From contig OMWE01000001.1 of NCBI GenBank assembly GCA_900314685.1, forward strand, positions 1-64,000: DNA of 64,000 nt. The letters run 5' to 3'. This document shows positions 1-64,000 of the stretch, in pieces; within the stretch, counting starts at the first letter, position 1, and each line of letters starts with the position of its first letter. The translations under genes were made by a program, and so were the position numbers. The notes beneath the pieces are model-generated. The model saw only the letters and a list, made by a program, of their open reading frames with translations. It was not told where the DNA came from and ran no database searches. Origin of the DNA: an uncultured Actinomycetes bacterium. GTDB taxonomy: Bacteria; Actinomycetota; Coriobacteriia; Coriobacteriales; Atopobiaceae.

Positions 1-1
1 C

Positions 2-412
2 CACCTGCACGGCGAGACCCTCCAGCACCTGCTGGACATCCTGGCCGGCACCGACGTGCGCCTGGTCTACGTGGGCGGCGCGGGCTCCCTCTATGTGAAC
101 CCCGAGCACACCCTGCAGGTCTATCAGACCCCCGACTTCCCGGCTGAGTTCGTGCCCCTGGCCACCGCACAGGTGGGCACCCTGGCTCAGATTCGCCCGG
201 TCAAGGATGTCAAGTGGACCTACATCAGCCCTGCCGGCGACTTCCAGGCCGATGGCGAGCGCACCGGCGAGTACATCCTGGCCGGCGAGGAGCTCACGCT
301 CAACGACCGCGGCGAGTCCATCATCTCCTACGCCGACTACGCCATCGCCCTGGTGGACGAGATCGAGTCCGGCAACCACATCCACGAGCGCATCTCGGTG
401 GTCCGCAAGTAG
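2..412 (+). CDS. NAD(P)H-binding oxidoreductase, COG2910 family (5' truncated)
   Basis: The reading frame is open from the first bases of the window, so the N-terminus and the Rossmann dinucleotide-binding loop lie outside. The visible 136 residues match the C-terminal half of putative NADH-flavin reductases of the COG2910 / NAD(P)H-binding group. Supporting signatures are the VGGAGSLYV strand-loop, the TPDFP segment, WTYISPAGDF, a GERTGEY turn and an ISYADYAIALVDEIE helix near the end. Family members are soluble, short-chain-dehydrogenase-like proteins whose substrates are mostly unknown. The frame ends at TAG 410-412. Family is fairly sure; substrate is not known. Confidence 0.8.
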   Translation, partial: HLHGETLQHLLDILAGTDVRLVYVGGAGSLYVNPEHTLQVYQTPDFPAEFVPLATAQVGTLAQIRPVKDVKWTYISPAGDFQADGERTGEYILAGEELTLNDRGESIISYADYAIALVDEIESGNHIHERISVVRK

Positions 413-445
413 AGCATCCTGGCCACATCAGCAGGAATCATCAAG

Positions 446-490
446 ACACGCGTGGGGCCGCGCCGGCATACGGTACGGTCCCACGTGTGT
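446..490. terminator. Possible hairpin after the COG2910 gene
   Basis: Arms ACACGCGTGGG (446-456) and CCCACGTGTGT (480-490) pair with one mismatch around a 23-nt GC-rich loop. It lies between the plus-strand COG2910 gene and the convergent hepT-like gene, where a terminator is expected. There is no clear T-run on either side, so this may be a weak or Rho-assisted terminator or simply a chance palindrome. Confidence 0.3.
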
Positions 491-554
491 CAGGTGACGG
501 GGGGTCTGTCACGCTTAACAAGGTATGGAGCTGAAGCCGTCCTGTAATGGCTAC

Positions 555-899
555 TTACCCTTGCGCAAGCAATGCCTTGATCTGGTTTGAATATTCAGGC
601 ATATCCTTCAAAGCAATCTCTGCGATTATCTCCCGGTTCGTGCCGTCATAGTCGTGCACGAGTCGATGCCTGGTTCCGGCGATGCGCGACCAGGGAATCT
701 CTGGGTGCGTTGCGCGAAGCTCCTTTGAAATATGAGAGGTAAACTCGCCGACGTTGTAGATCGGAGTTGTAAGGGCCCACTGAGTAAAGCGATCTTCCAG
801 TATCTGTTCGCGGGTAATACCCCGCTCTGAGATCATCTCGCTCAATTCATCAGCGTACTCCATGGCACGCCGTAGGTTTCGCTCATCGTTTGGGCTCAT
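555..899 (-). CDS. HepT-like RNase toxin (DUF86/HEPN family)
   Basis: This 114-residue all-helical protein carries RHRLVHDY near residue 77, which fits the Rx4HxY motif of HEPN/HepT ribonuclease toxins. The length suits the DUF86 family. Its ATG (897-899) overlaps the stop of the upstream nucleotidyltransferase gene in an ATGA arrangement, so the two are translationally coupled, as in MntA/HepT pairs. In characterised pairs HepT cleaves RNA and is silenced when MntA adenylylates the tyrosine of the motif; both partners' key residues are present here. Target RNA and function in this cell are unknown. It could act in phage defence or plasmid-type addiction. Confidence 0.85.
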   Translation of the reverse strand: MSPNDERNLRRAMEYADELSEMISERGITREQILEDRFTQWALTTPIYNVGEFTSHISKELRATHPEIPWSRIAGTRHRLVHDYDGTNREIIAEIALKDMPEYSNQIKALLAQG

Positions 900-1195
900 A
901 CCAGCTTCAGCTCATCTCTCTTCACGGAGCGGTAAAACTCCGAAGCGGGGTTGAGCTCGGATTCCTCGTACACGTCGACCGGCTTGCCCGCCTCCTCATA
1001 GAGGTCCTCGGCTATCGAGAAAACGTCCCTGCGATCAAACGTGGGTCCCCCCAGGACTATGAGGTCGATATCCGAGTCGGGTGTCGCCTCCCCCCTCGCG
1101 TATGAGCCAAAAAGCGATGCCCCGGAGGCGCCATAGCGTTGTAGGATGGGATCGACGAGTCGTGCAAGCTCTTCGATGGTGAAGACGTCGGACAT
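896..1195 (-). CDS. MntA-like nucleotidyltransferase antitoxin
   Basis: This 99-residue minimal nucleotidyltransferase has the signature GS-x10-DxD: GSYARGEATPDSDID. MntA antitoxins use this site to AMPylate the HepT tyrosine. I chose the ATG at 1193-1195 because GGGAGGGGT sits just upstream (1201-1209) and the protein then begins MSDVFTIEEL, as in the family; a longer frame to 1297 adds an unrelated arginine-rich leader. The stop overlaps the hepT-like start by four bases. Antitoxin-first order is usual for the pair. Confidence 0.87.
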   Translation of the reverse strand: MSDVFTIEELARLVDPILQRYGASGASLFGSYARGEATPDSDIDLIVLGGPTFDRRDVFSIAEDLYEEAGKPVDVYEESELNPASEFYRSVKRDELKLV

Positions 1196-1307
1196 ATCGC
1201 ACCCCTCCCGAAAGCCCTTCCGACTGGCATTTTTATAAGTATATCCAAAGCCGCGCGTCCGGCCCGATTGTGCGCTCGATATTGTATTGTCTCTCAACCG
1301 ACTCTGC

Positions 1308-3848
1308 CTAGCCCAGGACCTCGGCGGCGATCTTGGCGGTCTCGTTGGCGTCCTTGGCGTAGTAGTCGGCGCCGACCATCTGGGCGTACTCGGGGTTGAG
1401 CACCGCGCCGCCGACGACGATCCTGCACCAGGGGGCCTGCTCGCGCAGGAGCACGATGGTGTCGGCCATCGACTTGACGGTCGTGGTCATCAGCGCCGAG
1501 AGGCCGCAAAGCAGTACGTGGTCGCGTACGACGGCGTCGACGACAACCTGCGGGTCGACGTCGCGGCCCAGATCGACCACATCGTAGCCGTAGTTCTCGA
1601 GCAGCATTTTCACGATGTTCTTGCCGATGTCGTGGATGTCGCCCTTCACGGTGCAGACGACGATCTTGCCCTTGCTCTCGACCGCCTCGCCGGAGCCCGC
1701 GGTCGCCTGACGGATGGTCTCGAAGCCGGCCTTGGCCGCCTCCGCCGACGCCATCAGCTGCGGCAGGAAGAAGACCCCCTTCTCAAACCGGTCGCCCACC
1801 TCGTCGAGCGCGGGGATGAGCACCTCGTTTATCGCGTACATCGCGTCGTGCTCGGCCATGATCTGGTCCACGAGCTCGGGAATCGGCCCCTTGCGCCCTT
1901 CGAGCACGAAGCCGACCGCGCGCTCCTCGGGCGTCTTGGCGGAAGCGTTGCCGTCCGCTTGTGCCGCGCCTGCATTCGCGGTGCCTGCAGCGGCGGTACC
2001 CGCAGGGGCAGCTCCCGCGGCAGCGGTACCCGCGCCAGCCGCGGCGGGCACCCCGTCCTTGCGGTCGGCATAGGCGCGCACGTAATCCTGCGCCGCCTCG
2101 TCCTCGCCGGTCAGCACGCGCCATGAGGCGTAGACGTCCATCAGGCGCTGGTTGGTAGGGTTGACGATGCCCATATCGAGGCCGGCCGCAAAGGCCGCCG
2201 CCAAGAAGGTCGCATTGACCAGCGGGCGGAAGGGCAGGCCAAAGCTGATGTTGGACACACCCAGCACCGTGCGCACGCCGGGTAGCTCGCGCTTGACCAG
2301 GGCGATGCCGTCGAGGATCTTGCGCGGGACGGTCTGGTCGGTCGAGGCGGCCATGGCCAGGCAGTCGATCACGATGTCGCGGCGGGGGATGCCGTAGGAC
2401 TCGGCCTCGGATACGATGCGGCGCGCGATCTCGAGACGGCCCTCGGCGGTCGCCGGGATGCCGTCCTCGTCTATCGTGAGGCCGACGATCGCGCAGCCGT
2501 AGTGCGCCGCGATGGGCAGCACGGCGTCCATGATCTCGTGCTTGCCGTTGGTCGAGTTGATGAGGGGCTTGCCGGGATATTTGCGCACGACGTTCTCGAC
2601 CGCCGCTGGGTCGGCGGAGTCGATCTGCAGCGGCAGACGCGTGACCCCCTGCAGCTCCACCACCAGCTGATCGAGCACCGCAGCCTCGTCGATTTCGGGA
2701 AGACCCGCGTTGACGTCGAGGATCTGCGCGCCGGCCTCGGCCTGCTTGAGCGCCTCCCCCATCACATAGTCGTGGTTGCCCGTGCGCAGGGCCTCCTTCA
2801 TGCGCTTCTTGCCCGTGGGGTTGATGCGCTCGCCGATCACGCCGACATGCCCCATCGGCATCGCGAAGAGCTCCTGCGAGCTCGCCACGCGGAAGTCGTC
2901 GCGACGCACGCGCGGCGCAGGGGTCCGCCCCTCGAGCAGGGCGCGCTCGCCGCGGGTGAAGTCGGGGGTCGTGCCGCAGCAGCCGCCGATCACGGTGACG
3001 CCGGCGTCGAGCATCCCCTCGACCGCCGCGCAGAACTCATCCGGCGTGATGTCGTAGACGGTGCGCCCGTCTTCCTCGCGGGGCAGGCCGGCGTTGGCCT
3101 GGGCCATCACGGGGCAGTCGGCCCACGGGAGCATGCGCTCGACCAGCGGCGCGACGTCCGCGGGGCCCAGCGAGCAGTTGATGCCGAGGACGTCCACACC
3201 CAGCGAGCTCATCGTGACGGCGGCGACCTCGGGTGTCGTGCCGAGGAAGGTGCGTCCGTCCTCGCCGAAGGTCATGGTGGCAAAGATCGGCAGGTCGGAC
3301 TGCTCCTTGGCCGCCAGGATCGCCGCCTTCATCTCGGACAGGTCGGCCATGGTCTCGATGATGAAGAAGTCCGCTCCCGCCGCGTCGGCCGCACGCACCT
3401 GCTGGGCAAAGAGCTCGTAGGCCTCGTCGAAGGGCAGCGTGCCCATAGGCTGCAGCAGGGCGCCGGTCGGGCCGATGTCGGCGGCGACGTAGCGGACACC
3501 CGACGCGCGGGCGCAGCTCACGGCCGCGGCAAAGATCTCGGCGACCTTTTCCTCGCTGCCGAACTTGAGGGCGTTGGCGCCGAAGGTATTGGTGCTCGCC
3601 ACGTCCGCGCCGGCCTCGGTGTACGCCCGGTGGATGTCCGTGATCTGATCGGGGTTGGTGAGGTTGAGCAGTTCGGGCAGCTCGCCGGCCGCGAGGCCGC
3701 GCGCCTGGAGCTGCGTGCCCATCGCCCCGTCGAAGAGCAGGAACTCCTCGCCGTCGAGCACGCGCTGGAGCCGATCGTCGGCGACGCGCAGCGTGCGGCG
3801 GCAGTGCAGGCGGGCGGGTGACTGAAAGCTCGTATCGACGTCAGCCAT
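1308..3848 (-). CDS. metH: Cobalamin-dependent methionine synthase lacking the reactivation domain
   Basis: This 846-residue enzyme transfers a methyl group from methyltetrahydrofolate through cobalamin to homocysteine. Domains in order: the homocysteine/betaine-type barrel (about 30-310, zinc cysteines at NCS near 225 and GGCCG near 288-292), the pterin-binding barrel (about 320-580, GERINPTGKKR), a cap, and the B12 domain with DIHDIG at 737-742, whose His739 is the predicted lower cobalt ligand. It stops after the B12 domain at about two thirds of the E. coli MetH length. The missing reactivation domain is encoded by the gene directly upstream, with an 8-bp overlap. An Ala/Gly/Thr-rich linker of about 45 residues before the cap is unusual. 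It is third in a metF-activation-metH operon. Confidence 0.95.
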   Translation of the reverse strand: MADVDTSFQSPARLHCRRTLRVADDRLQRVLDGEEFLLFDGAMGTQLQARGLAAGELPELLNLTNPDQITDIHRAYTEAGADVASTNTFGANALKFGSEEKVAEIFAAAVSCARASGVRYVAADIGPTGALLQPMGTLPFDEAYELFAQQVRAADAAGADFFIIETMADLSEMKAAILAAKEQSDLPIFATMTFGEDGRTFLGTTPEVAAVTMSSLGVDVLGINCSLGPADVAPLVERMLPWADCPVMAQANAGLPREEDGRTVYDITPDEFCAAVEGMLDAGVTVIGGCCGTTPDFTRGERALLEGRTPAPRVRRDDFRVASSQELFAMPMGHVGVIGERINPTGKKRMKEALRTGNHDYVMGEALKQAEAGAQILDVNAGLPEIDEAAVLDQLVVELQGVTRLPLQIDSADPAAVENVVRKYPGKPLINSTNGKHEIMDAVLPIAAHYGCAIVGLTIDEDGIPATAEGRLEIARRIVSEAESYGIPRRDIVIDCLAMAASTDQTVPRKILDGIALVKRELPGVRTVLGVSNISFGLPFRPLVNATFLAAAFAAGLDMGIVNPTNQRLMDVYASWRVLTGEDEAAQDYVRAYADRKDGVPAAAGAGTAAAGAAPAGTAAAGTANAGAAQADGNASAKTPEERAVGFVLEGRKGPIPELVDQIMAEHDAMYAINEVLIPALDEVGDRFEKGVFFLPQLMASAEAAKAGFETIRQATAGSGEAVESKGKIVVCTVKGDIHDIGKNIVKMLLENYGYDVVDLGRDVDPQVVVDAVVRDHVLLCGLSALMTTTVKSMADTIVLLREQAPWCRIVVGGAVLNPEYAQMVGADYYAKDANETAKIAAEVLG

Positions 3849-4545
3849 GACAGGTCCTTCCGGAGGCGCGGATCGTGCAGAATTCTCTGCAGTAGCAATA
3901 CTGACAGGTCACCTTGCGGCTCGCCTGCGGTTCTGTGAAAAACCCGATAACCGCCGTGACGCTCTTGGTCGGCACCATGAGGTTCGTCGGCGTGAGGGTG
4001 ATGCCCAGCTGACGGGTAGCGTCCAGCGTGCGGAGGACAACCGGCTGGATATCGAGCGGCAGGTCGCCGTAGCCGGGGCTGAACCGCCAGTTCACGTACT
4101 GCCCGCGCGAGGCGGCCTCACCCACCAGGCGGGCCTCCACCGCATCGGCCGCGCGCTCGACCAGCGTGGACCCCGCCACGTCAAAGACGGTCTGTGCGAG
4201 CGGATCGGTCAGCGACAGGCGACGGATCTCCTGATCGATACCCATGCCGGCCGTGACGGCAAAGACGCCCACCGCCACCGCCCCCGCCAGGTGCTCCGCG
4301 ATGTCATGCCCGCGCAAGACAAGGGCGGTCCCCGCCAAACGCACGACGGGCTCGTCGCCCCCGTCGCGCCCGGCTATCTCAAAAACACGCCAGACGCCGC
4401 GCGGACGGCCGACCTCGAGCGCGCGCGCCATGCCCTCGTCGATGCGGGCGTCAAGCTCGGGCGAGATCTCCTGCCCGGCATAGCCGAGGTAGCGCAGCAC
4501 CTCGCTTCGGTCGAGCGAGGTTATGGTGAAGCTCTCGACCGCCAT
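3841..4545 (-). CDS. Methionine synthase reactivation-domain protein (split MetH)
   Basis: This 234-residue protein resembles the stand-alone 'vitamin B12 dependent methionine synthase, activation domain' family. Such proteins supply in trans the AdoMet-dependent reductive reactivation of oxidised cob(II)alamin that E. coli MetH performs with its own C-terminus. The C-terminus ends in a cysteine cluster (CQYCYCREFC, then one more Cys), also common in anaerobe homologues and probably a metal site. It sits 10 bp after metF and overlaps metH by 8 bp, so the three are co-translated in order. Confidence 0.88.
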   Translation of the reverse strand: MAVESFTITSLDRSEVLRYLGYAGQEISPELDARIDEGMARALEVGRPRGVWRVFEIAGRDGGDEPVVRLAGTALVLRGHDIAEHLAGAVAVGVFAVTAGMGIDQEIRRLSLTDPLAQTVFDVAGSTLVERAADAVEARLVGEAASRGQYVNWRFSPGYGDLPLDIQPVVLRTLDATRQLGITLTPTNLMVPTKSVTAVIGFFTEPQASRKVTCQYCYCREFCTIRASGRTCHG

Positions 4546-4555
4546 AAGCGTCAGC

Positions 4556-5419
4556 CTACTCGGCCAGATAGCCGCAGGTCACAAGCGCGTCGTGCACCGC
4601 CGTGGCCACGCTCGGACGGTTCATCGTGTAGATGTGCAGGCCGTCCACGCCATTGACCGCGAGGTCCACGAGCTGCTCGCAGGCGTACTCCACACCCGCC
4701 TGGCGCTGGGCATCCGGGTCGTCACCTGCCGCCACCAGACGCTTGATGACCGCCGAGGGGATCGAGGCACCGCAGGTGAAAGACATGCGCTGGATCTGCT
4801 TGACGCTGGTAAAGGGCATGATGCCCACCGAGATCGGCAGCTTGATGCGGGCGCGGTCGCACGCCTCGCGGAAGCGGTAGAAGTACTCGTTGTCAAAGAA
4901 GAGCTGAGAAACGAGGAAGTCTGCGCCGGCGTCCTGCTTTTCCTTGAGGTGCTCGACCGAGGTCTTGAAGTCCGGGCACTCGACGTGGCCCTCGGGGTAG
5001 CAGGCCGCACCGATGCAGAGGCCGGAGTCCTTGAGGTAGACGATGAGGTCCTTGGCGTAGGTGAAGTCCTTGACCTCGCGGCCCGGACCGTGGTCGCCGC
5101 GCAGGGCGAGCACGTTCTCGACGCCGAGCTCCTTGAGCTGGGAGATATACGCGTCGACGTCCGCCTTAGTCGACCCCATGCAGGTCAGGTGCGCGAGGGC
5201 GTTGGTCTTGCCCGCGCTCTGGATGCGGCCAGCGATCGCGGCCGTCGCGGACGAGTTGCCGCTGCCGCCGGCGGAGAAGGTCACCGAGATCCAGTCGGGG
5301 TGGCAGTCGGCGAGCTTGCCTGCCACGTCGGTCGCCTCCTCTACAGGCAGGTCGCCCTTGGGCGGGAAGATCTCAAAAGAAAAGCTCTGCTTCGTGGCCA
5401 TGATGTCATCGATGCGCAT
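4556..5419 (-). CDS. metF: 5,10-methylenetetrahydrofolate reductase
   Basis: This 287-residue TIM-barrel flavoprotein reduces methylene-THF to methyl-THF, the methyl donor for the downstream MetH. The family start SFEIFPPKGD, the internal ALRGDHG and the VSQLFFDN segment are all present, and length matches bacterial MetF. The ATG at 5419 is preceded by GGGAGGC about 8 nt upstream; a second in-frame ATG six codons later is possible. It opens the methionine operon. The 130-bp upstream gap is too short for a full cobalamin riboswitch and none is visible. Confidence 0.95.
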   Translation of the reverse strand: MRIDDIMATKQSFSFEIFPPKGDLPVEEATDVAGKLADCHPDWISVTFSAGGSGNSSATAAIAGRIQSAGKTNALAHLTCMGSTKADVDAYISQLKELGVENVLALRGDHGPGREVKDFTYAKDLIVYLKDSGLCIGAACYPEGHVECPDFKTSVEHLKEKQDAGADFLVSQLFFDNEYFYRFREACDRARIKLPISVGIMPFTSVKQIQRMSFTCGASIPSAVIKRLVAAGDDPDAQRQAGVEYACEQLVDLAVNGVDGLHIYTMNRPSVATAVHDALVTCGYLAE

Positions 5420-5552
5420 GGTCGGTGCCTCCCTATTCGCCAGTCAGCGGCAAAAACATCGCGTAGCTCCAAAACACTAGCACGAGTTTGCCCCGATGGC
5501 ACGCAGGTTGCCTATCATCAAGGTAGGAATTCACCCACAGAAAGGACCCACC

Positions 5553-6206
5553 ATGATCGACGCCGCAATCTTTGATATGGATGGCCTGATGTTCGACACC
5601 CAGCGCCTCTACGACCAAATGTGGGAGCCCGCCTGCGCCGAGCAGGGCGTGCCCTGCATCCGCGGGATGGTCGAAGACACCCGCGGCACCAACGGCGAGA
5701 ACATGTGGGCGGCCATCCGCAAGTACTACGGCGACAAGGTGGATCCCGCCGAGCTCTGGGCGTCCAACAAGCGTCACACCTTTGCCTCGCTCGACAAGTA
5801 CGTCCCCAAGCGTCCGGGCCTAGACGAGCTTTTGACCTGGCTCGACGAGCACAACGTACCCATGGCCGTCGCCTCCTCCACCGAGCGCGAGCATGTGCTG
5901 CGCAACCTCGAGGTCGCCGGCGTGACCCGCTACTTCAGCGCCGTCATCTGCGGCGACATGGTCTCCGTCTCCAAGCCCGATCCCGAGACCTTCCTCGTGG
6001 CGGCGCGCGAGCTGGGTGTAGAACCGGCGCACTCGCTCGTGCTCGAGGACGCCTACAACGGCGTGCGCGCCGGCCATGCGGGCGGCTTCATCACCGTGAT
6101 GGTCCCCGACGTAGCCCCCGTCACCGACGAGATGCGAGAGAAGGCCGACGCGATCTGCGACAGCCTGCTCGATGTCCGCAACCTGCTCGAGGCCGGCAAG
6201 CTGTAG
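5553..6206 (+). CDS. HAD-superfamily phosphatase, beta-phosphoglucomutase/YcjU-like
   Basis: This 217-residue HAD hydrolase opens with DMDGLMFD, giving the nucleophile Asp and the acid/base Asp. It has a helical cap, the VASST motif II, Lys in SKPDPETF (motif III) and a LEDAYNGVRA motif IV. Cap type and size fit subfamily IA enzymes that act on small phosphorylated sugars or serve as generic phosphatases. The start at 5553 has AGAAAGGA upstream and leaves the family N-terminus intact; upstream in-frame codons lack such support. It stands alone, divergent from metF and convergent with the helicase gene, whose stop is 4 bp away. Substrate cannot be told. Confidence 0.85.
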   Translation: MIDAAIFDMDGLMFDTQRLYDQMWEPACAEQGVPCIRGMVEDTRGTNGENMWAAIRKYYGDKVDPAELWASNKRHTFASLDKYVPKRPGLDELLTWLDEHNVPMAVASSTEREHVLRNLEVAGVTRYFSAVICGDMVSVSKPDPETFLVAARELGVEPAHSLVLEDAYNGVRAGHAGGFITVMVPDVAPVTDEMREKADAICDSLLDVRNLLEAGKL

Positions 6207-6210
6207 CGCG

Positions 6211-8643
6211 CTATGCCGGCAGCTCCGGCTGGTCGGGCAGACCGCACCACTGGCGCACGCGACGCAGCATACCGGCGATGTCGAGCACGCCGTAGGCAAA
6301 ACCCTTGCGCACCAGCTCCTCAGGTACGTATTCGTCGTACTTGTCAAAGACGGGCACCTCGCCCGGGTAGAGCAGCTCCATGGGATCGAGCGGCAAGGTA
6401 GCCTGCTCTGCCAGTACGTCCACGAACCGTTGCGCGTCCGCCTGCATACGGAACTGCAGGAAGTAGGGCCGGCTTGAGTCGAGTCCTTTGAGTCCCAGCT
6501 CCGCCGCGCAACGCACTTTGAGGAACCGCTCAAGCGCGAGGAACGCGTAGCTCCCCAGCCAGGGGAAGAGGGCCCAGGAGTCGCCGCCGATGTTGATGAG
6601 CGGGGCCCGGAGCATGCCCGCGGCACGTGCGGTGTCACGCGCCTGTGCGAGACGGGCGCGGGCATTGGGCATCAGGTAGGGATAGACGTCGTCCTCCGCG
6701 AGGACGCGCGCCATGCGTTCGAGGATGTGGGTATGGATGTCGCCCGGGCACTCGCCGAAATATGCGGGCACCTGGCCTTTGACCTGCGTGCAGTAGACAA
6801 GGTGGCGCTTGTGGTCGACCTCCTCGACGAGCCATGTGGCGCCGGCGATCGCAATCTTCTCCCCCACGGGCGGCGGCATGACCGTGGTGCCGAGCTCCTG
6901 GCTCTCGCTGCGGACCGTATACTCCTCGCTCTCGACAAAGACGCCGTAGAAGCGGTAGTTGTTCACGACGCGCTCGCCCGCCAGACCGACGATCAGGCCG
7001 CCCTCCTCCGTCTGCTGGATCTGCTCGGTATCGATCAGGTAGTGAAGCAGGACGCGGTAGTCGTCAGTCGACACGCGGTGGAAGGGGCTCAGCGTGAGCA
7101 CGCGCGTCGCAAGCTCGGCCGGGCTCATCTCGCCGCCCGAGGCCAGCGTGGCCATGGTCTGATGGTAGAGCAGGCTGAAAGGCAGGCGGTCCAGGCGTGG
7201 CGGCTCGACCCAGCGTTCCTCCAGGTAGAGCTGGACGAGGGCGATGCCCTGCAGGAGCTTCCAGGGGATGGTTTCGCCCAGGGTCGAGCGCGGCTCGGGC
7301 GGTTCCTCGCGCATAACGAACCACATCTCGGGCGGCGTGCCGCGTCGGCCCGTGCGGCCCATGCGCTGCAGAAAGCTCGACACCGTAAAGGGGGCGTCGA
7401 TCTGGAAGGCACGCTCGAGGCGGCCGATATCGATGCCCAGCTCGAGCGTGGAGGTCGTCACCGTGGTAAGTGCGGTCTCCTCGTCCTTCATGAGGTCCTC
7501 GGCGGACTCGCGCAGCGGGGCCGAGAGGTTGCCGTGGTGGATGAGGAAGCGGTCGGGCTCGTGATTGGCCTCGCAGTAGGAGCGCAGGGTCGTCGTGACG
7601 GCCTCGGCGTCCTCGCGGGAGTTGGCGAAAATCAGGCACTTGCGGCCGCGCGTATGCTCGAAGATGTACCCCAATCCCGGGTCGGCGAGTGCAGGCGCCT
7701 GATCTGTCTTGCCCTCGTACTGGGGGCTGCCGACGGCGTCGCCCAAGCCAGCAGCGCCCGGACCGGCAGCGCTCCCCATTCCGCCAGCGTCGTCCCGTGC
7801 TCCGCTGGCGTCGCCCAACGCCTCGGGCGCCGTATCGATATCCACCGTCGCAGCAGGCTCCTCGGCGTCTGCGGCAGATGCCCTCGCGCGCGCCACGCCC
7901 TTCTTCGCCCCGTAGACATCGTCGGTCGCCTGGCGGTCGCTGATGTAGAAGTGCTCCATCGAGAGGCGCCAGCGTTGGCCTTTGTCATCGATACGGGGGA
8001 TGACCGTGTTGCGTCCCGTGCCCGCCGCGAGGAACTCGCCCGTGCGCTCCGGGTCACCCACCGTGGCGGAGAGGCCGATGCGGCGCGGGTTGACCCCGGC
8101 CATGCGTGACAGGCGCTCGATCACGCAGAGGGTCTGCCCGCCGCGGTCACCGCGCATCAGGGAGTGAACCTCGTCGATCACGACGAAGCGCAGGTCGCCA
8201 AAGAGGCGCGGGACAGCCGAGTGCTTGTGGAGCAGCATGGACTCCAGCGACTCGGGCGTGATCTGCAGGATGCCCGAGGGGTGCTTCATCATCTTGGCCT
8301 TGCGCGAGGCGGCCACGTCGCCGTGCCAGCGCCAGACGGGGATGTCCCCCTCCTCGCAGAGGTCGGTCAGACGGCCGAACTGGTCGTTGATCAGCGCCTT
8401 GAGCGGGCCGACGTAAAGGGCGCCGATGCTGGCGGGCGGGTCTTCCGCAAGCAGGGTGAGAATCGGGAAGAAGGCCGCCTCCGTCTTGCCCGAGGCGGTC
8501 GAGGCGCATAGCAGCACATTGTCCTCGGTATTGAAGATCGCATCGCCCGCCGCCACCTGCACGCCGCGCAGTGACTGCCAGCCGTTGCGGTAGATGAAGT
8601 CCTGAACAAAGGGTGCGTATCGCTCAAAGACGTCCATAATCAT
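6211..8643 (-). CDS. Lhr/BrxHI-like superfamily 2 helicase
   Basis: This DEAD/DEAH-type helicase of about 810 residues has motif I ASTASGKT (47-54), DEVH (157-160), SAT (192-194) and motif VI QRMGRTGRRG, followed by a long Lhr-like C-terminal half. It resembles the Lhr-type helicases called BrxHI in some BREX loci and those found beside TerB_N proteins. An Ala/Gly/Asp-rich insert of about 70 residues (about 250-320) separates the RecA-like lobes and is probably disordered. The preceding small gene ends inside its start region (ATGA at 8640-8643); GAGGG spacing favours the third codon, ATG 8637, as the true start. The ATPase and TerB genes it normally accompanies lie about 8 kb upstream on the same strand. 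It probably unwinds or remodels DNA. Confidence 0.88.
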   Translation of the reverse strand: MIMDVFERYAPFVQDFIYRNGWQSLRGVQVAAGDAIFNTEDNVLLCASTASGKTEAAFFPILTLLAEDPPASIGALYVGPLKALINDQFGRLTDLCEEGDIPVWRWHGDVAASRKAKMMKHPSGILQITPESLESMLLHKHSAVPRLFGDLRFVVIDEVHSLMRGDRGGQTLCVIERLSRMAGVNPRRIGLSATVGDPERTGEFLAAGTGRNTVIPRIDDKGQRWRLSMEHFYISDRQATDDVYGAKKGVARARASAADAEEPAATVDIDTAPEALGDASGARDDAGGMGSAAGPGAAGLGDAVGSPQYEGKTDQAPALADPGLGYIFEHTRGRKCLIFANSREDAEAVTTTLRSYCEANHEPDRFLIHHGNLSAPLRESAEDLMKDEETALTTVTTSTLELGIDIGRLERAFQIDAPFTVSSFLQRMGRTGRRGTPPEMWFVMREEPPEPRSTLGETIPWKLLQGIALVQLYLEERWVEPPRLDRLPFSLLYHQTMATLASGGEMSPAELATRVLTLSPFHRVSTDDYRVLLHYLIDTEQIQQTEEGGLIVGLAGERVVNNYRFYGVFVESEEYTVRSESQELGTTVMPPPVGEKIAIAGATWLVEEVDHKRHLVYCTQVKGQVPAYFGECPGDIHTHILERMARVLAEDDVYPYLMPNARARLAQARDTARAAGMLRAPLINIGGDSWALFPWLGSYAFLALERFLKVRCAAELGLKGLDSSRPYFLQFRMQADAQRFVDVLAEQATLPLDPMELLYPGEVPVFDKYDEYVPEELVRKGFAYGVLDIAGMLRRVRQWCGLPDQPELPA

Positions 8644-8927
8644 CCCTCGGCAGTCAATGTCTGGTCCTCATTGACATCGCGCTCCATAAGCAGGCGTAAT
8701 CTTTGGGATTTCGTCTCCCCTTCTTTTTTTGCTTTTTTCTCAAAAGCGAGCACCAGGGACTCCGGGGCTCTGCAGCCGATACTTCTGAGAGGCTCATTAC
8801 TTATGCGTGGCCTACCCATTACAACGCGGGTCATCTTGCCTGGAAGCTCGCCGCGGTCAAAGGCATCGGCGATGGCATCCATCATCTCATCGGTTATCTC
8901 AACGCCGCTTTTTGTGACAATGCTCAT
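8640..8927 (-). CDS. Small antitoxin-like protein coupled to the helicase gene
   Basis: This 95-residue protein has an N-terminal helical part (DEMMDAIADAFDRGELPG), a central VVMGRPRISNEPLRSIGCRAPESLV segment and a charged C-terminal helix. The layout resembles DNA-binding antitoxins with a ribbon-helix-helix core (REPS followed by helices), but I cannot name a family. It overlaps the preceding small gene (ATGA 8924-8927) and the helicase start (ATGA 8640-8643), so three genes are translationally chained. It is either the antitoxin of a small pair or an accessory subunit of the helicase. Confidence 0.55.
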   Translation of the reverse strand: MSIVTKSGVEITDEMMDAIADAFDRGELPGKMTRVVMGRPRISNEPLRSIGCRAPESLVLAFEKKAKKEGETKSQRLRLLMERDVNEDQTLTAEG

Positions 8928-9130
8928 CTTTGTCCTTTCCTCGGCGCAATGCCCATCTCAAGCAGGCGCCCCCTCCCGTCAAACCCAACCGCCAAAAGGA
9001 CAGCGTCGGGAAGGCCTCCCCCGCTCCGTTCAATAATCTTGATGGCATTCATCCAGGCGATCCGAATGTCATCAGGGGAGATTCCAGCATGTCTTTGCGC
9101 GACCCTCTCGTATACCTCGATTTCAAACAT
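8924..9130 (-). CDS. Small protein, possible toxin partner (BrnT/DUF4258-like pattern)
   Basis: This 68-residue basic protein begins MFEIEVYERVAQRHAGISPDDIRIAWMNAI and ends with GFDGRGRLLEMGIAP. The pattern, a helix with 'GIS..DI..A' followed by strands with 'D..GRLLE', recalls small RNase-fold toxins of the BrnT/DUF4258 type, but it is shorter than most and lacks an obvious catalytic set. The ATG at 9130 is chosen because the upstream 28 codons look non-coding and AT-rich. Order (toxin-like first, antitoxin-like second, ATGA overlap) fits some type II pairs. Function is not proven. Confidence 0.5.
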   Translation of the reverse strand: MFEIEVYERVAQRHAGISPDDIRIAWMNAIKIIERSGGGLPDAVLLAVGFDGRGRLLEMGIAPRKGQR

Positions 9131-9350
9131 TCTTGCACCATAGCTTTCTTCCAACAAAAGTATACAACAAAAAGTTTCTGCTGGTGCAATCCTCCAACCA
9201 CTAGTTCTATTCACCTGTTCCTATACTAGGACAATTGTACTGTATTATAAAGATATGTGTTCTAATTTCTGTAAATTATAGAACATTATTTCTTATATAA
9301 GGGATTAACTCGATACGCCGCGGCACTTCCCCGCATTGACTCATAGAGGG
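9131..9350. other. AT-rich intergenic promoter region
   Basis: About 220 bp, markedly AT-rich against its GC-rich surroundings, lie between the small toxin-like gene and the end of the rpiR-like gene. A GTTCTA...TAGAAC inverted repeat around 9258-9286 and several TATA-like stretches could supply the promoter of the small gene-helicase operon and the terminator of rpiR. The base composition shift suggests recent acquisition of this stretch. No gene is seen. Confidence 0.4.
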
Positions 9351-10117
9351 TTAGGAATAGAGTGCGGCGTACTCCTGGGCAATCACGCTCTCGACAAACT
9401 GCAGCTGATGGGGGTAACCGGCCAGGTCGCCTGTGGAGTGGAAACGTATCTCTCCGTTCACAAAGGACAGGCGCTCGCTGTCTCCGCCGCACACCATCCA
9501 GATCTCAGGCACCATGAGCTGTCTGTGCAGAGGGCCGAGGTCGCTGTAGTCAAAGTACGAGCCGGTATAGGAAAAGACGACCACCAAGTCATCCCGCGTC
9601 GTGTGTGCGAGCTGCTTCATCTGCTCCACATAAGAGGTTGAGGTAGTGGCGCGTTTGCCCAGCATGAGCAAGTCGCTCTGCAGGTTGAAGGCCACCCCGC
9701 CTGCCTTGAGCAGGCCGTAGATCGAGACGCGCGCGGCATCATGAATGCGCTCGCATAGTCTATCGACCGCGCGCATGTCGAGCGACGCAAAGACCTCCGC
9801 TATACGGGCTTCCACCGCGCGCGTATAGTCGTCCAAGCGCGCAGCTGGTTGGTCCTTGTTCGACTCTCGCTCGAAATCCAGACCCGGCGCCGTCAACAGC
9901 TCGCGGAGCTCGGCAAAGTCGCGTAGGCCGATATCCCGGCAGAAACGCGACACCGTACCCGTACCAACCGCGCAGCTTTCGTCGAGCTGGGTCAAGGTCA
10001 TCTCGCGGACCTCGCCCGGATGCTCGAGGATATACGAGGCAAGATAGCCGTTTGTGGTGTTGCCTTCTCGCTCGCGAGCGCCATGAGGAAGACGACGGGC
10101 AGCTTGCCGTAGATCAT
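9351..10117 (-). pseudogene. MurR/RpiR-family regulator with a frameshift near the N-terminus
   Basis: The protein is an N-terminal RpiR helix-turn-helix followed by a SIS sugar-isomerase domain that binds phosphosugars (LLKAGGVAFNLQSDLL, VVVFSYTGS). The natural start appears to be ATG 10117 with AGGGGGG just upstream, reading MIYGKLPVVFLMALASE, but that frame does not continue into the HTH. The HTH (REGNTTNGYLASYI onward) is in another frame. A missing CGAG unit in the GCGAGCGAG stretch near 10070-10082 would rejoin them. Starting instead at ATG 10142 gives an unrelated leader. Either the gene is damaged, or the sequence has an indel, or translation uses an unusual start. It normally controls amino-sugar or sugar catabolism genes. 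Confidence 0.65.
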
Positions 10118-10240
10118 CGCGCGCCCCCCTGCCCGTCGTCATGAATTCGTTTCCCAGCCTATGAAATTATCCCATTCTTTCACAGTTGCCCGTCTGCTCA
10201 TCGATCCTTGAGAAAATTCGCCCTTTCCAGGTGGGCAGAG

Positions 10241-10467
10241 ACCCTGACTTTACATTTCGACCTTTTTGTTGCAAAGCCCGATTACGACTCGTGCTAAAAC
10301 CCCAGCTAAATGACTCAATCTTTGGGGCAGGCAAATCCAGGCGTTTTGCCGCACACGACACGTTTGCAAAAGTGCAGGTAGATAGGCTGCAGCTGCAGCC
10401 GGACAGGCAGGAACAGCCGAAAAAATGATAGGGTTGCAACAAAAAGGTCAAAATGTAAAGTCAGGGT
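10241..10467. repeat. MITE-like element 1: 227 bp with 34-bp inverted termini
   Basis: The termini 10241-10274 and 10434-10467 are inverted copies with one mismatch; both end toward the outside in ACCCTGACTTTACATTT and toward the inside in GACCTTTTTGTTGCAA. The interior has no credible gene but holds an AAAAGTGCAGGTAGATAGGCTG motif (about 10368-10389) that recurs in element 2. No target-site duplication is clear. Folded as RNA or cruciform DNA it would form a 34-bp stem. It lies between the rpiR-like and DJ-1 genes. Mobile miniature element or structured RNA are both possible. Confidence 0.7.
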
Positions 10468-10486
10468 ACATCAGAGGTGCATATAC

Positions 10487-10618
10487 GGGGACTCGACAGC
10501 GAATGGAAGGCTGGGCTTACTCACAACAGCACCTATAACGACTCGACCACCCGATTGGCAGTCGAGCCGCATGAGAATAGCCGAACCGTCGGGGAATGTC
10601 TGAGCCATCGGAGTCCCC
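10487..10618. repeat. Shorter inverted-repeat segment beside element 1
   Basis: GGGGACTC (10487-10494) and GAGTCCCC (10611-10618) are perfect inverted arms, and a CTCGAC...GTCGAG pair lies inside. This stretch fills most of the remaining gap before the DJ-1 gene. It may be the remains of another element or a terminator-like structure; arms this short can occur by chance in GC-rich DNA. Confidence 0.3.
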
Positions 10619-10658
10619 TATTGAATCTGCCTCCTAATGAAACCACCGAAGTCTAGGA

Positions 10659-11641
10659 TTACCTCCCGCCGGCGAAGGCGTAGAGCGTACGGGCGCGCAG
10701 GGCGGAGGTGTCCACGCCGAAGGTCTCAGCGGCCGCCAACGCGAAGGGGTAGCCGGAGCAGGGACCCTGTGAGGTGATGACCGGGCCATCCACCACCGCG
10801 GGCGCTTCGACGAAATTGCCGCTCGTGAGCTTCTCGGCATAGCCCGTATAGCCGGTTACGGTGCAGCCCTTGATGATGCCCGCGGTCTCGAGCGCAATGG
10901 TACCCGAGCAGAGCGCGCCGACCTTCTTGTCCTGGCCCTCGAACCGCTGCATCATCTCGATCACAGCCGGGTCCTCGCGCAGGTTCCGGCCACCGGGGCG
11001 GCCGCCCGGCAGCACCATCAGGTCGTATTCGCGCACCTCGTCGGAGAAGTCCTTGTCCGCCTGCACGTACATACCGTGCATGCCCTTGACGAAGCCATGC
11101 GCACCTACGGCGAAAGTATCGCAGTCGAATCCCAGGCGGCGGAGCAGGTCGACGATTGTGAGCGTCTCGCCCTCCTCGTAGCCCTCGGCCTTGAGCACCG
11201 CGGCCCTCTTGCCCACCTTCTCGCCACCCATGGTCGGGAGCGTGCCGACCTCGGCGCTCACCTCGGGGTCGTAGGCACCGAAGTAGGCCGTGCGGTTCTT
11301 GACCTTGAGGCTGTCGCCACCCAGCGCGACCGGGCCGCGCACATGGCGGTGACAAACTTGCCGGCTGCGTACATCGCCTTGAGGTCGGCCTGCAGGTCAG
11401 CGGAGGTACGCATGCCCTCCGCCCCACCGTAGCCGCCGGGCAGCACAATCATGTCGTACTCGCGCACGGTACGGTCGAGGACCTTGTCAGCGCGGATGAC
11501 GATACCGTGCGCGCCCGTCGCCGTCTCGCCCGCGAGGCCAACCAGGTCACACTGCATCTCCGTGCGGCGCAGGATGTCGACGATGGTCAGGGTCTCGCCT
11601 TCCTCGCAACCGTCGGCCAAAATCACAGCGATGTTCTTCAT
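10659..11641 (-). pseudogene. Tandem DJ-1/PfpI double-domain protein, frameshifted in domain 1
   Basis: Two DJ-1/PfpI domains are encoded in line. The first starts at ATG 11641 (MKNIAVILADGCEEGE) and runs to the nucleophile elbow TAMCAA; there the frame breaks, and the rest of domain 1 plus all of domain 2 (nucleophile GALCSGT) continue one frame away from about 11330. On the coding strand a CCC run (plus-strand GGG 11332-11334) should be CCCC to read MCAAPVALGG, the family consensus. DJ-1 relatives act as glyoxalases, deglycases or chaperones under stress. A two-domain fusion is itself uncommon. The break could be a true mutation, a slippage site or a sequencing error. Confidence 0.75.
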
Positions 11642-11818
11642 GGGACGCTACCTTTCGGTTGGTAACTCTTGCCTTTCGACAGGTCCCATGGTACGCACTC
11701 TGCGATAGCGGTGGCAGCCTTTCCCGTTTTTGGAAAAGCCAGCCCGACGTAGGCTGATAGGCAACGGCTTTTTGCCACGCGTCAGTCTCTGGCTATGCAG
11801 TCGTTCCCCCCGCTCTGG

Positions 11819-13780
11819 CTACGAGGCAGACTCCACGCCCGTCTGGACGAGGCCGTACTCCCGCAGCTTGCTGATCGTATGGACGCAAGAGCTATCAAGG
11901 TCGAAATCAAAGCTCACCGAGGTGACAAACGATCCATCGTTTTTACGCACCGTGTCAGTCGTGACGTAGTAGGACATGTAATAGCTATTGACGGCACCGG
12001 TCAGACCAGCTTGGCTCAGCTGCCGGTCGATGGTCGGGAGCACGCCTTCATAACGCCCCGATACGGCGACATGCCCCTCGAGTTGCTGGTCATCGTTTTC
12101 GTCGGCACCGAGCAGCAGGTTTGTGCGCTGCCAGGCGGGCGTCTGCATGTCTTGCGCCAGCGCCGCCATGAGCTCCGTCGCCTGGTCGGCATCGAGGGCT
12201 CCCTGCCCGACCGTCACGGCCGGCCCATCATCTGTCGATACTTCGCCGTCCCCTGCAGCGTACATCACCGAATAGTTGTCGACCTGTGCCCTTTCCCATT
12301 GGATACCGTCCCAGCCGGTGCCGCCAAAGAGCGACGCGCTGAAATTGTCGACATCCCCGTCGAGCACGTTGGCCTGCGCCGCCGCACTCGTCGGGTCCTG
12401 CAGGATGACGGAGGAATACGGCAGTTGGTACGCGCGGTTGATGACAGTCCCGTCTTTGAGCAGATACCTGATGGTCACCGGGACAGTGGACACATCTGGG
12501 TCCCCTGAGTCTAGCTGCGCCAGGATGACATTGCGGTCGTCGACGAGGGTCTGGTGCAACGCGCAGATCCGCTCGATCGTCTGCTCCCCATCGCCCTCCT
12601 CCGCCACGGCGAGGATGGGATAGGTGACGTTTGCATACGCGATCTCCACGTCCTTGGAGGCAGGCACTCGGGAGGTGACGCCAAAGGCATCGTTGCCGAC
12701 GAGTCCGAGCGCGAGGACGCCGCATGCACACGCGGCAGCGGCCTCTATCAGGCGGGCACGCCCAAAGACGCGCGTCGACTTGTCGATGACCATCTCGCAG
12801 AGCCAGAAGCAGACAAACGAGCACACGGCGTACAGCACCAGGAAAAAGGTCAGGTCCTCGCTGGTGCTAGCGGTATTCCGCATCGCGTAGATCACAAACG
12901 CGAGCAGCGTGCCGCCGAGGAAAGACACGAGCCAGCGCACCGGCGGTTTTACGGCGCCAAAAGCAGCCATATCGCCCGCCCTCTCGAGCTGCCTGTGCTG
13001 GTAGAGCTTCCAACCGAGCCAGAAGAGCACACAGGCGCAGAGCGTGTACCCGACGAGGGCCTGCGTGCCCGTCAGACGCCACCCTTCCGTGATGGTGACG
13101 TTCGCTGTGAGATAGACAACCGGCGACAGAAATCCCAGAGGAGTACTCTGCGAAAACGAGAGGTCGCCGAGGTCGCTCATGCCATAGCAGAAGCTGCCGA
13201 CAAAAGTCCGGACCAAGAAATAGACGACATCCCATCCGAACTGGAAAATCCCGTAGAATGCCACGGCCGCCAGCGGGTGTCCGGAGAGCTGACAGCCCAC
13301 GGTCGCAAGCGCGAGGAAGAAGAACGAAGACAGGATGCCCGTGAGCAACCATGAACCCCAGAGACCGACCGCATCGACGCCGAAGGCCGCCGCCGTCACA
13401 AGCTCCAGCAGGAAGGCGCAGACCAGGGGCAGGGTCAAGAAGACAAGTGCCGCTGCGACGGTCGTCACATAGAGGGCCCGCCGCGTAACCGGAAACGCGT
13501 GCATCATGTTGGCCGACGGTGCATGGTAAAGGTACGACCAGAAATACACTGCCACAAAGAGCGCAAAGAGGGCGGAGACAAGGATGGGCAGCTGGCTCGC
13601 GGTGTCGTAGAGCGCCGACGTGGTCAACGCGGCGTCGCCGTCTGCACCTTGCAGCTCGAGCAGCGCGCGCAGCGGCCATGCCGTCGCATAGCACAGGGTC
13701 ATCAGGATGCAAGTGACACCGTACCTCTTCACGAGGCTGGTAAAGAGTGGGCGGCTAAAGAACGATGTCTTTGATGCCAT
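11819..13780 (-). CDS. ABC transporter permease (ABC-2-like, large)
   Basis: This 653-residue integral membrane protein has about six hydrophobic segments in its first 300 residues, a further membrane group near 330-420 and a long C-terminal hydrophilic domain of about 230 residues. The start ATG 13780 has GGGAGG 8 nt upstream. It overlaps the ABC ATPase gene by 26 bp and forms a GntR-ATPase-permease operon of the YtrA type. Such exporters often move antimicrobial peptides or respond to cell-wall stress. The large extracytoplasmic tail has no family I recognise. Substrate unknown. Confidence 0.8.
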   Translation of the reverse strand: MASKTSFFSRPLFTSLVKRYGVTCILMTLCYATAWPLRALLELQGADGDAALTTSALYDTASQLPILVSALFALFVAVYFWSYLYHAPSANMMHAFPVTRRALYVTTVAAALVFLTLPLVCAFLLELVTAAAFGVDAVGLWGSWLLTGILSSFFFLALATVGCQLSGHPLAAVAFYGIFQFGWDVVYFLVRTFVGSFCYGMSDLGDLSFSQSTPLGFLSPVVYLTANVTITEGWRLTGTQALVGYTLCACVLFWLGWKLYQHRQLERAGDMAAFGAVKPPVRWLVSFLGGTLLAFVIYAMRNTASTSEDLTFFLVLYAVCSFVCFWLCEMVIDKSTRVFGRARLIEAAAACACGVLALGLVGNDAFGVTSRVPASKDVEIAYANVTYPILAVAEEGDGEQTIERICALHQTLVDDRNVILAQLDSGDPDVSTVPVTIRYLLKDGTVINRAYQLPYSSVILQDPTSAAAQANVLDGDVDNFSASLFGGTGWDGIQWERAQVDNYSVMYAAGDGEVSTDDGPAVTVGQGALDADQATELMAALAQDMQTPAWQRTNLLLGADENDDQQLEGHVAVSGRYEGVLPTIDRQLSQAGLTGAVNSYYMSYYVTTDTVRKNDGSFVTSVSFDFDLDSSCVHTISKLREYGLVQTGVESAS

Positions 13781-14675
13781 AGTCGGAACCTCCCATTTCG
13801 TACACAAAGACTTCCTCCAGCGTGAGCGGCAGGACGTCGAGCACCAGCGGTCGCAGCGCCGTGAAAAGCGCCACGATGCGGTCGCGTTCCCCGCGCACAA
13901 TCAGCGTGCACACATGGCCCTGCTGCTCCCGATGCAGGACCGTGAGATCGGACGGCAGGTCGGGTGAGTCGCCCGCGAAGGCCACCTGTACCTTGCACAC
14001 GCTGCCCTCGAGGTCGGCGAGGGAGCGTTCGAGCAGGATGCGGCCCTGATGCATGATGCCGACGTAGTCGCAGACGTCCTCGAGCTCGCGCAGGTTGTGC
14101 GAGGAGACGAGCACTGTCGTCCCGTGCTCTGCTACGTCGGAGAGGATGATGCTCCAGACCTGGCGGCGCATCACGGGATCGAGTCCGTCAACCGGTTCGT
14201 CGAGCAGCACGACATCGGGGCGGCAGCTGATGGAAAGCCAGAAAATCGCTTGCTTCTGCATGCCTTTGGAGAGGTGACGGATCTGACGGGTCGGATCGAT
14301 AGCGACAAATGCCTTGCCGAGCCTCTCGAAGAGCCCTTCGTCGAACCCCCGATAAAGACCGCGGTAGAGATCCCGCATGTCGAGCAGCGTAGCGGTCGGG
14401 AAATAGAAGAGCTCGTCGGGGATGAAGGCGATGCGTTGCTTGATGGCGTCGTTGTCCCAAACGGGCTCACCATCGATGGTCACGGTACCCTCGTCAGGAC
14501 GGTAGATGCCCATCACGTTGCGGAGCAGCGTCGATTTGCCGGCGCCGTTGGGTCCGACGAGGCCGTAGACGCTGCCGCGAGGCACATGGATGCTCGCATG
14601 GTCGAGCGCCGCAAAGTCACCGAACTTCTTAACCAATCCTTCGGTGACTATCATCCCGTCTGCAGTCTGCGTCAT
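13755..14675 (-). CDS. ABC transporter ATP-binding protein
   Basis: This 306-residue ATPase has Walker A GPNGAGKST (41-49), a degenerate signature LSKGMQKQ near 135-142, and Walker B with the D-loop in VVLLDEPVDGLDP (155-167). The C-terminal extension of about 90 residues is typical of drug and peptide exporter ATPases. Start and stop overlap both neighbours (4 bp with the GntR gene, 26 bp with the permease gene), giving tight coupling. It powers export by the adjacent permease. Confidence 0.93.
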   Translation of the reverse strand: MTQTADGMIVTEGLVKKFGDFAALDHASIHVPRGSVYGLVGPNGAGKSTLLRNVMGIYRPDEGTVTIDGEPVWDNDAIKQRIAFIPDELFYFPTATLLDMRDLYRGLYRGFDEGLFERLGKAFVAIDPTRQIRHLSKGMQKQAIFWLSISCRPDVVLLDEPVDGLDPVMRRQVWSIILSDVAEHGTTVLVSSHNLRELEDVCDYVGIMHQGRILLERSLADLEGSVCKVQVAFAGDSPDLPSDLTVLHREQQGHVCTLIVRGERDRIVALFTALRPLVLDVLPLTLEEVFVYEMGGSDYGIKDIVL

Positions 14676-15052
14676 TTCGCTCCACCTTCCTGCCGCGCGT
14701 GCGCCGCGTCGATACGGGCCTTGAGCTCCGTCGAATTAGCCCCCAAATACAGCAGCTCCGCCACCGTCTGGTCGAGCGTCTGCAGGAGCTCGTCACGCCG
14801 ATGGGTGTCGACGGGCAGCTCGTCTGAGACAAAGGAGCCCTTGCCCGGCACTTTGTAGACGTAACCCTGTGTCTCAAGGTCGTGATAGGCACGCGCAATG
14901 GTATTCGGGTTGATCGCCAGCGTCGTGGCGAGCTCACGTACCGAGGGGAGCTGGTCACCTGGGGGCAGCGCCCCCGATATGATAAGGCGCCGGACCCCGT
15001 CCTCCACCTGCTCGTGAATCGGCCGCGGATCCTTGTAGCTGATCTGTATCAA
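14672..15052 (-). CDS. GntR-family repressor, YtrA subfamily
   Basis: The 126-residue protein has the winged helix of GntR regulators (PIHEQVEDGVRRLIISGALPPGDQLPSVREL, recognition helix around INPNTIARAYHDLE) and only a short C-terminal helix, which is the YtrA pattern. It opens the ABC exporter operon and probably represses it. A perfect inverted repeat 25 bp upstream is its likely operator. Ligand unknown; YtrA relatives often answer to cell-envelope antibiotics. Confidence 0.9.
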   Translation of the reverse strand: MIQISYKDPRPIHEQVEDGVRRLIISGALPPGDQLPSVRELATTLAINPNTIARAYHDLETQGYVYKVPGKGSFVSDELPVDTHRRDELLQTLDQTVAELLYLGANSTELKARIDAAHARQEGGAK

Positions 15053-15076
15053 GGCGGCCTCCTCCGTCCGTATCTA

Positions 15077-15108
15077 CTGTATTAATCTGCTTAATACAGA
15101 TAATACAG
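15077..15108 (-). promoter_or_regulatory. GntR operator overlapping the promoter
   Basis: CTGTATTAA-tctgc-TTAATACAG (15077-15099) is a perfect 9-bp inverted repeat with a 5-bp spacer, followed by a third half-site TAATACAG (15101-15108). On the minus strand this stretch also gives TATTAT, a good -10. YtrA-type GntR proteins bind such sites in their own promoters, so autorepression is very likely. The next about 190 bp (15109-15301) show no gene or clear signal. Confidence 0.75.
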
Positions 15109-15301
15109 AAAGGCATCAGGATGTCAATGCGCAGTCAGTGTCGACTCTCTGCCCCCAGACGAGACAACATCCATCCAAGACGGCATGGCAAACTACCGCT
15201 TCAGAACGCTGGCGTAGCGTCAACGAGCCGTCGATTGTCACTGAAATATGGGCAGACTTCCGCAAAGCAGCCTTAGCGCCAGTCCCTTGTCGGCTTCGGC
15301 A

Positions 15302-15529
15302 GACCCCTCTTCGAAGATATGACCTTTTTGAGTCATTTTCGCGATCAGATGCCTCTGAAAAGATGCAGGTAGAATGGCTGTCGTCAAAACCCGAGAAATA
15401 CGGCATCCTACATGTTATTTCATTACTTATACATGCAGGTAAATCGGCTGTACTCAGTGACTGATTTGCTCAAAATCAGTCAGATATCATCTCAATGACT
15501 CAAAAGGGTCATATCTTCGAAGAGGGGTC
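15302..15529. repeat. MITE-like element 2: 228 bp with 36-bp inverted termini
   Basis: The termini 15302-15337 and 15494-15529 are inverted copies with one mismatch: outward GACCCCTCTTCGAAGATAT, inward GACCTTTTTGAGTCATT (the right copy reads GACCC). Length is within 1 bp of element 1. The interior contains AAAAGATGCAGGTAGAATGGCTG (near 15357-15379) and ATGCAGGTAAATCGGCTG (near 15431-15448), variants of the motif in element 1, and the inner arm shares GACCTTTTTG with it. It lies downstream of the predicted nuclease gene and upstream of the GntR operon. No open frame of note. Confidence 0.72.
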
Positions 15530-15550
15530 CCATGGCCTCGAATCGATGAC

Positions 15551-16792
15551 TCAAGCTCGCCAGCTCGTCGGCGGAAACGTGCGCAGACAGTCCCATGTGC
15601 AGAAGTCCTCATGTACCAAGTGCTGCATTTTTCGCACCTTCGGCGACGGCGTGCCATATCGTTTGCCCAGATGATTGGTTATCCGTCGGCAGATAGCATC
15701 CCAAGTCTCCTGATGCGTAAACTCATCCCATGTCACATTGATGACTTCGATACCGGCGTGCTCGAGGGCGTGTCGGCGCCCATTGTCGCGATCCATCTGA
15801 TGTTTGCCCGCATGGCCAAACACGCCACCCGGCTCTACATCAATGCGCTTGCCGTTCTTTGCCGTAAGGAGCAAATCAGCATAGGCGCAGCTCCTGCCGC
15901 CTGCCATCTTTTTCTCAATCTCGTTGAAGGGAATCCTCTCGTTGAGCTTTCCTTTCCCAGCCCCTTTTCCTCCGTCGTATCTCGGCAGTTGCAGCTCGAC
16001 GTCAACATATGTCTCAAACGTCGACCGGCTCCCATCGCCGCTTCCCTTCAACGCTTTGCGCATGAGTTTCGCCCCAGATATATGGGGGTATCGGCACAGC
16101 AACCGCTCGATTTGATCGATAGAGGTGCGCGGCGCGCATTCCACATATCCGTCTCCCTGCAATCTCATCCCCTTGAAAGGCGATTTGCCTTCATCAAGGT
16201 AGCGCTTGCAACAAATGAGGCCCGGCGGTAGTTGCGCGTGATCTCCAGCAAGCTCGGTGACAAGAGCAGCCAGCAAGTGGACATCCCCAACCACTCGCCC
16301 CATTTGCAACAGAGTGAACTCTGGCGAGGTCACGTAGGAGTTCCTTCCAATCTGCAACAGCGCGGATCCAGGTAATACGTCACGAAAGGCATGGACGTGC
16401 ACGTCATCACGCCAATTTCGGTGAGAAAGGTCCGCACAGAGCAGGTCGTACGGCGCAGGAAAGTCTATTGTGTGCGGGAAGGCTTCCGCGTAGGCGAGCG
16501 CCTCCATCGGGTTGTCGGGATGATGTTCGCATAGATAGCCCTCGACCTCGTCCTTCACGTAGATGCCGCGCGCAGCGAGGTCGGCGGTCGAGATTTTCAT
16601 CCAGCTCGTATCGGCGTTGGGCGCGGCGGCAAAAGAGCACGCCGCACCATCAAGGGATTCTTTGTCGCACCCATAGGGCTGGGCAACCAGTCCCGTCGCC
16701 GCCAGTCGGTGGTACCAAAGCGCACTTACCCCGCACAGCACAAGGTAAGGCGCCCCATCCTGCTTCGTTTTCGGTGTTGCGACTCGTGTCAT
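15551..16792 (-). CDS. Unknown protein with a C-terminal predicted VSR/DUF559-like nuclease fold
   Basis: This 413-residue protein is of mixed character. The N-terminal region (APYLVLCGVSALWYHRL) recalls AbiEi-type 'DNA-binding plus sensor' proteins. The last third has a row typical of the DUF559/VSR endonuclease fold: a strand with ADLLL, a KRIDVEPGG strand, a GH...D loop, RRHALEHAGIEVINVTWDEF and further helices. I infer a PD-(D/E)xK-like fold; catalytic residues are not certain. The start ATG 16792 has GGGGAGGGG just upstream. It is next to the BrxD-like ATPase gene on the same strand (68 bp apart) and could be a nuclease partner of that system, or a stand-alone toxin or antitoxin. Confidence 0.55.
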   Translation of the reverse strand: MTRVATPKTKQDGAPYLVLCGVSALWYHRLAATGLVAQPYGCDKESLDGAACSFAAAPNADTSWMKISTADLAARGIYVKDEVEGYLCEHHPDNPMEALAYAEAFPHTIDFPAPYDLLCADLSHRNWRDDVHVHAFRDVLPGSALLQIGRNSYVTSPEFTLLQMGRVVGDVHLLAALVTELAGDHAQLPPGLICCKRYLDEGKSPFKGMRLQGDGYVECAPRTSIDQIERLLCRYPHISGAKLMRKALKGSGDGSRSTFETYVDVELQLPRYDGGKGAGKGKLNERIPFNEIEKKMAGGRSCAYADLLLTAKNGKRIDVEPGGVFGHAGKHQMDRDNGRRHALEHAGIEVINVTWDEFTHQETWDAICRRITNHLGKRYGTPSPKVRKMQHLVHEDFCTWDCLRTFPPTSWRA

Positions 16793-16860
16793 TACCCCTC
16801 CCCCGCCCGACAAAGGTGAGGGGGAGGATGCCCATTTTCATCAAGCCTTATGCGTGCTGT

Positions 16861-18258
16861 CTACAAGGTGAATTCGAAGATGTCCTGGCGCGGGCCGCCC
16901 TGCGCAGCCGGGCTAGCAGTCGTTGCTGATACAGCCGTACTGGCGGATGCGGCGGGGTTGGCGGGGATCGTCGGATTGGAGGGGACCGCGGTCTGCGCCG
17001 CGCCGTCCAGTGCCTGGCCCATTACGGCGGCGACGCTCGCCTCGGGATTCTGGTAGAGGATGTCGAGGAGCTCGATGAAGTCGCGGATCACCTCGCGCGG
17101 CGTGATGTGGATGTCGGCCCCCACGCGGCTGTACTCCGCCGTGATGAAGGCGACGAGATCCTCCTCGCCTAGGCGCGGCGCGTAGCCGTAGAGCTGGGCG
17201 TGGATATCCTGGAGCTTCTCGGTGAGCACCAGCATTTCCTCGTACGTGAGCGGCTGCAGGTGGATGACCGGCGCCATCAGGTCCTTGTACTCGCCGGCGC
17301 CGAAGCGGCCCTCAGTCAGCCGCGAGCGCAGCGCCTCGTAGGAATAGACGCCGCGCCGCCGGTCCTCGATGGCCTGCGGGGTGCCGCACATGATGATGCC
17401 CAGGTAGCGCGCCTTGCCCTGCAGGGTGTCGTTGTACATGGTGAGGATCTTCTCGTAGTTGTACTGGCGGGTGATGGCATTCGGCACCTTGTAGATATTG
17501 ACCAGCTCGTCGACCAGCATGAGCAGGCCTGCATACCCCGCCTGCTTGAGGAAAAATGCAAAGAGCTTAATGTACTCGTACCAGTCGTCGTCGCCAACGA
17601 CGATGCCGACGCCCAGCTCGCGGCGGGCCTCGGTCTTGTTTGCATACTCGCCGCGGAACCACTTGACCACGCGCCCCTTGGCCTCGTCGTCTCCGTCGAT
17701 GTAGGAGCGGTAGTAGATCTGCAGCAGCCGGGCAAAGTCAAAGCCATGCACCATCTCGCCCATCTGGCCGATGACCTCTTGAATGCGGGCCTCGACCTGT
17801 TGCTCGAAGGCGGGCGTCCCTGGTTCGAGCCCAGAGGCCGCCGCGACCTGGCTCTGCACGCCCGAGATCCATCGGTCGAGGATCAGGGTGAGGGCACCGC
17901 CCTCGGGGCGTGTCTTGGTGGCCATGTTGCGCACGAGCTCCTTGTAGGTGGCCAGACCCTGGCCGTGGGTACCCTGCAGCCGGCGCTCGGGCGACAGGTC
18001 CGCGTCCATCACGACGAAGCCCAGGTCCATCGCGTAGTTGCGGATGGTCTGCAGCAGGAAGCTCTTGCCCGACCCGTACTTGCCCACAATGAAGCGGAAA
18101 GAAGCCCCTCCCTCGCGGATGATGTCCACGTCGTGCAGCAGCGCCTCGATCTCGTGCTCGCGCCCGACCGTCACGTACGGCAGGCCCACGCGCGGCACGA
18201 CGCCGCCCTTGAGCGAGTTGATCACGGTGCTCGCGATGCGTTTCGGTACCTTAGCCAT
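16861..18258 (-). CDS. BrxD/DUF2791-family P-loop ATPase
   Basis: The 465-residue ATPase carries Walker A GKYGSGKS (59-66) within RFIVGKYGSGKSFLL, Walker B in LLMLVDELVNIYK near 253-265, and the FxxDLMAPVIHLQPLTYEE segment of the DUF2791 (BrxC/BrxD) family. The last 45 residues are an Ala/Ser/Thr/Pro-rich tail ending in DIFEFTL. It overlaps the TerB_N/TerB_C gene by 8 bp. In BREX and PGL islands BrxD is the small ATPase found with the BrxHI helicase; in TerB loci a similar ATPase sits between the TerB protein and the helicase. It is thought to drive a DNA-handling complex; direct evidence is lacking. Confidence 0.85.
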   Translation of the reverse strand: MAKVPKRIASTVINSLKGGVVPRVGLPYVTVGREHEIEALLHDVDIIREGGASFRFIVGKYGSGKSFLLQTIRNYAMDLGFVVMDADLSPERRLQGTHGQGLATYKELVRNMATKTRPEGGALTLILDRWISGVQSQVAAASGLEPGTPAFEQQVEARIQEVIGQMGEMVHGFDFARLLQIYYRSYIDGDDEAKGRVVKWFRGEYANKTEARRELGVGIVVGDDDWYEYIKLFAFFLKQAGYAGLLMLVDELVNIYKVPNAITRQYNYEKILTMYNDTLQGKARYLGIIMCGTPQAIEDRRRGVYSYEALRSRLTEGRFGAGEYKDLMAPVIHLQPLTYEEMLVLTEKLQDIHAQLYGYAPRLGEEDLVAFITAEYSRVGADIHITPREVIRDFIELLDILYQNPEASVAAVMGQALDGAAQTAVPSNPTIPANPAASASTAVSATTASPAAQGGPRQDIFEFTL

Positions 18259-19978
18259 CTATCAAACCCTTCAGGTCATCCATATAGTCGTCGTAGGCGG
18301 CGGGCGGTTCGGACCCCGCATCGATCACGACGTCGCCGAACTCGTCGAAAAGTTTCTCGTTTATCGAATCTATCAGGAGCGACGCCATCACGTGCCGCTC
18401 ACGCTCGAAGTCCCGCAAAGACCCACCCTCGAGCACGATGCGCAGGCAATCGCGCTCGTCGTCGGTCAAGACGGACGCACCCGTCGCGAATGGCGGCGGT
18501 GAGGAGGGTGCCGCTTCTCGCTGGTCGAAGTCGAGCACGCCTTGTCCCAAGGGCTGCGCGGCAGGCGCAGCCGGACGGGATGCGTCAGGGTCATTTGCGG
18601 AGCTGACCCGCCCGGAAGAGGCTGCGGGAGCGAGGACTGTCTGAGGGCGCAGCCCGAGTTCCGCAGCTGCAGACTCTGCCGGGCGGGTCGTAAGCGAAGC
18701 ATGGCCCAGACGCGCCCCGTCCGGCTGCGACTGCCGCCCCGCATCCGGCGGGAAGAGGGCCTCCACCTCGTCCTCGTCCACGAGCAGGGAGTCGCGGGTC
18801 TTGGCCGCCGCCGCACGGATGCCGCCCAGCTTGGACAGGTCGATGTGGACCGCCCGGCGCTCGGCCTCGGCGCGGGCCGCAAGCAGCGCGTCCGTCTCGG
18901 TCTCGATGAGCTTGAGCACGTATTTGGTCGTGAGCGGTGCCTGCAGCGCGGGCTTGAATCCGTAGAGCTCGCGCATGGTGGCGTCGATCGTCTTGAGCAG
19001 CGCGCCGAGCTTGCGGTTGGGTCGGAGGTTGCCCGCGTAGCGGTCGCGCGACCAGCGGGCCCCGCGGCAGCGGAAGTGGTCGAGCGGGCTCACCTCGTAG
19101 GTGTAGTCCTCGTAGCGCCGCTGGTCGACAAAGACCGCGTTGGGGAAAAGCACGTAGTCCTGCTCCAGGCTCACGCCAAAGTAGGTCTCGACCAGGCTGC
19201 GTTTGAGGTCGCGGTCGTGGTGGTCGGCCATCGCCCGGTAGACGCGCACGGCGACACGCTGCACGTCTTCGGCATGCCCCTTGTAAAAGACGGACTTGCC
19301 CATGTGGTACGACGAGAGGGCCTCCATCGCCGCGAAGAGCTCCCCGTCCGCGTGGTCCCGCCGGTGAAGCAGCACGCCCAGCGCCCGGTCGGCCTCGCGG
19401 TGCGCCAGTGAGCCGAGCAGGTCGGCAGGCAGGCCCCAGTACACGATGTAGTCGTCCATCCACCGGCCGAGGTTCTGCACGACGTGCGGGTCCAGATCGC
19501 CGTAGTCCTCGCACAGACGCGCGAGCTGGGCGTAGCCGTCGCGCGCGTCCGCGGCGCCGACGCCCATCAGCAGCTCGTAGGCAAGCACGTAGACAAACGA
19601 CGTCTCCGTATCGGGCGCCACCCCGGCCCGCCACTCGGTCCGCCAGGCGAAATAGCCGCGGAGCTGATCGTTGCTCATGACCTCGTAGGTCGGGTAGTAG
19701 CGCGAGAAGTGTCCGTGGAAGTCGTAATCGTCCTCATAGTCGGCCAGCAGCTGGGCCTGCCGCCAAAAGACGTAGGCCTCGCTGTGGCGCAGCATCTCGG
19801 GACTGCGCGCGAGCGCACGCGCGTCGGACAGCCGCTGGGGCACGTAGCTCTTGAGCTGACGCCCCGAGAAGACGATCGGCTGATCCCCGTAGCTCACCTC
19901 GCTGAAGGCGGCACGCCCGCGCAGACGCTCGTCGATCGCCTGACGCAGCGCCGCCACATCCGGCCTGCCTGTCTGCAC
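18251..19978 (-). CDS. TerB_N/TerB_C-domain protein
   Basis: I place the start at GTG 19978 because GGGGAGGCGGAGAC precedes it; the open frame upstream runs antiparallel through engB and is not coding. The 575-residue product has a TerB_N domain (YPTYEVMSNDQLRGYFAWRTEWR is characteristic), a long helical middle and a TerB_C-like C-terminus (residues about 480-575, rich in acidic helices), joined by an Ala/Pro/Ser-rich linker. TerB proteins form scaffolds around tellurite-stress and DNA-processing systems. It is coupled to the DUF2791 ATPase and looks like the first gene of the triad operon. Divergent to engB, sharing a 120-bp promoter region. Confidence 0.85.
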   Translation of the reverse strand: MQTGRPDVAALRQAIDERLRGRAAFSEVSYGDQPIVFSGRQLKSYVPQRLSDARALARSPEMLRHSEAYVFWRQAQLLADYEDDYDFHGHFSRYYPTYEVMSNDQLRGYFAWRTEWRAGVAPDTETSFVYVLAYELLMGVGAADARDGYAQLARLCEDYGDLDPHVVQNLGRWMDDYIVYWGLPADLLGSLAHREADRALGVLLHRRDHADGELFAAMEALSSYHMGKSVFYKGHAEDVQRVAVRVYRAMADHHDRDLKRSLVETYFGVSLEQDYVLFPNAVFVDQRRYEDYTYEVSPLDHFRCRGARWSRDRYAGNLRPNRKLGALLKTIDATMRELYGFKPALQAPLTTKYVLKLIETETDALLAARAEAERRAVHIDLSKLGGIRAAAAKTRDSLLVDEDEVEALFPPDAGRQSQPDGARLGHASLTTRPAESAAAELGLRPQTVLAPAASSGRVSSANDPDASRPAAPAAQPLGQGVLDFDQREAAPSSPPPFATGASVLTDDERDCLRIVLEGGSLRDFERERHVMASLLIDSINEKLFDEFGDVVIDAGSEPPAAYDDYMDDLKGLIDG

Positions 19979-20041
19979 GTCTCCGCCTCCCCGCCGCACT
20001 TCTCTAGATTTGATGGTGAAGAAGAACGCCCTCCTTCGCCG

Positions 20042-20075
20042 TCCGTTCTTATTAGTATACTCATATACGAACGGA
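20042..20075. promoter_or_regulatory. Inverted repeat in the TerB/engB divergent promoter
   Basis: TCCGTTC (20042-20048) and GAACGGA (20069-20075) are perfect 7-bp arms around AGTATACT (20054-20061), which includes a TATACT -10 candidate for engB. Sitting between divergent starts, it could bind a regulator acting on both the TerB operon and engB. No dedicated regulator gene is adjacent. Confidence 0.45.
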
Positions 20076-20101
20076 TGTACCAGATTATTCCAGGAGGTTC
20101 G

Positions 20102-20692
20102 ATGGCCATCAACTACCAGCAAGTGAGGTTCGCCGGCGCGTACGGCACCCCCTCGCAGCTGCCTCCCTGCGTCAAACCCGAGGTGTCCTTTGCCGGCCGC
20201 TCCAACGTCGGCAAGTCCTCGCTGATGAACAAGCTCTTCAACCGCAAGGGCCTCGTAAAGGTCTCGGCCAAGCCGGGCAAGACGACCACGATCAACTTCT
20301 TCCCCACCGAGACGGTCGATTTCGTCGACCTGCCGGGGTATGGCTTCGCCAAGGTCTCCGCGCAGGAGCACGAGCGCTGGAGCAAGCTCATGGATGCCTA
20401 TTTCGAGAGCGAGCGCGACCATGCGCTGGTCGTGTGCCTCATCGACATCCGCCACGACGCCAGCCCGCTCGACGTGCAGATGATCGCCTACCTGCACAAG
20501 CTCGGGCTCCCCTTTGCGATTGTCTTCACCAAGGCGGACAAGGTCAGCCGCGGCAAGCAGCAACAGCAGGTCCGCACCCTCTGCCGTCAGCTCGAGGCGC
20601 CGGGCGACACGCCGATCCTCGTGTGCAGCGCGCAGACCGGCCAGGGCATCGACACGCTCAAGAACCTCATTGCCGCCGCCACGGGCCAATAG
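20102..20692 (+). CDS. engB: Ribosome biogenesis GTPase EngB/YsxC/YihA
   Basis: The 196-residue GTPase has the G1 loop GRSNVGKSS (32-40), G3 DLPGYG, and G4 TKAD, in the order and spacing of EngB, an essential factor for large-subunit assembly in most bacteria. ATG 20102 has AGGAGG 8 nt upstream. It transcribes away from the TerB operon. Ordinary length and composition. Confidence 0.95.
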   Translation: MAINYQQVRFAGAYGTPSQLPPCVKPEVSFAGRSNVGKSSLMNKLFNRKGLVKVSAKPGKTTTINFFPTETVDFVDLPGYGFAKVSAQEHERWSKLMDAYFESERDHALVVCLIDIRHDASPLDVQMIAYLHKLGLPFAIVFTKADKVSRGKQQQQVRTLCRQLEAPGDTPILVCSAQTGQGIDTLKNLIAAATGQ

Positions 20693-20954
20693 GGGTCGGC
20701 ACCGGGACCGCCGCCGCGATCAGGCACACGGGGCACCCGTGGACGCGCGCATTTGTGAGTAGGCAGCCGCATACGCTGTATAACGCATGTGAGACCCGCT
20801 GTGTAAGGCACGTGTAATCCGCACGGCAAAACCGCATGTAGTACCGCCTACCGAAAATCCCCACAGCATACCTAAAGAGCATTTCCGCATAGGTTAAATG
20901 ACTACAATACACTGTACCAATCCCTCTCTATACGAGTCGCTAGGAGTAAAAGAC

Positions 20955-22616
20955 ATGCCTGAGGCAATCCGCAAGGTCAACGTCATCGGCCACCTGCATC
21001 CCGACACCGACAGCATCTGCGCCGCGATCTCGTACGCCTATCTCAAGAACCAGGTCGACGAGCCGATCTACGAGGCCCGCCGCGCCGGCACCCTCAACCG
21101 CGAGACCTCCTTTGTGCTGCAGCACTTCGGCTTTGCGGAGCCCGAGCTCATCACCACGGTGACCCCGCAGATCAAGGACATCCAGATCACCAAGGAGCCG
21201 GGCATCGACGCCGAGATGAGCCTCTTCGCCGCCTGGAACCTCATGCAGCAGAACAAGGTCGACACCCTCTGCATCACCGACGACAACAACGACCTCCAGG
21301 GCATCATCGCCGTCAAGGACATCGCCAACGCCAACATGGACATCTTTGACAACGGCACCCTCTCGGCCGCCCACACCAAGTACCGCAACGTCGTCGAGAC
21401 GCTCAAGGGCGAGATGATCGTCGGCGATCCCGAGGCCAGCATCACGCAGGGCAACGTGACGGTGGGCACCACGCCCGAGCTGATGGAGGACATCGTCCAC
21501 GAGGGCGACATCGTGCTCGTGACCAACCGCTTCGAGACCCAGCTCTTCGCCGTCGAGACGGGCGTGAGCTGCATGGTCGTCTGCGCCGGCGCCCACATCG
21601 CGGGCATCGTGAAGAAGTCCGCGGAGGAGAAGGGCATCACCGTCATCTCCACCCCCTACGACACCTACGCCGCCGCGCGCCTGATCTCCATGTCGCTGCC
21701 GGTCCGCGACCGCATGCTCACCGACGGCATCCTGCGCTTCTCCGTCGACACCTCCGTCGAGGAGGCCCGCAAGGTCATCACCCAGAGCCGCCATCGCTTC
21801 TTCCCCGTGCTCGACGAGGACGGCCACTACGCCGGCGTCGTCAGCGTCCCCAACCTGCTCGACGTCAGGCGCAAGCACGTGATCCTCGTGGACCACAACG
21901 AGCGCTCCCAGGCGGTCAGCGGCCTGGAGGAGGCCGTGATCATGGAGATCATCGACCACCACCGCATCGCGACGATCGAGACCGACCAGCCGGCGTACTT
22001 CCGCAACGAGCCGGTGGGCTGCACCTGCACCATCCTCTACGACATCTTCCAGGAGCAGGGCGTCGAGATCCCCAAGAACATCGCGGGTCTCATGATGTCG
22101 GCCATCCTCTCCGACACCCTGATGTTCCGGTCGCCCACCTGCACGGCCAAAGACGAACGTGCCGGCCGCGCCCTGGCCGAGATCTGCGGCGAGGACATCG
22201 AACCCTACGCCGACTCGATGTTTGACGCCGGCGCCGACGTCACAGGCCGCACGGCAGAGGAGGTCTTTGGCGGCGACTTCAAGATCTTCAGCCGCGGCCA
22301 TGCCAAGTTCGGCGTGGGCCAGGGCAGCTACATGACCGCCAACAGCCGCAAGGCCGCCGAGGGCCTGGTGGGCCCCTACCTGCCGCAGGCCTGCCTCGAC
22401 AACGACATCCCCATGGTCTTCTACATGTTCACCGACGTGAAGAGCCAGACGACCGAGCTCCTCTTCCACGGCGAGGGAGCCGACGATATCGTGCGCCGCG
22501 CCTTTGGCGTCGAAACCCACGACGGGACGGCTATACTGCCGGGTGTTGTGAGCCGCAAGAAGCAGATGATCCCGCCCATCATGGCCGCCTTCCAAAACCT
22601 GGAGGAGACCGACTAG
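20955..22616 (+). CDS. ppaC: Mn-dependent inorganic pyrophosphatase with CBS-DRTGG-CBS insert
   Basis: This 553-residue family II pyrophosphatase hydrolyses PPi to two phosphates. The catalytic half starts with GHLHPDTDS (12-20, metal ligands) and contains DHHRIA; the DHHA2 part is C-terminal. Between the catalytic segments lies a long insert with CBS repeats (DTLCITDDNNDLQGIIAVKDIAN; HRFFPVLDEDGHYAGVVSVPNLLD) and a DRTGG region. Inserts of this kind confer nucleotide control (AMP/ADP inhibition, ATP or ApnA activation) in characterised CBS-PPases. The start at 20955 has AGGAG at 20943; an earlier in-frame ATG lacks this. The 260 bp upstream hold only promoter-like sequence (TACAAT near 20902). 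Confidence 0.93.
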   Translation: MPEAIRKVNVIGHLHPDTDSICAAISYAYLKNQVDEPIYEARRAGTLNRETSFVLQHFGFAEPELITTVTPQIKDIQITKEPGIDAEMSLFAAWNLMQQNKVDTLCITDDNNDLQGIIAVKDIANANMDIFDNGTLSAAHTKYRNVVETLKGEMIVGDPEASITQGNVTVGTTPELMEDIVHEGDIVLVTNRFETQLFAVETGVSCMVVCAGAHIAGIVKKSAEEKGITVISTPYDTYAAARLISMSLPVRDRMLTDGILRFSVDTSVEEARKVITQSRHRFFPVLDEDGHYAGVVSVPNLLDVRRKHVILVDHNERSQAVSGLEEAVIMEIIDHHRIATIETDQPAYFRNEPVGCTCTILYDIFQEQGVEIPKNIAGLMMSAILSDTLMFRSPTCTAKDERAGRALAEICGEDIEPYADSMFDAGADVTGRTAEEVFGGDFKIFSRGHAKFGVGQGSYMTANSRKAAEGLVGPYLPQACLDNDIPMVFYMFTDVKSQTTELLFHGEGADDIVRRAFGVETHDGTAILPGVVSRKKQMIPPIMAAFQNLEETD

Positions 22617-22634
22617 CGGGACAGTAAGGAACCC

Positions 22635-23483
22635 ATGCACGCACTGCACCTACGCCTGCCCAAGAATTTCGTCCTAGAGGAACGCCTCGACCGCTACGCG
22701 GATGCGATCGAGGCGTTTCCCACGTCGTACGCCGGCCGTTGGGCCGAGGCCTGCGCGCCGCTGACGGCCCAGGGCCTCGGTCGTTTCCGCGAGGCCCGTC
22801 TGGACCTCGGCTGCGGCAAGGGCGCCTTTTTGATCGAGGCGGCCCGACGCGAGCCCGACGTCCTGTGGGTCGGCATCGACAACGAGCCCATCTGCATCGC
22901 CTACACCGCCCAGGGCATCTGTGAGGCGGGGCTCGCCAACGCGGTCGTCGTCCCCGGCAGCGCCGAGCACGTGCTCTCGTACTTCGCACAGGGAGAACTC
23001 GCGCGCATCTACCTCAACTTCCCGACGCCCTTCCCCAAGCGCCGCCATGCCACCTACCGCCTGACCCATGCACGCAACCTGCTGTTGCTCCGCCGCGTGC
23101 TGGCCCCGACGGGCACGATCGTCTTCAAGACGGACAGTGAGCCCCTCTACCTATATTCGCGCCCGCAATTCCCCGTCGCGGGTTTTCACACGCTCTGGAC
23201 CAGCGAGGATGTACGGGCCGACCGCCCGGGCGACCCCGTGAGCGGCTACGAGCGCAAGCTCACCGCGCAGGGCGCCCAGGTCTACGGCATCTACGCGGAG
23301 CCGACGCCGGAACCGGCCCCCGATCCGGCAGACATCGACGCCGCCGAGTCAGACATCGAACAGAGCCTGGTGAAATACCTGCCCGACGACCTGCACTCCC
23401 TAGGCTATGTCCCGCACGGCATGGAGGCGACCGTCGTGAACCTCCGCAACCAGCGGGACAAGGCGGACCAAGGGCGGCGCTGA
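22635..23483 (+). CDS. trmB: tRNA (guanine-N7-)-methyltransferase
   Basis: This 282-residue SAM enzyme methylates G46 of tRNA. The SAM loop LDLGCGKGAF, the FPTPFPKRRH motif that contacts tRNA (NFPTPFP in place of the usual DPWPKK set) and the late TxxE region place it in TrmB. The C-terminal tail of about 60 residues is longer than in E. coli and acidic. It follows the pyrophosphatase gene by 18 bp with its own AAGGAA site. Confidence 0.85.
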   Translation: MHALHLRLPKNFVLEERLDRYADAIEAFPTSYAGRWAEACAPLTAQGLGRFREARLDLGCGKGAFLIEAARREPDVLWVGIDNEPICIAYTAQGICEAGLANAVVVPGSAEHVLSYFAQGELARIYLNFPTPFPKRRHATYRLTHARNLLLLRRVLAPTGTIVFKTDSEPLYLYSRPQFPVAGFHTLWTSEDVRADRPGDPVSGYERKLTAQGAQVYGIYAEPTPEPAPDPADIDAAESDIEQSLVKYLPDDLHSLGYVPHGMEATVVNLRNQRDKADQGRR

Positions 23484-23609
23484 ATCGGGGGCGGCGTCCT
23501 GCCGCAGACCTACCGTCCGCCAATTTGGCATGAACAATACCTGCATTGATATGCCTCAAACGGTACGATGGACAGGCTGGTCTTTTGTTTGTTTGGGGGT
23601 AGATGTCTC

Positions 23610-25067
23610 TTGGCAGAGGTGCTCGTTCTGGTACGTCACGGCAAAGCCGCTCCAGCGGAAGAAGGGCAGCCCGACTCGCTGCGCCCCTTGACCGAGGCAG
23701 GTCGGCGCTCGCTTGAGGCCACCATGCCCACCTCGCTGCAACCCGTCCGCGACCTTATCGACGCGGGCACCGACGCCGTGGTCTGGGCAAGCCCCGCCCT
23801 GCGCGCCTGCCAGACCGCCAATATCGTCTGCCGCGCGCTGGGCATCGAGGGCTATGAGAAACACCCGGTGCTCGCCGGCACCGATCCGGCCGCCATGTAC
23901 GGTGAGGTAAAGGGCGACCCCCACGCCCTCGTCGTCCTCGTCGGCCACACCCCCTCCGTCGACAAGATCTCGCAGGCCGCGTGCGGCACACGCCTGCCTT
24001 TCAAGCCCGGCGCCGTCTGCATGCTCGACCTCGAAGGCCGGCCAGCCACCCCCGAGAACCTCCGTCACTTCGCGCAGGGCCCGCAGGTCGACCGCTGGGA
24101 GACCGCACTGGCCCTTGAGCACGCCATCCGCGAGGCGGGCAAGGCGACGTGCTGTTCGTACCACGATTTTGTCGACGACCCGAGCGACCCCGAAATCGTT
24201 CACGACCTGCGCGTCTCCATCCGTACGCTGCGCTCCTTGATCGTCTTTGCCGAACCCTGGCTCAAGGAAAAGCGCGCGAAGAAGGCGCAGGACCATCTAC
24301 GCGAGCTGGTCAGGCTCACCTCTCGCCTGCGGGAGTTCGACGTGCTGTCGGATACCATCGCAGGGCTTGAGCCCGCCGCCGAGGAGTTGACCGCCGCCTG
24401 CAAGCAATGCCGTGCAGAGGAGGCGGAGCATGTGCTCGACGGCCTTGCTTCCCGCAGGTCGCAAAAGACGATCGGCGACGCCCAAAAATACACGCAGCAC
24501 ATCGTCTGGCGCGACGGCTTCGGTGAGCAGGGCATCGATCCCGCCGAGGTCGCCGGACGGTATCGGAAGCTCTGCGAGAAATTCGCCAAGCATTACAACA
24601 AGCTCGACCTGACCGACGAAGAACACACCCACGCCGTGCGCAAGGAGGCCAAGCTCCTGCGCTATGTCTCACACTCCCTGCCCGGCCTCCTCGGTGACGA
24701 GGCGGAGGCAACTGAGGTGCAGATGCATGCCGTCCAGGACCGGCTCGGCGAGCTCTGCGACGCCCGCGCCAATGTGGAGATCGCCGACTCGTTCCCTGCA
24801 GAGCGCCTCTCCGAGCAATCCGCAGCTGACCTCGCCCGCCTGCGCGTGCGGCAGCTCACCTGCATCGACCAGCTGCTCGCGGACATGACGGACCAAGCGG
24901 CACGCACCGCGGAGGCGGATTCGGCTGCGGAGGCGGATCAGGCGGTACGCGCGGCAGGGGCAACCCAAGCGGTACACGCGGGGGATGCAAATCAGACGTC
25001 GCGCACGTCTGATGCGGCGGATGTGAGGACTCCCGATCAGCCGGCTTCAGTAAACATCATGGCGTAA
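23610..25067 (+). CDS. SixA-like phosphohistidine phosphatase fused to a CHAD domain
   Basis: The N-terminal 150 residues form a histidine phosphatase of the SixA type (LVLVRHGKAAPAEEG; SPALRACQTA; VGHTPSV), and residues about 170-430 form a CHAD domain (conserved His and Arg in CSYHDFVDD, HDLRVSIRTLRSL, THAVRKEAKLLRY). CHAD domains bind polyphosphate granules. The likely start is TTG 23610, with GGGGGT 9 nt upstream, giving the standard SixA N-terminus; ATG 23568 has no good site. The C-terminal 55 residues are Ala/Asp-rich and low in complexity. With the pyrophosphatase upstream this suggests a phosphate/polyphosphate theme. Confidence 0.8.
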   Translation: MAEVLVLVRHGKAAPAEEGQPDSLRPLTEAGRRSLEATMPTSLQPVRDLIDAGTDAVVWASPALRACQTANIVCRALGIEGYEKHPVLAGTDPAAMYGEVKGDPHALVVLVGHTPSVDKISQAACGTRLPFKPGAVCMLDLEGRPATPENLRHFAQGPQVDRWETALALEHAIREAGKATCCSYHDFVDDPSDPEIVHDLRVSIRTLRSLIVFAEPWLKEKRAKKAQDHLRELVRLTSRLREFDVLSDTIAGLEPAAEELTAACKQCRAEEAEHVLDGLASRRSQKTIGDAQKYTQHIVWRDGFGEQGIDPAEVAGRYRKLCEKFAKHYNKLDLTDEEHTHAVRKEAKLLRYVSHSLPGLLGDEAEATEVQMHAVQDRLGELCDARANVEIADSFPAERLSEQSAADLARLRVRQLTCIDQLLADMTDQAARTAEADSAAEADQAVRAAGATQAVHAGDANQTSRTSDAADVRTPDQPASVNIMA

Positions 25068-25354
25068 TCCAAAATCTGGGTACACGTTCGTACATCAACC
25101 GGCCTTTGCGGCTTGTTTCCCCTCTCCAGGGCAGGCTGATGTGTGATGCGTGTCTTCGCATGCGAAAAAATCGTGTACGCAACGCTCTCGCCCATCCCCG
25201 ATCAGCCGGAATCTGTGCACCAAATCACCGACGGAAGGTGCCCGATGTATGCGAGACGCGTTGGGCGATATGGCGAGGTATCACACGCTCGAGTCCATTA
25301 TTGAGTCGAGGGCATTGTCGAGTCACCGTACGCGATTGAATCATTTCGCTTATA

Positions 25355-25368
25355 CTTACGTACGTAAG
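25355..25368. promoter_or_regulatory. Perfect palindrome CTTACGTACGTAAG upstream of the DeoR gene
   Basis: This 14-bp palindrome, overlapping a TATACT (25351-25356), lies about 105 bp before the DeoR start and is a good autoregulatory operator candidate. The rest of the gap 25068-25472 contains no credible gene, only short stop-interrupted frames and a few inverted stretches. The half-site CTTACG recurs in the glycyl radical enzyme promoter. Confidence 0.5.
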
Positions 25369-25472
25369 ATTTTTTATTGGCAAAGATAGTCTACAGGCAT
25401 CCATGCCTGCACGGCGAGCCAAAGCAGTGCGCACAAGTAGGACACACCGACGGAACACGAGACGGAGCATAT

Positions 25473-26225
25473 ATGGGCAAGCGCGACGCGGCCATCCTAG
25501 ACATCCTCAATGCCGAAAAGAAGGTCGAGGTGGCGAGTCTTGCCGAGCGCCTGGGCGTCTCGTCCGTCACGATGCGCAAGGACCTCGACGCGCTCGCGGC
25601 CGACGGCGTGGTGCAGCGCGAGCACGGCTATGCGCTGCTGGGCAACCCCGACGACGTGGGCGGCCGCCTGGCCCGCCACTACGAAGAAAAGCTTGCCATC
25701 GCCGAGCGCGCCGCCGAGCTGGTCTCGGACGGTGACACGGTGATCATCGAGAACGGCAGCTGCTGCGCCCTGCTCGCCCGTGCGATCGCCGGCGCCCGCC
25801 GCGAGGTCACCATCGTCACCAACAGCGTCTTCATCGCCGACTACGTGCGCGACTTCCCCGCCGTGAACGTCGTGCTGCTCGGCGGCGTCTACCAGCTCGA
25901 CTCGCAGGTGACCGTCGGCCCGATGGTACGCAGCAACGTACGGGACTTCTACGTGCGCCGCATGTTCATCGGGGCTGACGGATGGGCGGGCGGCACCAAC
26001 TTCACCAACGCCGACCACCTCCGCGCCGAGGCCGTGCGCGATATGGCCGAGCAGGCTGAGGAGGTCGTCGTGCTGACCGAGAGCGAGAAGTTCGCGCACC
26101 GCGGCGTCGTGCCCCTGCACGTGGACGACAAGATCAAGACCATCGTGAGCGACGGCGACATCCCCGCCGATGTGCGCCACGAGCTCGAGGCAAAGGGCGT
26201 GGAAATCCTCCTCGCCCGCAAATAA
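25473..26225 (+). CDS. DeoR-family transcriptional regulator
   Basis: The 250-residue protein has an N-terminal winged helix (RDAAILDILNAEKKVEVASLAERLGVSSVTMRKDLDALAADG) and a C-terminal DeoRC sensor domain with the phosphosugar-binding NGSCCALLARAI and FIGADG segments. ATG 25473 is chosen over an earlier frame because GGAG lies 7 nt upstream and the protein then starts at the HTH. It precedes the GH1 gene by 36 bp in one operon and probably controls it in response to a sugar phosphate. Confidence 0.9.
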   Translation: MGKRDAAILDILNAEKKVEVASLAERLGVSSVTMRKDLDALAADGVVQREHGYALLGNPDDVGGRLARHYEEKLAIAERAAELVSDGDTVIIENGSCCALLARAIAGARREVTIVTNSVFIADYVRDFPAVNVVLLGGVYQLDSQVTVGPMVRSNVRDFYVRRMFIGADGWAGGTNFTNADHLRAEAVRDMAEQAEEVVVLTESEKFAHRGVVPLHVDDKIKTIVSDGDIPADVRHELEAKGVEILLARK

Positions 26226-28845
<2,620 letters not shown>

Positions 28846-28852
28846 GTTCTCC

Positions 28853-29719
28853 TTAGATCTTGTGGAAGGTAGGCACCATCTTGTCATAGGTGCAGATGGT
28901 GTCGATACCGATCTCGTTCTTGAGGATGTCCTGCGCATCCTTGACGTGGTCGCCCAGGTACTTGGTCTGGTGGGCGTCGCTGCCGATCGTGACGATCTTG
29001 CCGCCCAGGTCCTTGTAGAGGTGCAGGATGTCGCGGGAGGGCATGGTGTCGGCCATGCCGTAGTGCCAGGAGGAGGTGTTGATCTCGATGCCCTTGCCGT
29101 CGGCGATTGCGGTGCGCAGGATCTCGGCGACGATGTCGCGGACCTTGTCAAAGGGGTAGACGCCGGCCTCGTCGTAGCGGACGAGCAGGCTCAGGTGGGC
29201 GAGCACGCAGTAGTGCTTGAACTGCTGCTGGACGGCCAGGATCTCCTCCCAGTAGCGCATGTTGTACTCTTCCTGGGTCTTGCCGGTCTGGAAGTCCTGG
29301 TTCCAGAACTCCTTGTTGTCCACCTGGTGCATGGAGAGAAGGGTGAAGTCCAGCTCGTCCTTCCAGTTGTCGTAGAGCTGCTCGTACTGGGCAATTGTCC
29401 CGGTCTGGATGCCGAACTCCAGGCCCTTCTTGATGGTGATCTGGTCGCCGTAGGTCTTCTGCATGCGCATGAGCTTGGAGAAGTACTCGGGATAGTTCAC
29501 GTTGTTGAGCGCGGAGCGCTTGATCTCGCCCGTGAACTCGTCGGCGCCCTCGCGCCACTGCATGGCGCCGTCGGTCCAGTCGCGCTTGATGCCGTAGTCC
29601 ACGTGGTCCGTGAAGCACATCTCGTCCAGGCCGATCTTGATGCCCTGCTTGACCTGGTCCTCCATGGGCTCGTCGGAGTCGTCCGAGAACTCGCAGTGCA
29701 GATGGTAGTCAGCCAGCAT
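28853..29719 (-). CDS. PHP-domain phosphatase (histidinol-phosphatase-like)
   Basis: The 288-residue PHP protein has DYHLHCEFSDDS, FTDHVDY, the internal metal His of LLSMHQVDN and LAHLSLLVRY, and a terminal GSDAHQTKYLGDH. This set gives the trinuclear metal site of histidinol phosphatase-type enzymes, but the gene sits in a sugar operon rather than a his operon, so a sugar phosphate or other phosphoester is more likely. ATG 29719 has GGGGAGA upstream and starts the family N-terminus (MLADYHLHC). Substrate not determined. Confidence 0.83.
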   Translation of the reverse strand: MLADYHLHCEFSDDSDEPMEDQVKQGIKIGLDEMCFTDHVDYGIKRDWTDGAMQWREGADEFTGEIKRSALNNVNYPEYFSKLMRMQKTYGDQITIKKGLEFGIQTGTIAQYEQLYDNWKDELDFTLLSMHQVDNKEFWNQDFQTGKTQEEYNMRYWEEILAVQQQFKHYCVLAHLSLLVRYDEAGVYPFDKVRDIVAEILRTAIADGKGIEINTSSWHYGMADTMPSRDILHLYKDLGGKIVTIGSDAHQTKYLGDHVKDAQDILKNEIGIDTICTYDKMVPTFHKI

Positions 29720-29795
29720 GTCGTGTCTCCCCTTTTGGCGCGGCGCGCCCGTCGTCTCTCTTGCGGTCAAATGGTCAAGCGGCAGTCATGCGGCC

Positions 29796-30185
29796 TTAGA
29801 TGGTGATCTCGATCTGGTTGTCCTCGAAGCCCAGTACGCAGGCCTCGTAGTAGCCATCGCCCGTGGTACGGGGGCCGCTGATGGTCTCGTAGCCGTCGGC
29901 GGCAAGACGGGCGGTGAGCTCGTCGACACGCTCGTAGGAGCCCAGGGCGAAGGTCAGGTGCGCGTAGCCCGTGCGGTTGAGGGGCTTGTCGAGCTGGTCC
30001 ATCTCGGGCTTGTGCATCAGCTCGAGGCGGGCGGAGCCGTCGTCGAAGCCCATGAAGTAGCTGTAGAAGTCGGTGCGGGGGTTGTGGTAGGGCTTGTCGG
30101 TGACGTGCGCGCCGAAATACTCCTCAAAGAAGGCGCGGGCGGCCTCCAGGTCGTTCACGTACACTGCCACATGCTCAATCCTCAT
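29796..30185 (-). CDS. VOC-family (glyoxalase-like) protein
   Basis: This 129-residue protein has two beta-alpha-beta-beta-beta units: MRIEHVAVYVNDLEAARAFFEEYFG and HLTFALGSYERVDEL, with metal-site residues near His5, Glu-rich positions and the terminal NQIEITI. VOC proteins include glyoxalase I, dioxygenases and resistance proteins. Its start overlaps the ROK gene stop by 4 bp. Role in this sugar operon is unknown; detoxifying a dicarbonyl is one guess. Confidence 0.82.
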   Translation of the reverse strand: MRIEHVAVYVNDLEAARAFFEEYFGAHVTDKPYHNPRTDFYSYFMGFDDGSARLELMHKPEMDQLDKPLNRTGYAHLTFALGSYERVDELTARLAADGYETISGPRTTGDGYYEACVLGFEDNQIEITI

Positions 30186-31162
30186 CTTTTTTCCTCTCTC
30201 TCGTTGAGCAGCACGTCGCGCGCGATCGCGGCGAGGCCCCGCTCTATCTTCACGTCAAAGTCGTCGACCGCGACCACGCGCGGCTGGAACTCCCTGGGGA
30301 TATAGCGCAGGTAGGCTTCGAGGTCCGCGCTCGCGCCTCGCTCCACGCAGATGCCCACGACCTCGGGATTCATCACGCAGTTGAGGGTCGCGAGCTGTTT
30401 GGCCAGGAGGTCCACCGGATCGGTCGCCAGCGCGGCGTCCTGCTCCTCCTCCGTGTAGAAGGGCAGGTATCGCAGCTCGCCCGCCGAATGCGAGGCACCG
30501 TTGTAGAGCCGCCCGCCGATGACCATGCCCACGCCCACATAGTAGCGGGCGGGCTGGTAGAGCAGGGCAAGGCTCTCCGTACGGAAGTCCTCCCAGAGAC
30601 CGATCGCCGCGGCGTTGACGTCGTTTTCCACGACGGTGGTGACGCCGCAGGCACCCGTGACGGCACCGGCGAGGTCGGCACCCGCCAGGCCTTCGGCATC
30701 GGAGACCACGACCTTTCCCGCAATGGAGACACCGGGGTTGGCGATGCAGACGATGCCTATCCGCACGTCTTCCGCACAAGCGGCCTTTGCCGCGCCGACC
30801 AGGTCCTGCTCGGTGCAGGTAGTGGAGTCATAGGTCCGCTCGTCAAGCACGACGCCATTGAGGTTGCAGGTCTTACAGCAGATCCGATAGCCCTCGGGCA
30901 GGACCGTGATCGTCAGCTGCGCCACGTGGCAATAGTCCGGGTTGAGCACAAACTCCTTGGGACGCCTGCCGCCCGTGCTGGGCGCGGTGCCCGAGAAGAG
31001 CACCTCCCCCGTCCCCTGCAGCTCCTGCAGGATCTGCGTGAGGGCGCCCGTGGAGAGCCCCGTCGCCTCGACGAGGTCGGCTTTGTTCCAGGCTTTGCCG
31101 TCACCCAGGCAGCTGAGCACACTGCGGATGTTGCGCTTTTTTAGCTCCTCGGTATTTGCCAC
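30182..31162 (-). CDS. ROK-family transcriptional regulator
   Basis: This 326-residue protein has an N-terminal winged helix (NKADLVEATGLSTGALTQILQELQ) and a ROK kinase-like domain with the ATP-type NDVNAAAIG motif and a GVVIGGRLYNGASHSAGELR segment; the zinc-type Cys set seen in some members is weak. GGGAGG spacing suits GTG 31162 (about 8 nt) rather than GTG 31171, which abuts it. It opens the operon with VOC, PHP and MFS genes and probably represses it. Confidence 0.85.
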   Translation of the reverse strand: MANTEELKKRNIRSVLSCLGDGKAWNKADLVEATGLSTGALTQILQELQGTGEVLFSGTAPSTGGRRPKEFVLNPDYCHVAQLTITVLPEGYRICCKTCNLNGVVLDERTYDSTTCTEQDLVGAAKAACAEDVRIGIVCIANPGVSIAGKVVVSDAEGLAGADLAGAVTGACGVTTVVENDVNAAAIGLWEDFRTESLALLYQPARYYVGVGMVIGGRLYNGASHSAGELRYLPFYTEEEQDAALATDPVDLLAKQLATLNCVMNPEVVGICVERGASADLEAYLRYIPREFQPRVVAVDDFDVKIERGLAAIARDVLLNEREEKR

Positions 31163-31204
31163 TTCTTTCACCTCCCGACGAAAGATACTCTAGCAGAGTC
31201 TGAC

Positions 31205-31244
31205 TAAGAAATGTGGCTTTCTTCAAGATACGAAGAAAGCCACA
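31205..31244 (-). terminator. Intrinsic terminator after the Cof phosphatase gene
   Basis: TGTGGCTTTCTTC (31212-31224) and GAAGAAAGCCACA (31232-31244) form a perfect 13-bp stem with a 7-nt loop, followed on the minus strand by a short T-rich run (ATTTCTT). It separates the HAD/EIIB-like transcript from the ROK operon. Confidence 0.8.
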
Positions 31245-31296
31245 CAATGCGCACGTTCGTCTTTGCGACTAGGGTTGCCTACCGACCGCAGGGCGC

Positions 31297-32169
31297 CTAG
31301 GCGAAGAGCTCCGGCAGGTGCCGCTCGAGCGAGGCGGCGATGCCGTCCTCCTCGTTGGAGAGGGTGACCTCGTCGCAGACGGCCTTGAGCTCGTCCACCG
31401 CATTGGCCATCGCGACGCCCGTGCCCGCGTATTTGCACATGGACGCGTCGTTTTGCCCGTCGCCGAAGGCGATCATCTCGTCCGGGGAGTACCCGCGCGA
31501 CTCAAAGGCCTCCTTCATCGCACGCGCCTTGTCGATGCCGAGCGGCGTGAACTCGAAGTAGAAAGGCCCGGTGAACATGGCCGAGAGCCTGCCCGCAAAG
31601 GGGGCCGCGAACTCCTCAGCGTGCTCCTTGAGGTAGTCGGGGTCTCCCGTGGTCAGGATCTTATTGGGCTCCCAGTCGATGCGGTCGGCCATATCGAAGT
31701 ACTCGGCCAGCTGGAAACCGTTGTTGTGCGCCTCGTAGTCGTAGACGTTGTAGTCGGGCGCGTCGTTGCCCACATAGGCGCCGCCGCCCCACTTGATCAT
31801 GCAGTCAAAGACGTTCTCGACGTACATGTAGTCGCCGTGGTCAATCATCGCACGGATGCGCGGGAACTTGCGCATCTGGGTCAGGACCGCACGGGCGTCC
31901 TCAACCGACATCGCCTGGTTGAACCAGACCTCGCGCGACTCGCAGTCCACGACCTGGGCGCCGTTGTAGCTCACATACAGACCGTGGTGGGACCGCATGT
32001 CGAGCATGTCGGCAAACTTGTCGAGGCCGCGGGTCGGGCGGCCCGACGCGAGCACCAGGCGGATGCCGGCCTCCTGCGCGCGCATCAGCGCGTCGTGGGT
32101 GCGGGGGGTGATGACCTTGTCCTTGTTGGTGAGCGTGCCGTCGATGTCCAGCAGGATGAGCTTGATCAT
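31297..32169 (-). CDS. Cof-type HAD-IIB hydrolase
   Basis: This 290-residue HAD protein has DIDGTLTNKD, LASGRPTRGL and the motif IV GDGQNDASM of the Cof family, with the C2B cap domain in between. Cof enzymes dephosphorylate sugar phosphates and related metabolites. ATG 32169 has GGAGG 6 nt upstream. It is co-transcribed with the EIIB-like gene upstream and ends at a strong terminator. Confidence 0.9.
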   Translation of the reverse strand: MIKLILLDIDGTLTNKDKVITPRTHDALMRAQEAGIRLVLASGRPTRGLDKFADMLDMRSHHGLYVSYNGAQVVDCESREVWFNQAMSVEDARAVLTQMRKFPRIRAMIDHGDYMYVENVFDCMIKWGGGAYVGNDAPDYNVYDYEAHNNGFQLAEYFDMADRIDWEPNKILTTGDPDYLKEHAEEFAAPFAGRLSAMFTGPFYFEFTPLGIDKARAMKEAFESRGYSPDEMIAFGDGQNDASMCKYAGTGVAMANAVDELKAVCDEVTLSNEEDGIAASLERHLPELFA

Positions 32170-32198
32170 GGAGACCTCCGATACGACTACGGCTGGTG

Positions 32199-32822
32199 CT
32201 AGAGGTACCAGCCACCGATACCATTTTGGTCTGCCCGCTCGATGGCAGACGTGACGAGACGCATGCACGCCGCGAGGTCGCGCCGGGCAAAGACGTCCGT
32301 CGGGATGACCACCACGGGCTTGCCGGGCAGCATGAGCTGCACACGGTCGAGCTGGTAGCCGACCTGCGGCGCGAGAAGAATCACGTCGTACTGCTGCTCC
32401 ACATTACGCGCGTTACCCACCACGCCTGAGCTAAAGGCGCAGTCGAGGCCTTCCCTCTCGGCGAGCGCGCCGAGGCGCTGCGCGAAGAGATAGGCCGTGT
32501 ATCCGGAGGCGCACACCACGAGCGCGCTCGTCTTTTTTGCGCTGCGCTGCGACACGAGCACGTCGATGAACTGCCGGCAGAAATCCTCCGCCTCGTCGCG
32601 GTCGCCCGGCTCGTAGCGCTGACTGTAGACAATCTCCTCGGTCTCGTTGTGGAAGATGGTGAACTCGTAGCTCGCAGGCGGCAGGTAGACCACGTCGCCC
32701 GTCGCGTACCTGGTCTGCAGCATCACGCTGTCCAGGGAGGTCATGCGGGTCGTGTACTGGGAGCTCTCGCGGTAGGCGAGATGCGCCAGGAGGTCGAACT
32801 GCCTTGCTTTGCTTGTACGCAT
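32199..32822 (-). CDS. PTS EIIB-like domain protein
   Basis: The 207-residue protein has an N-terminal region of about 110 residues without a clear fold match and a C-terminal EIIB lactose/cellobiose-like part: SALVVCASGYTAYLFAQRLGAL carries a cysteine where EIIB proteins have the phosphorylated one. Such EIIB-like domains occur at the end of BglG/LicR-type or GntR-like regulators. No DNA-binding domain is visible here, so it may be a sensor fragment or a PTS subunit. A run of G upstream of ATG 32822 serves as ribosome site. Confidence 0.6.
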   Translation of the reverse strand: MRTSKARQFDLLAHLAYRESSQYTTRMTSLDSVMLQTRYATGDVVYLPPASYEFTIFHNETEEIVYSQRYEPGDRDEAEDFCRQFIDVLVSQRSAKKTSALVVCASGYTAYLFAQRLGALAEREGLDCAFSSGVVGNARNVEQQYDVILLAPQVGYQLDRVQLMLPGKPVVVIPTDVFARRDLAACMRLVTSAIERADQNGIGGWYL

Positions 32823-32987
32823 GTGCCCCCCCGAGACGTACGGCCTGCTTGTCTACCCGACCGCGGTACCTGCATTGTATAGGAAGCGGCCGCCCGCATA
32901 GCCGCCCGCGACGTGGGCGTTACGTTGTGCCGCCTCCGCCTGGGGTAGTGCCTCGCCTGCCACAGCGCACCGCCTACCCCGGCTGCG

Positions 32988-34388
32988 TCATCTCTCAGCC
33001 GCGACCGCCGCCTGATAGGCCTGGTCCGTGGGCGACGGCTCGTCGTCCGGCGGCAGCTCGCGGAAGAGGCTCACGAGGAAGGGCAGGCTGATGGCGGAGG
33101 CGAGGATGTCGGCGATCATCTGCGCGGACTGTATGCCAAAAAGACCCCAGACGTGCGGCATGACCAGCAGGACCGGGATGTAGCAGATGCCCGTGCGCAG
33201 CGATGCGAGGAAGGACGCCTCGCGGCTGCGGCCGATAGACTGGAAGGTCATATTGGCGACCACGGACAGCGGCTGGGCGACGACCGCGACGCACATGCAC
33301 CGCAACGCAACCACACCGACGCTCACGACGTCGGGGTCGTCGCGGAAAAGACGGACTACCGGCGCCGCGTAGACCCAGCCAAGCACGGCACAGACGCAGA
33401 GCAGTACCTCGCTCACCCGCCAGGTAAAGACGGCCGCCTCGCGCAGGCGTGCGTATTTCTTGGCGCCGTAGTCGTAGGCCGCCACCGGCTGGAATCCCTG
33501 GCCGATACCGATCAGAACGCTGCCGAAGAGCATCATCACGCGGCCGTCGATGGTCATGGCGGCGATGGCGGCGTCGCCGTACGGGGCGGCCGAGAGGTTG
33601 AGCACGACGGTCGAGGTCGCGTTGAGCACCTGGCGCAGCAGGCTGGGCAAACCGTTGCGGAAGATGTGCATCCACTCGTAGCTGCGGCGCGCCACACGTG
33701 AAATGCGGACGCGCGAGATCGTCTTGCCCGAGAGGAACATGTAGAGGAGGATGCCGAGCGATAAGTACTGCGAGAGCGCCGTGGAGAGACCGGCGCCCGC
33801 GATCCCCATGCCGAAGCCGAACATAAAGATCGGGTCGCCCACCATGTTGAGGACGCCGCCGGAGACCAGGCCGATCATCGCGTAGGAGGCGCGGCCCTCA
33901 TAGCGCATCACGTTGTTGAGCACGCAGCTCATGGTAAGCGCCGGTCCTGCCACCAACATGTATGCGCCGTAGATGCGCGCGTAGGGCAGGATGGTCGCCG
34001 TGCTGCCGAGCGCCCACATGAGCGGCGTGAGGAAGGCGAGGCCCAGCGCCATGAGCACGCCGCTGATGACCATGCCGCCAAAGAAGGCCGTGGAGAGATA
34101 AACCGTGGCGCCGTCCCGGTCACCCGCGCCGAGGCCGACGGAGATGTTGGTACCGGATCCGTGGCCCAGCATAAAGCCGATGGCCTGGAAGACCGCCTGC
34201 ACCGACATGAGGACGCCTGTCGCCGCGGCGGCCGACGTGCCGAGCTTGCCCACAAAGTAGGCGTCGACCAGGTTATAAATCATCGTCGTCATCATCGACA
34301 CCACCGTGGGCACGGCCAGGCGGGGGATGAGGCGGGGTATGGGGGTGAGCACCAGCTGCTCGTATTGTCTGCGTTCCTTTGCGTCCAT
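32988..34388 (-). CDS. MATE family efflux transporter
   Basis: This 466-residue, twelve-helix protein has MATE features (LAVPTVVSMMTTMIYNLVDAYFVGKLG; GHGSGTNISVGLGAGD). The ATG 34388 is about 7 nt from a TATAAT on its strand, so the message may be leaderless. MATE proteins exchange Na+ or H+ for cationic compounds. It stands alone and is divergent from the AEC carrier gene. Confidence 0.9.
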   Translation of the reverse strand: MDAKERRQYEQLVLTPIPRLIPRLAVPTVVSMMTTMIYNLVDAYFVGKLGTSAAAATGVLMSVQAVFQAIGFMLGHGSGTNISVGLGAGDRDGATVYLSTAFFGGMVISGVLMALGLAFLTPLMWALGSTATILPYARIYGAYMLVAGPALTMSCVLNNVMRYEGRASYAMIGLVSGGVLNMVGDPIFMFGFGMGIAGAGLSTALSQYLSLGILLYMFLSGKTISRVRISRVARRSYEWMHIFRNGLPSLLRQVLNATSTVVLNLSAAPYGDAAIAAMTIDGRVMMLFGSVLIGIGQGFQPVAAYDYGAKKYARLREAAVFTWRVSEVLLCVCAVLGWVYAAPVVRLFRDDPDVVSVGVVALRCMCVAVVAQPLSVVANMTFQSIGRSREASFLASLRTGICYIPVLLVMPHVWGLFGIQSAQMIADILASAISLPFLVSLFRELPPDDEPSPTDQAYQAAVAAER

Positions 34389-34392
34389 ACCG

Positions 34393-34438
34393 CCATTATA
34401 GAGCGACCTGCCACGGTCCCGGGCACATCCTATAATGG
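34393..34438. promoter_or_regulatory. Symmetric divergent promoters between MATE and AEC genes
   Basis: CCATTATA (34393-34400) and TATAATGG (34431-34438) are inverted copies and place a perfect TATAAT on each strand: minus-strand one before the MATE gene, plus-strand one before the AEC gene. No consensus -35 is seen on either side. The MATE -10 ends about 6 nt from its ATG, predicting a leaderless transcript. Confidence 0.6.
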
Positions 34439-34505
34439 CAGGGGGTCCGCGTTTGCCCGCTCCCGACTTTTCGCCCGCTCTCAAACCCGTCAGGCAGGTG
34501 CCCAG

Positions 34506-35429
34506 GTGTCCGGCGTTCTTCTTACCGCGTTTTCCTTTATGGTCCTCATCGCGCTGGGCTATGTCCTGCGCAGCCGGGGCATCGTACCGGACAATACGGG
34601 CGCGGCGCTCAAGAAGATCCTGCTCGACGTCACGCTCCCCTGTGCGATCGTCACCAACTTCTCCAAGCTCGAGCACACCGATGGACAGATCTTCTTCATC
34701 GTGCTGATCGGCTTTGCGCTCAGCCTGGCCATGGTCGCCTTTGCTGCGGTCACGACCCGCCGCAAGGACCGCGCGCGGCGCGCCTTTGACATCTCCAACA
34801 TGCCCTCGTACAACATCGGCGCCTTTTGCATGCCGTTCGTGCAGGGCTTTCTGCCCGCCGCCGGCACGGTGAGCGTCTGCGCCTTTGACATCGGCAACAG
34901 CATCCTGTGCACCGGCGGCACCTACGCGTGGGCGAGCAACTACCTGGACGAGAGCACGGACGGGGCGGACTGGCGCTCCGTCGCGCGCAGCCTCCTCTAC
35001 AACCCGCCCCTGATCACAAACGTCGCGATGCTCGTCCTCGCCGCGCTGCAGATCCGCATCCCCGACGTCGTCGTCTCGTTCATCGCCCCTGCCGCAAACG
35101 CCAACTCCGCCGTCGCTATGCTCATGGTGGGGTCGCTCATCCGTTTTGAATTCAAACGCGAGTACCTGGTCGACGGCCTGCGTGTGATCGGCGCGCGTCA
35201 CGTGCTCGCCTGCATCGCGGCGCCGCTGCTGTACTGGCTCCTCCCCTTCGACCCGGCCGTCCGGCAGGGCATCGTGCTCGCATGCTTCGCGCCGATTCCC
35301 GCGCTCGGCCCTCCCTTCACGGGCATGCTCGGCGGCGACGAGGGCAAAGCCGGCGCGATCAACAGCGTCTCGGTCATCCTCGCCGTGATTGAGCTCACGG
35401 CCATCATTACCGCGATGGGGCTGTACTGA
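34506..35429 (+). CDS. AEC-family (auxin efflux carrier-like) transporter
   Basis: The 307-residue protein has about ten membrane helices and the AEC layout (LIALGYVLRSRGIVPDN, the SNMPSYNIGAFCMPF segment and two five-helix halves). GTG 34506 is a likely start with AGGCAGG upstream; an open frame further upstream is a shadow of the MATE gene. Bacterial AEC members export or import organic acids such as malonate or malate. Ligand unknown. Confidence 0.85.
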   Translation: MSGVLLTAFSFMVLIALGYVLRSRGIVPDNTGAALKKILLDVTLPCAIVTNFSKLEHTDGQIFFIVLIGFALSLAMVAFAAVTTRRKDRARRAFDISNMPSYNIGAFCMPFVQGFLPAAGTVSVCAFDIGNSILCTGGTYAWASNYLDESTDGADWRSVARSLLYNPPLITNVAMLVLAALQIRIPDVVVSFIAPAANANSAVAMLMVGSLIRFEFKREYLVDGLRVIGARHVLACIAAPLLYWLLPFDPAVRQGIVLACFAPIPALGPPFTGMLGGDEGKAGAINSVSVILAVIELTAIITAMGLY

Positions 35430-35530
35430 CCGCTCGTCCCGACCACTCCCCCGACCGTTCGCCCCAGCCGCTGCGGGCGTCTTTTTACACCAGCGGACGA
35501 CTGCCAGCCATGCACTATTTGGAGGTCATG

Positions 35531-35806
35531 ATGGAACGCTATGCCGTGCGATTCGTGGGTCACGTGCAGGGGCGGGGTTTTCGTTGGGCGTGCTGGAACT
35601 GTGCACGGAAAGCCGGCGTCACGGGCTGGGTGCGCAACGAGCACGACGGCAGCGTGACAGCCGAGGTTCAAGGCGAGCCCGCGCAGATACGGGACTTCTA
35701 CCTGCGGCTCGAGGACCTCGTGGACGATTACGGCAGCGGTTGGAGCCGCGGTGCGTCGCGAGAGCTGCCACTCGTCGCCGATGAGGCAAAGTTCGTCGTG
35801 CGGTGA
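35531..35806 (+). CDS. acyP: Acylphosphatase
   Basis: This 91-residue small enzyme has VQGRGFRW with the catalytic Arg, and GWVRNEHDGSV with the conserved Asn. It hydrolyses acyl phosphates such as acetyl- and carbamoyl-phosphate. GGAGG at 35521-35525 best fits ATG 35531; nearby ATGs at 35510 and 35528 are alternatives. Convergent with the glycyl radical activase gene. Confidence 0.9.
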   Translation: MERYAVRFVGHVQGRGFRWACWNCARKAGVTGWVRNEHDGSVTAEVQGEPAQIRDFYLRLEDLVDDYGSGWSRGASRELPLVADEAKFVVR

Positions 35807-35836
35807 GCGCGCACATCTCCCGTACGGCACACCACG

Positions 35837-36745
35837 CTAGAAGAAAGCCTCGACTCCCTCGTCGAGATAGGCCTGGCGGTAGGCTGCAAGGTCCTCCTGG
35901 TGCATGGCGGGCACACCGTGGAGCCGGTATTCCATATCCAGCAGCTCGTACTTGCTCTCGCCGAAATTATGGAAGGGCAACAGCTGCACGCGGCTGGCGC
36001 CGATTCCGAGTAGCGCCCGAGCCATGGCCCGTGCCTCGGCGACCGTGTCGTTGAATCCCGGTATCACAGGGGTTCGCGGCAGCACGTCGATCCCGGCGCC
36101 GATCGCCCACGCGAGGTTGTCGAACATCAGCCGCCCGTCGACGCCCGTCGCCTCGAGGTGCTTCATGCGGTCGACATGCTTGAGGTCGAAGAGGATATGG
36201 TCGAGGTGGACCGCAACACGCCGGAACTGCTCGGCAGGCACACAGCCCTCGGTCTCGATGCACGTGTCGACGCCCTCCTCGTGCAGCCGCCCGAGCAGCT
36301 CGACGCAGAAATCGGGCCAGGTTGTCGCCTCGCCGCCCGAGAGCGTCACGCCGCCGCCGGACTCCTCATAGAAGGGCTTGTCCTGCAGACAGACCTCGAG
36401 GACCTCCTCGACCGTCTTGGTCTCCCCCACCCGGCTCAGCGCGCGACCGGGGCAGTGCTCGATGGCCGCGGCGGCCTCCTCCGAATCTCCCCGCAGCCTG
36501 TGGATATCCACGTGCTTCTTCCCGTTGATTTCTATCGAGCACGCGCTGGGGGCGTAGCGCAGGCACGCCCCGCACCCGATACAGGCGCTCTCCTTCCACT
36601 CCACCTGCGGCGCACGGCGCTGGCTCTCGGGATTGGAACACCAGGCGCAGTGCAGGGGACATCCCTTAAGGAAGACGACCGTGCGCACGCCCGGGCCGTC
36701 GTTGAGGCTGAACTTCTGGATATTGAAGACCGTTGCTGACTGCAT
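35837..36745 (-). CDS. Glycyl radical enzyme activating protein (radical SAM)
   Basis: The 302-residue radical SAM enzyme has CPLHCAWC (CxxxCxxC) near residue 29, followed by an insert with ferredoxin-type cysteines (CIGCGACLRYAPSAC; HCPG), as in activases of the PflC/YbiY and related types rather than PflA. It abstracts hydrogen from the C-terminal glycine of its partner, here almost surely the divergent gene at 36999. AGGAGA precedes ATG 36745. Confidence 0.92.
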   Translation of the reverse strand: MQSATVFNIQKFSLNDGPGVRTVVFLKGCPLHCAWCSNPESQRRAPQVEWKESACIGCGACLRYAPSACSIEINGKKHVDIHRLRGDSEEAAAAIEHCPGRALSRVGETKTVEEVLEVCLQDKPFYEESGGGVTLSGGEATTWPDFCVELLGRLHEEGVDTCIETEGCVPAEQFRRVAVHLDHILFDLKHVDRMKHLEATGVDGRLMFDNLAWAIGAGIDVLPRTPVIPGFNDTVAEARAMARALLGIGASRVQLLPFHNFGESKYELLDMEYRLHGVPAMHQEDLAAYRQAYLDEGVEAFF

Positions 36746-36862
36746 GTGGCTCTCTCCTGGTTGCGCCCGTCTGCACCCGATGGCGATCTGCTGCGATTGA
36801 GTGCGTCTTCTTCTCTACGGCCGAATGCATCTTCTCACATTGGCCCGTCTTCGTATTGTGAA

Positions 36863-36929
36863 GAAAGTAAATCATAATACTTTCATTCGTAAGTTTCATA
36901 TTGACTTACGCAAGTTCACTCGGTAGTAT
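36863..36929 (+). promoter_or_regulatory. Promoter and operators of the glycyl radical enzyme gene
   Basis: TTGACT (36901-36906), a 17-bp spacer and TAGTAT (36924-36929) form a good promoter for the gene at 36999. Two inverted repeats are present: GAAAGTA...TACTTTC (36863-36884) and CGTAAG...CTTACG (36888-36910), the latter touching the -35. They are likely operators; the CTTACG half-site matches the palindrome before the DeoR gene. The rest of the 250-bp divergent gap has no gene. Confidence 0.65.
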
Positions 36930-36998
36930 GTAGCGCAGTAAAAAGACGCGCGGGCAAGGCGCGTGGAAACCGATCGTATCGCTCAGAAAGGGAACCCC

Positions 36999-39422
36999 AT
37001 GGAGAACGTCGCGCATTTCGGTCAGCTCACCCCGCGCATGCAGGCCTACCGCGAGCAGGTCATCGACCAGAAGCCCTACATCGACGCCCAGCGCGCCGTC
37101 CTCGCCACCGAGTCCTACCGTCAGACCAAGCATCTCCCCTCGGTCATGCGCCGCGCGCTGATGCTCGAGCACATCCTCGACAACATGACCATCTACATCG
37201 AGCCCGAGACGGCCATCGCCGGCAACCAGGCCGGTTCCAACAAGGCGGCACCGATCTTCCCCGAGTACACGCTGGGCTTTGTGCTCAAGGAGCTGGACCT
37301 CTTTGAGCAGCGCGACGGCGACGTCTTTTACATCACGGAGGAGACCAAGCGGCAGATCCGCGACATCGCCCCCTTCTGGGAGGGACAGACCCTGCGCGAC
37401 AAGGGCATGGCGCTGATTCCCGACGAGGTGCAGGTCTACATGGAGACCGGCTTCTTTGGCATGGAGGGCAAGCTCAACGCCGGCGACGCGCACATCGTCG
37501 TCGACTATCCGGGCATGCTGGCCCAGGGCCTGCGCGGCTACGAGGAGCGTGCGGCACGCCTCAAAGACGAGCTCGACCTCACCGACCCCGAGGCGATCAG
37601 GAAGTACCAGTTCTACAAGGCGGTCCTCATCGTCACGCAGGCGGTCCGCCGCTTCGCCGCCCGTTACGCCGCGCTCGCCCGCGAGCAGGCCGAGTCCGCG
37701 GCGGAGCCCCGTCGCACAGAGCTGCTCGAGATGGCCCGTATCTGCGACAAGGTGCCCTACGAGCCCGCCGGCTCCTTCCGCGAGGCCGTCCAGGCGGTCT
37801 GGTTCATCCAGCTCGTCCTGCAGATCGAGTCCAACGGCCACTCGCTCTCCTTCGGCCGCGTCGACCAGTACCTCTGGCCCTTCCTCGACGCCGACCTCGA
37901 GACGGGTGCCATCACCGACGACGAGGCGGTCGAGCTCCTGACCAACCTCTGGATCAAGGCCCTCACGATCAACAAGGTCCGCAGCCAGGAGCACACGCTG
38001 AGCTCCGCCGGCAGCCCCATGTACCAGAACGTCACAGTCGGCGGCCAGCGCCTCGACGAGCAGGGCAATCCCGTCGACGCCGTCAACCACCTGTCCTTCC
38101 TCATCCTGCGCTCCATCGGCCAGACCCGCCTGCCGCAGCCCAACCTCACCGTCCGCTACCACCGCAGCATCGACCAGGCCTTTATGGACGAGGCGCTCGA
38201 GGTCATGAAGCTGGGCACCGGCATGCCCGCCTTCAACTCCGACGAGGTCATCATCCCCTCCTTCATCGAGAAGGGCGTGGCGCGCGAGGACGCCTACAAC
38301 TACAGCGCCGTCGGCTGCGTCGAGACCGCCGTCCCCGGCAAGTGGGGCTACCGCTGCACCGGCATGAGCTACCTCAACTTCCCCCGCATCCTCCTGGCGG
38401 TCATGAACGGTGGCATCGACCAGACCTCCGGTCGGCGCTTCTTCCCCGACTACGGCAACTTCCGCGAGATGGCGAGCTTTGAGGACCTGATGGCCGCGTG
38501 GAAGAAGGCCATCGCCTACATGACCCGCGCCTCCGTGATCATCGAGAACGCCGTCGACGTCGCCAGCGAGTGCGAGGTCCCCGACATCCTGTGCTCCACC
38601 CTCGTCCAGGACTGCCTGGGCCGCGGCAAGACGATCAAGGAGGGCGGCGCGGTCTACGACTACATCTCCGGCCTGCAGGTCGGTATCGCCGACATGGCCG
38701 ACTCCCTCGCCGCGATCAAGACCCTCGTCTACGATGAGGGCAAGATCAGCCGCGACGAGCTGATGGACGCGCTGGCCAGTGACTTTGCCGGCGTCGAGGG
38801 TGAGCGCATCCGCCAGATGCTCGTGAACGACGCCCCCAAGTACGGCAACGACGACGATAGCGTGGACCTGCTCGTGGTGCGCGCCTACGACGACTACATC
38901 GCGGAGATGAAGAAGTACCCCAACGTCCGCCACGGTCGCGGTCCCATCGGCGGCATCCGCTACGCCGGCACGTCTTCCATCAGCGCCAACGTCGGTCAGG
39001 GCATGAGCACGATGGCCACGCCCAACGGCCGCCATGCGCACGACCCGCTCGCCGAGGGCTGCTCGCCCGCCCACTCCATGGACACCCACGGCCCGACCGC
39101 CGTTTTCAAGTCGGTCTCAAAGCTGCCGACGCACGAGATCACGGGCGGCGTCCTCCTCAACCAGAAGGTCACCCCCTCGACCCTCGCCTCCGAGCGCAAC
39201 AAGAAGAAGCTCGAGATGATCATCCGCACCTTCTTCAACCGCCTCGACGGCTACCATGTGCAGTACAACGTCGTCGACCGCGCCACGCTCCTCGACGCCC
39301 AGGCGCATCCCGAGGCGCACAAGGACCTGATCGTCCGCGTCGCCGGCTACTCGGCCTTCTTCAACGTGCTGTCCAAGGCCACGCAAGACGACATCATCGA
39401 GCGCACCGAGCAGACTCTGTAA
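36999..39422 (+). CDS. Glycyl radical enzyme of the PflD/YbiW (PFL-like) group
   Basis: This 807-residue enzyme has the catalytic GCVE motif (Cys440, Glu442) and the radical glycine in RVAGYS near the C-terminus (Gly783). Cys plus Glu two residues later is the signature of dehydratases and eliminating lyases rather than true PFL, which has two adjacent cysteines. The neighbours are its activase (divergent) and a fructose-6-phosphate-aldolase-like gene, the same trio as E. coli ybiWY/fsaA and pflDC/fsaB. YbiW-type enzymes have been reported to open 1,5-anhydroglucitol 6-phosphate before aldolase cleavage; that role is a strong candidate here but inferred. Confidence 0.88.
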   Translation: MENVAHFGQLTPRMQAYREQVIDQKPYIDAQRAVLATESYRQTKHLPSVMRRALMLEHILDNMTIYIEPETAIAGNQAGSNKAAPIFPEYTLGFVLKELDLFEQRDGDVFYITEETKRQIRDIAPFWEGQTLRDKGMALIPDEVQVYMETGFFGMEGKLNAGDAHIVVDYPGMLAQGLRGYEERAARLKDELDLTDPEAIRKYQFYKAVLIVTQAVRRFAARYAALAREQAESAAEPRRTELLEMARICDKVPYEPAGSFREAVQAVWFIQLVLQIESNGHSLSFGRVDQYLWPFLDADLETGAITDDEAVELLTNLWIKALTINKVRSQEHTLSSAGSPMYQNVTVGGQRLDEQGNPVDAVNHLSFLILRSIGQTRLPQPNLTVRYHRSIDQAFMDEALEVMKLGTGMPAFNSDEVIIPSFIEKGVAREDAYNYSAVGCVETAVPGKWGYRCTGMSYLNFPRILLAVMNGGIDQTSGRRFFPDYGNFREMASFEDLMAAWKKAIAYMTRASVIIENAVDVASECEVPDILCSTLVQDCLGRGKTIKEGGAVYDYISGLQVGIADMADSLAAIKTLVYDEGKISRDELMDALASDFAGVEGERIRQMLVNDAPKYGNDDDSVDLLVVRAYDDYIAEMKKYPNVRHGRGPIGGIRYAGTSSISANVGQGMSTMATPNGRHAHDPLAEGCSPAHSMDTHGPTAVFKSVSKLPTHEITGGVLLNQKVTPSTLASERNKKKLEMIIRTFFNRLDGYHVQYNVVDRATLLDAQAHPEAHKDLIVRVAGYSAFFNVLSKATQDDIIERTEQTL

Positions 39423-39464
39423 GTAGGTAAGTAAGAAAGCAAGAAACCACACAAAGGAGCACCC

Positions 39465-40136
39465 ATGGAATTTTTCCTCGACACCGCAGACACCGCCGAG
39501 ATCGCCGCGCTTTCCGAGATCCTCCCCATCGACGGCGTGACCACCAACCCCACCATCCTCTCCAAGTCCGGCAAGAAGCCCGCGGACTTCTTCGCCGAGC
39601 TCGAGGGCGTCCTGACGCCCGAGCAGAAGATCATCGCCCAGGTGATCGCACCCGACAAAGAAGGCATGCTGGCCGACGCCCGCAAGATCAACCAGATCCG
39701 CGGCGGCAAGAACATCGTGGTCAAGATCCCCGTGACGACCGAGGGCTACAAGGCCATGAAGGCAGCCGTTGCCGAGGGCATCTCCGTGCTCGCCACCGGC
39801 ATCTACTCGCCCGACCAGGCTTTTTGGGCGGCCAAGATCGGCGTCGACTACCTGGCGCCCTACGTCAACCGCATGGACAACTACGGCGACGGCGTGGGGC
39901 AGGTCGCCGAGCTCATCCAGACGCTCAAGCAGTACGGCATGAAGGCGAAGGTCTGCGCCGCCTCCTTCAAGAACACCGCTCAGGTCCACAAGCTGCTCGC
40001 GGCAGGCACCCCCGCCATCACCGTCAACCCCGCCGTCGTGCGCGCGATGATCGGCCACCTGGGGACGCCCTTCGCCGTTGACCAGTTCAATGCGGACTGG
40101 CAGGCGGCCTACGGCACGTGCGAGCTCGGTCTATAA
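39465..40136 (+). CDS. Fructose-6-phosphate aldolase-like transaldolase (FSA/TalC group)
   Basis: This 223-residue short transaldolase has the Schiff-base lysine in NIVVKIPVT (Lys87), and TTNPTI and TGIYSPDQAF segments. The length is that of FSA/TalC rather than TalB. It follows the glycyl radical enzyme by 42 bp and probably cleaves its product into a three-carbon ketone or triose and glyceraldehyde 3-phosphate. A weak hairpin (CCGGAG...CTCCGG) follows within 50 bp. Confidence 0.9.
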   Translation: MEFFLDTADTAEIAALSEILPIDGVTTNPTILSKSGKKPADFFAELEGVLTPEQKIIAQVIAPDKEGMLADARKINQIRGGKNIVVKIPVTTEGYKAMKAAVAEGISVLATGIYSPDQAFWAAKIGVDYLAPYVNRMDNYGDGVGQVAELIQTLKQYGMKAKVCAASFKNTAQVHKLLAAGTPAITVNPAVVRAMIGHLGTPFAVDQFNADWQAAYGTCELGL

Positions 40137-40335
40137 CCGGAGCCCGGCCATTAATGGGCGAGACCTCCGGTCGGGCGTCGCTGCGACAATTTGTAGGGCT
40201 TCCCGGACGCGCCTCGAATGATGCACTGCAGCGGCGCCCGACGAGGGGGCAAAGGCGGCCGGGGCTATAAACAAAGAAGCGTAAAGAAGGGATGACGCGC
40301 GGCAGGACGTTGCGCGTCTGCGATTGAAGACCTGC

Positions 40336-41091
40336 CTAGGCGTAGCTATTCATGAGCTCGTCCTCGTGCATGAGCTGGAGAATCTGGTGCAGCTCGCTCG
40401 CCGCATCGTTTCCCGACGCGACCTCCCCCTCACGCCACAGGCGCGCATCGCGCACATAGCGACTCATCGAGAGCGCCATCAGGCGCCCTACCTCGACGAA
40501 GCCGATGTAGCGCGGCAGGCGCTCGATGGGCCGATCGGGCAGGTCGGAGCCGAGGGGCGTCGCCATCGCCTGCAGGTACCGGTCGGGCAGGAACTGGATA
40601 AACGCCCCGACCACATGCCAGTCGCCGCAGATGTGTGCGACGCGCATGGTCACCGTCCGGACCTCGGGCCTACCACGCAGTTCGGCTGCATCCATCAGGA
40701 AGCGCTCGCCTGTATACAGGTCGCGAAGACACACGGTGCTGCCGGGAACACCCCGCTCGATCGCGAAGACGCCGAAATGCTGGGTCCGCACCAAGGCGCG
40801 CAGTTCCCGCACGATATGCGGGTCCAGGGAGACCGAACGGCCACCGAGGTAGCACTCAAGCGGTGTCTTGCCGCCCGAGAGCCTGAAGGAGAAGAGGTAC
40901 CACTCCTCGAACTCCTCTTCCGCCCACATGAACGCCTCCGGCGCGGGAGAACCGTCGAAGAAGTCCCCCAGGTTGAAGACCCGGCAGAACTCCTCCCAGG
41001 CCTGATCGAAGCGACCCTCGTCCGGCCGCAGATACCAGTACGCGAATACGTCGCCCAGGCTGTCGAGCACCTTTGCCGCTGTCGTTTGCAT
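40336..41091 (-). CDS. Unknown protein, paralogue A
   Basis: The 251-residue protein has no family I recognise. Visible features are an aromatic, acidic N-terminal half with FEEWYLFSFRLSGGKTPLECYL, a TQHFGVFAI segment and a C-terminal helical region. It aligns along its length with the protein at 42431-43087 (EWYLFSFRLSGGKTPLE against EWFVFDYRMSDGRTPLE), so the two are paralogues around folP. GAGGAG precedes ATG 41091, and a 40-bp block upstream is shared with the paralogue. Soluble by appearance. Confidence 0.6.
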   Translation of the reverse strand: MQTTAAKVLDSLGDVFAYWYLRPDEGRFDQAWEEFCRVFNLGDFFDGSPAPEAFMWAEEEFEEWYLFSFRLSGGKTPLECYLGGRSVSLDPHIVRELRALVRTQHFGVFAIERGVPGSTVCLRDLYTGERFLMDAAELRGRPEVRTVTMRVAHICGDWHVVGAFIQFLPDRYLQAMATPLGSDLPDRPIERLPRYIGFVEVGRLMALSMSRYVRDARLWREGEVASGNDAASELHQILQLMHEDELMNSYA

Positions 41092-41163
41092 GTGCCGCTC
41101 CTCCCCGCTTTTGTGTGCGTGATGGGAAGTCTACGGGCGTCCGCGCGTGTCAATCCGCTCTTT

Positions 41164-41203
41164 CTCAGTTTGGCTTGCCGCAAACTGGCAGGCAGCTGGC
41201 GGT
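41164..41203 (-). promoter_or_regulatory. Conserved 40-bp block upstream of paralogue A
   Basis: The plus-strand sequence starts CTCAGTTTGGCTTGCCGCAA and continues through ACTGGCAGGCAGCTGGCGGT. It lies 73 bp before the gene start and matches 43156-43195 with 3 differences in 40. It includes the short palindrome TTGCCGCAA. A shared operator or leader element is likely. Confidence 0.6.
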
Positions 41204-41366
41204 ACGCTTGCAATGTTAGCCGGCAGAGTTTTCAACATGGGTTTTATCTGCGGGAATACGGGGCAATTACAAGCGTTGGCAATCGCTTGCACAGCCGCCC
41301 CTTCAAGACGGACCCTCGGTGGCAACCGTTCGCCGCCGAAACCAGACCGTCTACCCCCGATTTTCG

Positions 41367-42278
41367 CTATGCGCTCAGTATTGCCGCAAACAAGCGGAAC
41401 GCTTGCGCAGTTTGTGCCACATCGTGCACGCGGGCGACGACGGCGCCGTGCTCTACGGCATACGCAGCCGCCGCAACGGAACCCGCGACGCGCTGCGCCG
41501 CATCGTCCACATCGGTCAGGGCGCCGATGAACCGCTTGCGCGACACCGCCACCATGAGCGGGTAGCCGAGGGCAGCGAGCCGATCGGTCGCCTTCAGAAG
41601 CTTTAGATTGTGATCTGTGGTCTTGCCAAAACCGACGCCGGGATCGATGCAGATGCGATTGTGCGCAACCCCTGCGGACTCGAGCATGCGGGCCTGACGC
41701 ACAAGATAGGCGGACACCTCGGCGACCACATCGTCGTAGCGGGGCTCCGCCTGCATGGTCTTGGGCTCGCCCAGCATGTGCATCACAACGAGGCCCGCCT
41801 CGCAGCCGGCCGCCACGTCCACCATATCGGGGTCACGGAAGCCTGAGACGTCGTTGATGATCGCGGCACCCGCCTCGACGCAAGCGCGTGCGACCTGCGC
41901 ATGCCGCGTGTCGACCGAGACGCAGACGCCCCGGCGCACCAGCTCCCGTACCACGGGCAGCACACGACGGGCCTCCTCGTCGGGCAACACCTCGTCCGAG
42001 CCGGGCCGCGTGGACTCGCCGCCCACATCGATGATATCGGCGCCTTGCTCGAGCATGAGCTCGGCATATGCAAGCGCATCCGCGGGCGCATTGTGTGTAC
42101 CGCCGTCCGAGAACGAGTCCGGCGTCACATTGAGGATGCCCATCACCAGGGGATGGGCATCCGGTCCTTGCACGGGGAAGGCAAAGTCCCCGCACTGCCA
42201 AGTTGTATCCTGCGCCACCGTCTCCCGCGTGACCGTTTCCTGCAGTATCGCATCCCGCGGCACCGTTTCCTGAGCCAT
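41367..42278 (-). CDS. folP: Dihydropteroate synthase
   Basis: This 303-residue TIM-barrel enzyme joins p-aminobenzoate to dihydropterin pyrophosphate in folate synthesis. The signatures GILNVTPDSFSDGG and GADIIDVGGESTRPG are intact, with VSVDT and DPGVGFGK. ATG 42278 has AGGAG upstream; the first 28 residues form a repetitive ETVxR-type extension not found in most homologues, encoded by recurrent CACCGTTTCCTG DNA. It lies between the two unknown paralogues on the same strand. Confidence 0.93.
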   Translation of the reverse strand: MAQETVPRDAILQETVTRETVAQDTTWQCGDFAFPVQGPDAHPLVMGILNVTPDSFSDGGTHNAPADALAYAELMLEQGADIIDVGGESTRPGSDEVLPDEEARRVLPVVRELVRRGVCVSVDTRHAQVARACVEAGAAIINDVSGFRDPDMVDVAAGCEAGLVVMHMLGEPKTMQAEPRYDDVVAEVSAYLVRQARMLESAGVAHNRICIDPGVGFGKTTDHNLKLLKATDRLAALGYPLMVAVSRKRFIGALTDVDDAAQRVAGSVAAAAYAVEHGAVVARVHDVAQTAQAFRLFAAILSA

Positions 42279-42430
42279 CTGCCCGCTCCTATCGATGAGA
42301 GTACCTCCATCAGATAGTAGCGCTCCCTTGCCGCACGGAGGCGGAGGGGACAACGGCACCTACCCACTCACGCGGAAGCCGAAAGGGGTAACGGTAACGC
42401 AGTCCGCAGGAAAGACGGCGGCTTATCCGC

Positions 42431-43087
42431 TCACGCGGCGTCCACCGCCACGTATTCATGCAGCTGGACGGAGTCGAGATACTCGCCGTCGAGTCCGACC
42501 GTCTTTTGCACGAGGCTGAGGAACGTGGGACGCTCGATATACCCCGTCACCGAGAGCGGCCGCCCCGCATCATGCATGGGGGTACGTCCCATCATGTACC
42601 AGGTACCGTCGAGCAGTGCCACGCGCAGTCCGAGCAGCCCGTGCTGCCACCAAGGCGTCTGGGCGACGATGTCATCCCGCAGCATGAGTACCTCACCGTT
42701 TGACGCGTCTCGCAGGGTCGAGACACCGGCTTGCGGGTCTTGGCCGAACACCCAGTACTGTGCAAAGCGCTGCGTCTGCCGCAGCTGGCACATCAGGCTC
42801 CGCTTGCACGCATCCAGGCCGTCGGGGGCGCACTCCGCATAGATTTCCAGCGGCGTGCGACCGTCGCTCATGCGGTAGTCAAAGACGAACCATTCGAAGA
42901 ACATGCTGTCCACCAAATCGACGTCGATATCGCGCGGCGCCTTCACGTGCGTGATGTAGGGGTCGACCTCCCGGCAGAAACGCTCCCACCCCCGATAGAC
43001 GGTCCCGTGCTCGTGCCGGTCCCAATACTCCGCCACCTTCATCGGATCGAGCAGATCGATTCCACCGCGCAGACGTTTGCCTTTCAT
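42431..43087 (-). CDS. Unknown protein, paralogue B
   Basis: The 218-residue protein is the partner of paralogue A: it shares the EWFVFDYRMSDGRTPLE motif, the TQRFAQYWVFG segment and a DGTWYMMGRTP strand. The C-terminal third is more diverged. AAAGGAG precedes ATG 43087. Its own upstream block at 43156-43195 matches that of paralogue A. Function unknown; presence of two copies around folP suggests duplication, not proven functional linkage. Confidence 0.6.
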   Translation of the reverse strand: MKGKRLRGGIDLLDPMKVAEYWDRHEHGTVYRGWERFCREVDPYITHVKAPRDIDVDLVDSMFFEWFVFDYRMSDGRTPLEIYAECAPDGLDACKRSLMCQLRQTQRFAQYWVFGQDPQAGVSTLRDASNGEVLMLRDDIVAQTPWWQHGLLGLRVALLDGTWYMMGRTPMHDAGRPLSVTGYIERPTFLSLVQKTVGLDGEYLDSVQLHEYVAVDAA

Positions 43088-43155
43088 ACCTGTCTCCTTT
43101 CGCCGTTTCGCGTGCGAGAAGGATAAGGACAGTCGCCACAGATATTTTCGACAAT

Positions 43156-43195
43156 CTCAATTTGACTTGCCGCAAACTGGCATGCAGCTGGCGGT
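43156..43195 (-). promoter_or_regulatory. Conserved 40-bp block upstream of paralogue B
   Basis: This is the second copy of the block, 69 bp before the gene start, starting CTCAATTTGACTTGCCGCAA. Between it and the helicase start (43391) the gap 43196-43390 holds a TATGAT near 43348 as a possible -10 for the helicase gene and no further gene. Confidence 0.6.
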
Positions 43196-43390
43196 TGGCT
43201 GATAGGCTCTCTACCAGCGCGTTTGTCTTTGCGATATGTGCCATGGGAAGCCCTGTGCCAGTCTGGCGGCAGACGCGGTCTCCCTACCTGCGGCGCGTGC
43301 AGTCTGCCGTGCAGACGGTCGTCTCTGCGACGCAAACGGCGCAAGGTGCGTATGATGGAAGGGAAAAACGGCGAAGAGGGACAAAGACGC

Positions 43391-45940
43391 ATGGAAGACG
43401 CACAGACACAACGCGCGGTGACGGCTCGGGTGCCGCTGCCTATCTACGACGAGGACCTGGACGCCGAGGAGGCGCTCGACGAGTTCCTGACCTGGGCGGA
43501 GGGCCGTGGCATCGACCTCTGGCAGCATCAGGAGGACGCCCTGCTCGCGCTTGCGGCAGGTGACCACGTGATCCTGGGCACCCCCACAGGCTCGGGCAAG
43601 TCCATGGTCGCGCTCGGCCTGCTCTACCTGTGCCTTTCGGCCGGCAAGGTCGCCTACTACACCGCCCCGATCAAGGCGCTGGTCAACGAGAAGTTCTTTG
43701 ACCTCGTGGACCTGCTGGGGCGCGACAACGTGGGCATGGTCACCGGCGACACCCACATCAACTCCGGCGCACCCATCATCTGCTGCACCGAGGAGATCGT
43801 CGCCAACCTGGCACTGCGCGAGGGCGAGCAGACCGACATCGCCGCCGTGGCGATGGACGAGTTCCACTACTACGCCGACCCCGACCGCGGCTGGGCCTGG
43901 CAGGTCCCGCTGCTCACGATGCCCCACACACAGTTCCTGCTGATGAGCGCCACGCTCGGCGACGTGAGCCGCATCGCGCGCGACCTGGAGGAGCGCACCG
44001 GCCGCACCGTCGACCAGGTCCTCGACGCGCCGCGCCCCGTGCCCCTCTCCTACCAGTACTCCCTCAACCCGCTCGAGGCGACCGTGGAGCTCGCGATCAA
44101 GCAGGGCCAGGCGCCCATCTACATCGTGCACAGCTCGCAGGCCGAGGCCCTCACGACCGCGCAGGCGCTCTCGAGCTACGGCGTCACCACCAAGGAGCAG
44201 CGCGAAGCCGTGAAGGAGGCGTGCTCGGGCACCCGTTTCACCACCGCTTTTGGCAAGACGCTCAAGCGCCTGCTCGCCAGCGGCGTGGGCGTCCACCACG
44301 CCGGCATGCTGCCGCGCTACCGCCTGCTGGTAGAGCGACTCGCCCAGCAGGGACTCCTGCCCGTCATCTGCGGCACGGACACCCTGGGCGTCGGCATCAA
44401 CGTCCCCATCCACACCGTTCTGCTTACCGCGCTCACCAAATTCGACGGCACGCGCACGCGCCGTCTGCGCAGCCGTGAGTTCCACCAGATCGCCGGCCGC
44501 GCGGGACGGGCGGGCTACGACACCGAGGGGTTGGTCATCGCCGAGGCGCCCGAGCACGAGATCGAGAACGCCAAGGCCCTCGCCAAGGCCGGCAACGACC
44601 CCAAGGCCCGCCGTCGCGTGAAAAAGAAGCGCCCGCCCGAGGGCTTCGTCGGTTGGAACGAGCAGACCTTCAACCAGCTGGCCGAGTCGGTCCCCGAGAC
44701 CCTCACGCCCCGCATGCGCATCACGCACTCCATGGTGCTGGCCGAGGTCATGCAGGGCGGCGACGCCGAGGCGCGCGTCCGCCAGCTGATCGCCGACAGC
44801 GCCCAGACCGACGAGCAGAAGGAGCGCCTCTACACGCGCGCCGACGAGATCTTTGCCACGCTCATCGACGCAGGGGTCGTGGTCCGCGACGAGGATGGGG
44901 ACGGCACCCCCTCCTACACGACCACCGTGGAGCTACCCGACGACTTCGCGCTCGACCAGCCGCTCTCGCCCTTCCTGCTCGCGGCGCTCGAGCTGCTGGA
45001 CCCCGAGAGCGACACCTATGCGCTCGACGCGATCTCCATGGTGGAGGCCACGCTCGAGGACCCCTGGCAGATCCTGCGCGTGCAGCAGAAACGGGCCCGC
45101 GACGAGGCCCTTGCCGCCATGAAGGCCGAGGGCATCGACTACGACGAGCGTGTCGAGCGCCTGGCCGAGGTCACCTATCCCAAGCCGCTCGAGGACCTGC
45201 TGAGCCGCGCCTTCGCCACCTACTGCGAGCAGGTGCCCTGGGCCCGCGACTACGAGCTCTCCCCCAAGTCGGTCCTCCGCGACATGCTCGAGACCGCCAG
45301 CGACTTCAAGGGCTACGTCTCCGGCTTCGGCATGAGCCGCTCGGAAGGCACGCTCCTGCGCTACCTCTCCGAGGCCTACCGCGCGCTCAGCCGCACCGTG
45401 CCGGCCGACAAGGTGGACGACCGCCTGCGCGAGATCATCGACTGGCTGGGCTTCACCGTACGCACCGTCGACTCCTCGTTGGTAGACGCCTGGGAGGCAG
45501 CCGGCGAAGAAGGACTGGAGGCCGCACCCCCCACCGCCGAGGACGCCGTGGTGCGCGACCGCCGTGCCGTCACGCTGCTCGTGCGCAACGCGCTCTGGCG
45601 CCGCGTCCGCTGCCTCGCCCACCGCGACACGCGGGCGCTCGGCGACGCCGACCTCGACTGGGGCTGGGGCGAGCGCCGCTGGAGGGCCGCCTCCGACGCC
45701 TTCTTCGAAGCGCACGGCTACGTCAACCTCGACGCCGACGCCCGCTCCGCCAAGTTCTTCTCGATCGACGACAAGGACGAGCAGGCGGACCACGTCTGGC
45801 ACGTCAGCCAGACCGTCAGCGACTCCGACGACGACCACGACTTCCGCATCCTCGCGGACGTCCTGCTCGACGAGACGCAGGAAACCGGCGAGGTGGTCTT
45901 TGACAACTACCGCGCCGGCTTCCCGGAGGACCTGGACTAA
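43391..45940 (+). CDS. Ski2/Mtr4-like DEAD-box helicase with DUF3516 tail
   Basis: This 849-residue helicase has motif I GTPTGSGKS, DEFH (motif II), SAT (motif III) and motif VI HQIAGRAGRAG, followed by a C-terminal DUF3516-type region of about 400 residues. Ski2-like proteins of this type are common in Actinobacteria and are probably RNA helicases. ATG 43391 has GAGGGA upstream; an earlier ATG (43349) is possible. Stand-alone gene. Confidence 0.88.
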   Translation: MEDAQTQRAVTARVPLPIYDEDLDAEEALDEFLTWAEGRGIDLWQHQEDALLALAAGDHVILGTPTGSGKSMVALGLLYLCLSAGKVAYYTAPIKALVNEKFFDLVDLLGRDNVGMVTGDTHINSGAPIICCTEEIVANLALREGEQTDIAAVAMDEFHYYADPDRGWAWQVPLLTMPHTQFLLMSATLGDVSRIARDLEERTGRTVDQVLDAPRPVPLSYQYSLNPLEATVELAIKQGQAPIYIVHSSQAEALTTAQALSSYGVTTKEQREAVKEACSGTRFTTAFGKTLKRLLASGVGVHHAGMLPRYRLLVERLAQQGLLPVICGTDTLGVGINVPIHTVLLTALTKFDGTRTRRLRSREFHQIAGRAGRAGYDTEGLVIAEAPEHEIENAKALAKAGNDPKARRRVKKKRPPEGFVGWNEQTFNQLAESVPETLTPRMRITHSMVLAEVMQGGDAEARVRQLIADSAQTDEQKERLYTRADEIFATLIDAGVVVRDEDGDGTPSYTTTVELPDDFALDQPLSPFLLAALELLDPESDTYALDAISMVEATLEDPWQILRVQQKRARDEALAAMKAEGIDYDERVERLAEVTYPKPLEDLLSRAFATYCEQVPWARDYELSPKSVLRDMLETASDFKGYVSGFGMSRSEGTLLRYLSEAYRALSRTVPADKVDDRLREIIDWLGFTVRTVDSSLVDAWEAAGEEGLEAAPPTAEDAVVRDRRAVTLLVRNALWRRVRCLAHRDTRALGDADLDWGWGERRWRAASDAFFEAHGYVNLDADARSAKFFSIDDKDEQADHVWHVSQTVSDSDDDHDFRILADVLLDETQETGEVVFDNYRAGFPEDLD

Positions 45941-46001
45941 AGAGACGAAAGCCAGGCATATCCGCACATAGACGGGCATGCCTGCGTAAAGACGGACGTG
46001 C

Positions 46002-47189
46002 CTACAGCAGGCGGAGCACGCCGCGCACCAGGCGCTCGAAATCCTCCGCGTAGTGCGTGGCCGTCTCAGCGACCGTGTCGTGCGTCGCGCCCTCGCCCGC
46101 CATGTTGGTGGCGAGGGTGAGGCCCAGCACGTTCATGCCGAGCGCGCGGGCCATGATGACCTCGCAGATCATCGACATACCCGCGTACGACACACCCATC
46201 GTGCGCATCATCGCGGCCTCGGCCTTGGTCTCCATGCAGGGGCCGAGCACGCCGGCGTAGACGCCCTCTTCGACCGCGATGCCCGCGTCGTCCGCCACGC
46301 CGCGCGCGAGGGTGCGCAGGTAGGGGCTGTACGCGTCGGTCATATCGACGAAGGGCGACTCGACGTCGCGGATCTCGTCCCACTCGGCCAGCGGGTTGCG
46401 GCCCGTGAGGTTGATCTGGTCGGAGATGATGCCCAATCCCATGTGCGCGTTGCCCTCGACGGCACCGGTCGCGCAGGCAAAGATGATGTCGCGGGCACCC
46501 AGGCGGTGCGCATGGCGCACGAGCGCGGAGACCTGCGAGGCGCTGTAGCCCTGGTAGAGGTGGATGCGGCCGGGGTACACGATCACAGGCACGTCGTCCA
46601 CCGTGCCGATGGTCGCCTCGAAGCGATGGCCCTCCATCGGGCGCGCCTCGGCCGGGAAGTCGTCGATATCGTGATAGTCGATGCGGCGCACGGGGCGCAC
46701 GAGCGTCGCCAGATGCCCGAGACCCGTGCCCAGCACGATAGCGACGGGATGCTCCACCGACGGCTTGCACGCCTTGACAATATCTTCGCTAACCACGCAA
46801 ACCCCCTCTTTCCGCAGCAGGCGCGCAAAGACGCCCGCGCCATTGATCAGTCGACCCGAGTACGTACCATCGTAGACGCACGAGGGACCGCAAGAAGGAC
46901 TTTTCTCCTTCAAGACGGCGAGCGGCGCCCCGTGCTCTTGTGCCATGCTCAGGCAGACTTGCGCCCCACGGGCAAACGCCGCGGTCAGGTCGGTGCCATC
47001 CGCGCTCCACACACCCCCGTCGCGCTGTTCGGCAGGCGGCCGCGGCACAGGCAGGCCTGCCTCCCGCTCGGGGCACACACCGAGCGCATCCGTCCGGCTG
47101 CATAGAGACAAAACCGCCTCCGAGGGCTTGGACCCGCCGTCGTACCGGCAGGCCACTCCCCGGAGGCAGTCGCTGACTACGATGCGCAC
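46002..47189 (-). CDS. DUF523 domain fused to purine nucleoside phosphorylase
   Basis: Residues 1-140 match DUF523 (COG1683): VSDCLRGVACRYDGG, CPEREAGLPVPRPPAE, LKEKSPSCG and the YDGTYSG segment, with cysteines that may bind metal. Residues about 145-395 form a purine nucleoside phosphorylase (VLGTGLGHL, GRIHLYQGYS, GPCMETKAEAAMMR, GMSMICEVIMARALGM). The fusion links an uncharacterised cysteine-rich domain to nucleoside salvage. GTG 47189 is the family start; a longer frame to 47258 looks spurious. It follows the membrane protein gene by 10 bp in one operon. Confidence 0.87.
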   Translation of the reverse strand: MRIVVSDCLRGVACRYDGGSKPSEAVLSLCSRTDALGVCPEREAGLPVPRPPAEQRDGGVWSADGTDLTAAFARGAQVCLSMAQEHGAPLAVLKEKSPSCGPSCVYDGTYSGRLINGAGVFARLLRKEGVCVVSEDIVKACKPSVEHPVAIVLGTGLGHLATLVRPVRRIDYHDIDDFPAEARPMEGHRFEATIGTVDDVPVIVYPGRIHLYQGYSASQVSALVRHAHRLGARDIIFACATGAVEGNAHMGLGIISDQINLTGRNPLAEWDEIRDVESPFVDMTDAYSPYLRTLARGVADDAGIAVEEGVYAGVLGPCMETKAEAAMMRTMGVSYAGMSMICEVIMARALGMNVLGLTLATNMAGEGATHDTVAETATHYAEDFERLVRGVLRLL

Positions 47190-47199
47190 GCGCGCAATC

Positions 47200-48318
47200 C
47201 TACTGCTCGAGCTCGGTGGGAGCGGAGCTGACCGCCGTGCTGAGCTGCACCGTGACATTCGAGAAGAGCTGGTTGTAGTAGCTCACCCACTCGTTACTGG
47301 CCGCAGTGGCCGTGTTGGAGTACTCCTGGTAGGCCACGTAGTAGGCCGCCTGAGCCGCCTCGTAGGTCGCGCCCTCGTCGGGAGAGATCGTGTAGTTGGC
47401 GAGCGCGGTGGCATAGGAGCCGGCGGGGTCCGCCCAGGTGTTGTTGTCGGAATCCCACTGGTCGCCCGCAAGCCCGATGATGTAGTTGAAGTAGTCGACG
47501 GTGGGCTCGCTCTCCTTGCCCTCCTCGGGCTCGGTCGGCGCGATGGGGGCGTCGCCCGTGTCCGTGGTCACGACGGACTTGCGGAGCTTGTCCATCGTCG
47601 CGGAGTCGGTGATCATCTTTTTGACCGTGTCCGCGTCGAGGCCGTACTGCGTCGCGATCTCGTCGAAGTCGGAGCTGCCCAGCTGCTCCTGCGCATAGGC
47701 GGCGATCTCGTCGTCGTTCGCCTCGAGGCCCTGGTTCTTGGCCTCGAGCAGCAGGACCTGGTTGCGGGCGGCGGACAGCACGCCGTCGGCAGCGGGCATG
47801 TTGTAGGTGCCGTCGTCGTTCTTGGCCTGGTCGAGCGTGGAGGAGAGCTCGATCGCGTCGCGGACCGTCACGTCGTAGGTCTTGCCGTTGTAGGTGTAGG
47901 TGCCCATCACGGCGTCGAGGTCGCCCTCCGCCACGGTCGTCTTGCCCGCGACGCTGCCGGCGAGCACGCCACCGGCGCCGAAGACGAAATGACCGAGCAG
48001 CAGGCCGACGACCAGGCAGGCCGCGGCGATAGCGACCCAGGCCGGCGTCGACAGGCCTGAACCGATCTTGACCGGCTTCTTCTGCGCCGACGCGCCCTTC
48101 TTGCGGCTGCGCTCCTTGGTGCCCTTCTTGTCCTTGGACTGCTTGCCGGCCTTTGCCTCGGCCTTCTCGTCAGCCCCGGCCTCGGCCTTTTCGTCAGCCC
48201 CAGCCTTAGCCTCCTCGTCAGCCTCGGCCTTAGCCTCCTCGTCGGCCGCGTCCTCGGCCGTCTCGACGGTCACTTCCTCGGACTTGACGTCCTCGTCCTT
48301 TTTGTCATCCAGAGCCAC
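47200..48318 (-). CDS. SurA_N-like membrane-anchored protein with repetitive N-terminus
   Basis: The 372-residue protein starts with about 90 residues of acidic/lysine low-complexity sequence (repeats of EEAKAEAD type), then one membrane helix (about 92-118), then an extracytoplasmic domain resembling the SurA N-terminal chaperone helix bundle. The C-terminal half has no clear domain. A prolyl isomerase domain is absent. GTG 48318 has GGAGG just upstream. It probably acts in folding of exported proteins, by inference. Confidence 0.65.
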   Translation of the reverse strand: MALDDKKDEDVKSEEVTVETAEDAADEEAKAEADEEAKAGADEKAEAGADEKAEAKAGKQSKDKKGTKERSRKKGASAQKKPVKIGSGLSTPAWVAIAAACLVVGLLLGHFVFGAGGVLAGSVAGKTTVAEGDLDAVMGTYTYNGKTYDVTVRDAIELSSTLDQAKNDDGTYNMPAADGVLSAARNQVLLLEAKNQGLEANDDEIAAYAQEQLGSSDFDEIATQYGLDADTVKKMITDSATMDKLRKSVVTTDTGDAPIAPTEPEEGKESEPTVDYFNYIIGLAGDQWDSDNNTWADPAGSYATALANYTISPDEGATYEAAQAAYYVAYQEYSNTATAASNEWVSYYNQLFSNVTVQLSTAVSSAPTELEQ

Positions 48319-48372
48319 GGGGGCCTCCTTTGAAGTAATCCCTAGAAATGAGATACAGACGTTGCGATGGTA

Positions 48373-48957
48373 CTACTCGGCCTTGCCCTTCGCAGCTTCA
48401 TCAGCAACCTTGAGGATATCTGATGAGAAGCTCCTGATATAGCCGAAGCCGTGGTCGGAGTCGAACTTCATGCGGGCGACGAGTTCGCCGCGGGTGGCCG
48501 CGGAGAGGTCGCCGCGGGCAAAGTCCAAAAGACAGGTGAGCATATCGCGGTACTCGGGATCGCCGTGGTAGCACTGGATGGCCTCGTTGACCAGGCCCCA
48601 CACCGCGTCGGAGCGGTCGGGCGACGTCTGGCCGTACGTCGTGAGAAACTTGAAGGCCGCCAGGCGCACCGCCGAGGACGACTCGTCGAAAAGCGCCGCC
48701 TCGGCGCCGTCGCAGGCGCCCCCGACCTGGTCGGCATGGCGACCGGTGAGGCGCGTCAGGACGTCGAGCACCTCCCAGCGCGTCTGCGCCTCGGGACGGT
48801 AGAGCGCCTCGATCAGCTGGTCGATATAGGGCACGAGCAGCTCGGGATCCTTTGCCGCAATCAGATCGATCTCGTGCGCGGCCTCCTGGCGCACGCGGCG
48901 ACGGGCGCCGCCGAGGTTGGCGACGTACCCCTCGAGGAGGATTTCTTCTTCTGCCAT
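48373..48957 (-). CDS. Helical-repeat protein (HEAT-like), unknown function
   Basis: This 194-residue protein consists of antiparallel helices (EIDLIAAKDPELLVPYIDQLIEALYRPEAQTRWEVLDVL, with similar units following), which looks like a HEAT or ARM-type scaffold. ATG 48957 has AAAGGA upstream; a longer frame to 49503 is a shadow. It lies between the SurA_N-like and NYN genes, all on the minus strand. No catalytic motif visible. Confidence 0.7.
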   Translation of the reverse strand: MAEEEILLEGYVANLGGARRRVRQEAAHEIDLIAAKDPELLVPYIDQLIEALYRPEAQTRWEVLDVLTRLTGRHADQVGGACDGAEAALFDESSSAVRLAAFKFLTTYGQTSPDRSDAVWGLVNEAIQCYHGDPEYRDMLTCLLDFARGDLSAATRGELVARMKFDSDHGFGYIRSFSSDILKVADEAAKGKAE

Positions 48958-49034
48958 CTGACACATCCTTTCTATACGCACGCGCCGCCCAGGGTACGGG
49001 GACGCGAAACATACTTGCCTGCCTACGCCGGTCC

Positions 49035-49814
49035 TTATTCCTTGAAACCGTCCACGACCACCGTGCCGCTCTTGGGGTCGGTGTGGATCTCGAGGAAGCC
49101 GAGCTTGGCGGCCTCCCGCAGGAGGTTGGTGAAGGACCGGTAACCATAGGTGCGCTCGGAGAACTGCGGGCGCTTGCGGCGCATCGTGTCCTTGATGCGA
49201 CTCGCGAGCACCGCGGACTCCGTCTCGTGCTCGAGCGCGTCGATCGTCTCGAAGAGCAGCTGGTAGCACTCGTGCTTGTCCTTGGGCACCTTGCCCGTGA
49301 AGTCGGGCACGCCCGTGCTGGCGACGATGTCCTCGTAGAAGATGAACTCGTCGCAGTTCTCGGAGAGCAGCGGGCTCGTGGACTCCTTCATGCCCACGCC
49401 GATCACGGTCTTGCCGAACTCCTTGAGCTTGGCGACCAGGGGCGAGAAGTCCGAGTCGCCGGACAGGATGGCAAAGGTGTCGATGTGGTCGCGCGTGAGG
49501 CACATCTCCACCGCGTCGACCGACAGGCGGATGTCCGCCGAGTTCTTGCCCGTGTAGGCGCGGTCGGGAATCTCGATCAGCTCGATGCCCAGCTCGTGCA
49601 GGGGCGTGATCGCGTCGTCGAAGCGCTGCCAGTCACAATAGGCGCGTTTGGCGACGATGCGCCCCTTGTCGACCAGGCGCTCGAAGATACGCTTCACGTC
49701 GGGACGGGGGCCGGCCTCCTGATGGCCGTTGCGCTTGCGCCTGCCGGTGCCCAGCGCCAGGTTCTCGTAGTCGATGAGCACCGCCATCGAACTCTGCTGT
49801 GTATCAATACTCAT
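49035..49814 (-). CDS. NYN-domain protein with LOTUS/OST-HTH-like tail
   Basis: The 259-residue protein has an N-terminal NYN (PIN-like) nuclease domain (VLIDYENLA, with conserved Asp; SADIRLSVDAV; ILSGDSDFSPLV) and a C-terminal winged-helix region resembling the LOTUS/OST-HTH type (YGYRSFTNLLREAAKLGFLE). Such proteins are thought to act on RNA. ATG 49814 starts the family N-terminus; the ribosome site is weak. Confidence 0.85.
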   Translation of the reverse strand: MSIDTQQSSMAVLIDYENLALGTGRRKRNGHQEAGPRPDVKRIFERLVDKGRIVAKRAYCDWQRFDDAITPLHELGIELIEIPDRAYTGKNSADIRLSVDAVEMCLTRDHIDTFAILSGDSDFSPLVAKLKEFGKTVIGVGMKESTSPLLSENCDEFIFYEDIVASTGVPDFTGKVPKDKHECYQLLFETIDALEHETESAVLASRIKDTMRRKRPQFSERTYGYRSFTNLLREAAKLGFLEIHTDPKSGTVVVDGFKE

Positions 49815-49824
49815 TCGTTCAAAC

Positions 49825-50271
49825 TCATTTCTTGTGCTTGCTGCGCTTGCCCTTGTCCTCTTCGGGAGCGTCGGAAGACACACTCATCACCTCGGGCATA
49901 GGGGTGCCGTCGCGACGCGCGCGGCGCACGGCCTCGGCGTTCGCGCTGCCGGCACGGCGCAGCTGGTCTTTGTTGACGCGCAGGAAGCGGTCGTGGATCT
50001 TCCAGGGGCCGACGCTCTCACCAAAGGTCATCTTGAGACCCACGAGCGCACCGGCCATGCCGCCGATCGCGATGCCCGCGAGCATCAGCCAGCCGCTCGC
50101 CCAGATGAGGGACGAGACGAGCACGCCGACGGCGAGCACCTTGAGGTTGGCGACGGTGTACTCGTGCGTCGTCACGCACTGGACGCCCTTGTCCTCCCCG
50201 TACTTGTACCCGATGGTCAGGCCAAAGAAGAAAAGCAGGATCGCGACGATCGCCAGGGAAAAATCGACCAC
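49825..50271 (-). CDS. Small membrane protein, unknown function
   Basis: The 148-residue protein has an N-terminal membrane helix (VDFSLAIVAILLFFFGLTIGY), two or three more hydrophobic segments to about residue 82, and a charged C-terminus ending in KGKRSKHKK. Its GTG start follows the dehydrogenase stop directly (TAAGTG) with GAGGAAG in the dehydrogenase tail as ribosome site. Coupled translation is likely. Function unknown. Confidence 0.65.
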   Translation of the reverse strand: MVDFSLAIVAILLFFFGLTIGYKYGEDKGVQCVTTHEYTVANLKVLAVGVLVSSLIWASGWLMLAGIAIGGMAGALVGLKMTFGESVGPWKIHDRFLRVNKDQLRRAGSANAEAVRRARRDGTPMPEVMSVSSDAPEEDKGKRSKHKK

Positions 50272-51381
50272 TTACGCTTCCTCGCCCTCGTGACAGTGCC
50301 CGCCGCCGCAGCCGCACTCGCCGTCGCCGCCGCAGTCGCACTCGCCGTCGTCGCCGCAGCCGCCATCGCAGCCGCACTCGTCATCTCCGCAGCAGCCGCA
50401 CCCGCCCTCGCCGTGGTGGTGATGGCAGTGCTCGTGGTCGTGGCCCTGCCCCTCTACCTCGTCGAGCGCCGACCAGTCGAGGCCTGCCGCCTCGCCTGTC
50501 GCCCTGTCGGCATAGAGCAGTGTGATGGCCTGCGTGCCCATGCGGCTGCCCCCGATGGAGCACAGCCAGTCGTACAGGTTGTAGGAGGTGTCGGCACCCG
50601 GCAGCGCGATATCGAGGTCCTGGGCAGCGCCCAGCGCGAGGGCCAGGTCCTTGCGCAGGTGCTCGGCGAGGAACCCGGGCTTGTAGTCGCCCTCGAGCGA
50701 GCGCGGGGCCAGGCGCTGCAACGCCACGGAGCCGCCCATGCCGTCGCCGATCATCCTGAGCGTCTCGGCCACATCGAGGCCGCCCTGCTCCGCCAGCGCC
50801 ATCGCGTCCGCGTACCCGATCATGCAGGAGGCGAGCGAGACCTGGTTGGCGAGCTTGGCCAGCTGGCCCTTGCCCGCACCGCCGAAGTAGTACTGCTTGG
50901 TCGAGAACGTCGAGATCACCGGCAGCACCGGCGCGACCGTCTGCTCGTCGGCACCGATGATGGCTGTGAGCGTGCCCGCCTCTGCCCCCTCCTGGCCGCC
51001 CGTCACGGGGCAGTCGAAGGCGTGCTTGTCGTCGATCTCCGCCGCGTCGTGCAGGTCGCGCGCGAGGTCGGGAGAGCTCGTCGTGAGGTCGATGAGGTAG
51101 GCGCCCTTCTTAGCCGCGCGCAGGATGCCGTCCGTCGCGAGGTAGACGTCCTCGACCTCGTCCGGGAAGCCGAGCATGGTGAAGACGACGTCGGCATGGC
51201 GCACCGCCTCGGCGGGCGTCGGCGCCCACACGGCACCTGCCGCGACGAGTGCGTCCGTCTTTGCACGTGTGCGGTTGTTCACGACGACCCGGTAGCCCGC
51301 GTCGAGGATGTGACGGGCTATGGGAGCCCCCATGATGCCGGTGCCGACGAAGGCGACCGTTTCGATGCGTTGCAGTGCCAT
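50272..51381 (-). CDS. 3-hydroxyisobutyrate/GarR-type dehydrogenase with Cys/His-rich metal-binding tail
   Basis: This 369-residue beta-hydroxyacid dehydrogenase has the NAD(P) fold (FVGTGIMGAPIARHIL) and the catalytic Lys region (GGAGKGQLAKLANQ). Residues 313-369 form a tail of glycine, aspartate, histidine and cysteine (about 12 Cys and 9 His in 57 residues; GHDHEHCHHHH begins it). Tails of this type bind zinc, nickel or other soft metals in other proteins, and none is expected on this family. The catalytic part looks intact. Metal storage, delivery or sensing is possible; the substrate is not known. Confidence 0.87.
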   Translation of the reverse strand: MALQRIETVAFVGTGIMGAPIARHILDAGYRVVVNNRTRAKTDALVAAGAVWAPTPAEAVRHADVVFTMLGFPDEVEDVYLATDGILRAAKKGAYLIDLTTSSPDLARDLHDAAEIDDKHAFDCPVTGGQEGAEAGTLTAIIGADEQTVAPVLPVISTFSTKQYYFGGAGKGQLAKLANQVSLASCMIGYADAMALAEQGGLDVAETLRMIGDGMGGSVALQRLAPRSLEGDYKPGFLAEHLRKDLALALGAAQDLDIALPGADTSYNLYDWLCSIGGSRMGTQAITLLYADRATGEAAGLDWSALDEVEGQGHDHEHCHHHHGEGGCGCCGDDECGCDGGCGDDGECDCGGDGECGCGGGHCHEGEEA

Positions 51382-51394
51382 GTAATTCCTTTTC

Positions 51395-52480
51395 CTACTG
51401 TTGGTTCCTGACGCGTTTGGCGATGCGGTCGGTCAGCGACAGCTTCTCGCGGCGGTCGGTGCCCCAGAAGGCGACCGCCACCATGCCCGGGCCCACGTGC
51501 GAGCCGAGGATCGGCGAGACGGAGCTGCGGATGATCGCGACGTCCTCGCAGCCCTTTTCCTTGCGGACCTGCGCCTCGAGCCAGTCGGCGTCCTTCTCCG
51601 CGTCGGCGGACATGATCGCCATGGCGAGGGACGGGTCGTGCGCGTAGTTGTCGCGGAAGCTCTGGATGAGGGCTCGCAGGGCCTTCTTGCGGCCGCGGCA
51701 GACCCCGTTCAATGTGAGGGCGCCCGTGGTGTCGAAGCTGAGCACGGGCTTCACGTCGAGCTTGCCGCCCACCTGGGCCGCGGCGGCGGGGATGCGACCG
51801 CCGAGCGCCAGCCAGTGCAGGCTGTCGAGCGTGAAATAGCCGTGGACGAAGTAGCGCGCGTCCTGCGCCCACGCGTAGAGCTCCTCGGCGGTCATACCCA
51901 GCGACGCCTGACGCACGACCTCGATCGCCAGCAGCTCGGCCGCGGCCGAGTCGCAGCAGTTGTCGAGGATGTAGAGCTCGAAGTCTGGGTACTGCTCCGC
52001 GATCATCTCCTTGGCCTGGAGGGCGGACCTGACGGAGCTCGAGAGACCCTCGGACAGGCACATATAGAGCGTCGGCGTGCCCTCCTGAGCGGCATGCTCG
52101 AAAACCTCGAAGTAGCGCCCCGGGGTGACGGCCTCCGTCGTGAAGCGAGCGTCCGGGTTCTTGCGCATGTACTCATAGAAGTCGTGGGCCGAGCGGGTCT
52201 CCCACAGGTCGTCGTCGTGCTCCCCGTCGGGACCGACGTAACGGAAGGGTATCAGCTCGACGCCGAGCACCTTCAGCACGTGGAGATTGAAATCCGAGGT
52301 GGAGTCCACGATGATGCGGCACTTGCGCTTCTTGTGATAGGCTTTGCCGATCGCCGTGACGTCGGAGTCCCCCGACGCGGCCCCCGTATCCTCCGAAACG
52401 GCGGAGAGGGCCCCGTCTACCGTGGCGGGGCCCTCCTGTATGCCGGTCAGCTGGTCTTCCTGCTGGCTCTGGTTACTCAT
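51395..52480 (-). CDS. DegV-family fatty-acid-binding protein
   Basis: This 361-residue protein has the DegV pattern: IIVDSTSDF at the start, FTTEAVTPGRYFEVFEHA, and the GGRIPAAAAQVGG loop. DegV/FakB-type proteins bind a fatty acid and, with a DhaK-like FakA kinase, feed exogenous fatty acids to lipid synthesis. A 50-residue Ser/Ala/Asp-rich leader precedes the domain. It overlaps hpf by 8 bp; ATG 52480 has GAGGAGG upstream. Confidence 0.88.
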   Translation of the reverse strand: MSNQSQQEDQLTGIQEGPATVDGALSAVSEDTGAASGDSDVTAIGKAYHKKRKCRIIVDSTSDFNLHVLKVLGVELIPFRYVGPDGEHDDDLWETRSAHDFYEYMRKNPDARFTTEAVTPGRYFEVFEHAAQEGTPTLYMCLSEGLSSSVRSALQAKEMIAEQYPDFELYILDNCCDSAAAELLAIEVVRQASLGMTAEELYAWAQDARYFVHGYFTLDSLHWLALGGRIPAAAAQVGGKLDVKPVLSFDTTGALTLNGVCRGRKKALRALIQSFRDNYAHDPSLAMAIMSADAEKDADWLEAQVRKEKGCEDVAIIRSSVSPILGSHVGPGMVAVAFWGTDRREKLSLTDRIAKRVRNQQ

Positions 52481-53060
52481 CGTCCTCCTCAAACTTCGGC
52501 TTGATGATGCCGTAGCCTCCGTTCTTGCGGTGGTAGATCACGTTGACGAGGCCCGTCGTCGCGTTCTCGAAGACAAAGAAGTCGTGCCCGAGCAGGTCGG
52601 TCTGGACGAGCGCCTCCTCCTCGGTCATCGGCCTGAGCTGGATGTACTTCTCGCGGATGAGCTGGTCGTCCTCGTCCTCCGGCACGATCAGGTCGGCGAG
52701 GTCGTCGACCGACGTCGGCAGCGGGCGCGGCACGTCGCGCCCGGCGCGCTGGCGCTTGTCCACCACGCGCGTCTTGTAGCGGCGCAGCTGACGCGAGACC
52801 TTGTCGGCCGCCTTGTCGATGGCCGCGTACATGTCGGCGTCCTCCTCCACGACGCGCACGACGGTATCGCGGACAAACACCGTGACCTCGCAGGCGCGAC
52901 GGTCGGGATTGGAGCGGTTCTTGTCGACACGTAGGACGACGTCGCAGGACATGGGCTGGATATCAAAGACCTTCAGGGCGTTGCCGATCTTTTCGTTTAC
53001 CGCATCGCGCAGGGCGTCGGTGACGCTGACCTTGCGACCTGAAATCTTAATGTCCACCAT
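52473..53060 (-). CDS. hpf: Ribosome hibernation-promoting factor (long form)
   Basis: This 195-residue long HPF has an N-terminal S30AE domain (VDIKISGRKVSVTDALRDAV onward) that blocks the decoding site of idle ribosomes, and a C-terminal dimerisation domain (PMTEEEALVQTDLLGHDFFVFEN). GGAGG lies 5 nt before ATG 53060. It is first in the hpf-DegV pair. A short AT-poor hairpin (ATTGGG...CCCAAT) between it and the binding protein gene may end the upstream transcript. Confidence 0.95.
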   Translation of the reverse strand: MVDIKISGRKVSVTDALRDAVNEKIGNALKVFDIQPMSCDVVLRVDKNRSNPDRRACEVTVFVRDTVVRVVEEDADMYAAIDKAADKVSRQLRRYKTRVVDKRQRAGRDVPRPLPTSVDDLADLIVPEDEDDQLIREKYIQLRPMTEEEALVQTDLLGHDFFVFENATTGLVNVIYHRKNGGYGIIKPKFEEDDE

Positions 53061-53174
53061 ATGTGCCTCCTCTTGTATCGAAACACCTCGGAGCCAGCGG
53101 ATTGGGATACCGCTGTCTCATAGATACCCCAATTCAGACGATTCCGTGCACATCAAACGCCAAGCGGGCGAGAT

Positions 53175-54188
53175 TTACAGCGTGGCCGTCAGTGTGACCG
53201 CGTTGGCGCCGGCACCCGTCGCCTCGCCGCCATCTGCGGTGTCGGTGGCGTCCGCATCCTCGTCCGCACTCTCATCGTCGGAGTCATCCCCCTCGGGGAT
53301 GTCGGCGATCTGCTGGTCGGAGGTCAGCGTGGGGAAATCGCCGATCCAGCGGGCACGGACGGACTCGTAGGTACCATTGCTCTGGGCGGTCTCGAGCGCC
53401 TGCTGGATGATCCCCTGCAGGGTCGTGTTGGACGACATGACCGCGATGCCGCGCGTTGCCGGCGCATCGAGCGAGCCGGCAAACGCCAGGTCGCTGTAGG
53501 TATGCGCGAGATAGGCACCTGCGTAGGCGTCGCAGAGCACGTAATCGATATCGCCGGACTCGAGGGCGTCGAACGCTTCGTTGAGGTTGGCGTAGGGCTG
53601 CTCGTTCATATCGAGGCCCGTCTTGTTGAGCGCGCGCTCGGAGACGGAGCCGGACTGCACGCCGACCTTCTTGCCCTCGAGGTCGGCAACCGCGACCGTC
53701 CCCGCCTCGCCCTTGTGGAAGAAGGCAGAGGCAGACTCGCTGTAGGAGCCGACGACCGTGGAGTCCGACACGGCATCGGGCGAGACGTCCATCACGATAT
53801 CGCAGGTATTCGCCGTGGCATCGTCGGTACCCACGATGGAGACGAACTTGACCTTGAGCCCGAGCTGGTCGGCCAGGGTCGAGGCGAGGTCCACGTCGAT
53901 GCCCGTAATGGCGCCGCCGTCACCCGTGATGCACATGGGGGCAAGGGCCGCATTGGTGTCGATGCCGACGGTCAGCGTGCCCTCCTCGCGGATGGTCGGC
54001 GACACCAGCTGGGCGTCGGGGGTCACGGAGAGCGATGCCATGCCCTCGGCGACCGTCGGGGTCTCGTCAAAGAAGGGCAGCTGCGAGACTCCCGGCAGGC
54101 TCTTCACCGCGTCGCATCCGTTCAGACCTACCAACAGGGCTCCACACAGCGCCGCACCGGTGGCCAGCCTCGCCATCCCCGCTCTCAT
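53175..54188 (-). CDS. Amino-acid ABC transporter substrate-binding lipoprotein
   Basis: The 337-residue protein starts with a lipoprotein signal (GALLVGLNGC, Cys25) and then a periplasmic-binding fold of the SBP_bac_3 type (LTVGIDTNAALAPM, GIDVDLASTLADQLG, KKVGVQSGSVSERALNKTG, LCDAYAGAYLA). The C-terminus is acidic and low in complexity. No permease or ATPase gene is adjacent, so it is an orphan binding protein or works with a transporter elsewhere. ATG 54188 has AAAGGG upstream. Confidence 0.85.
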   Translation of the reverse strand: MRAGMARLATGAALCGALLVGLNGCDAVKSLPGVSQLPFFDETPTVAEGMASLSVTPDAQLVSPTIREEGTLTVGIDTNAALAPMCITGDGGAITGIDVDLASTLADQLGLKVKFVSIVGTDDATANTCDIVMDVSPDAVSDSTVVGSYSESASAFFHKGEAGTVAVADLEGKKVGVQSGSVSERALNKTGLDMNEQPYANLNEAFDALESGDIDYVLCDAYAGAYLAHTYSDLAFAGSLDAPATRGIAVMSSNTTLQGIIQQALETAQSNGTYESVRARWIGDFPTLTSDQQIADIPEGDDSDDESADEDADATDTADGGEATGAGANAVTLTATL

Positions 54189-54190
54189 AC

Positions 54191-54403
54191 CTACCCTTTC
54201 GACGTCCCCAGGCCGGCAGCTCCGCCGATCCCGACCAGTACCTTCTGTACGTCTTCCCAGCTGACCTGGTATTTGACCCCACACTCGCGCACCGGGGTCC
54301 TCGCTTCGGATGCCGCGCGCACCCCCACTGCTAACCCTCTCGCCCGCGAGGCCGGATGCCTCTCATCTGACGGGCGGTGCGACTTGCCTCTAGGACGAGC
54401 CAT
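54191..54403 (-). CDS. Possible small ORF overlapping the binding-protein leader
   Basis: A 70-codon frame starts at ATG 54403 and ends 3 bp before the binding-protein ATG, so its TAG lies in the next gene's ribosome site. The ATG sits in the loop of a small CGAGC/GCTCG hairpin. The N-terminal half is arginine-rich and unlike known families, so coding is doubtful. A perfect hairpin GACGGCCG/CGGCCGTC (54468-54486) lies upstream. The remaining gap 54404-54572 holds no other gene. It may be a leader peptide or non-coding. Confidence 0.2.
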   Translation of the reverse strand: MARPRGKSHRPSDERHPASRARGLAVGVRAASEARTPVRECGVKYQVSWEDVQKVLVGIGGAAGLGTSKG

Positions 54404-54572
54404 GCTCGCCCGGGTACGCGCACCCGGACTTACGTGGATCCTTTTGACCTCGTCTGCCCTGGACTAAGACGGCCGTGGCGGCCGTCCGCAACCACAGACC
54501 TGGAAAGACATGTCAGCAGTATACCAGCTAGGGGGTTTGCCGTGCGCTTGAGCAGGCCAGTCTCCGCAAGCA

Positions 54573-55385
54573 TCACCACACGCGGGCGAGCGCGCTGGCC
54601 GTGACCGATGCCGCGCCACGGGCAAGCAGGGCGCGGGCAGCCTCGCGCACGGACGCCCCCGTGGTGATCACGTCGTCCACCAGCAGGAGGTGCGCGCCCG
54701 CAACCTCCCCCGCGACCGACACGGTGCCGCGTAGGTTGTTCGCCCGCCCTTCTTTGCCGAGCGCACGTTGGTCGGCGCCGGTGGCGCGCATCAGCACGTC
54801 AGCGCAGGGGATGCCGAGCTCGGTGGCGAGGCTGCGCGCGACCCGCTCCATGTGGTCGAAACCGCGGCGCGCGTAGGCCTGTCGCGTCGCGGGGATGAAG
54901 CAGAGTGCGTCCGTCCGGGCCGCATCGAAGCGCGGGCGGCCGTCGCTTGCAGGCCATGAGCCCGCCTCATCGAGCGCCGTCGCCATCGCGGCCGCCATCA
55001 CGGGAGCCAGCCGCAGCTCGTGCTGGTCCTTGAGCACCGTCGCCATCAGCGCCCCCGCCCCGGCGAACTCGAGCGCGCAGACGACCGCCCGTGTCTCCCA
55101 GATCGTCGAGCGTGGGTCGGTCTCCGCGCGCAGGGTGGCGCGGATGTAGTCGACCCCGCAGTCCGTGCAGGCGAGCCATCCGTGCGGCGCGCCGCACTGC
55201 GGGCAGGCGTAGCGCTGCTCGATCCACGGCAACCCCGCCCGGCATTCTGCGCACAATAGCTCGCCCGGCATGTTGCAGACGACGCAGCGCGTCGGCCACA
55301 GGAGCTCTGCGCCGCCTGCAAGGACATCGGAGCGATACGCACGTATTCGATTGAAACTCTGGTAGTCACGTCGATCCACGACCAT
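54573..55385 (-). CDS. comF: ComF-family amidophosphoribosyltransferase-like protein
   Basis: This ComF protein has an N-terminal zinc-ribbon-like region (CVVCNMPGELLCAEC; CPQCG; CTDCG) and a PRTase-type domain with LLLVDDVITTGAS, the PRPP loop. ComF helps in DNA uptake in competent bacteria; other roles are possible in those lacking competence. The start may be ATG 55385, or GTG 55379 with better spacing from GGGAGG. Confidence 0.88.
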   Translation of the reverse strand: MVVDRRDYQSFNRIRAYRSDVLAGGAELLWPTRCVVCNMPGELLCAECRAGLPWIEQRYACPQCGAPHGWLACTDCGVDYIRATLRAETDPRSTIWETRAVVCALEFAGAGALMATVLKDQHELRLAPVMAAAMATALDEAGSWPASDGRPRFDAARTDALCFIPATRQAYARRGFDHMERVARSLATELGIPCADVLMRATGADQRALGKEGRANNLRGTVSVAGEVAGAHLLLVDDVITTGASVREAARALLARGAASVTASALARVW

Positions 55386-55501
55386 AACCTCCCGCCACGC
55401 ACGCATGCGCGGGGACGGTCGACGTGGAGCCAGTGTAGCACTGCGGCAATACCCGCGGACGGGGTCACCGTAGCGGGATTACCGAAGTGGGGTCACCGTA
55501 T

Positions 55502-56443
55502 TTACTCGATGCCGAAGAAACCCAGGGCGTTGTCCCACAGGAGCCGGTAGGTCCGTGCGGGATCGTCGGGCGTGCGGAGCTCGGCGAGCTGCGCCACCGT
55601 CAGCGCGACCATCGCCGGCTCGCACGGCATGCCCCGCAGCGGCACCGGCGCCATGTACGGGCTGTCGGTCTCGGAGAGAACGAGCTCGTCGGGACAGGCA
55701 AGGAAGGCGGCGCGGATGTCGTCGGACCGCTTGAAGGTCGCCGCCCCGCCAAAAGCGATGTGGCAGCCCATCTCGACGAAGGGGGCCATGACCTCGGGCC
55801 CGCTCGTGAAGCAGTGCATGTCGCAGCCCGCCCGCGGCACCCCCTCCTCGCGCAGGATGCGAGCCGCCATATCGTGGGCGAGCGTGTCTTCCTTGCCGTC
55901 GCGTATGTGCAGCTCAACGGGCATGTCGCGGTCGCGGGCAATCGCCAGCTGATAGCGGAAGGCCCGCTCCTGCACGTCTGCCGGCAGCTCGTTCCACGGG
56001 CCGAAGTCCAAGCCGATCTCCCCCACGCCGATGCAGCGCGGGTCGTCGAGCAGGGCGTCCAGGCGCGCCTGTGCGGCCGGGTCCTCCATGAGTGTCTTTG
56101 CCCCGTAGGGATGCACGCCGGCTATGTAGCGCAGGTGCCCTATCTCGGGCGGAGCGCCGTCGGCAAGCCGTCCCCACCAATCAGTGAACGCCGGCACATC
56201 GGGCACGTCGTCGGTGGGGTCGACGGGCGAAACGAGCAGTCGCACGCCCGCCTCGGCGGCGCGCGCGAGGGCCTCGGCGGGGTCGCACTTGAGCGGCAGC
56301 AGATGGCCGTGCGTGTCCGCAAGCGGTGCGGGTGCTACGGGCACCTGGACCGGACGGTTCTTCTTGTCGTGGAATAAGCTCCCGTCCTCAAGTATGAAAT
56401 CTTCTGGCCCGATGTGGTTTGACCCAAGGGGTTTTCTCGTCAT
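55502..56443 (-). CDS. tatD: TatD-family metal-dependent hydrolase
   Basis: The 313-residue protein has the TatD metal ligands in ADTHGHLL, GVHPYG, GEIGLDFG, ELHIRDGKEDT, MHCFTSG and SETDSPYM. It is a deoxyribonuclease-type enzyme involved in DNA repair and quality control. The N-terminal 40 residues form an extension. It is third in the metG-rsmA-tatD run, and GGAG precedes ATG 56443. Confidence 0.9.
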   Translation of the reverse strand: MTRKPLGSNHIGPEDFILEDGSLFHDKKNRPVQVPVAPAPLADTHGHLLPLKCDPAEALARAAEAGVRLLVSPVDPTDDVPDVPAFTDWWGRLADGAPPEIGHLRYIAGVHPYGAKTLMEDPAAQARLDALLDDPRCIGVGEIGLDFGPWNELPADVQERAFRYQLAIARDRDMPVELHIRDGKEDTLAHDMAARILREEGVPRAGCDMHCFTSGPEVMAPFVEMGCHIAFGGAATFKRSDDIRAAFLACPDELVLSETDSPYMAPVPLRGMPCEPAMVALTVAQLAELRTPDDPARTYRLLWDNALGFFGIE

Positions 56444-56529
56444 ATGCTTCTCCGTTCATGCACCCTGGAGCAGCGCACACCCAGCATGAGTGCGCCGCGA
56501 GCCTACTCATGTACGGCGTACGCAGGGAG

Positions 56530-57399
56530 TTACGCCAACGCGCGGGACAGGGCAATGAAGTCAGCGGGTGCCAGGGTCTCGGCACGGCAGGTCGGGCTGA
56601 TGCCCGTTGCGGCGAAGGCTGCGTCGAGGGCGACCTTGTCGTAGCCCTTGGCGGCCATGGAGTTGCGGATGGTCTTGCGCCGCTGGGCAAAAGCCGCATC
56701 GATCACCTGCGAAACAGCCGCGCGGTCGCAATCCATCTCGTCGCGGTCGATGCGGACGACCGCGCTCTCGACGTGCGGCGCGGGCATGAAGCAGCCGCGG
56801 CCGACCTCGAAACGGCCTGTGACCTGCCCGTACAGGGCAAGCTTGGCGGTGTAGGCGCCGTAGTCCTTGGTGCCCGGACGCGCTGCGATACGGTCGGCGA
56901 CCTCGGCCTGCACCATCACGACGGCGCGCTGCAGGCCCGGCATCTGCTCGAAGGCCTGCAGGATGATCGTCGCGGCGATCTGGTAGGGCAGGTTGGAGAC
57001 GAACTTGGTGATACCCGCTCCCCCGTCGGGCAGGCGATGGGGCACGGCGCGCAGGGCATCGCCCCACACCAGCTCGAACTTGTCGGAGTCCTGGGCGCAG
57101 GTCTCGGCCAGCACGGGCTCGAGCGTGCGGTCCGCCTCGACAGCCACGACATGGGCCGCGCGGGGAAGAAGAGCAACGGTCAACGTACCGATACCGGGCC
57201 CGACCTCCAGCACCCGGTCGTCCGGACCTAGCTCGGCCAAGCCCAAAATCCGCCGGATGACCGTGTCGTCCACCAGGAAGTTCTGACCCAGACGGTGCTT
57301 GGTATAGAGACCGTGCCGCTCGAGGGCGGCACGGGTCTCACGCACAGACGCTAGCCGTGAGGCCGGCGCCTGCGGGTATGTCGGCTGAGGGTCGGCCAC
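56530..57399 (-). CDS. rsmA: 16S rRNA dimethyladenosine transferase
   Basis: This 289-residue SAM enzyme dimethylates two adjacent adenines of 16S rRNA (KsgA). The LGQNFLVDD, EVGPGIGTLT and NLPYQIA motifs are intact. GTG 57399 lies 3 bp after the metG stop with AAGGA as ribosome site, so the genes are coupled. The usual companion rnmV gene is not present in this run. Confidence 0.95.
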   Translation of the reverse strand: MADPQPTYPQAPASRLASVRETRAALERHGLYTKHRLGQNFLVDDTVIRRILGLAELGPDDRVLEVGPGIGTLTVALLPRAAHVVAVEADRTLEPVLAETCAQDSDKFELVWGDALRAVPHRLPDGGAGITKFVSNLPYQIAATIILQAFEQMPGLQRAVVMVQAEVADRIAARPGTKDYGAYTAKLALYGQVTGRFEVGRGCFMPAPHVESAVVRIDRDEMDCDRAAVSQVIDAAFAQRRKTIRNSMAAKGYDKVALDAAFAATGISPTCRAETLAPADFIALSRALA

Positions 57400-57402
57400 G
57401 CG

Positions 57403-59010
<1,608 letters not shown>

Positions 59011-59067
59011 AGGTGGTTCTCCTGCCGAACGCGTGCGAATGATGCAACTCGCCTATTGTAGCCCATA

Positions 59068-60144
59068 TCAGCAATCACCCTCGAGCTGCCCGGCATAGAA
59101 AGCCTTCTGACGTTCGATCTCCTGGCGCAGCTGCTCCTGTGTGGGCAGGTAGGTGACGTACTTGGCGGCGAAGAGCTGCTCGCTGCCGTTGAGCACGGAA
59201 TAATGCGCCACGTCCTTGTCGGTCTCGGTGCACAGCACGATGCCCAAGGTAGGACCGTCGCCCTCGCCGCGCTTCAGCTCGTCGTACATGCGCACGTACA
59301 TGTCCATCTGCCCGATATCCTGATGGGTAAGCTGGCTTGTCTTCAGATCGACGAGGACGAAGCATTTGAGCAGGTAGTTGTAGAAGACGAGATCGATGTA
59401 GAAGTCGTTGAGCTCGGTACGGATATGCTGCTGACGGGCCACGAAGGCATAGCCCTTGCCCATCTCCAGGAGGAACTTCTGAAGGTTGGTGATAATGGCG
59501 GATTCCAGGTCGGACTCCTGGAAGTCCGAATTGGGCTCGAGGCCGAGGAACTCAGCCACCACCGGGTTCTTGATGAACTCCAGCTTGTCGCGCTGGAACG
59601 GGGCGGTGATGCGCTCCATCTCGGCCTGGACGGCCGGCTTCTTATCTGCCTGCGACTGGAGCAGGCGATAGTAATACTGGGATGAGATGTTGCGGTCGAG
59701 TGTGCGCGAGCTCCAGCCCTGATCGGCTGCCTCGTTCATGTACCACGTGCGGGCTCTCTCATCCTTCACCCGCACGAGGGCCCGATAATGCGTCCAGGTC
59801 AATTCTCCACGCAGCGCGTGGAGAATTGGGAACGCAAGGTAAAACTGCCGCATATACCATAGGTTACTCTCAGTGAATCCCTTGCCAAAGTCCGCCGTCA
59901 GTCGCTTCGAGAGCTCCTTCACGAGCGCTTTGCCGTACTCGGCACGCTCCTCGCCACCCTGCTCCTCCACGATGCGCCGCCCGATTTCCCAGTACGCTTG
60001 CACCATCGCAGAGTTGACGGCACGGTAGGCTTTGCCGCGCGCCGTCTCCAGAACGGATGCAATCTGTTCATACAATTCAGGCGGCAATACAGAATTTGTT
60101 GCCGGCACGCTCCTCAGCTCGTTTTTCTTCGAATCGCTTGCCAT
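59068..60144 (-). CDS. DUF1016/YhcG-type PD-(D/E)xK nuclease
   Basis: The 358-residue protein matches DUF1016 (YhcG): an N-terminal helical domain (LYEQIASVLETARGKAYRAVNSAMVQAYWEIGRRIVEEQ) and a C-terminal PD-(D/E)xK nuclease fold (FYIDLVFYNYLLKCFVLVDLKT). Members are found next to restriction and toxin systems; E. coli YhcG function is unclear. AGAGGAC precedes ATG 60144. It diverges from the excisionase-like gene through a 147-bp AT-rich gap. Confidence 0.88.
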   Translation of the reverse strand: MASDSKKNELRSVPATNSVLPPELYEQIASVLETARGKAYRAVNSAMVQAYWEIGRRIVEEQGGEERAEYGKALVKELSKRLTADFGKGFTESNLWYMRQFYLAFPILHALRGELTWTHYRALVRVKDERARTWYMNEAADQGWSSRTLDRNISSQYYYRLLQSQADKKPAVQAEMERITAPFQRDKLEFIKNPVVAEFLGLEPNSDFQESDLESAIITNLQKFLLEMGKGYAFVARQQHIRTELNDFYIDLVFYNYLLKCFVLVDLKTSQLTHQDIGQMDMYVRMYDELKRGEGDGPTLGIVLCTETDKDVAHYSVLNGSEQLFAAKYVTYLPTQEQLRQEIERQKAFYAGQLEGDC

Positions 60145-60230
60145 GCTACCGTCCTCTCAAGAGCAATCCCGCTAGCCCACAGCCACATCCGCATCCGTAC
60201 CGCCCGTCTTCTTCAATCATTATAATTTAT

Positions 60231-60260
60231 TTGGTCGTTTTGTGCTATATGATTTATACT
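60231..60260 (+). promoter_or_regulatory. Promoter of the excisionase-like gene
   Basis: TTGGTC (60231-60236), an 18-bp spacer and TATACT (60255-60260) fit a promoter 32 bp before the ribosome site of the gene at 60292. The region is AT-rich, unlike its neighbours, and probably also serves the divergent DUF1016 gene. Confidence 0.5.
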
Positions 60261-60291
60261 ATCGATTACAGAGACGGCGGAAAGGAACGCT

Positions 60292-60612
60292 ATGGCAGAA
60301 GAACCCAGGCACGGATCGGCGGCGCTCGTGGCGCCCGACGGCAGCAGCACGCCCCTGACGGACGAGATGTACGAGGCGCTAGCCGCCTACGCGCGCAAGC
60401 TGGAGCGCACAAGGAGGCCGGCGGTCGTCGCCGTGGACTACGTCAGCACCGGGGAGGCGGCCTCGATGCTCGGGGTCTCGCGGCAGACGCTTAACCGCAT
60501 GCTGGAGGCGGGCGAGATCCCCTACGAGCGCTACGGCGGGGGGCACCGCCGCGTGCTCATGTCGGACGTGCTCGCCTACCGGGAGGCGTCCCGCTCGGGC
60601 GGAAAGGTGTAA
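60292..60612 (+). CDS. Excisionase/MerR-like HTH protein (orphan antitoxin candidate)
   Basis: This 106-residue protein has a C-terminal HTH of the excisionase type (STGEAASMLGVSRQTLNRMLEAGEIPYERYGGGHRR). In Actinobacteria such proteins usually precede a PIN-domain toxin; here no toxin gene follows. It could be an orphan antitoxin or regulate the divergent DUF1016 gene. AAAGGAA precedes ATG 60292. Confidence 0.8.
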   Translation: MAEEPRHGSAALVAPDGSSTPLTDEMYEALAAYARKLERTRRPAVVAVDYVSTGEAASMLGVSRQTLNRMLEAGEIPYERYGGGHRRVLMSDVLAYREASRSGGKV

Positions 60613-60668
60613 TCAAACTCAGCGCTGTCTTCGCGCCTGCACACAATTCCCTGCTTTGCCATCGAATA

Positions 60669-60694
60669 AGGGCGAAGACCGAAGTCCTCGCCCT
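60669..60694 (-). terminator. Hairpin terminator after the EIIA gene
   Basis: AGGGCGA-a-GAC / GTC-c-TCGCCCT form a stem of 10 bp with one mismatch and a CGAA tetraloop. On the minus strand it is followed by TTATTC. It can end the EIIA transcript and perhaps that of the excisionase-like gene. Confidence 0.55.
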
Positions 60695-60728
60695 GCCTTG
60701 ATGGTTTGGATCGAATGTTTCCCGCACG

Positions 60729-61217
60729 CTACTCGACAGACGCGTCGATGTACTTCTTGAGCGTGGCGAGGAGGTCGTCTGCCGTGGTCTGCGCGAGGAT
60801 ATCCGCACAGGCGTTGTCGTCCATGAAGACGAGCATGAGCGCCTGCAGGACGGCCACCTGGTCCTCGGCATGGGCGAGGAGGCCCAGGTTGAGCACGAGG
60901 TGCGCCTGGACGTCGTGATCGACCATGCCGCCCATGGGCGCGAATGCGATGGGCCGGGTGTTGCGGATGACCGCGATGTAGGGTTTGACGATGTGCTCGG
61001 GCTCGACGTGCGGGATGCCAACGCTGATGGCCTGGCACTCGAGGCCCGTCGGGTAGCTGTGCTCACGGGCCTTGATGGCGTCGAGCCAGGAGTCCTTGAC
61101 GTAGCCCTTGGCCTTGAGCTCGGGCTCAAGGGTCTCGAAGAGCTCGTCGGACGTCGACGCATCCACATCGAAGAAGACCAGCTCGGGCGTGAAGAGCGAA
61201 GTATCAACCTGTCCCAT
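60729..61217 (-). CDS. PTS EIIA component, fructose/galactitol type
   Basis: The 162-residue protein has the EIIA active-site histidine region ISVGIPHVEPEHI and the PtsN-like fold. EIIA passes phosphate from HPr to EIIB. AAGGAG precedes ATG 61217. With EIIC at 62851 and a class II aldolase it forms a galactitol-type PTS; the EIIB gene is likely beyond the window end. Confidence 0.87.
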   Translation of the reverse strand: MGQVDTSLFTPELVFFDVDASTSDELFETLEPELKAKGYVKDSWLDAIKAREHSYPTGLECQAISVGIPHVEPEHIVKPYIAVIRNTRPIAFAPMGGMVDHDVQAHLVLNLGLLAHAEDQVAVLQALMLVFMDDNACADILAQTTADDLLATLKKYIDASVE

Positions 61218-61299
61218 ATACACTCCTTCGGGTATGAGGTGTGGTGAGAGAGGCACACCCGCACAATCGGGGTGCCCCTCGCACCATCGGAACGCTTCC

Positions 61300-62187
61300 C
61301 TACGCGATGGGCTCGGCGCCATTGGCGAGCACCTTGATCACGTGCTCGAAGTCGTCGCGCATCGTCTCGTAGGCGACCATCGTCAGGTCCTGCCAGTAGA
61401 TCGTGGCATCGGCCTTGGCAGCCTTCTTCTCGGCGATGAGCCTCTCGGCAGCCTCGCCCGCGAACTTGACGCCGTAGGTGAAGTAGTTGACCTTGCGGAT
61501 GCCCGCGTCGACGGCCTTGCGGTAGTCCTCATCGGAGACGCCGGAGCCGCCGTGCATGACCAGGGGCACATGGGCGCGCTTGCGGATCTCGGTCAGGACG
61601 TCGAAATTGAGGTGCGGCTCGCCCTTGTAGAGGCCGTGCACGGTGCCGAAGGAGCAGGCCAGGATATCCAGGCCGGTCGCGGCGATGAAGTCGGCCGCCT
61701 GGTCGGGATCGGTGTAGATGGCGCCGGACTCCTCGGCCGTGCCGCCCTCGTCGTGCAGGCCCGCCTCGCGGGAGCCCATCGAGCCGAGCTCGCACTCCAG
61801 GCCGCAGTCATAGAGCGAGACCATGGCGGCCGCGCGGGCGGAATTGGCGACGTTTTCCTCGTACGGGAGGAAGGAGCCGTCGAACATCACGCCGCCGAAA
61901 CCCATCTCGAGCGCACGGCGCATATAGGAGAGATGCTCACAGTGGTCCAGGTGTACGCAGACCATCGCGGACGAGCGCTCGGCCAGGGCGACCATCGTGG
62001 GACCGATCACGTCGAGCGGCGCCATGGGTTCATGACCCTCGGCGTGGGCGATCATCACGGGGTAGCCCGTCTCCTCGGCGGCGTCGAGCGCGGCGCGCAC
62101 GGCCTCGAGGCTCGGTGTGTTGAACTGCGGGATGGCCATATTGTTCTGCTCGGCGATCGCGCAGATGTCACGCAGGTTTACCAGCAT
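61300..62187 (-). CDS. Class II aldolase (tagatose/fructose-bisphosphate type)
   Basis: The 295-residue enzyme has zinc ligands in VCVHLDHCEH and TVHG, and the late HGGSGV. It cleaves tagatose- or fructose-1,6-bisphosphate. GatY, the tagatose enzyme of galactitol use, fits the neighbouring PTS genes better than glycolytic Fba, but substrate cannot be read from sequence. AAAGGAA precedes ATG 62187. Confidence 0.87.
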   Translation of the reverse strand: MLVNLRDICAIAEQNNMAIPQFNTPSLEAVRAALDAAEETGYPVMIAHAEGHEPMAPLDVIGPTMVALAERSSAMVCVHLDHCEHLSYMRRALEMGFGGVMFDGSFLPYEENVANSARAAAMVSLYDCGLECELGSMGSREAGLHDEGGTAEESGAIYTDPDQAADFIAATGLDILACSFGTVHGLYKGEPHLNFDVLTEIRKRAHVPLVMHGGSGVSDEDYRKAVDAGIRKVNYFTYGVKFAGEAAERLIAEKKAAKADATIYWQDLTMVAYETMRDDFEHVIKVLANGAEPIA

Positions 62188-62205
62188 GGGAATTCCTTTC
62201 AGTCG

Positions 62206-62766
62206 CTAGTGCTTCTTTTTGCGCTTGTTCTTCTTTGCCTGCCTGTCGCGTTTGAGGGATGCCTCTATCTCGTCGCGGTGCTTGTCATATGAGAGGTTGG
62301 AGCGGCGCGCCTGCGACTTGATCGAGTCGGGGTCCACCCGCATCTCAAAGTCCTCGAGCCACTCGAAAAGCTCGTCTCCGCCCTCGTCTATCTGGGCTAT
62401 CTGGATCCAGTAGCGACCGTGCAGCGGCCCTCCCCCGTTGACGCGCAGGTAGAGCTTGTCTTTGCCGCCCATCTCGCGGATGTTGAACCGCTCGATCTCG
62501 TCCAGGCGGTAGGCGTCCCTGCGCCCATATGCCTCAAAGACGAGCTCATCGTCCGAGACCGTCACGACCTCGGGGTTGGCTATGGCCACAAAGGTGTTCC
62601 ATACCTGGTAGCCGGCGATGACGACGACCGCGGCGGCGATCACGTCGGGCATCAGGTGCCAGCCGGCGAGCGAGACGATGCCCGCTATGACCAAGGCCGA
62701 GCAAAATGCGCCGATGAACGTCACCTCGAAGGCGAACGCCCGATGGTTGTAACGGTAGACCTTCAT
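62206..62766 (-). CDS. Membrane protein with PH-like domain, unknown function
   Basis: The 186-residue protein has two membrane segments near the N-terminus, then a small beta-rich domain (VVTVSDDELVFEAYGRRDAYRLDEIERFNIRE) resembling bacterial PH domains, and a lysine-rich C-terminal tail ending KKNKRKKKH. It lies between EIIC and the aldolase. GGAGGGG precedes ATG 62766. Role unknown. Confidence 0.6.
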   Translation of the reverse strand: MKVYRYNHRAFAFEVTFIGAFCSALVIAGIVSLAGWHLMPDVIAAAVVVIAGYQVWNTFVAIANPEVVTVSDDELVFEAYGRRDAYRLDEIERFNIREMGGKDKLYLRVNGGGPLHGRYWIQIAQIDEGGDELFEWLEDFEMRVDPDSIKSQARRSNLSYDKHRDEIEASLKRDRQAKKNKRKKKH

Positions 62767-62779
62767 GCATCCCCTCCAA

Positions 62780-62811
62780 AATGGGGCCCCTCCTGGCGGA
62801 AAGGCCCCATT
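62780..62811 (-). terminator. Hairpin before the PH-like gene
   Basis: AATGGGGCC (62780-62788) and GGCCCCATT (62803-62811) form a perfect 9-bp stem. On the minus strand it is followed by a short T run just before the ribosome site of the next gene, so it may end the EIIC transcript or attenuate read-through into the operon. Confidence 0.6.
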
Positions 62812-62850
62812 CTATTGCTTTACGCGATTCAAGCGGATCGGAATCCCGTC

Positions 62851-64000
62851 CTATTTGTCCGCAGTCTCGGCGTCGTGGAGGGCCTTGGCCTCGGCGATGA
62901 TGCGCTTGCGGTTCCAGAGAGCCAGGGCAACCGCACCGGCAGCCAGGACGGCCAGGCCGATGCCGCCGCCGATAGCGCCACCGCGGACGAGCAACCAGGT
63001 CAGCGGGTTGGCGCCGTCGCAGATCGAGGAGATTGCGGCCGCACCGCCCATGTCGAAGCCGACATTGGCAGCGGCGGTGGTGATGAGCGGGGACAGGTCG
63101 GTGGCGATGTACATACCGACGGCCAGGACGATGATGCCGACGATCAGGCCACGGAAGCCGTTCTCATGCACGATCGGGGTAATAAGGACAAACATGTAGG
63201 GAATCACGGCGAGGTCGACGAGCGGCATGACCTTGTTGCCCGGCAGGATGAAGGCCAGGGCGATGCAGAACGGCACCAGGATCAGCGACAGGGTCAGCGT
63301 GACGGGATGGCCGCAGCCGACGGCGGAGTCCAGGCCGATGTAGATCTTGCCGCGGTTCTGGAAGTGCTTCTGGATGAAGGCGGAGGCGGCATCGGAGATG
63401 GGGAGCAGGCCCTCCATCAGCAGGGCTGCCATCTTGGGGATCAGCACCATGACGGCGCCCATGGAGACGGCGGTGGTCAGAAAGCTGGGGACGGCGTTGC
63501 CATCGGCGTCGGTGCCGGGCAGGAAGCCGTAGCCGGCGAGCAGGCCGATGACGAGGCCGATGACGAGGCCCAGCAGAACGGGCTCGCCAAAGACACCGAA
63601 CTTCTTCTGCATGCTCTTGACGTTGATGTCGATCTTGTTGAGGCCGGGGATCTTGTCGATCAGGCGGTCAAAGGCGTAGGCGATCGGCGCGAAGGCACCG
63701 GAGAAGCCGTGCGGGATCGAGACGCCGGGCAGGCCGAGCGAGGGCTCGACGAGCGGAGCGGTCACGTCGCCGATCACGAGGACGATGACCTCGTTGATGA
63801 TGGCGGCGCAGATGCCGAACATCACGTTGTCGAGCACGATGGCGACCATGGCGCCGGTGAAGGCGAAGTGCCAGTAGTTCCAGATATCGACGTCGGCGGT
63901 CTGGGTGGTATTGGTGAGCAGCATCACGACATTGACCAGCAGGCCGAGCGGGATGATGATCGTGCCCACCACGGAGCCCATGGCGATGGCGGAGGCCGCG
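62851..64000 (-). CDS. PTS EIIC component, galactitol type (5' truncated)
   Basis: The frame is open to the end of the window, so the N-terminus lies outside. The visible 382 residues form a multi-spanning membrane protein with galactitol-type EIIC segments (IPKMAALLMEGLLPISDAASAFIQKHF; GLDSAVGCGHPVTLTLSLILVPF). It transports a polyol or sugar while EIIB phosphorylates it. First in order before the PH-like, aldolase and EIIA genes on the same strand. Confidence 0.88.
   Translation of the reverse strand, partial: AASAIAMGSVVGTIIIPLGLLVNVVMLLTNTTQTADVDIWNYWHFAFTGAMVAIVLDNVMFGICAAIINEVIVLVIGDVTAPLVEPSLGLPGVSIPHGFSGAFAPIAYAFDRLIDKIPGLNKIDINVKSMQKKFGVFGEPVLLGLVIGLVIGLLAGYGFLPGTDADGNAVPSFLTTAVSMGAVMVLIPKMAALLMEGLLPISDAASAFIQKHFQNRGKIYIGLDSAVGCGHPVTLTLSLILVPFCIALAFILPGNKVMPLVDLAVIPYMFVLITPIVHENGFRGLIVGIIVLAVGMYIATDLSPLITTAAANVGFDMGGAAAISSICDGANPLTWLLVRGGAIGGGIGLAVLAAGAVALALWNRKRIIAEAKALHDAETADK

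Follow-up and report, generated by a model that had tools for sequence, protein, structure and literature searches.

A family of dispersed intergenic elements with covarying inverted arms and a persistent core in the Atopobiaceae

Architecture of the two elements and their copies

The window, a 64,000-nucleotide stretch of contig OMWE01000001.1 from an uncultured member of the Atopobiaceae, contains two related elements bounded by inverted arms. Element 2 is located 21 bp past the stop codon of an unassigned 420-aa open reading frame and 249 bp upstream of a gene for a GntR-family regulator, whereas element 1 is flanked by genes for an RpiR-family regulator and a DJ-1/PfpI protein. The features are as follows:

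15302..15529, plus strand: element 2 (subfamily B), 228 bp; orientation taken from its GCAGGTA motifs
15302..15337, plus strand: left arm of element 2, with related units GACCCCTCTT and GACCTTTTTG spaced 19 bp apart
15494..15529, minus strand: right arm of element 2, with 35/36 positions complementary to the left arm
15364..15379, plus strand: first copy of the core motif in element 2, TGCAGGTAGAATGGCT
15434..15449, plus strand: second copy of the core motif in element 2, TGCAGGTAAATCGGCT, 70 bp past the first
10241..10467, plus strand: element 1 (subfamily A), 227 bp, of the same family as element 2
10241..10274, plus strand: left arm of element 1
10434..10467, minus strand: right arm of element 1
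10373..10388, plus strand: core motif of element 1, TGCAGGTAGATAGGCT, with a degenerate first copy ~70 bp upstream

The initial annotation described element 2 as having 36-bp arms with one mismatch, and this is confirmed: its 36-nt arms are 97% complementary and lie 156 nt apart. As single-stranded DNA, the element folds with −57.7 kcal/mol compared with −21.9 ± 3.5 kcal/mol for shuffled sequences (z −10.3), a value that none of 200 shuffles equalled. The arms of element 1 are 34 nt long, also 97% complementary and separated by 159 nt. Within the window, the paired-arm pattern matches only elements 1 and 2, and it is absent from 100 shuffles. The proposed shared architecture of the 227-bp and 228-bp elements extends to many more copies in the genome. 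The TGCAGGTA..GGCT motif is present twice in element 2 (15364 and 15434), as had been noted, whereas the single copy described for element 1 (10373) is accompanied by the degenerate form CCAGCTAAATGAC, which, when aligned with other copies, coincides in position with the first of the two element 2 motifs. Each element thus has a pair of directly oriented motifs ~70 bp apart. The termini, previously regarded as different, are so only in part, since both elements start with (G)ACCC and share GACCYTTTTG further inward. Similarly, the sequence reported as shared at the inner arm ends is indeed a common decamer, but the sole arm mismatch of element 2 falls within it (left GACCTTTTTG, right GACCCTTTTG). 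Elsewhere in the window, a 46-nt direct repeat (41163–41208 and 43155–43200; 89% identity, 2 kb separation) and a raiA RNA (54252–54508, minus strand; Rfam RF03072, 154 bits) are observed.

Searches with elements 1 and 2 identified 22 full copies in the genome (15 type A, 7 type B) and one truncated type B copy. All full copies are 227–230 bp long, and all arm matches found in the genome pair as ~228-bp elements, one of them truncated; none of the arm matches belongs to an autonomous copy in this draft genome (91% complete). The arms are kept within each subfamily and the interiors are not, with a mean column identity of 67% overall. Pairwise divergence of the interiors reaches 0.42–0.48 with 0.007–0.016 gap openings per substitution, counts that may be too low at such divergence, although the equal interior lengths (155–158 bp) hold independently of them. 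A third family, C, comprises six copies with 60–70-bp arms built from inverted 21-bp units (GGACTC..ACGC, innermost GGACAC). Arm units recur at 19 bp in A, B and the copies of a second genus genome (G004), at 21 bp in C and at 22 bp in two further loci (L257, L258). Among 30 loci with callable flanking genes, the copies are intergenic apart from two overlaps with predicted gene ends, and the surrounding genes are convergent in 8, divergent in 7 and tandem in 15 cases, with mixed element orientation relative to tandem neighbours. No match to element 2 was found in plasmid and phage collections.

Arm covariation points to processes at the DNA level

Covariation between the two arms is real. Subfamily A displays 7 matched double arm changes, compared with ~0.5 expected, and the copies of two other genus genomes (G001 and G002) display 10, compared with ~1.4 expected; the counts for B and G004 are higher still, but register shifts at the outer end inflate them in part. 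The initial annotation named a lack of compensatory arm changes in other copies as a refuting outcome; matched double changes are instead seen in excess of the expectation under independence. The further suggestion that the element is more than a simple decaying transposon copy is supported, and the two arms of a copy do change together. By contrast, the covariation alone does not establish the proposed selection on RNA pairing, because a DNA hairpin or terminal repeat, gene conversion between arms or copies (with one case in G002) and quasi-palindrome correction all predict the same pattern.

Although covarying arms would be expected of a structured noncoding RNA, as put forward initially, the remaining observations make such an RNA highly improbable. 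Arm mismatches on the core strand comprise 31 G.T compared with 62 A.C cells (22 and 31 distinct, respectively), and this lack of a G.T excess gives no sign of RNA pairing on that strand. While the A.C excess would suit an RNA transcribed from the opposite strand, it is non-significant at distinct sites. Relative to shuffled sequences, the interior shows no excess folding stability on either strand (mean z −0.42, n = 40); the interiors of subfamily A do tend to negative z values on both strands, which can be ascribed to a central palindrome. In one type C copy (L285), inspected by eye, the right-arm units match the left-arm units in a different, unmirrored order. At the Rfam gathering score no match was found at the element, the raiA RNA being the only one in the window, and the mixed orientation relative to genes also disfavours an RNA gene. 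Taken together, the missing G-U preference, the lack of a folding signal in the interior and the unmirrored C units indicate that the covariation points to DNA-level processes. The other option raised at the outset, a cruciform or single-stranded DNA hairpin, may apply, and by its behaviour the element is better described as a miniature mobile element of DNA than as a gene for an RNA.

Distribution of arms and core and turnover of copies

A covariance model built from the 22 copies recovered the family in four of five genus genomes, including that of the window. In the three other genomes with copies (~10 in G004, ~7 in G002 and 3 in G001), out of four examined, the element carries species-specific but still self-complementary arms, and nearly all copies are 227–230 bp long. 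The arms in G001 and G002, for example, are ACCCCTATTCGCTCTGACG..GCGCCATT, which replace the A or B arms. The exact paired-arm pattern had zero matches among 84,980 species genomes (the window's own genome perhaps excluded), as expected for species-specific arms. A scan with the core pattern gave 90 matches, of which two lie in members of the genus (Atopobium sp. oral taxon 810 F0209 and RUG078) and the others are expected to be mostly chance.

The core, (TGCAAAAGC)GCAGGTAGATGG, is found across the Atopobiaceae, often enclosed by inverted repeats of quite different sequence, and the covariance model also finds shorter single-core elements with unrelated arms in the wider family. When up to three mismatches are allowed, 83 of the 140 Atopobiaceae genomes contain the motif TGCAAAAGCGCAGGTAGATGG, and its reversed control gave very few matches; a second family of the order has ~1.3 motif copies per genome (by hand count 83 in 62 genomes, with 3 in the control). 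The core occurs singly, duplicated in direct orientation (in the genus of the window and in G061) or inverted (L243, L256, L244). At 30 motif-selected loci, 5 of 31 core matches are enclosed by a strong inverted repeat, compared with 4 of 116 control positions, so that many core copies outside the genus do not lie in armed elements. We tentatively raise the possibility, which we consider doubtful, that armed-core DNA elements form an order-level class in the Coriobacteriales, with a fixed 12–21-nt core, interchangeable inverted arrays of 19–22-bp sites and fixed spacing. Such a class would have undergone repeated replacement of its end specificity while the core machinery stayed, and could represent a new modular-end transposition or recombination system or a new nucleoprotein loop element.

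The core was also encountered in other settings. In several Atopobiaceae, GCAGGTAGATGG forms one side of terminator-like hairpins directly 3′ of tRNA genes (L288, L294, L298, L299, L300), and in two genera the motif adjoins the upstream end of an apparent TPP riboswitch in reverse orientation (L241, L235). A core module of ~94 bp is duplicated in tandem at L221 in G071, resembling a mosaic repeat array. A 37-nt spacer of a CRISPR array in G040 (L245) matches the core exactly over 18 nt (AAAAGCGCAGGTAGATGG), which suggests that the core was once present on CRISPR-targeted DNA. Four of five viral matches to the 18-mer represent one near-identical sequence unlike the element, apparently a single viral gene, and were rejected. 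A peptide-coding core was also rejected, its codon third positions being constant and its first positions variable, as judged by eye.

No target-site duplication was detected, the identity of abutting flanks being that expected by chance for 2–11 bp. The flanks can pair as a stem of at least 6 bp in 6 of 39 copies, compared with 1.5 expected (P = 0.0045), which suggests insertion into hairpin loops; one copy, for example, resides in the loop of a GCTGTCGG/CCGACAGC hairpin. Although long terminal inverted repeats, dispersed copies and the absence of coding capacity are reminiscent of a conventional DDE-transposon MITE whose copies have been decaying since an earlier burst, we regard this origin as very unlikely given that target-site duplications are missing even statistically, that the arms are strongly conserved per subfamily whereas interiors diverge by 42–48% at invariant length, and that the core is common to families with unrelated ends.

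Comparison of orthologous sites reveals one case of replacement. In G001, the elements E1 and E2 are in direct orientation and 77% identical, whereas E1 of G002 is the reverse complement of E2 at 230 of 230 bases, the two copies lying 1.6 kb apart. The flanks of E1 in G002 are still orthologous to those of E1 in G001, which has the opposite orientation, indicating that the neighbouring element overwrote E1 end to end and in flipped orientation. Gene conversion via the inverted arms, or transposition or exchange, would account for this replacement. A locus that is oppositely oriented in two species, with an interior equal to the inverted neighbouring copy, would also fit invertible cassettes, whose interior is inverted or swapped between the arms by a site-specific recombinase, as in invertons or shufflons. 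However, the case is single and explicable by gene conversion, the two further ortholog pairs compared retain their orientation and no promoter logic has been established for the interior, which leaves such cassettes very improbable.

Most copies in the window's genome whose site can be located in G004 have no counterpart there. Several G004 sites lack the element, but the orthologous intergenic regions are too diverged for the junction to be read, and no clean empty site was found. One ortholog pair (C44 in the window's genome and C60 in G004) is 93% identical over the element compared with 80% in the left-hand gene, as might be expected for a DNA element that the host retains for an architectural or regulatory role, with one protein on the arrays of 19–22-bp units, a second factor on the core and a spacer that sets the loop phase (a domain boundary, silencer, origin-like or partition-like site). 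The constant length despite varying sequence, the unit spacing of about two helical turns and the conservation of arms relative to interiors are in line with such a role. We nevertheless consider it unlikely, since copies occur whatever the arrangement of the neighbouring genes and are seldom shared between species, the other ortholog pair evolves as its surroundings do (88% over the element compared with 87–94%), and the presence of several unrelated arm types in one genome would require several dedicated proteins.

Comparison with known repeats and a candidate mobilizing enzyme

REPINs are REP doublets that form hairpins and are mobilized by RAYT Y1 transposases; their inverted ends are conserved, their spacer is less so although its length is important, and compensatory changes are frequent (PMC3116915). 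The element described here shares with REPINs the inverted conserved ends, the variable spacer of held length, the compensatory changes, the intergenic location, the species-specific ends with several types per genome and the lack of target-site duplication. It differs in its size (228 bp compared with ~100 bp), in its copy number (tens rather than hundreds) and in its arms, which exceed REPs in length, consist of 36–70 bp of repeated units and, as read from the A and B sequences, are not palindromic. It also contains a conserved internal core, which is not a described feature of REPINs. Both a RAYT and REP-type ends (a short palindrome with a GTAG-type tag) were looked for: the genus has no RAYT, and GTAG lies within the internal core in direct orientation. 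For these reasons the element is not classed as a REPIN.

The Y1 transposase domain PF01797 is present in 95 of 140 genomes of the family, in many cases within RAYT-like proteins of 250–320 aa, but in none of the five genus genomes, two of which are 98–99% complete. RAYT/TIRYT-like Y1 transposase genes with flanking palindromes, several of them containing GGGGAC, were observed in Atopobiaceae (L314, L315, L319–L321, L328, L330). TIRYTs and TIRtrons are families of terminal repeats, and the GGGGWSAS motif carried by TIRYT families (PMC3733652) is fitted by these GGGGAC palindromes. The element resembles TIRYTs and TIRtrons in its long inverted repeats, moderate abundance and dimers, and the inner B arm resembles one of the palindromes beside the RAYT-like genes of sister genera: TGACTCAAAAGGGT agrees at 12 of 14 bases with those next to a RAYT-like gene in G104, which none of 200 shuffles equalled. 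We take this likeness as a hint of ancestry, not as proof; a 14/14 agreement in G136 is circular because the arm pattern itself served to retrieve the locus. Unlike in TIRYTs and TIRtrons, no transposase gene bounded by element arms was found, and the RAYT-like loci inspected in sister genera lack the core, with no core-and-arm element on either side. The element is also similar to BOX and ERIC repeats in being short, dispersed, palindromic and modular, including the tandem duplication of the core module in G071 and G061. Compared with BOX and ERIC repeats as described, however, the armed-core elements stand out in that entire ends are exchanged from one species or subfamily to the next, whereas a short core is retained.

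Element 2 is probably one copy of a non-autonomous, dispersed intergenic miniature DNA element, similar to REPINs or TIR dimers, as suggested by the many copies, the two to three arm subfamilies per genome and the constant length despite divergence of the interior. Such an element would consist of two inverted arms, each of ~2 (at most 3–4) related 19–22-bp units, flanking a spacer of fixed length with one or two copies of the conserved GCAGGTAGATGG core. Copies may spread and keep their arms matched by way of a DNA intermediate that is single-stranded or folded into a hairpin, in line with proposals for REPINs, by arm-mediated gene conversion, or by both. The enzyme would be a transposase of Y1 or other type, either lost from the genus or unrecognized. 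The fixed spacing suggests that arms and core are read jointly by a protein complex on the DNA.

No published account of this element family was found in the literature searched, where it appears to be undescribed. Dispersed palindromic repeats are usually recognized by their conserved ends, whereas here the ends vary and a short core persists, and covarying arms of a bacterial repeat need not signify a structured RNA. In the armed-core family, recognition of the ends is separable from recognition of the core, and the series of species-matched arms provides natural material for testing both the movement of the element and the proteins that bind it.
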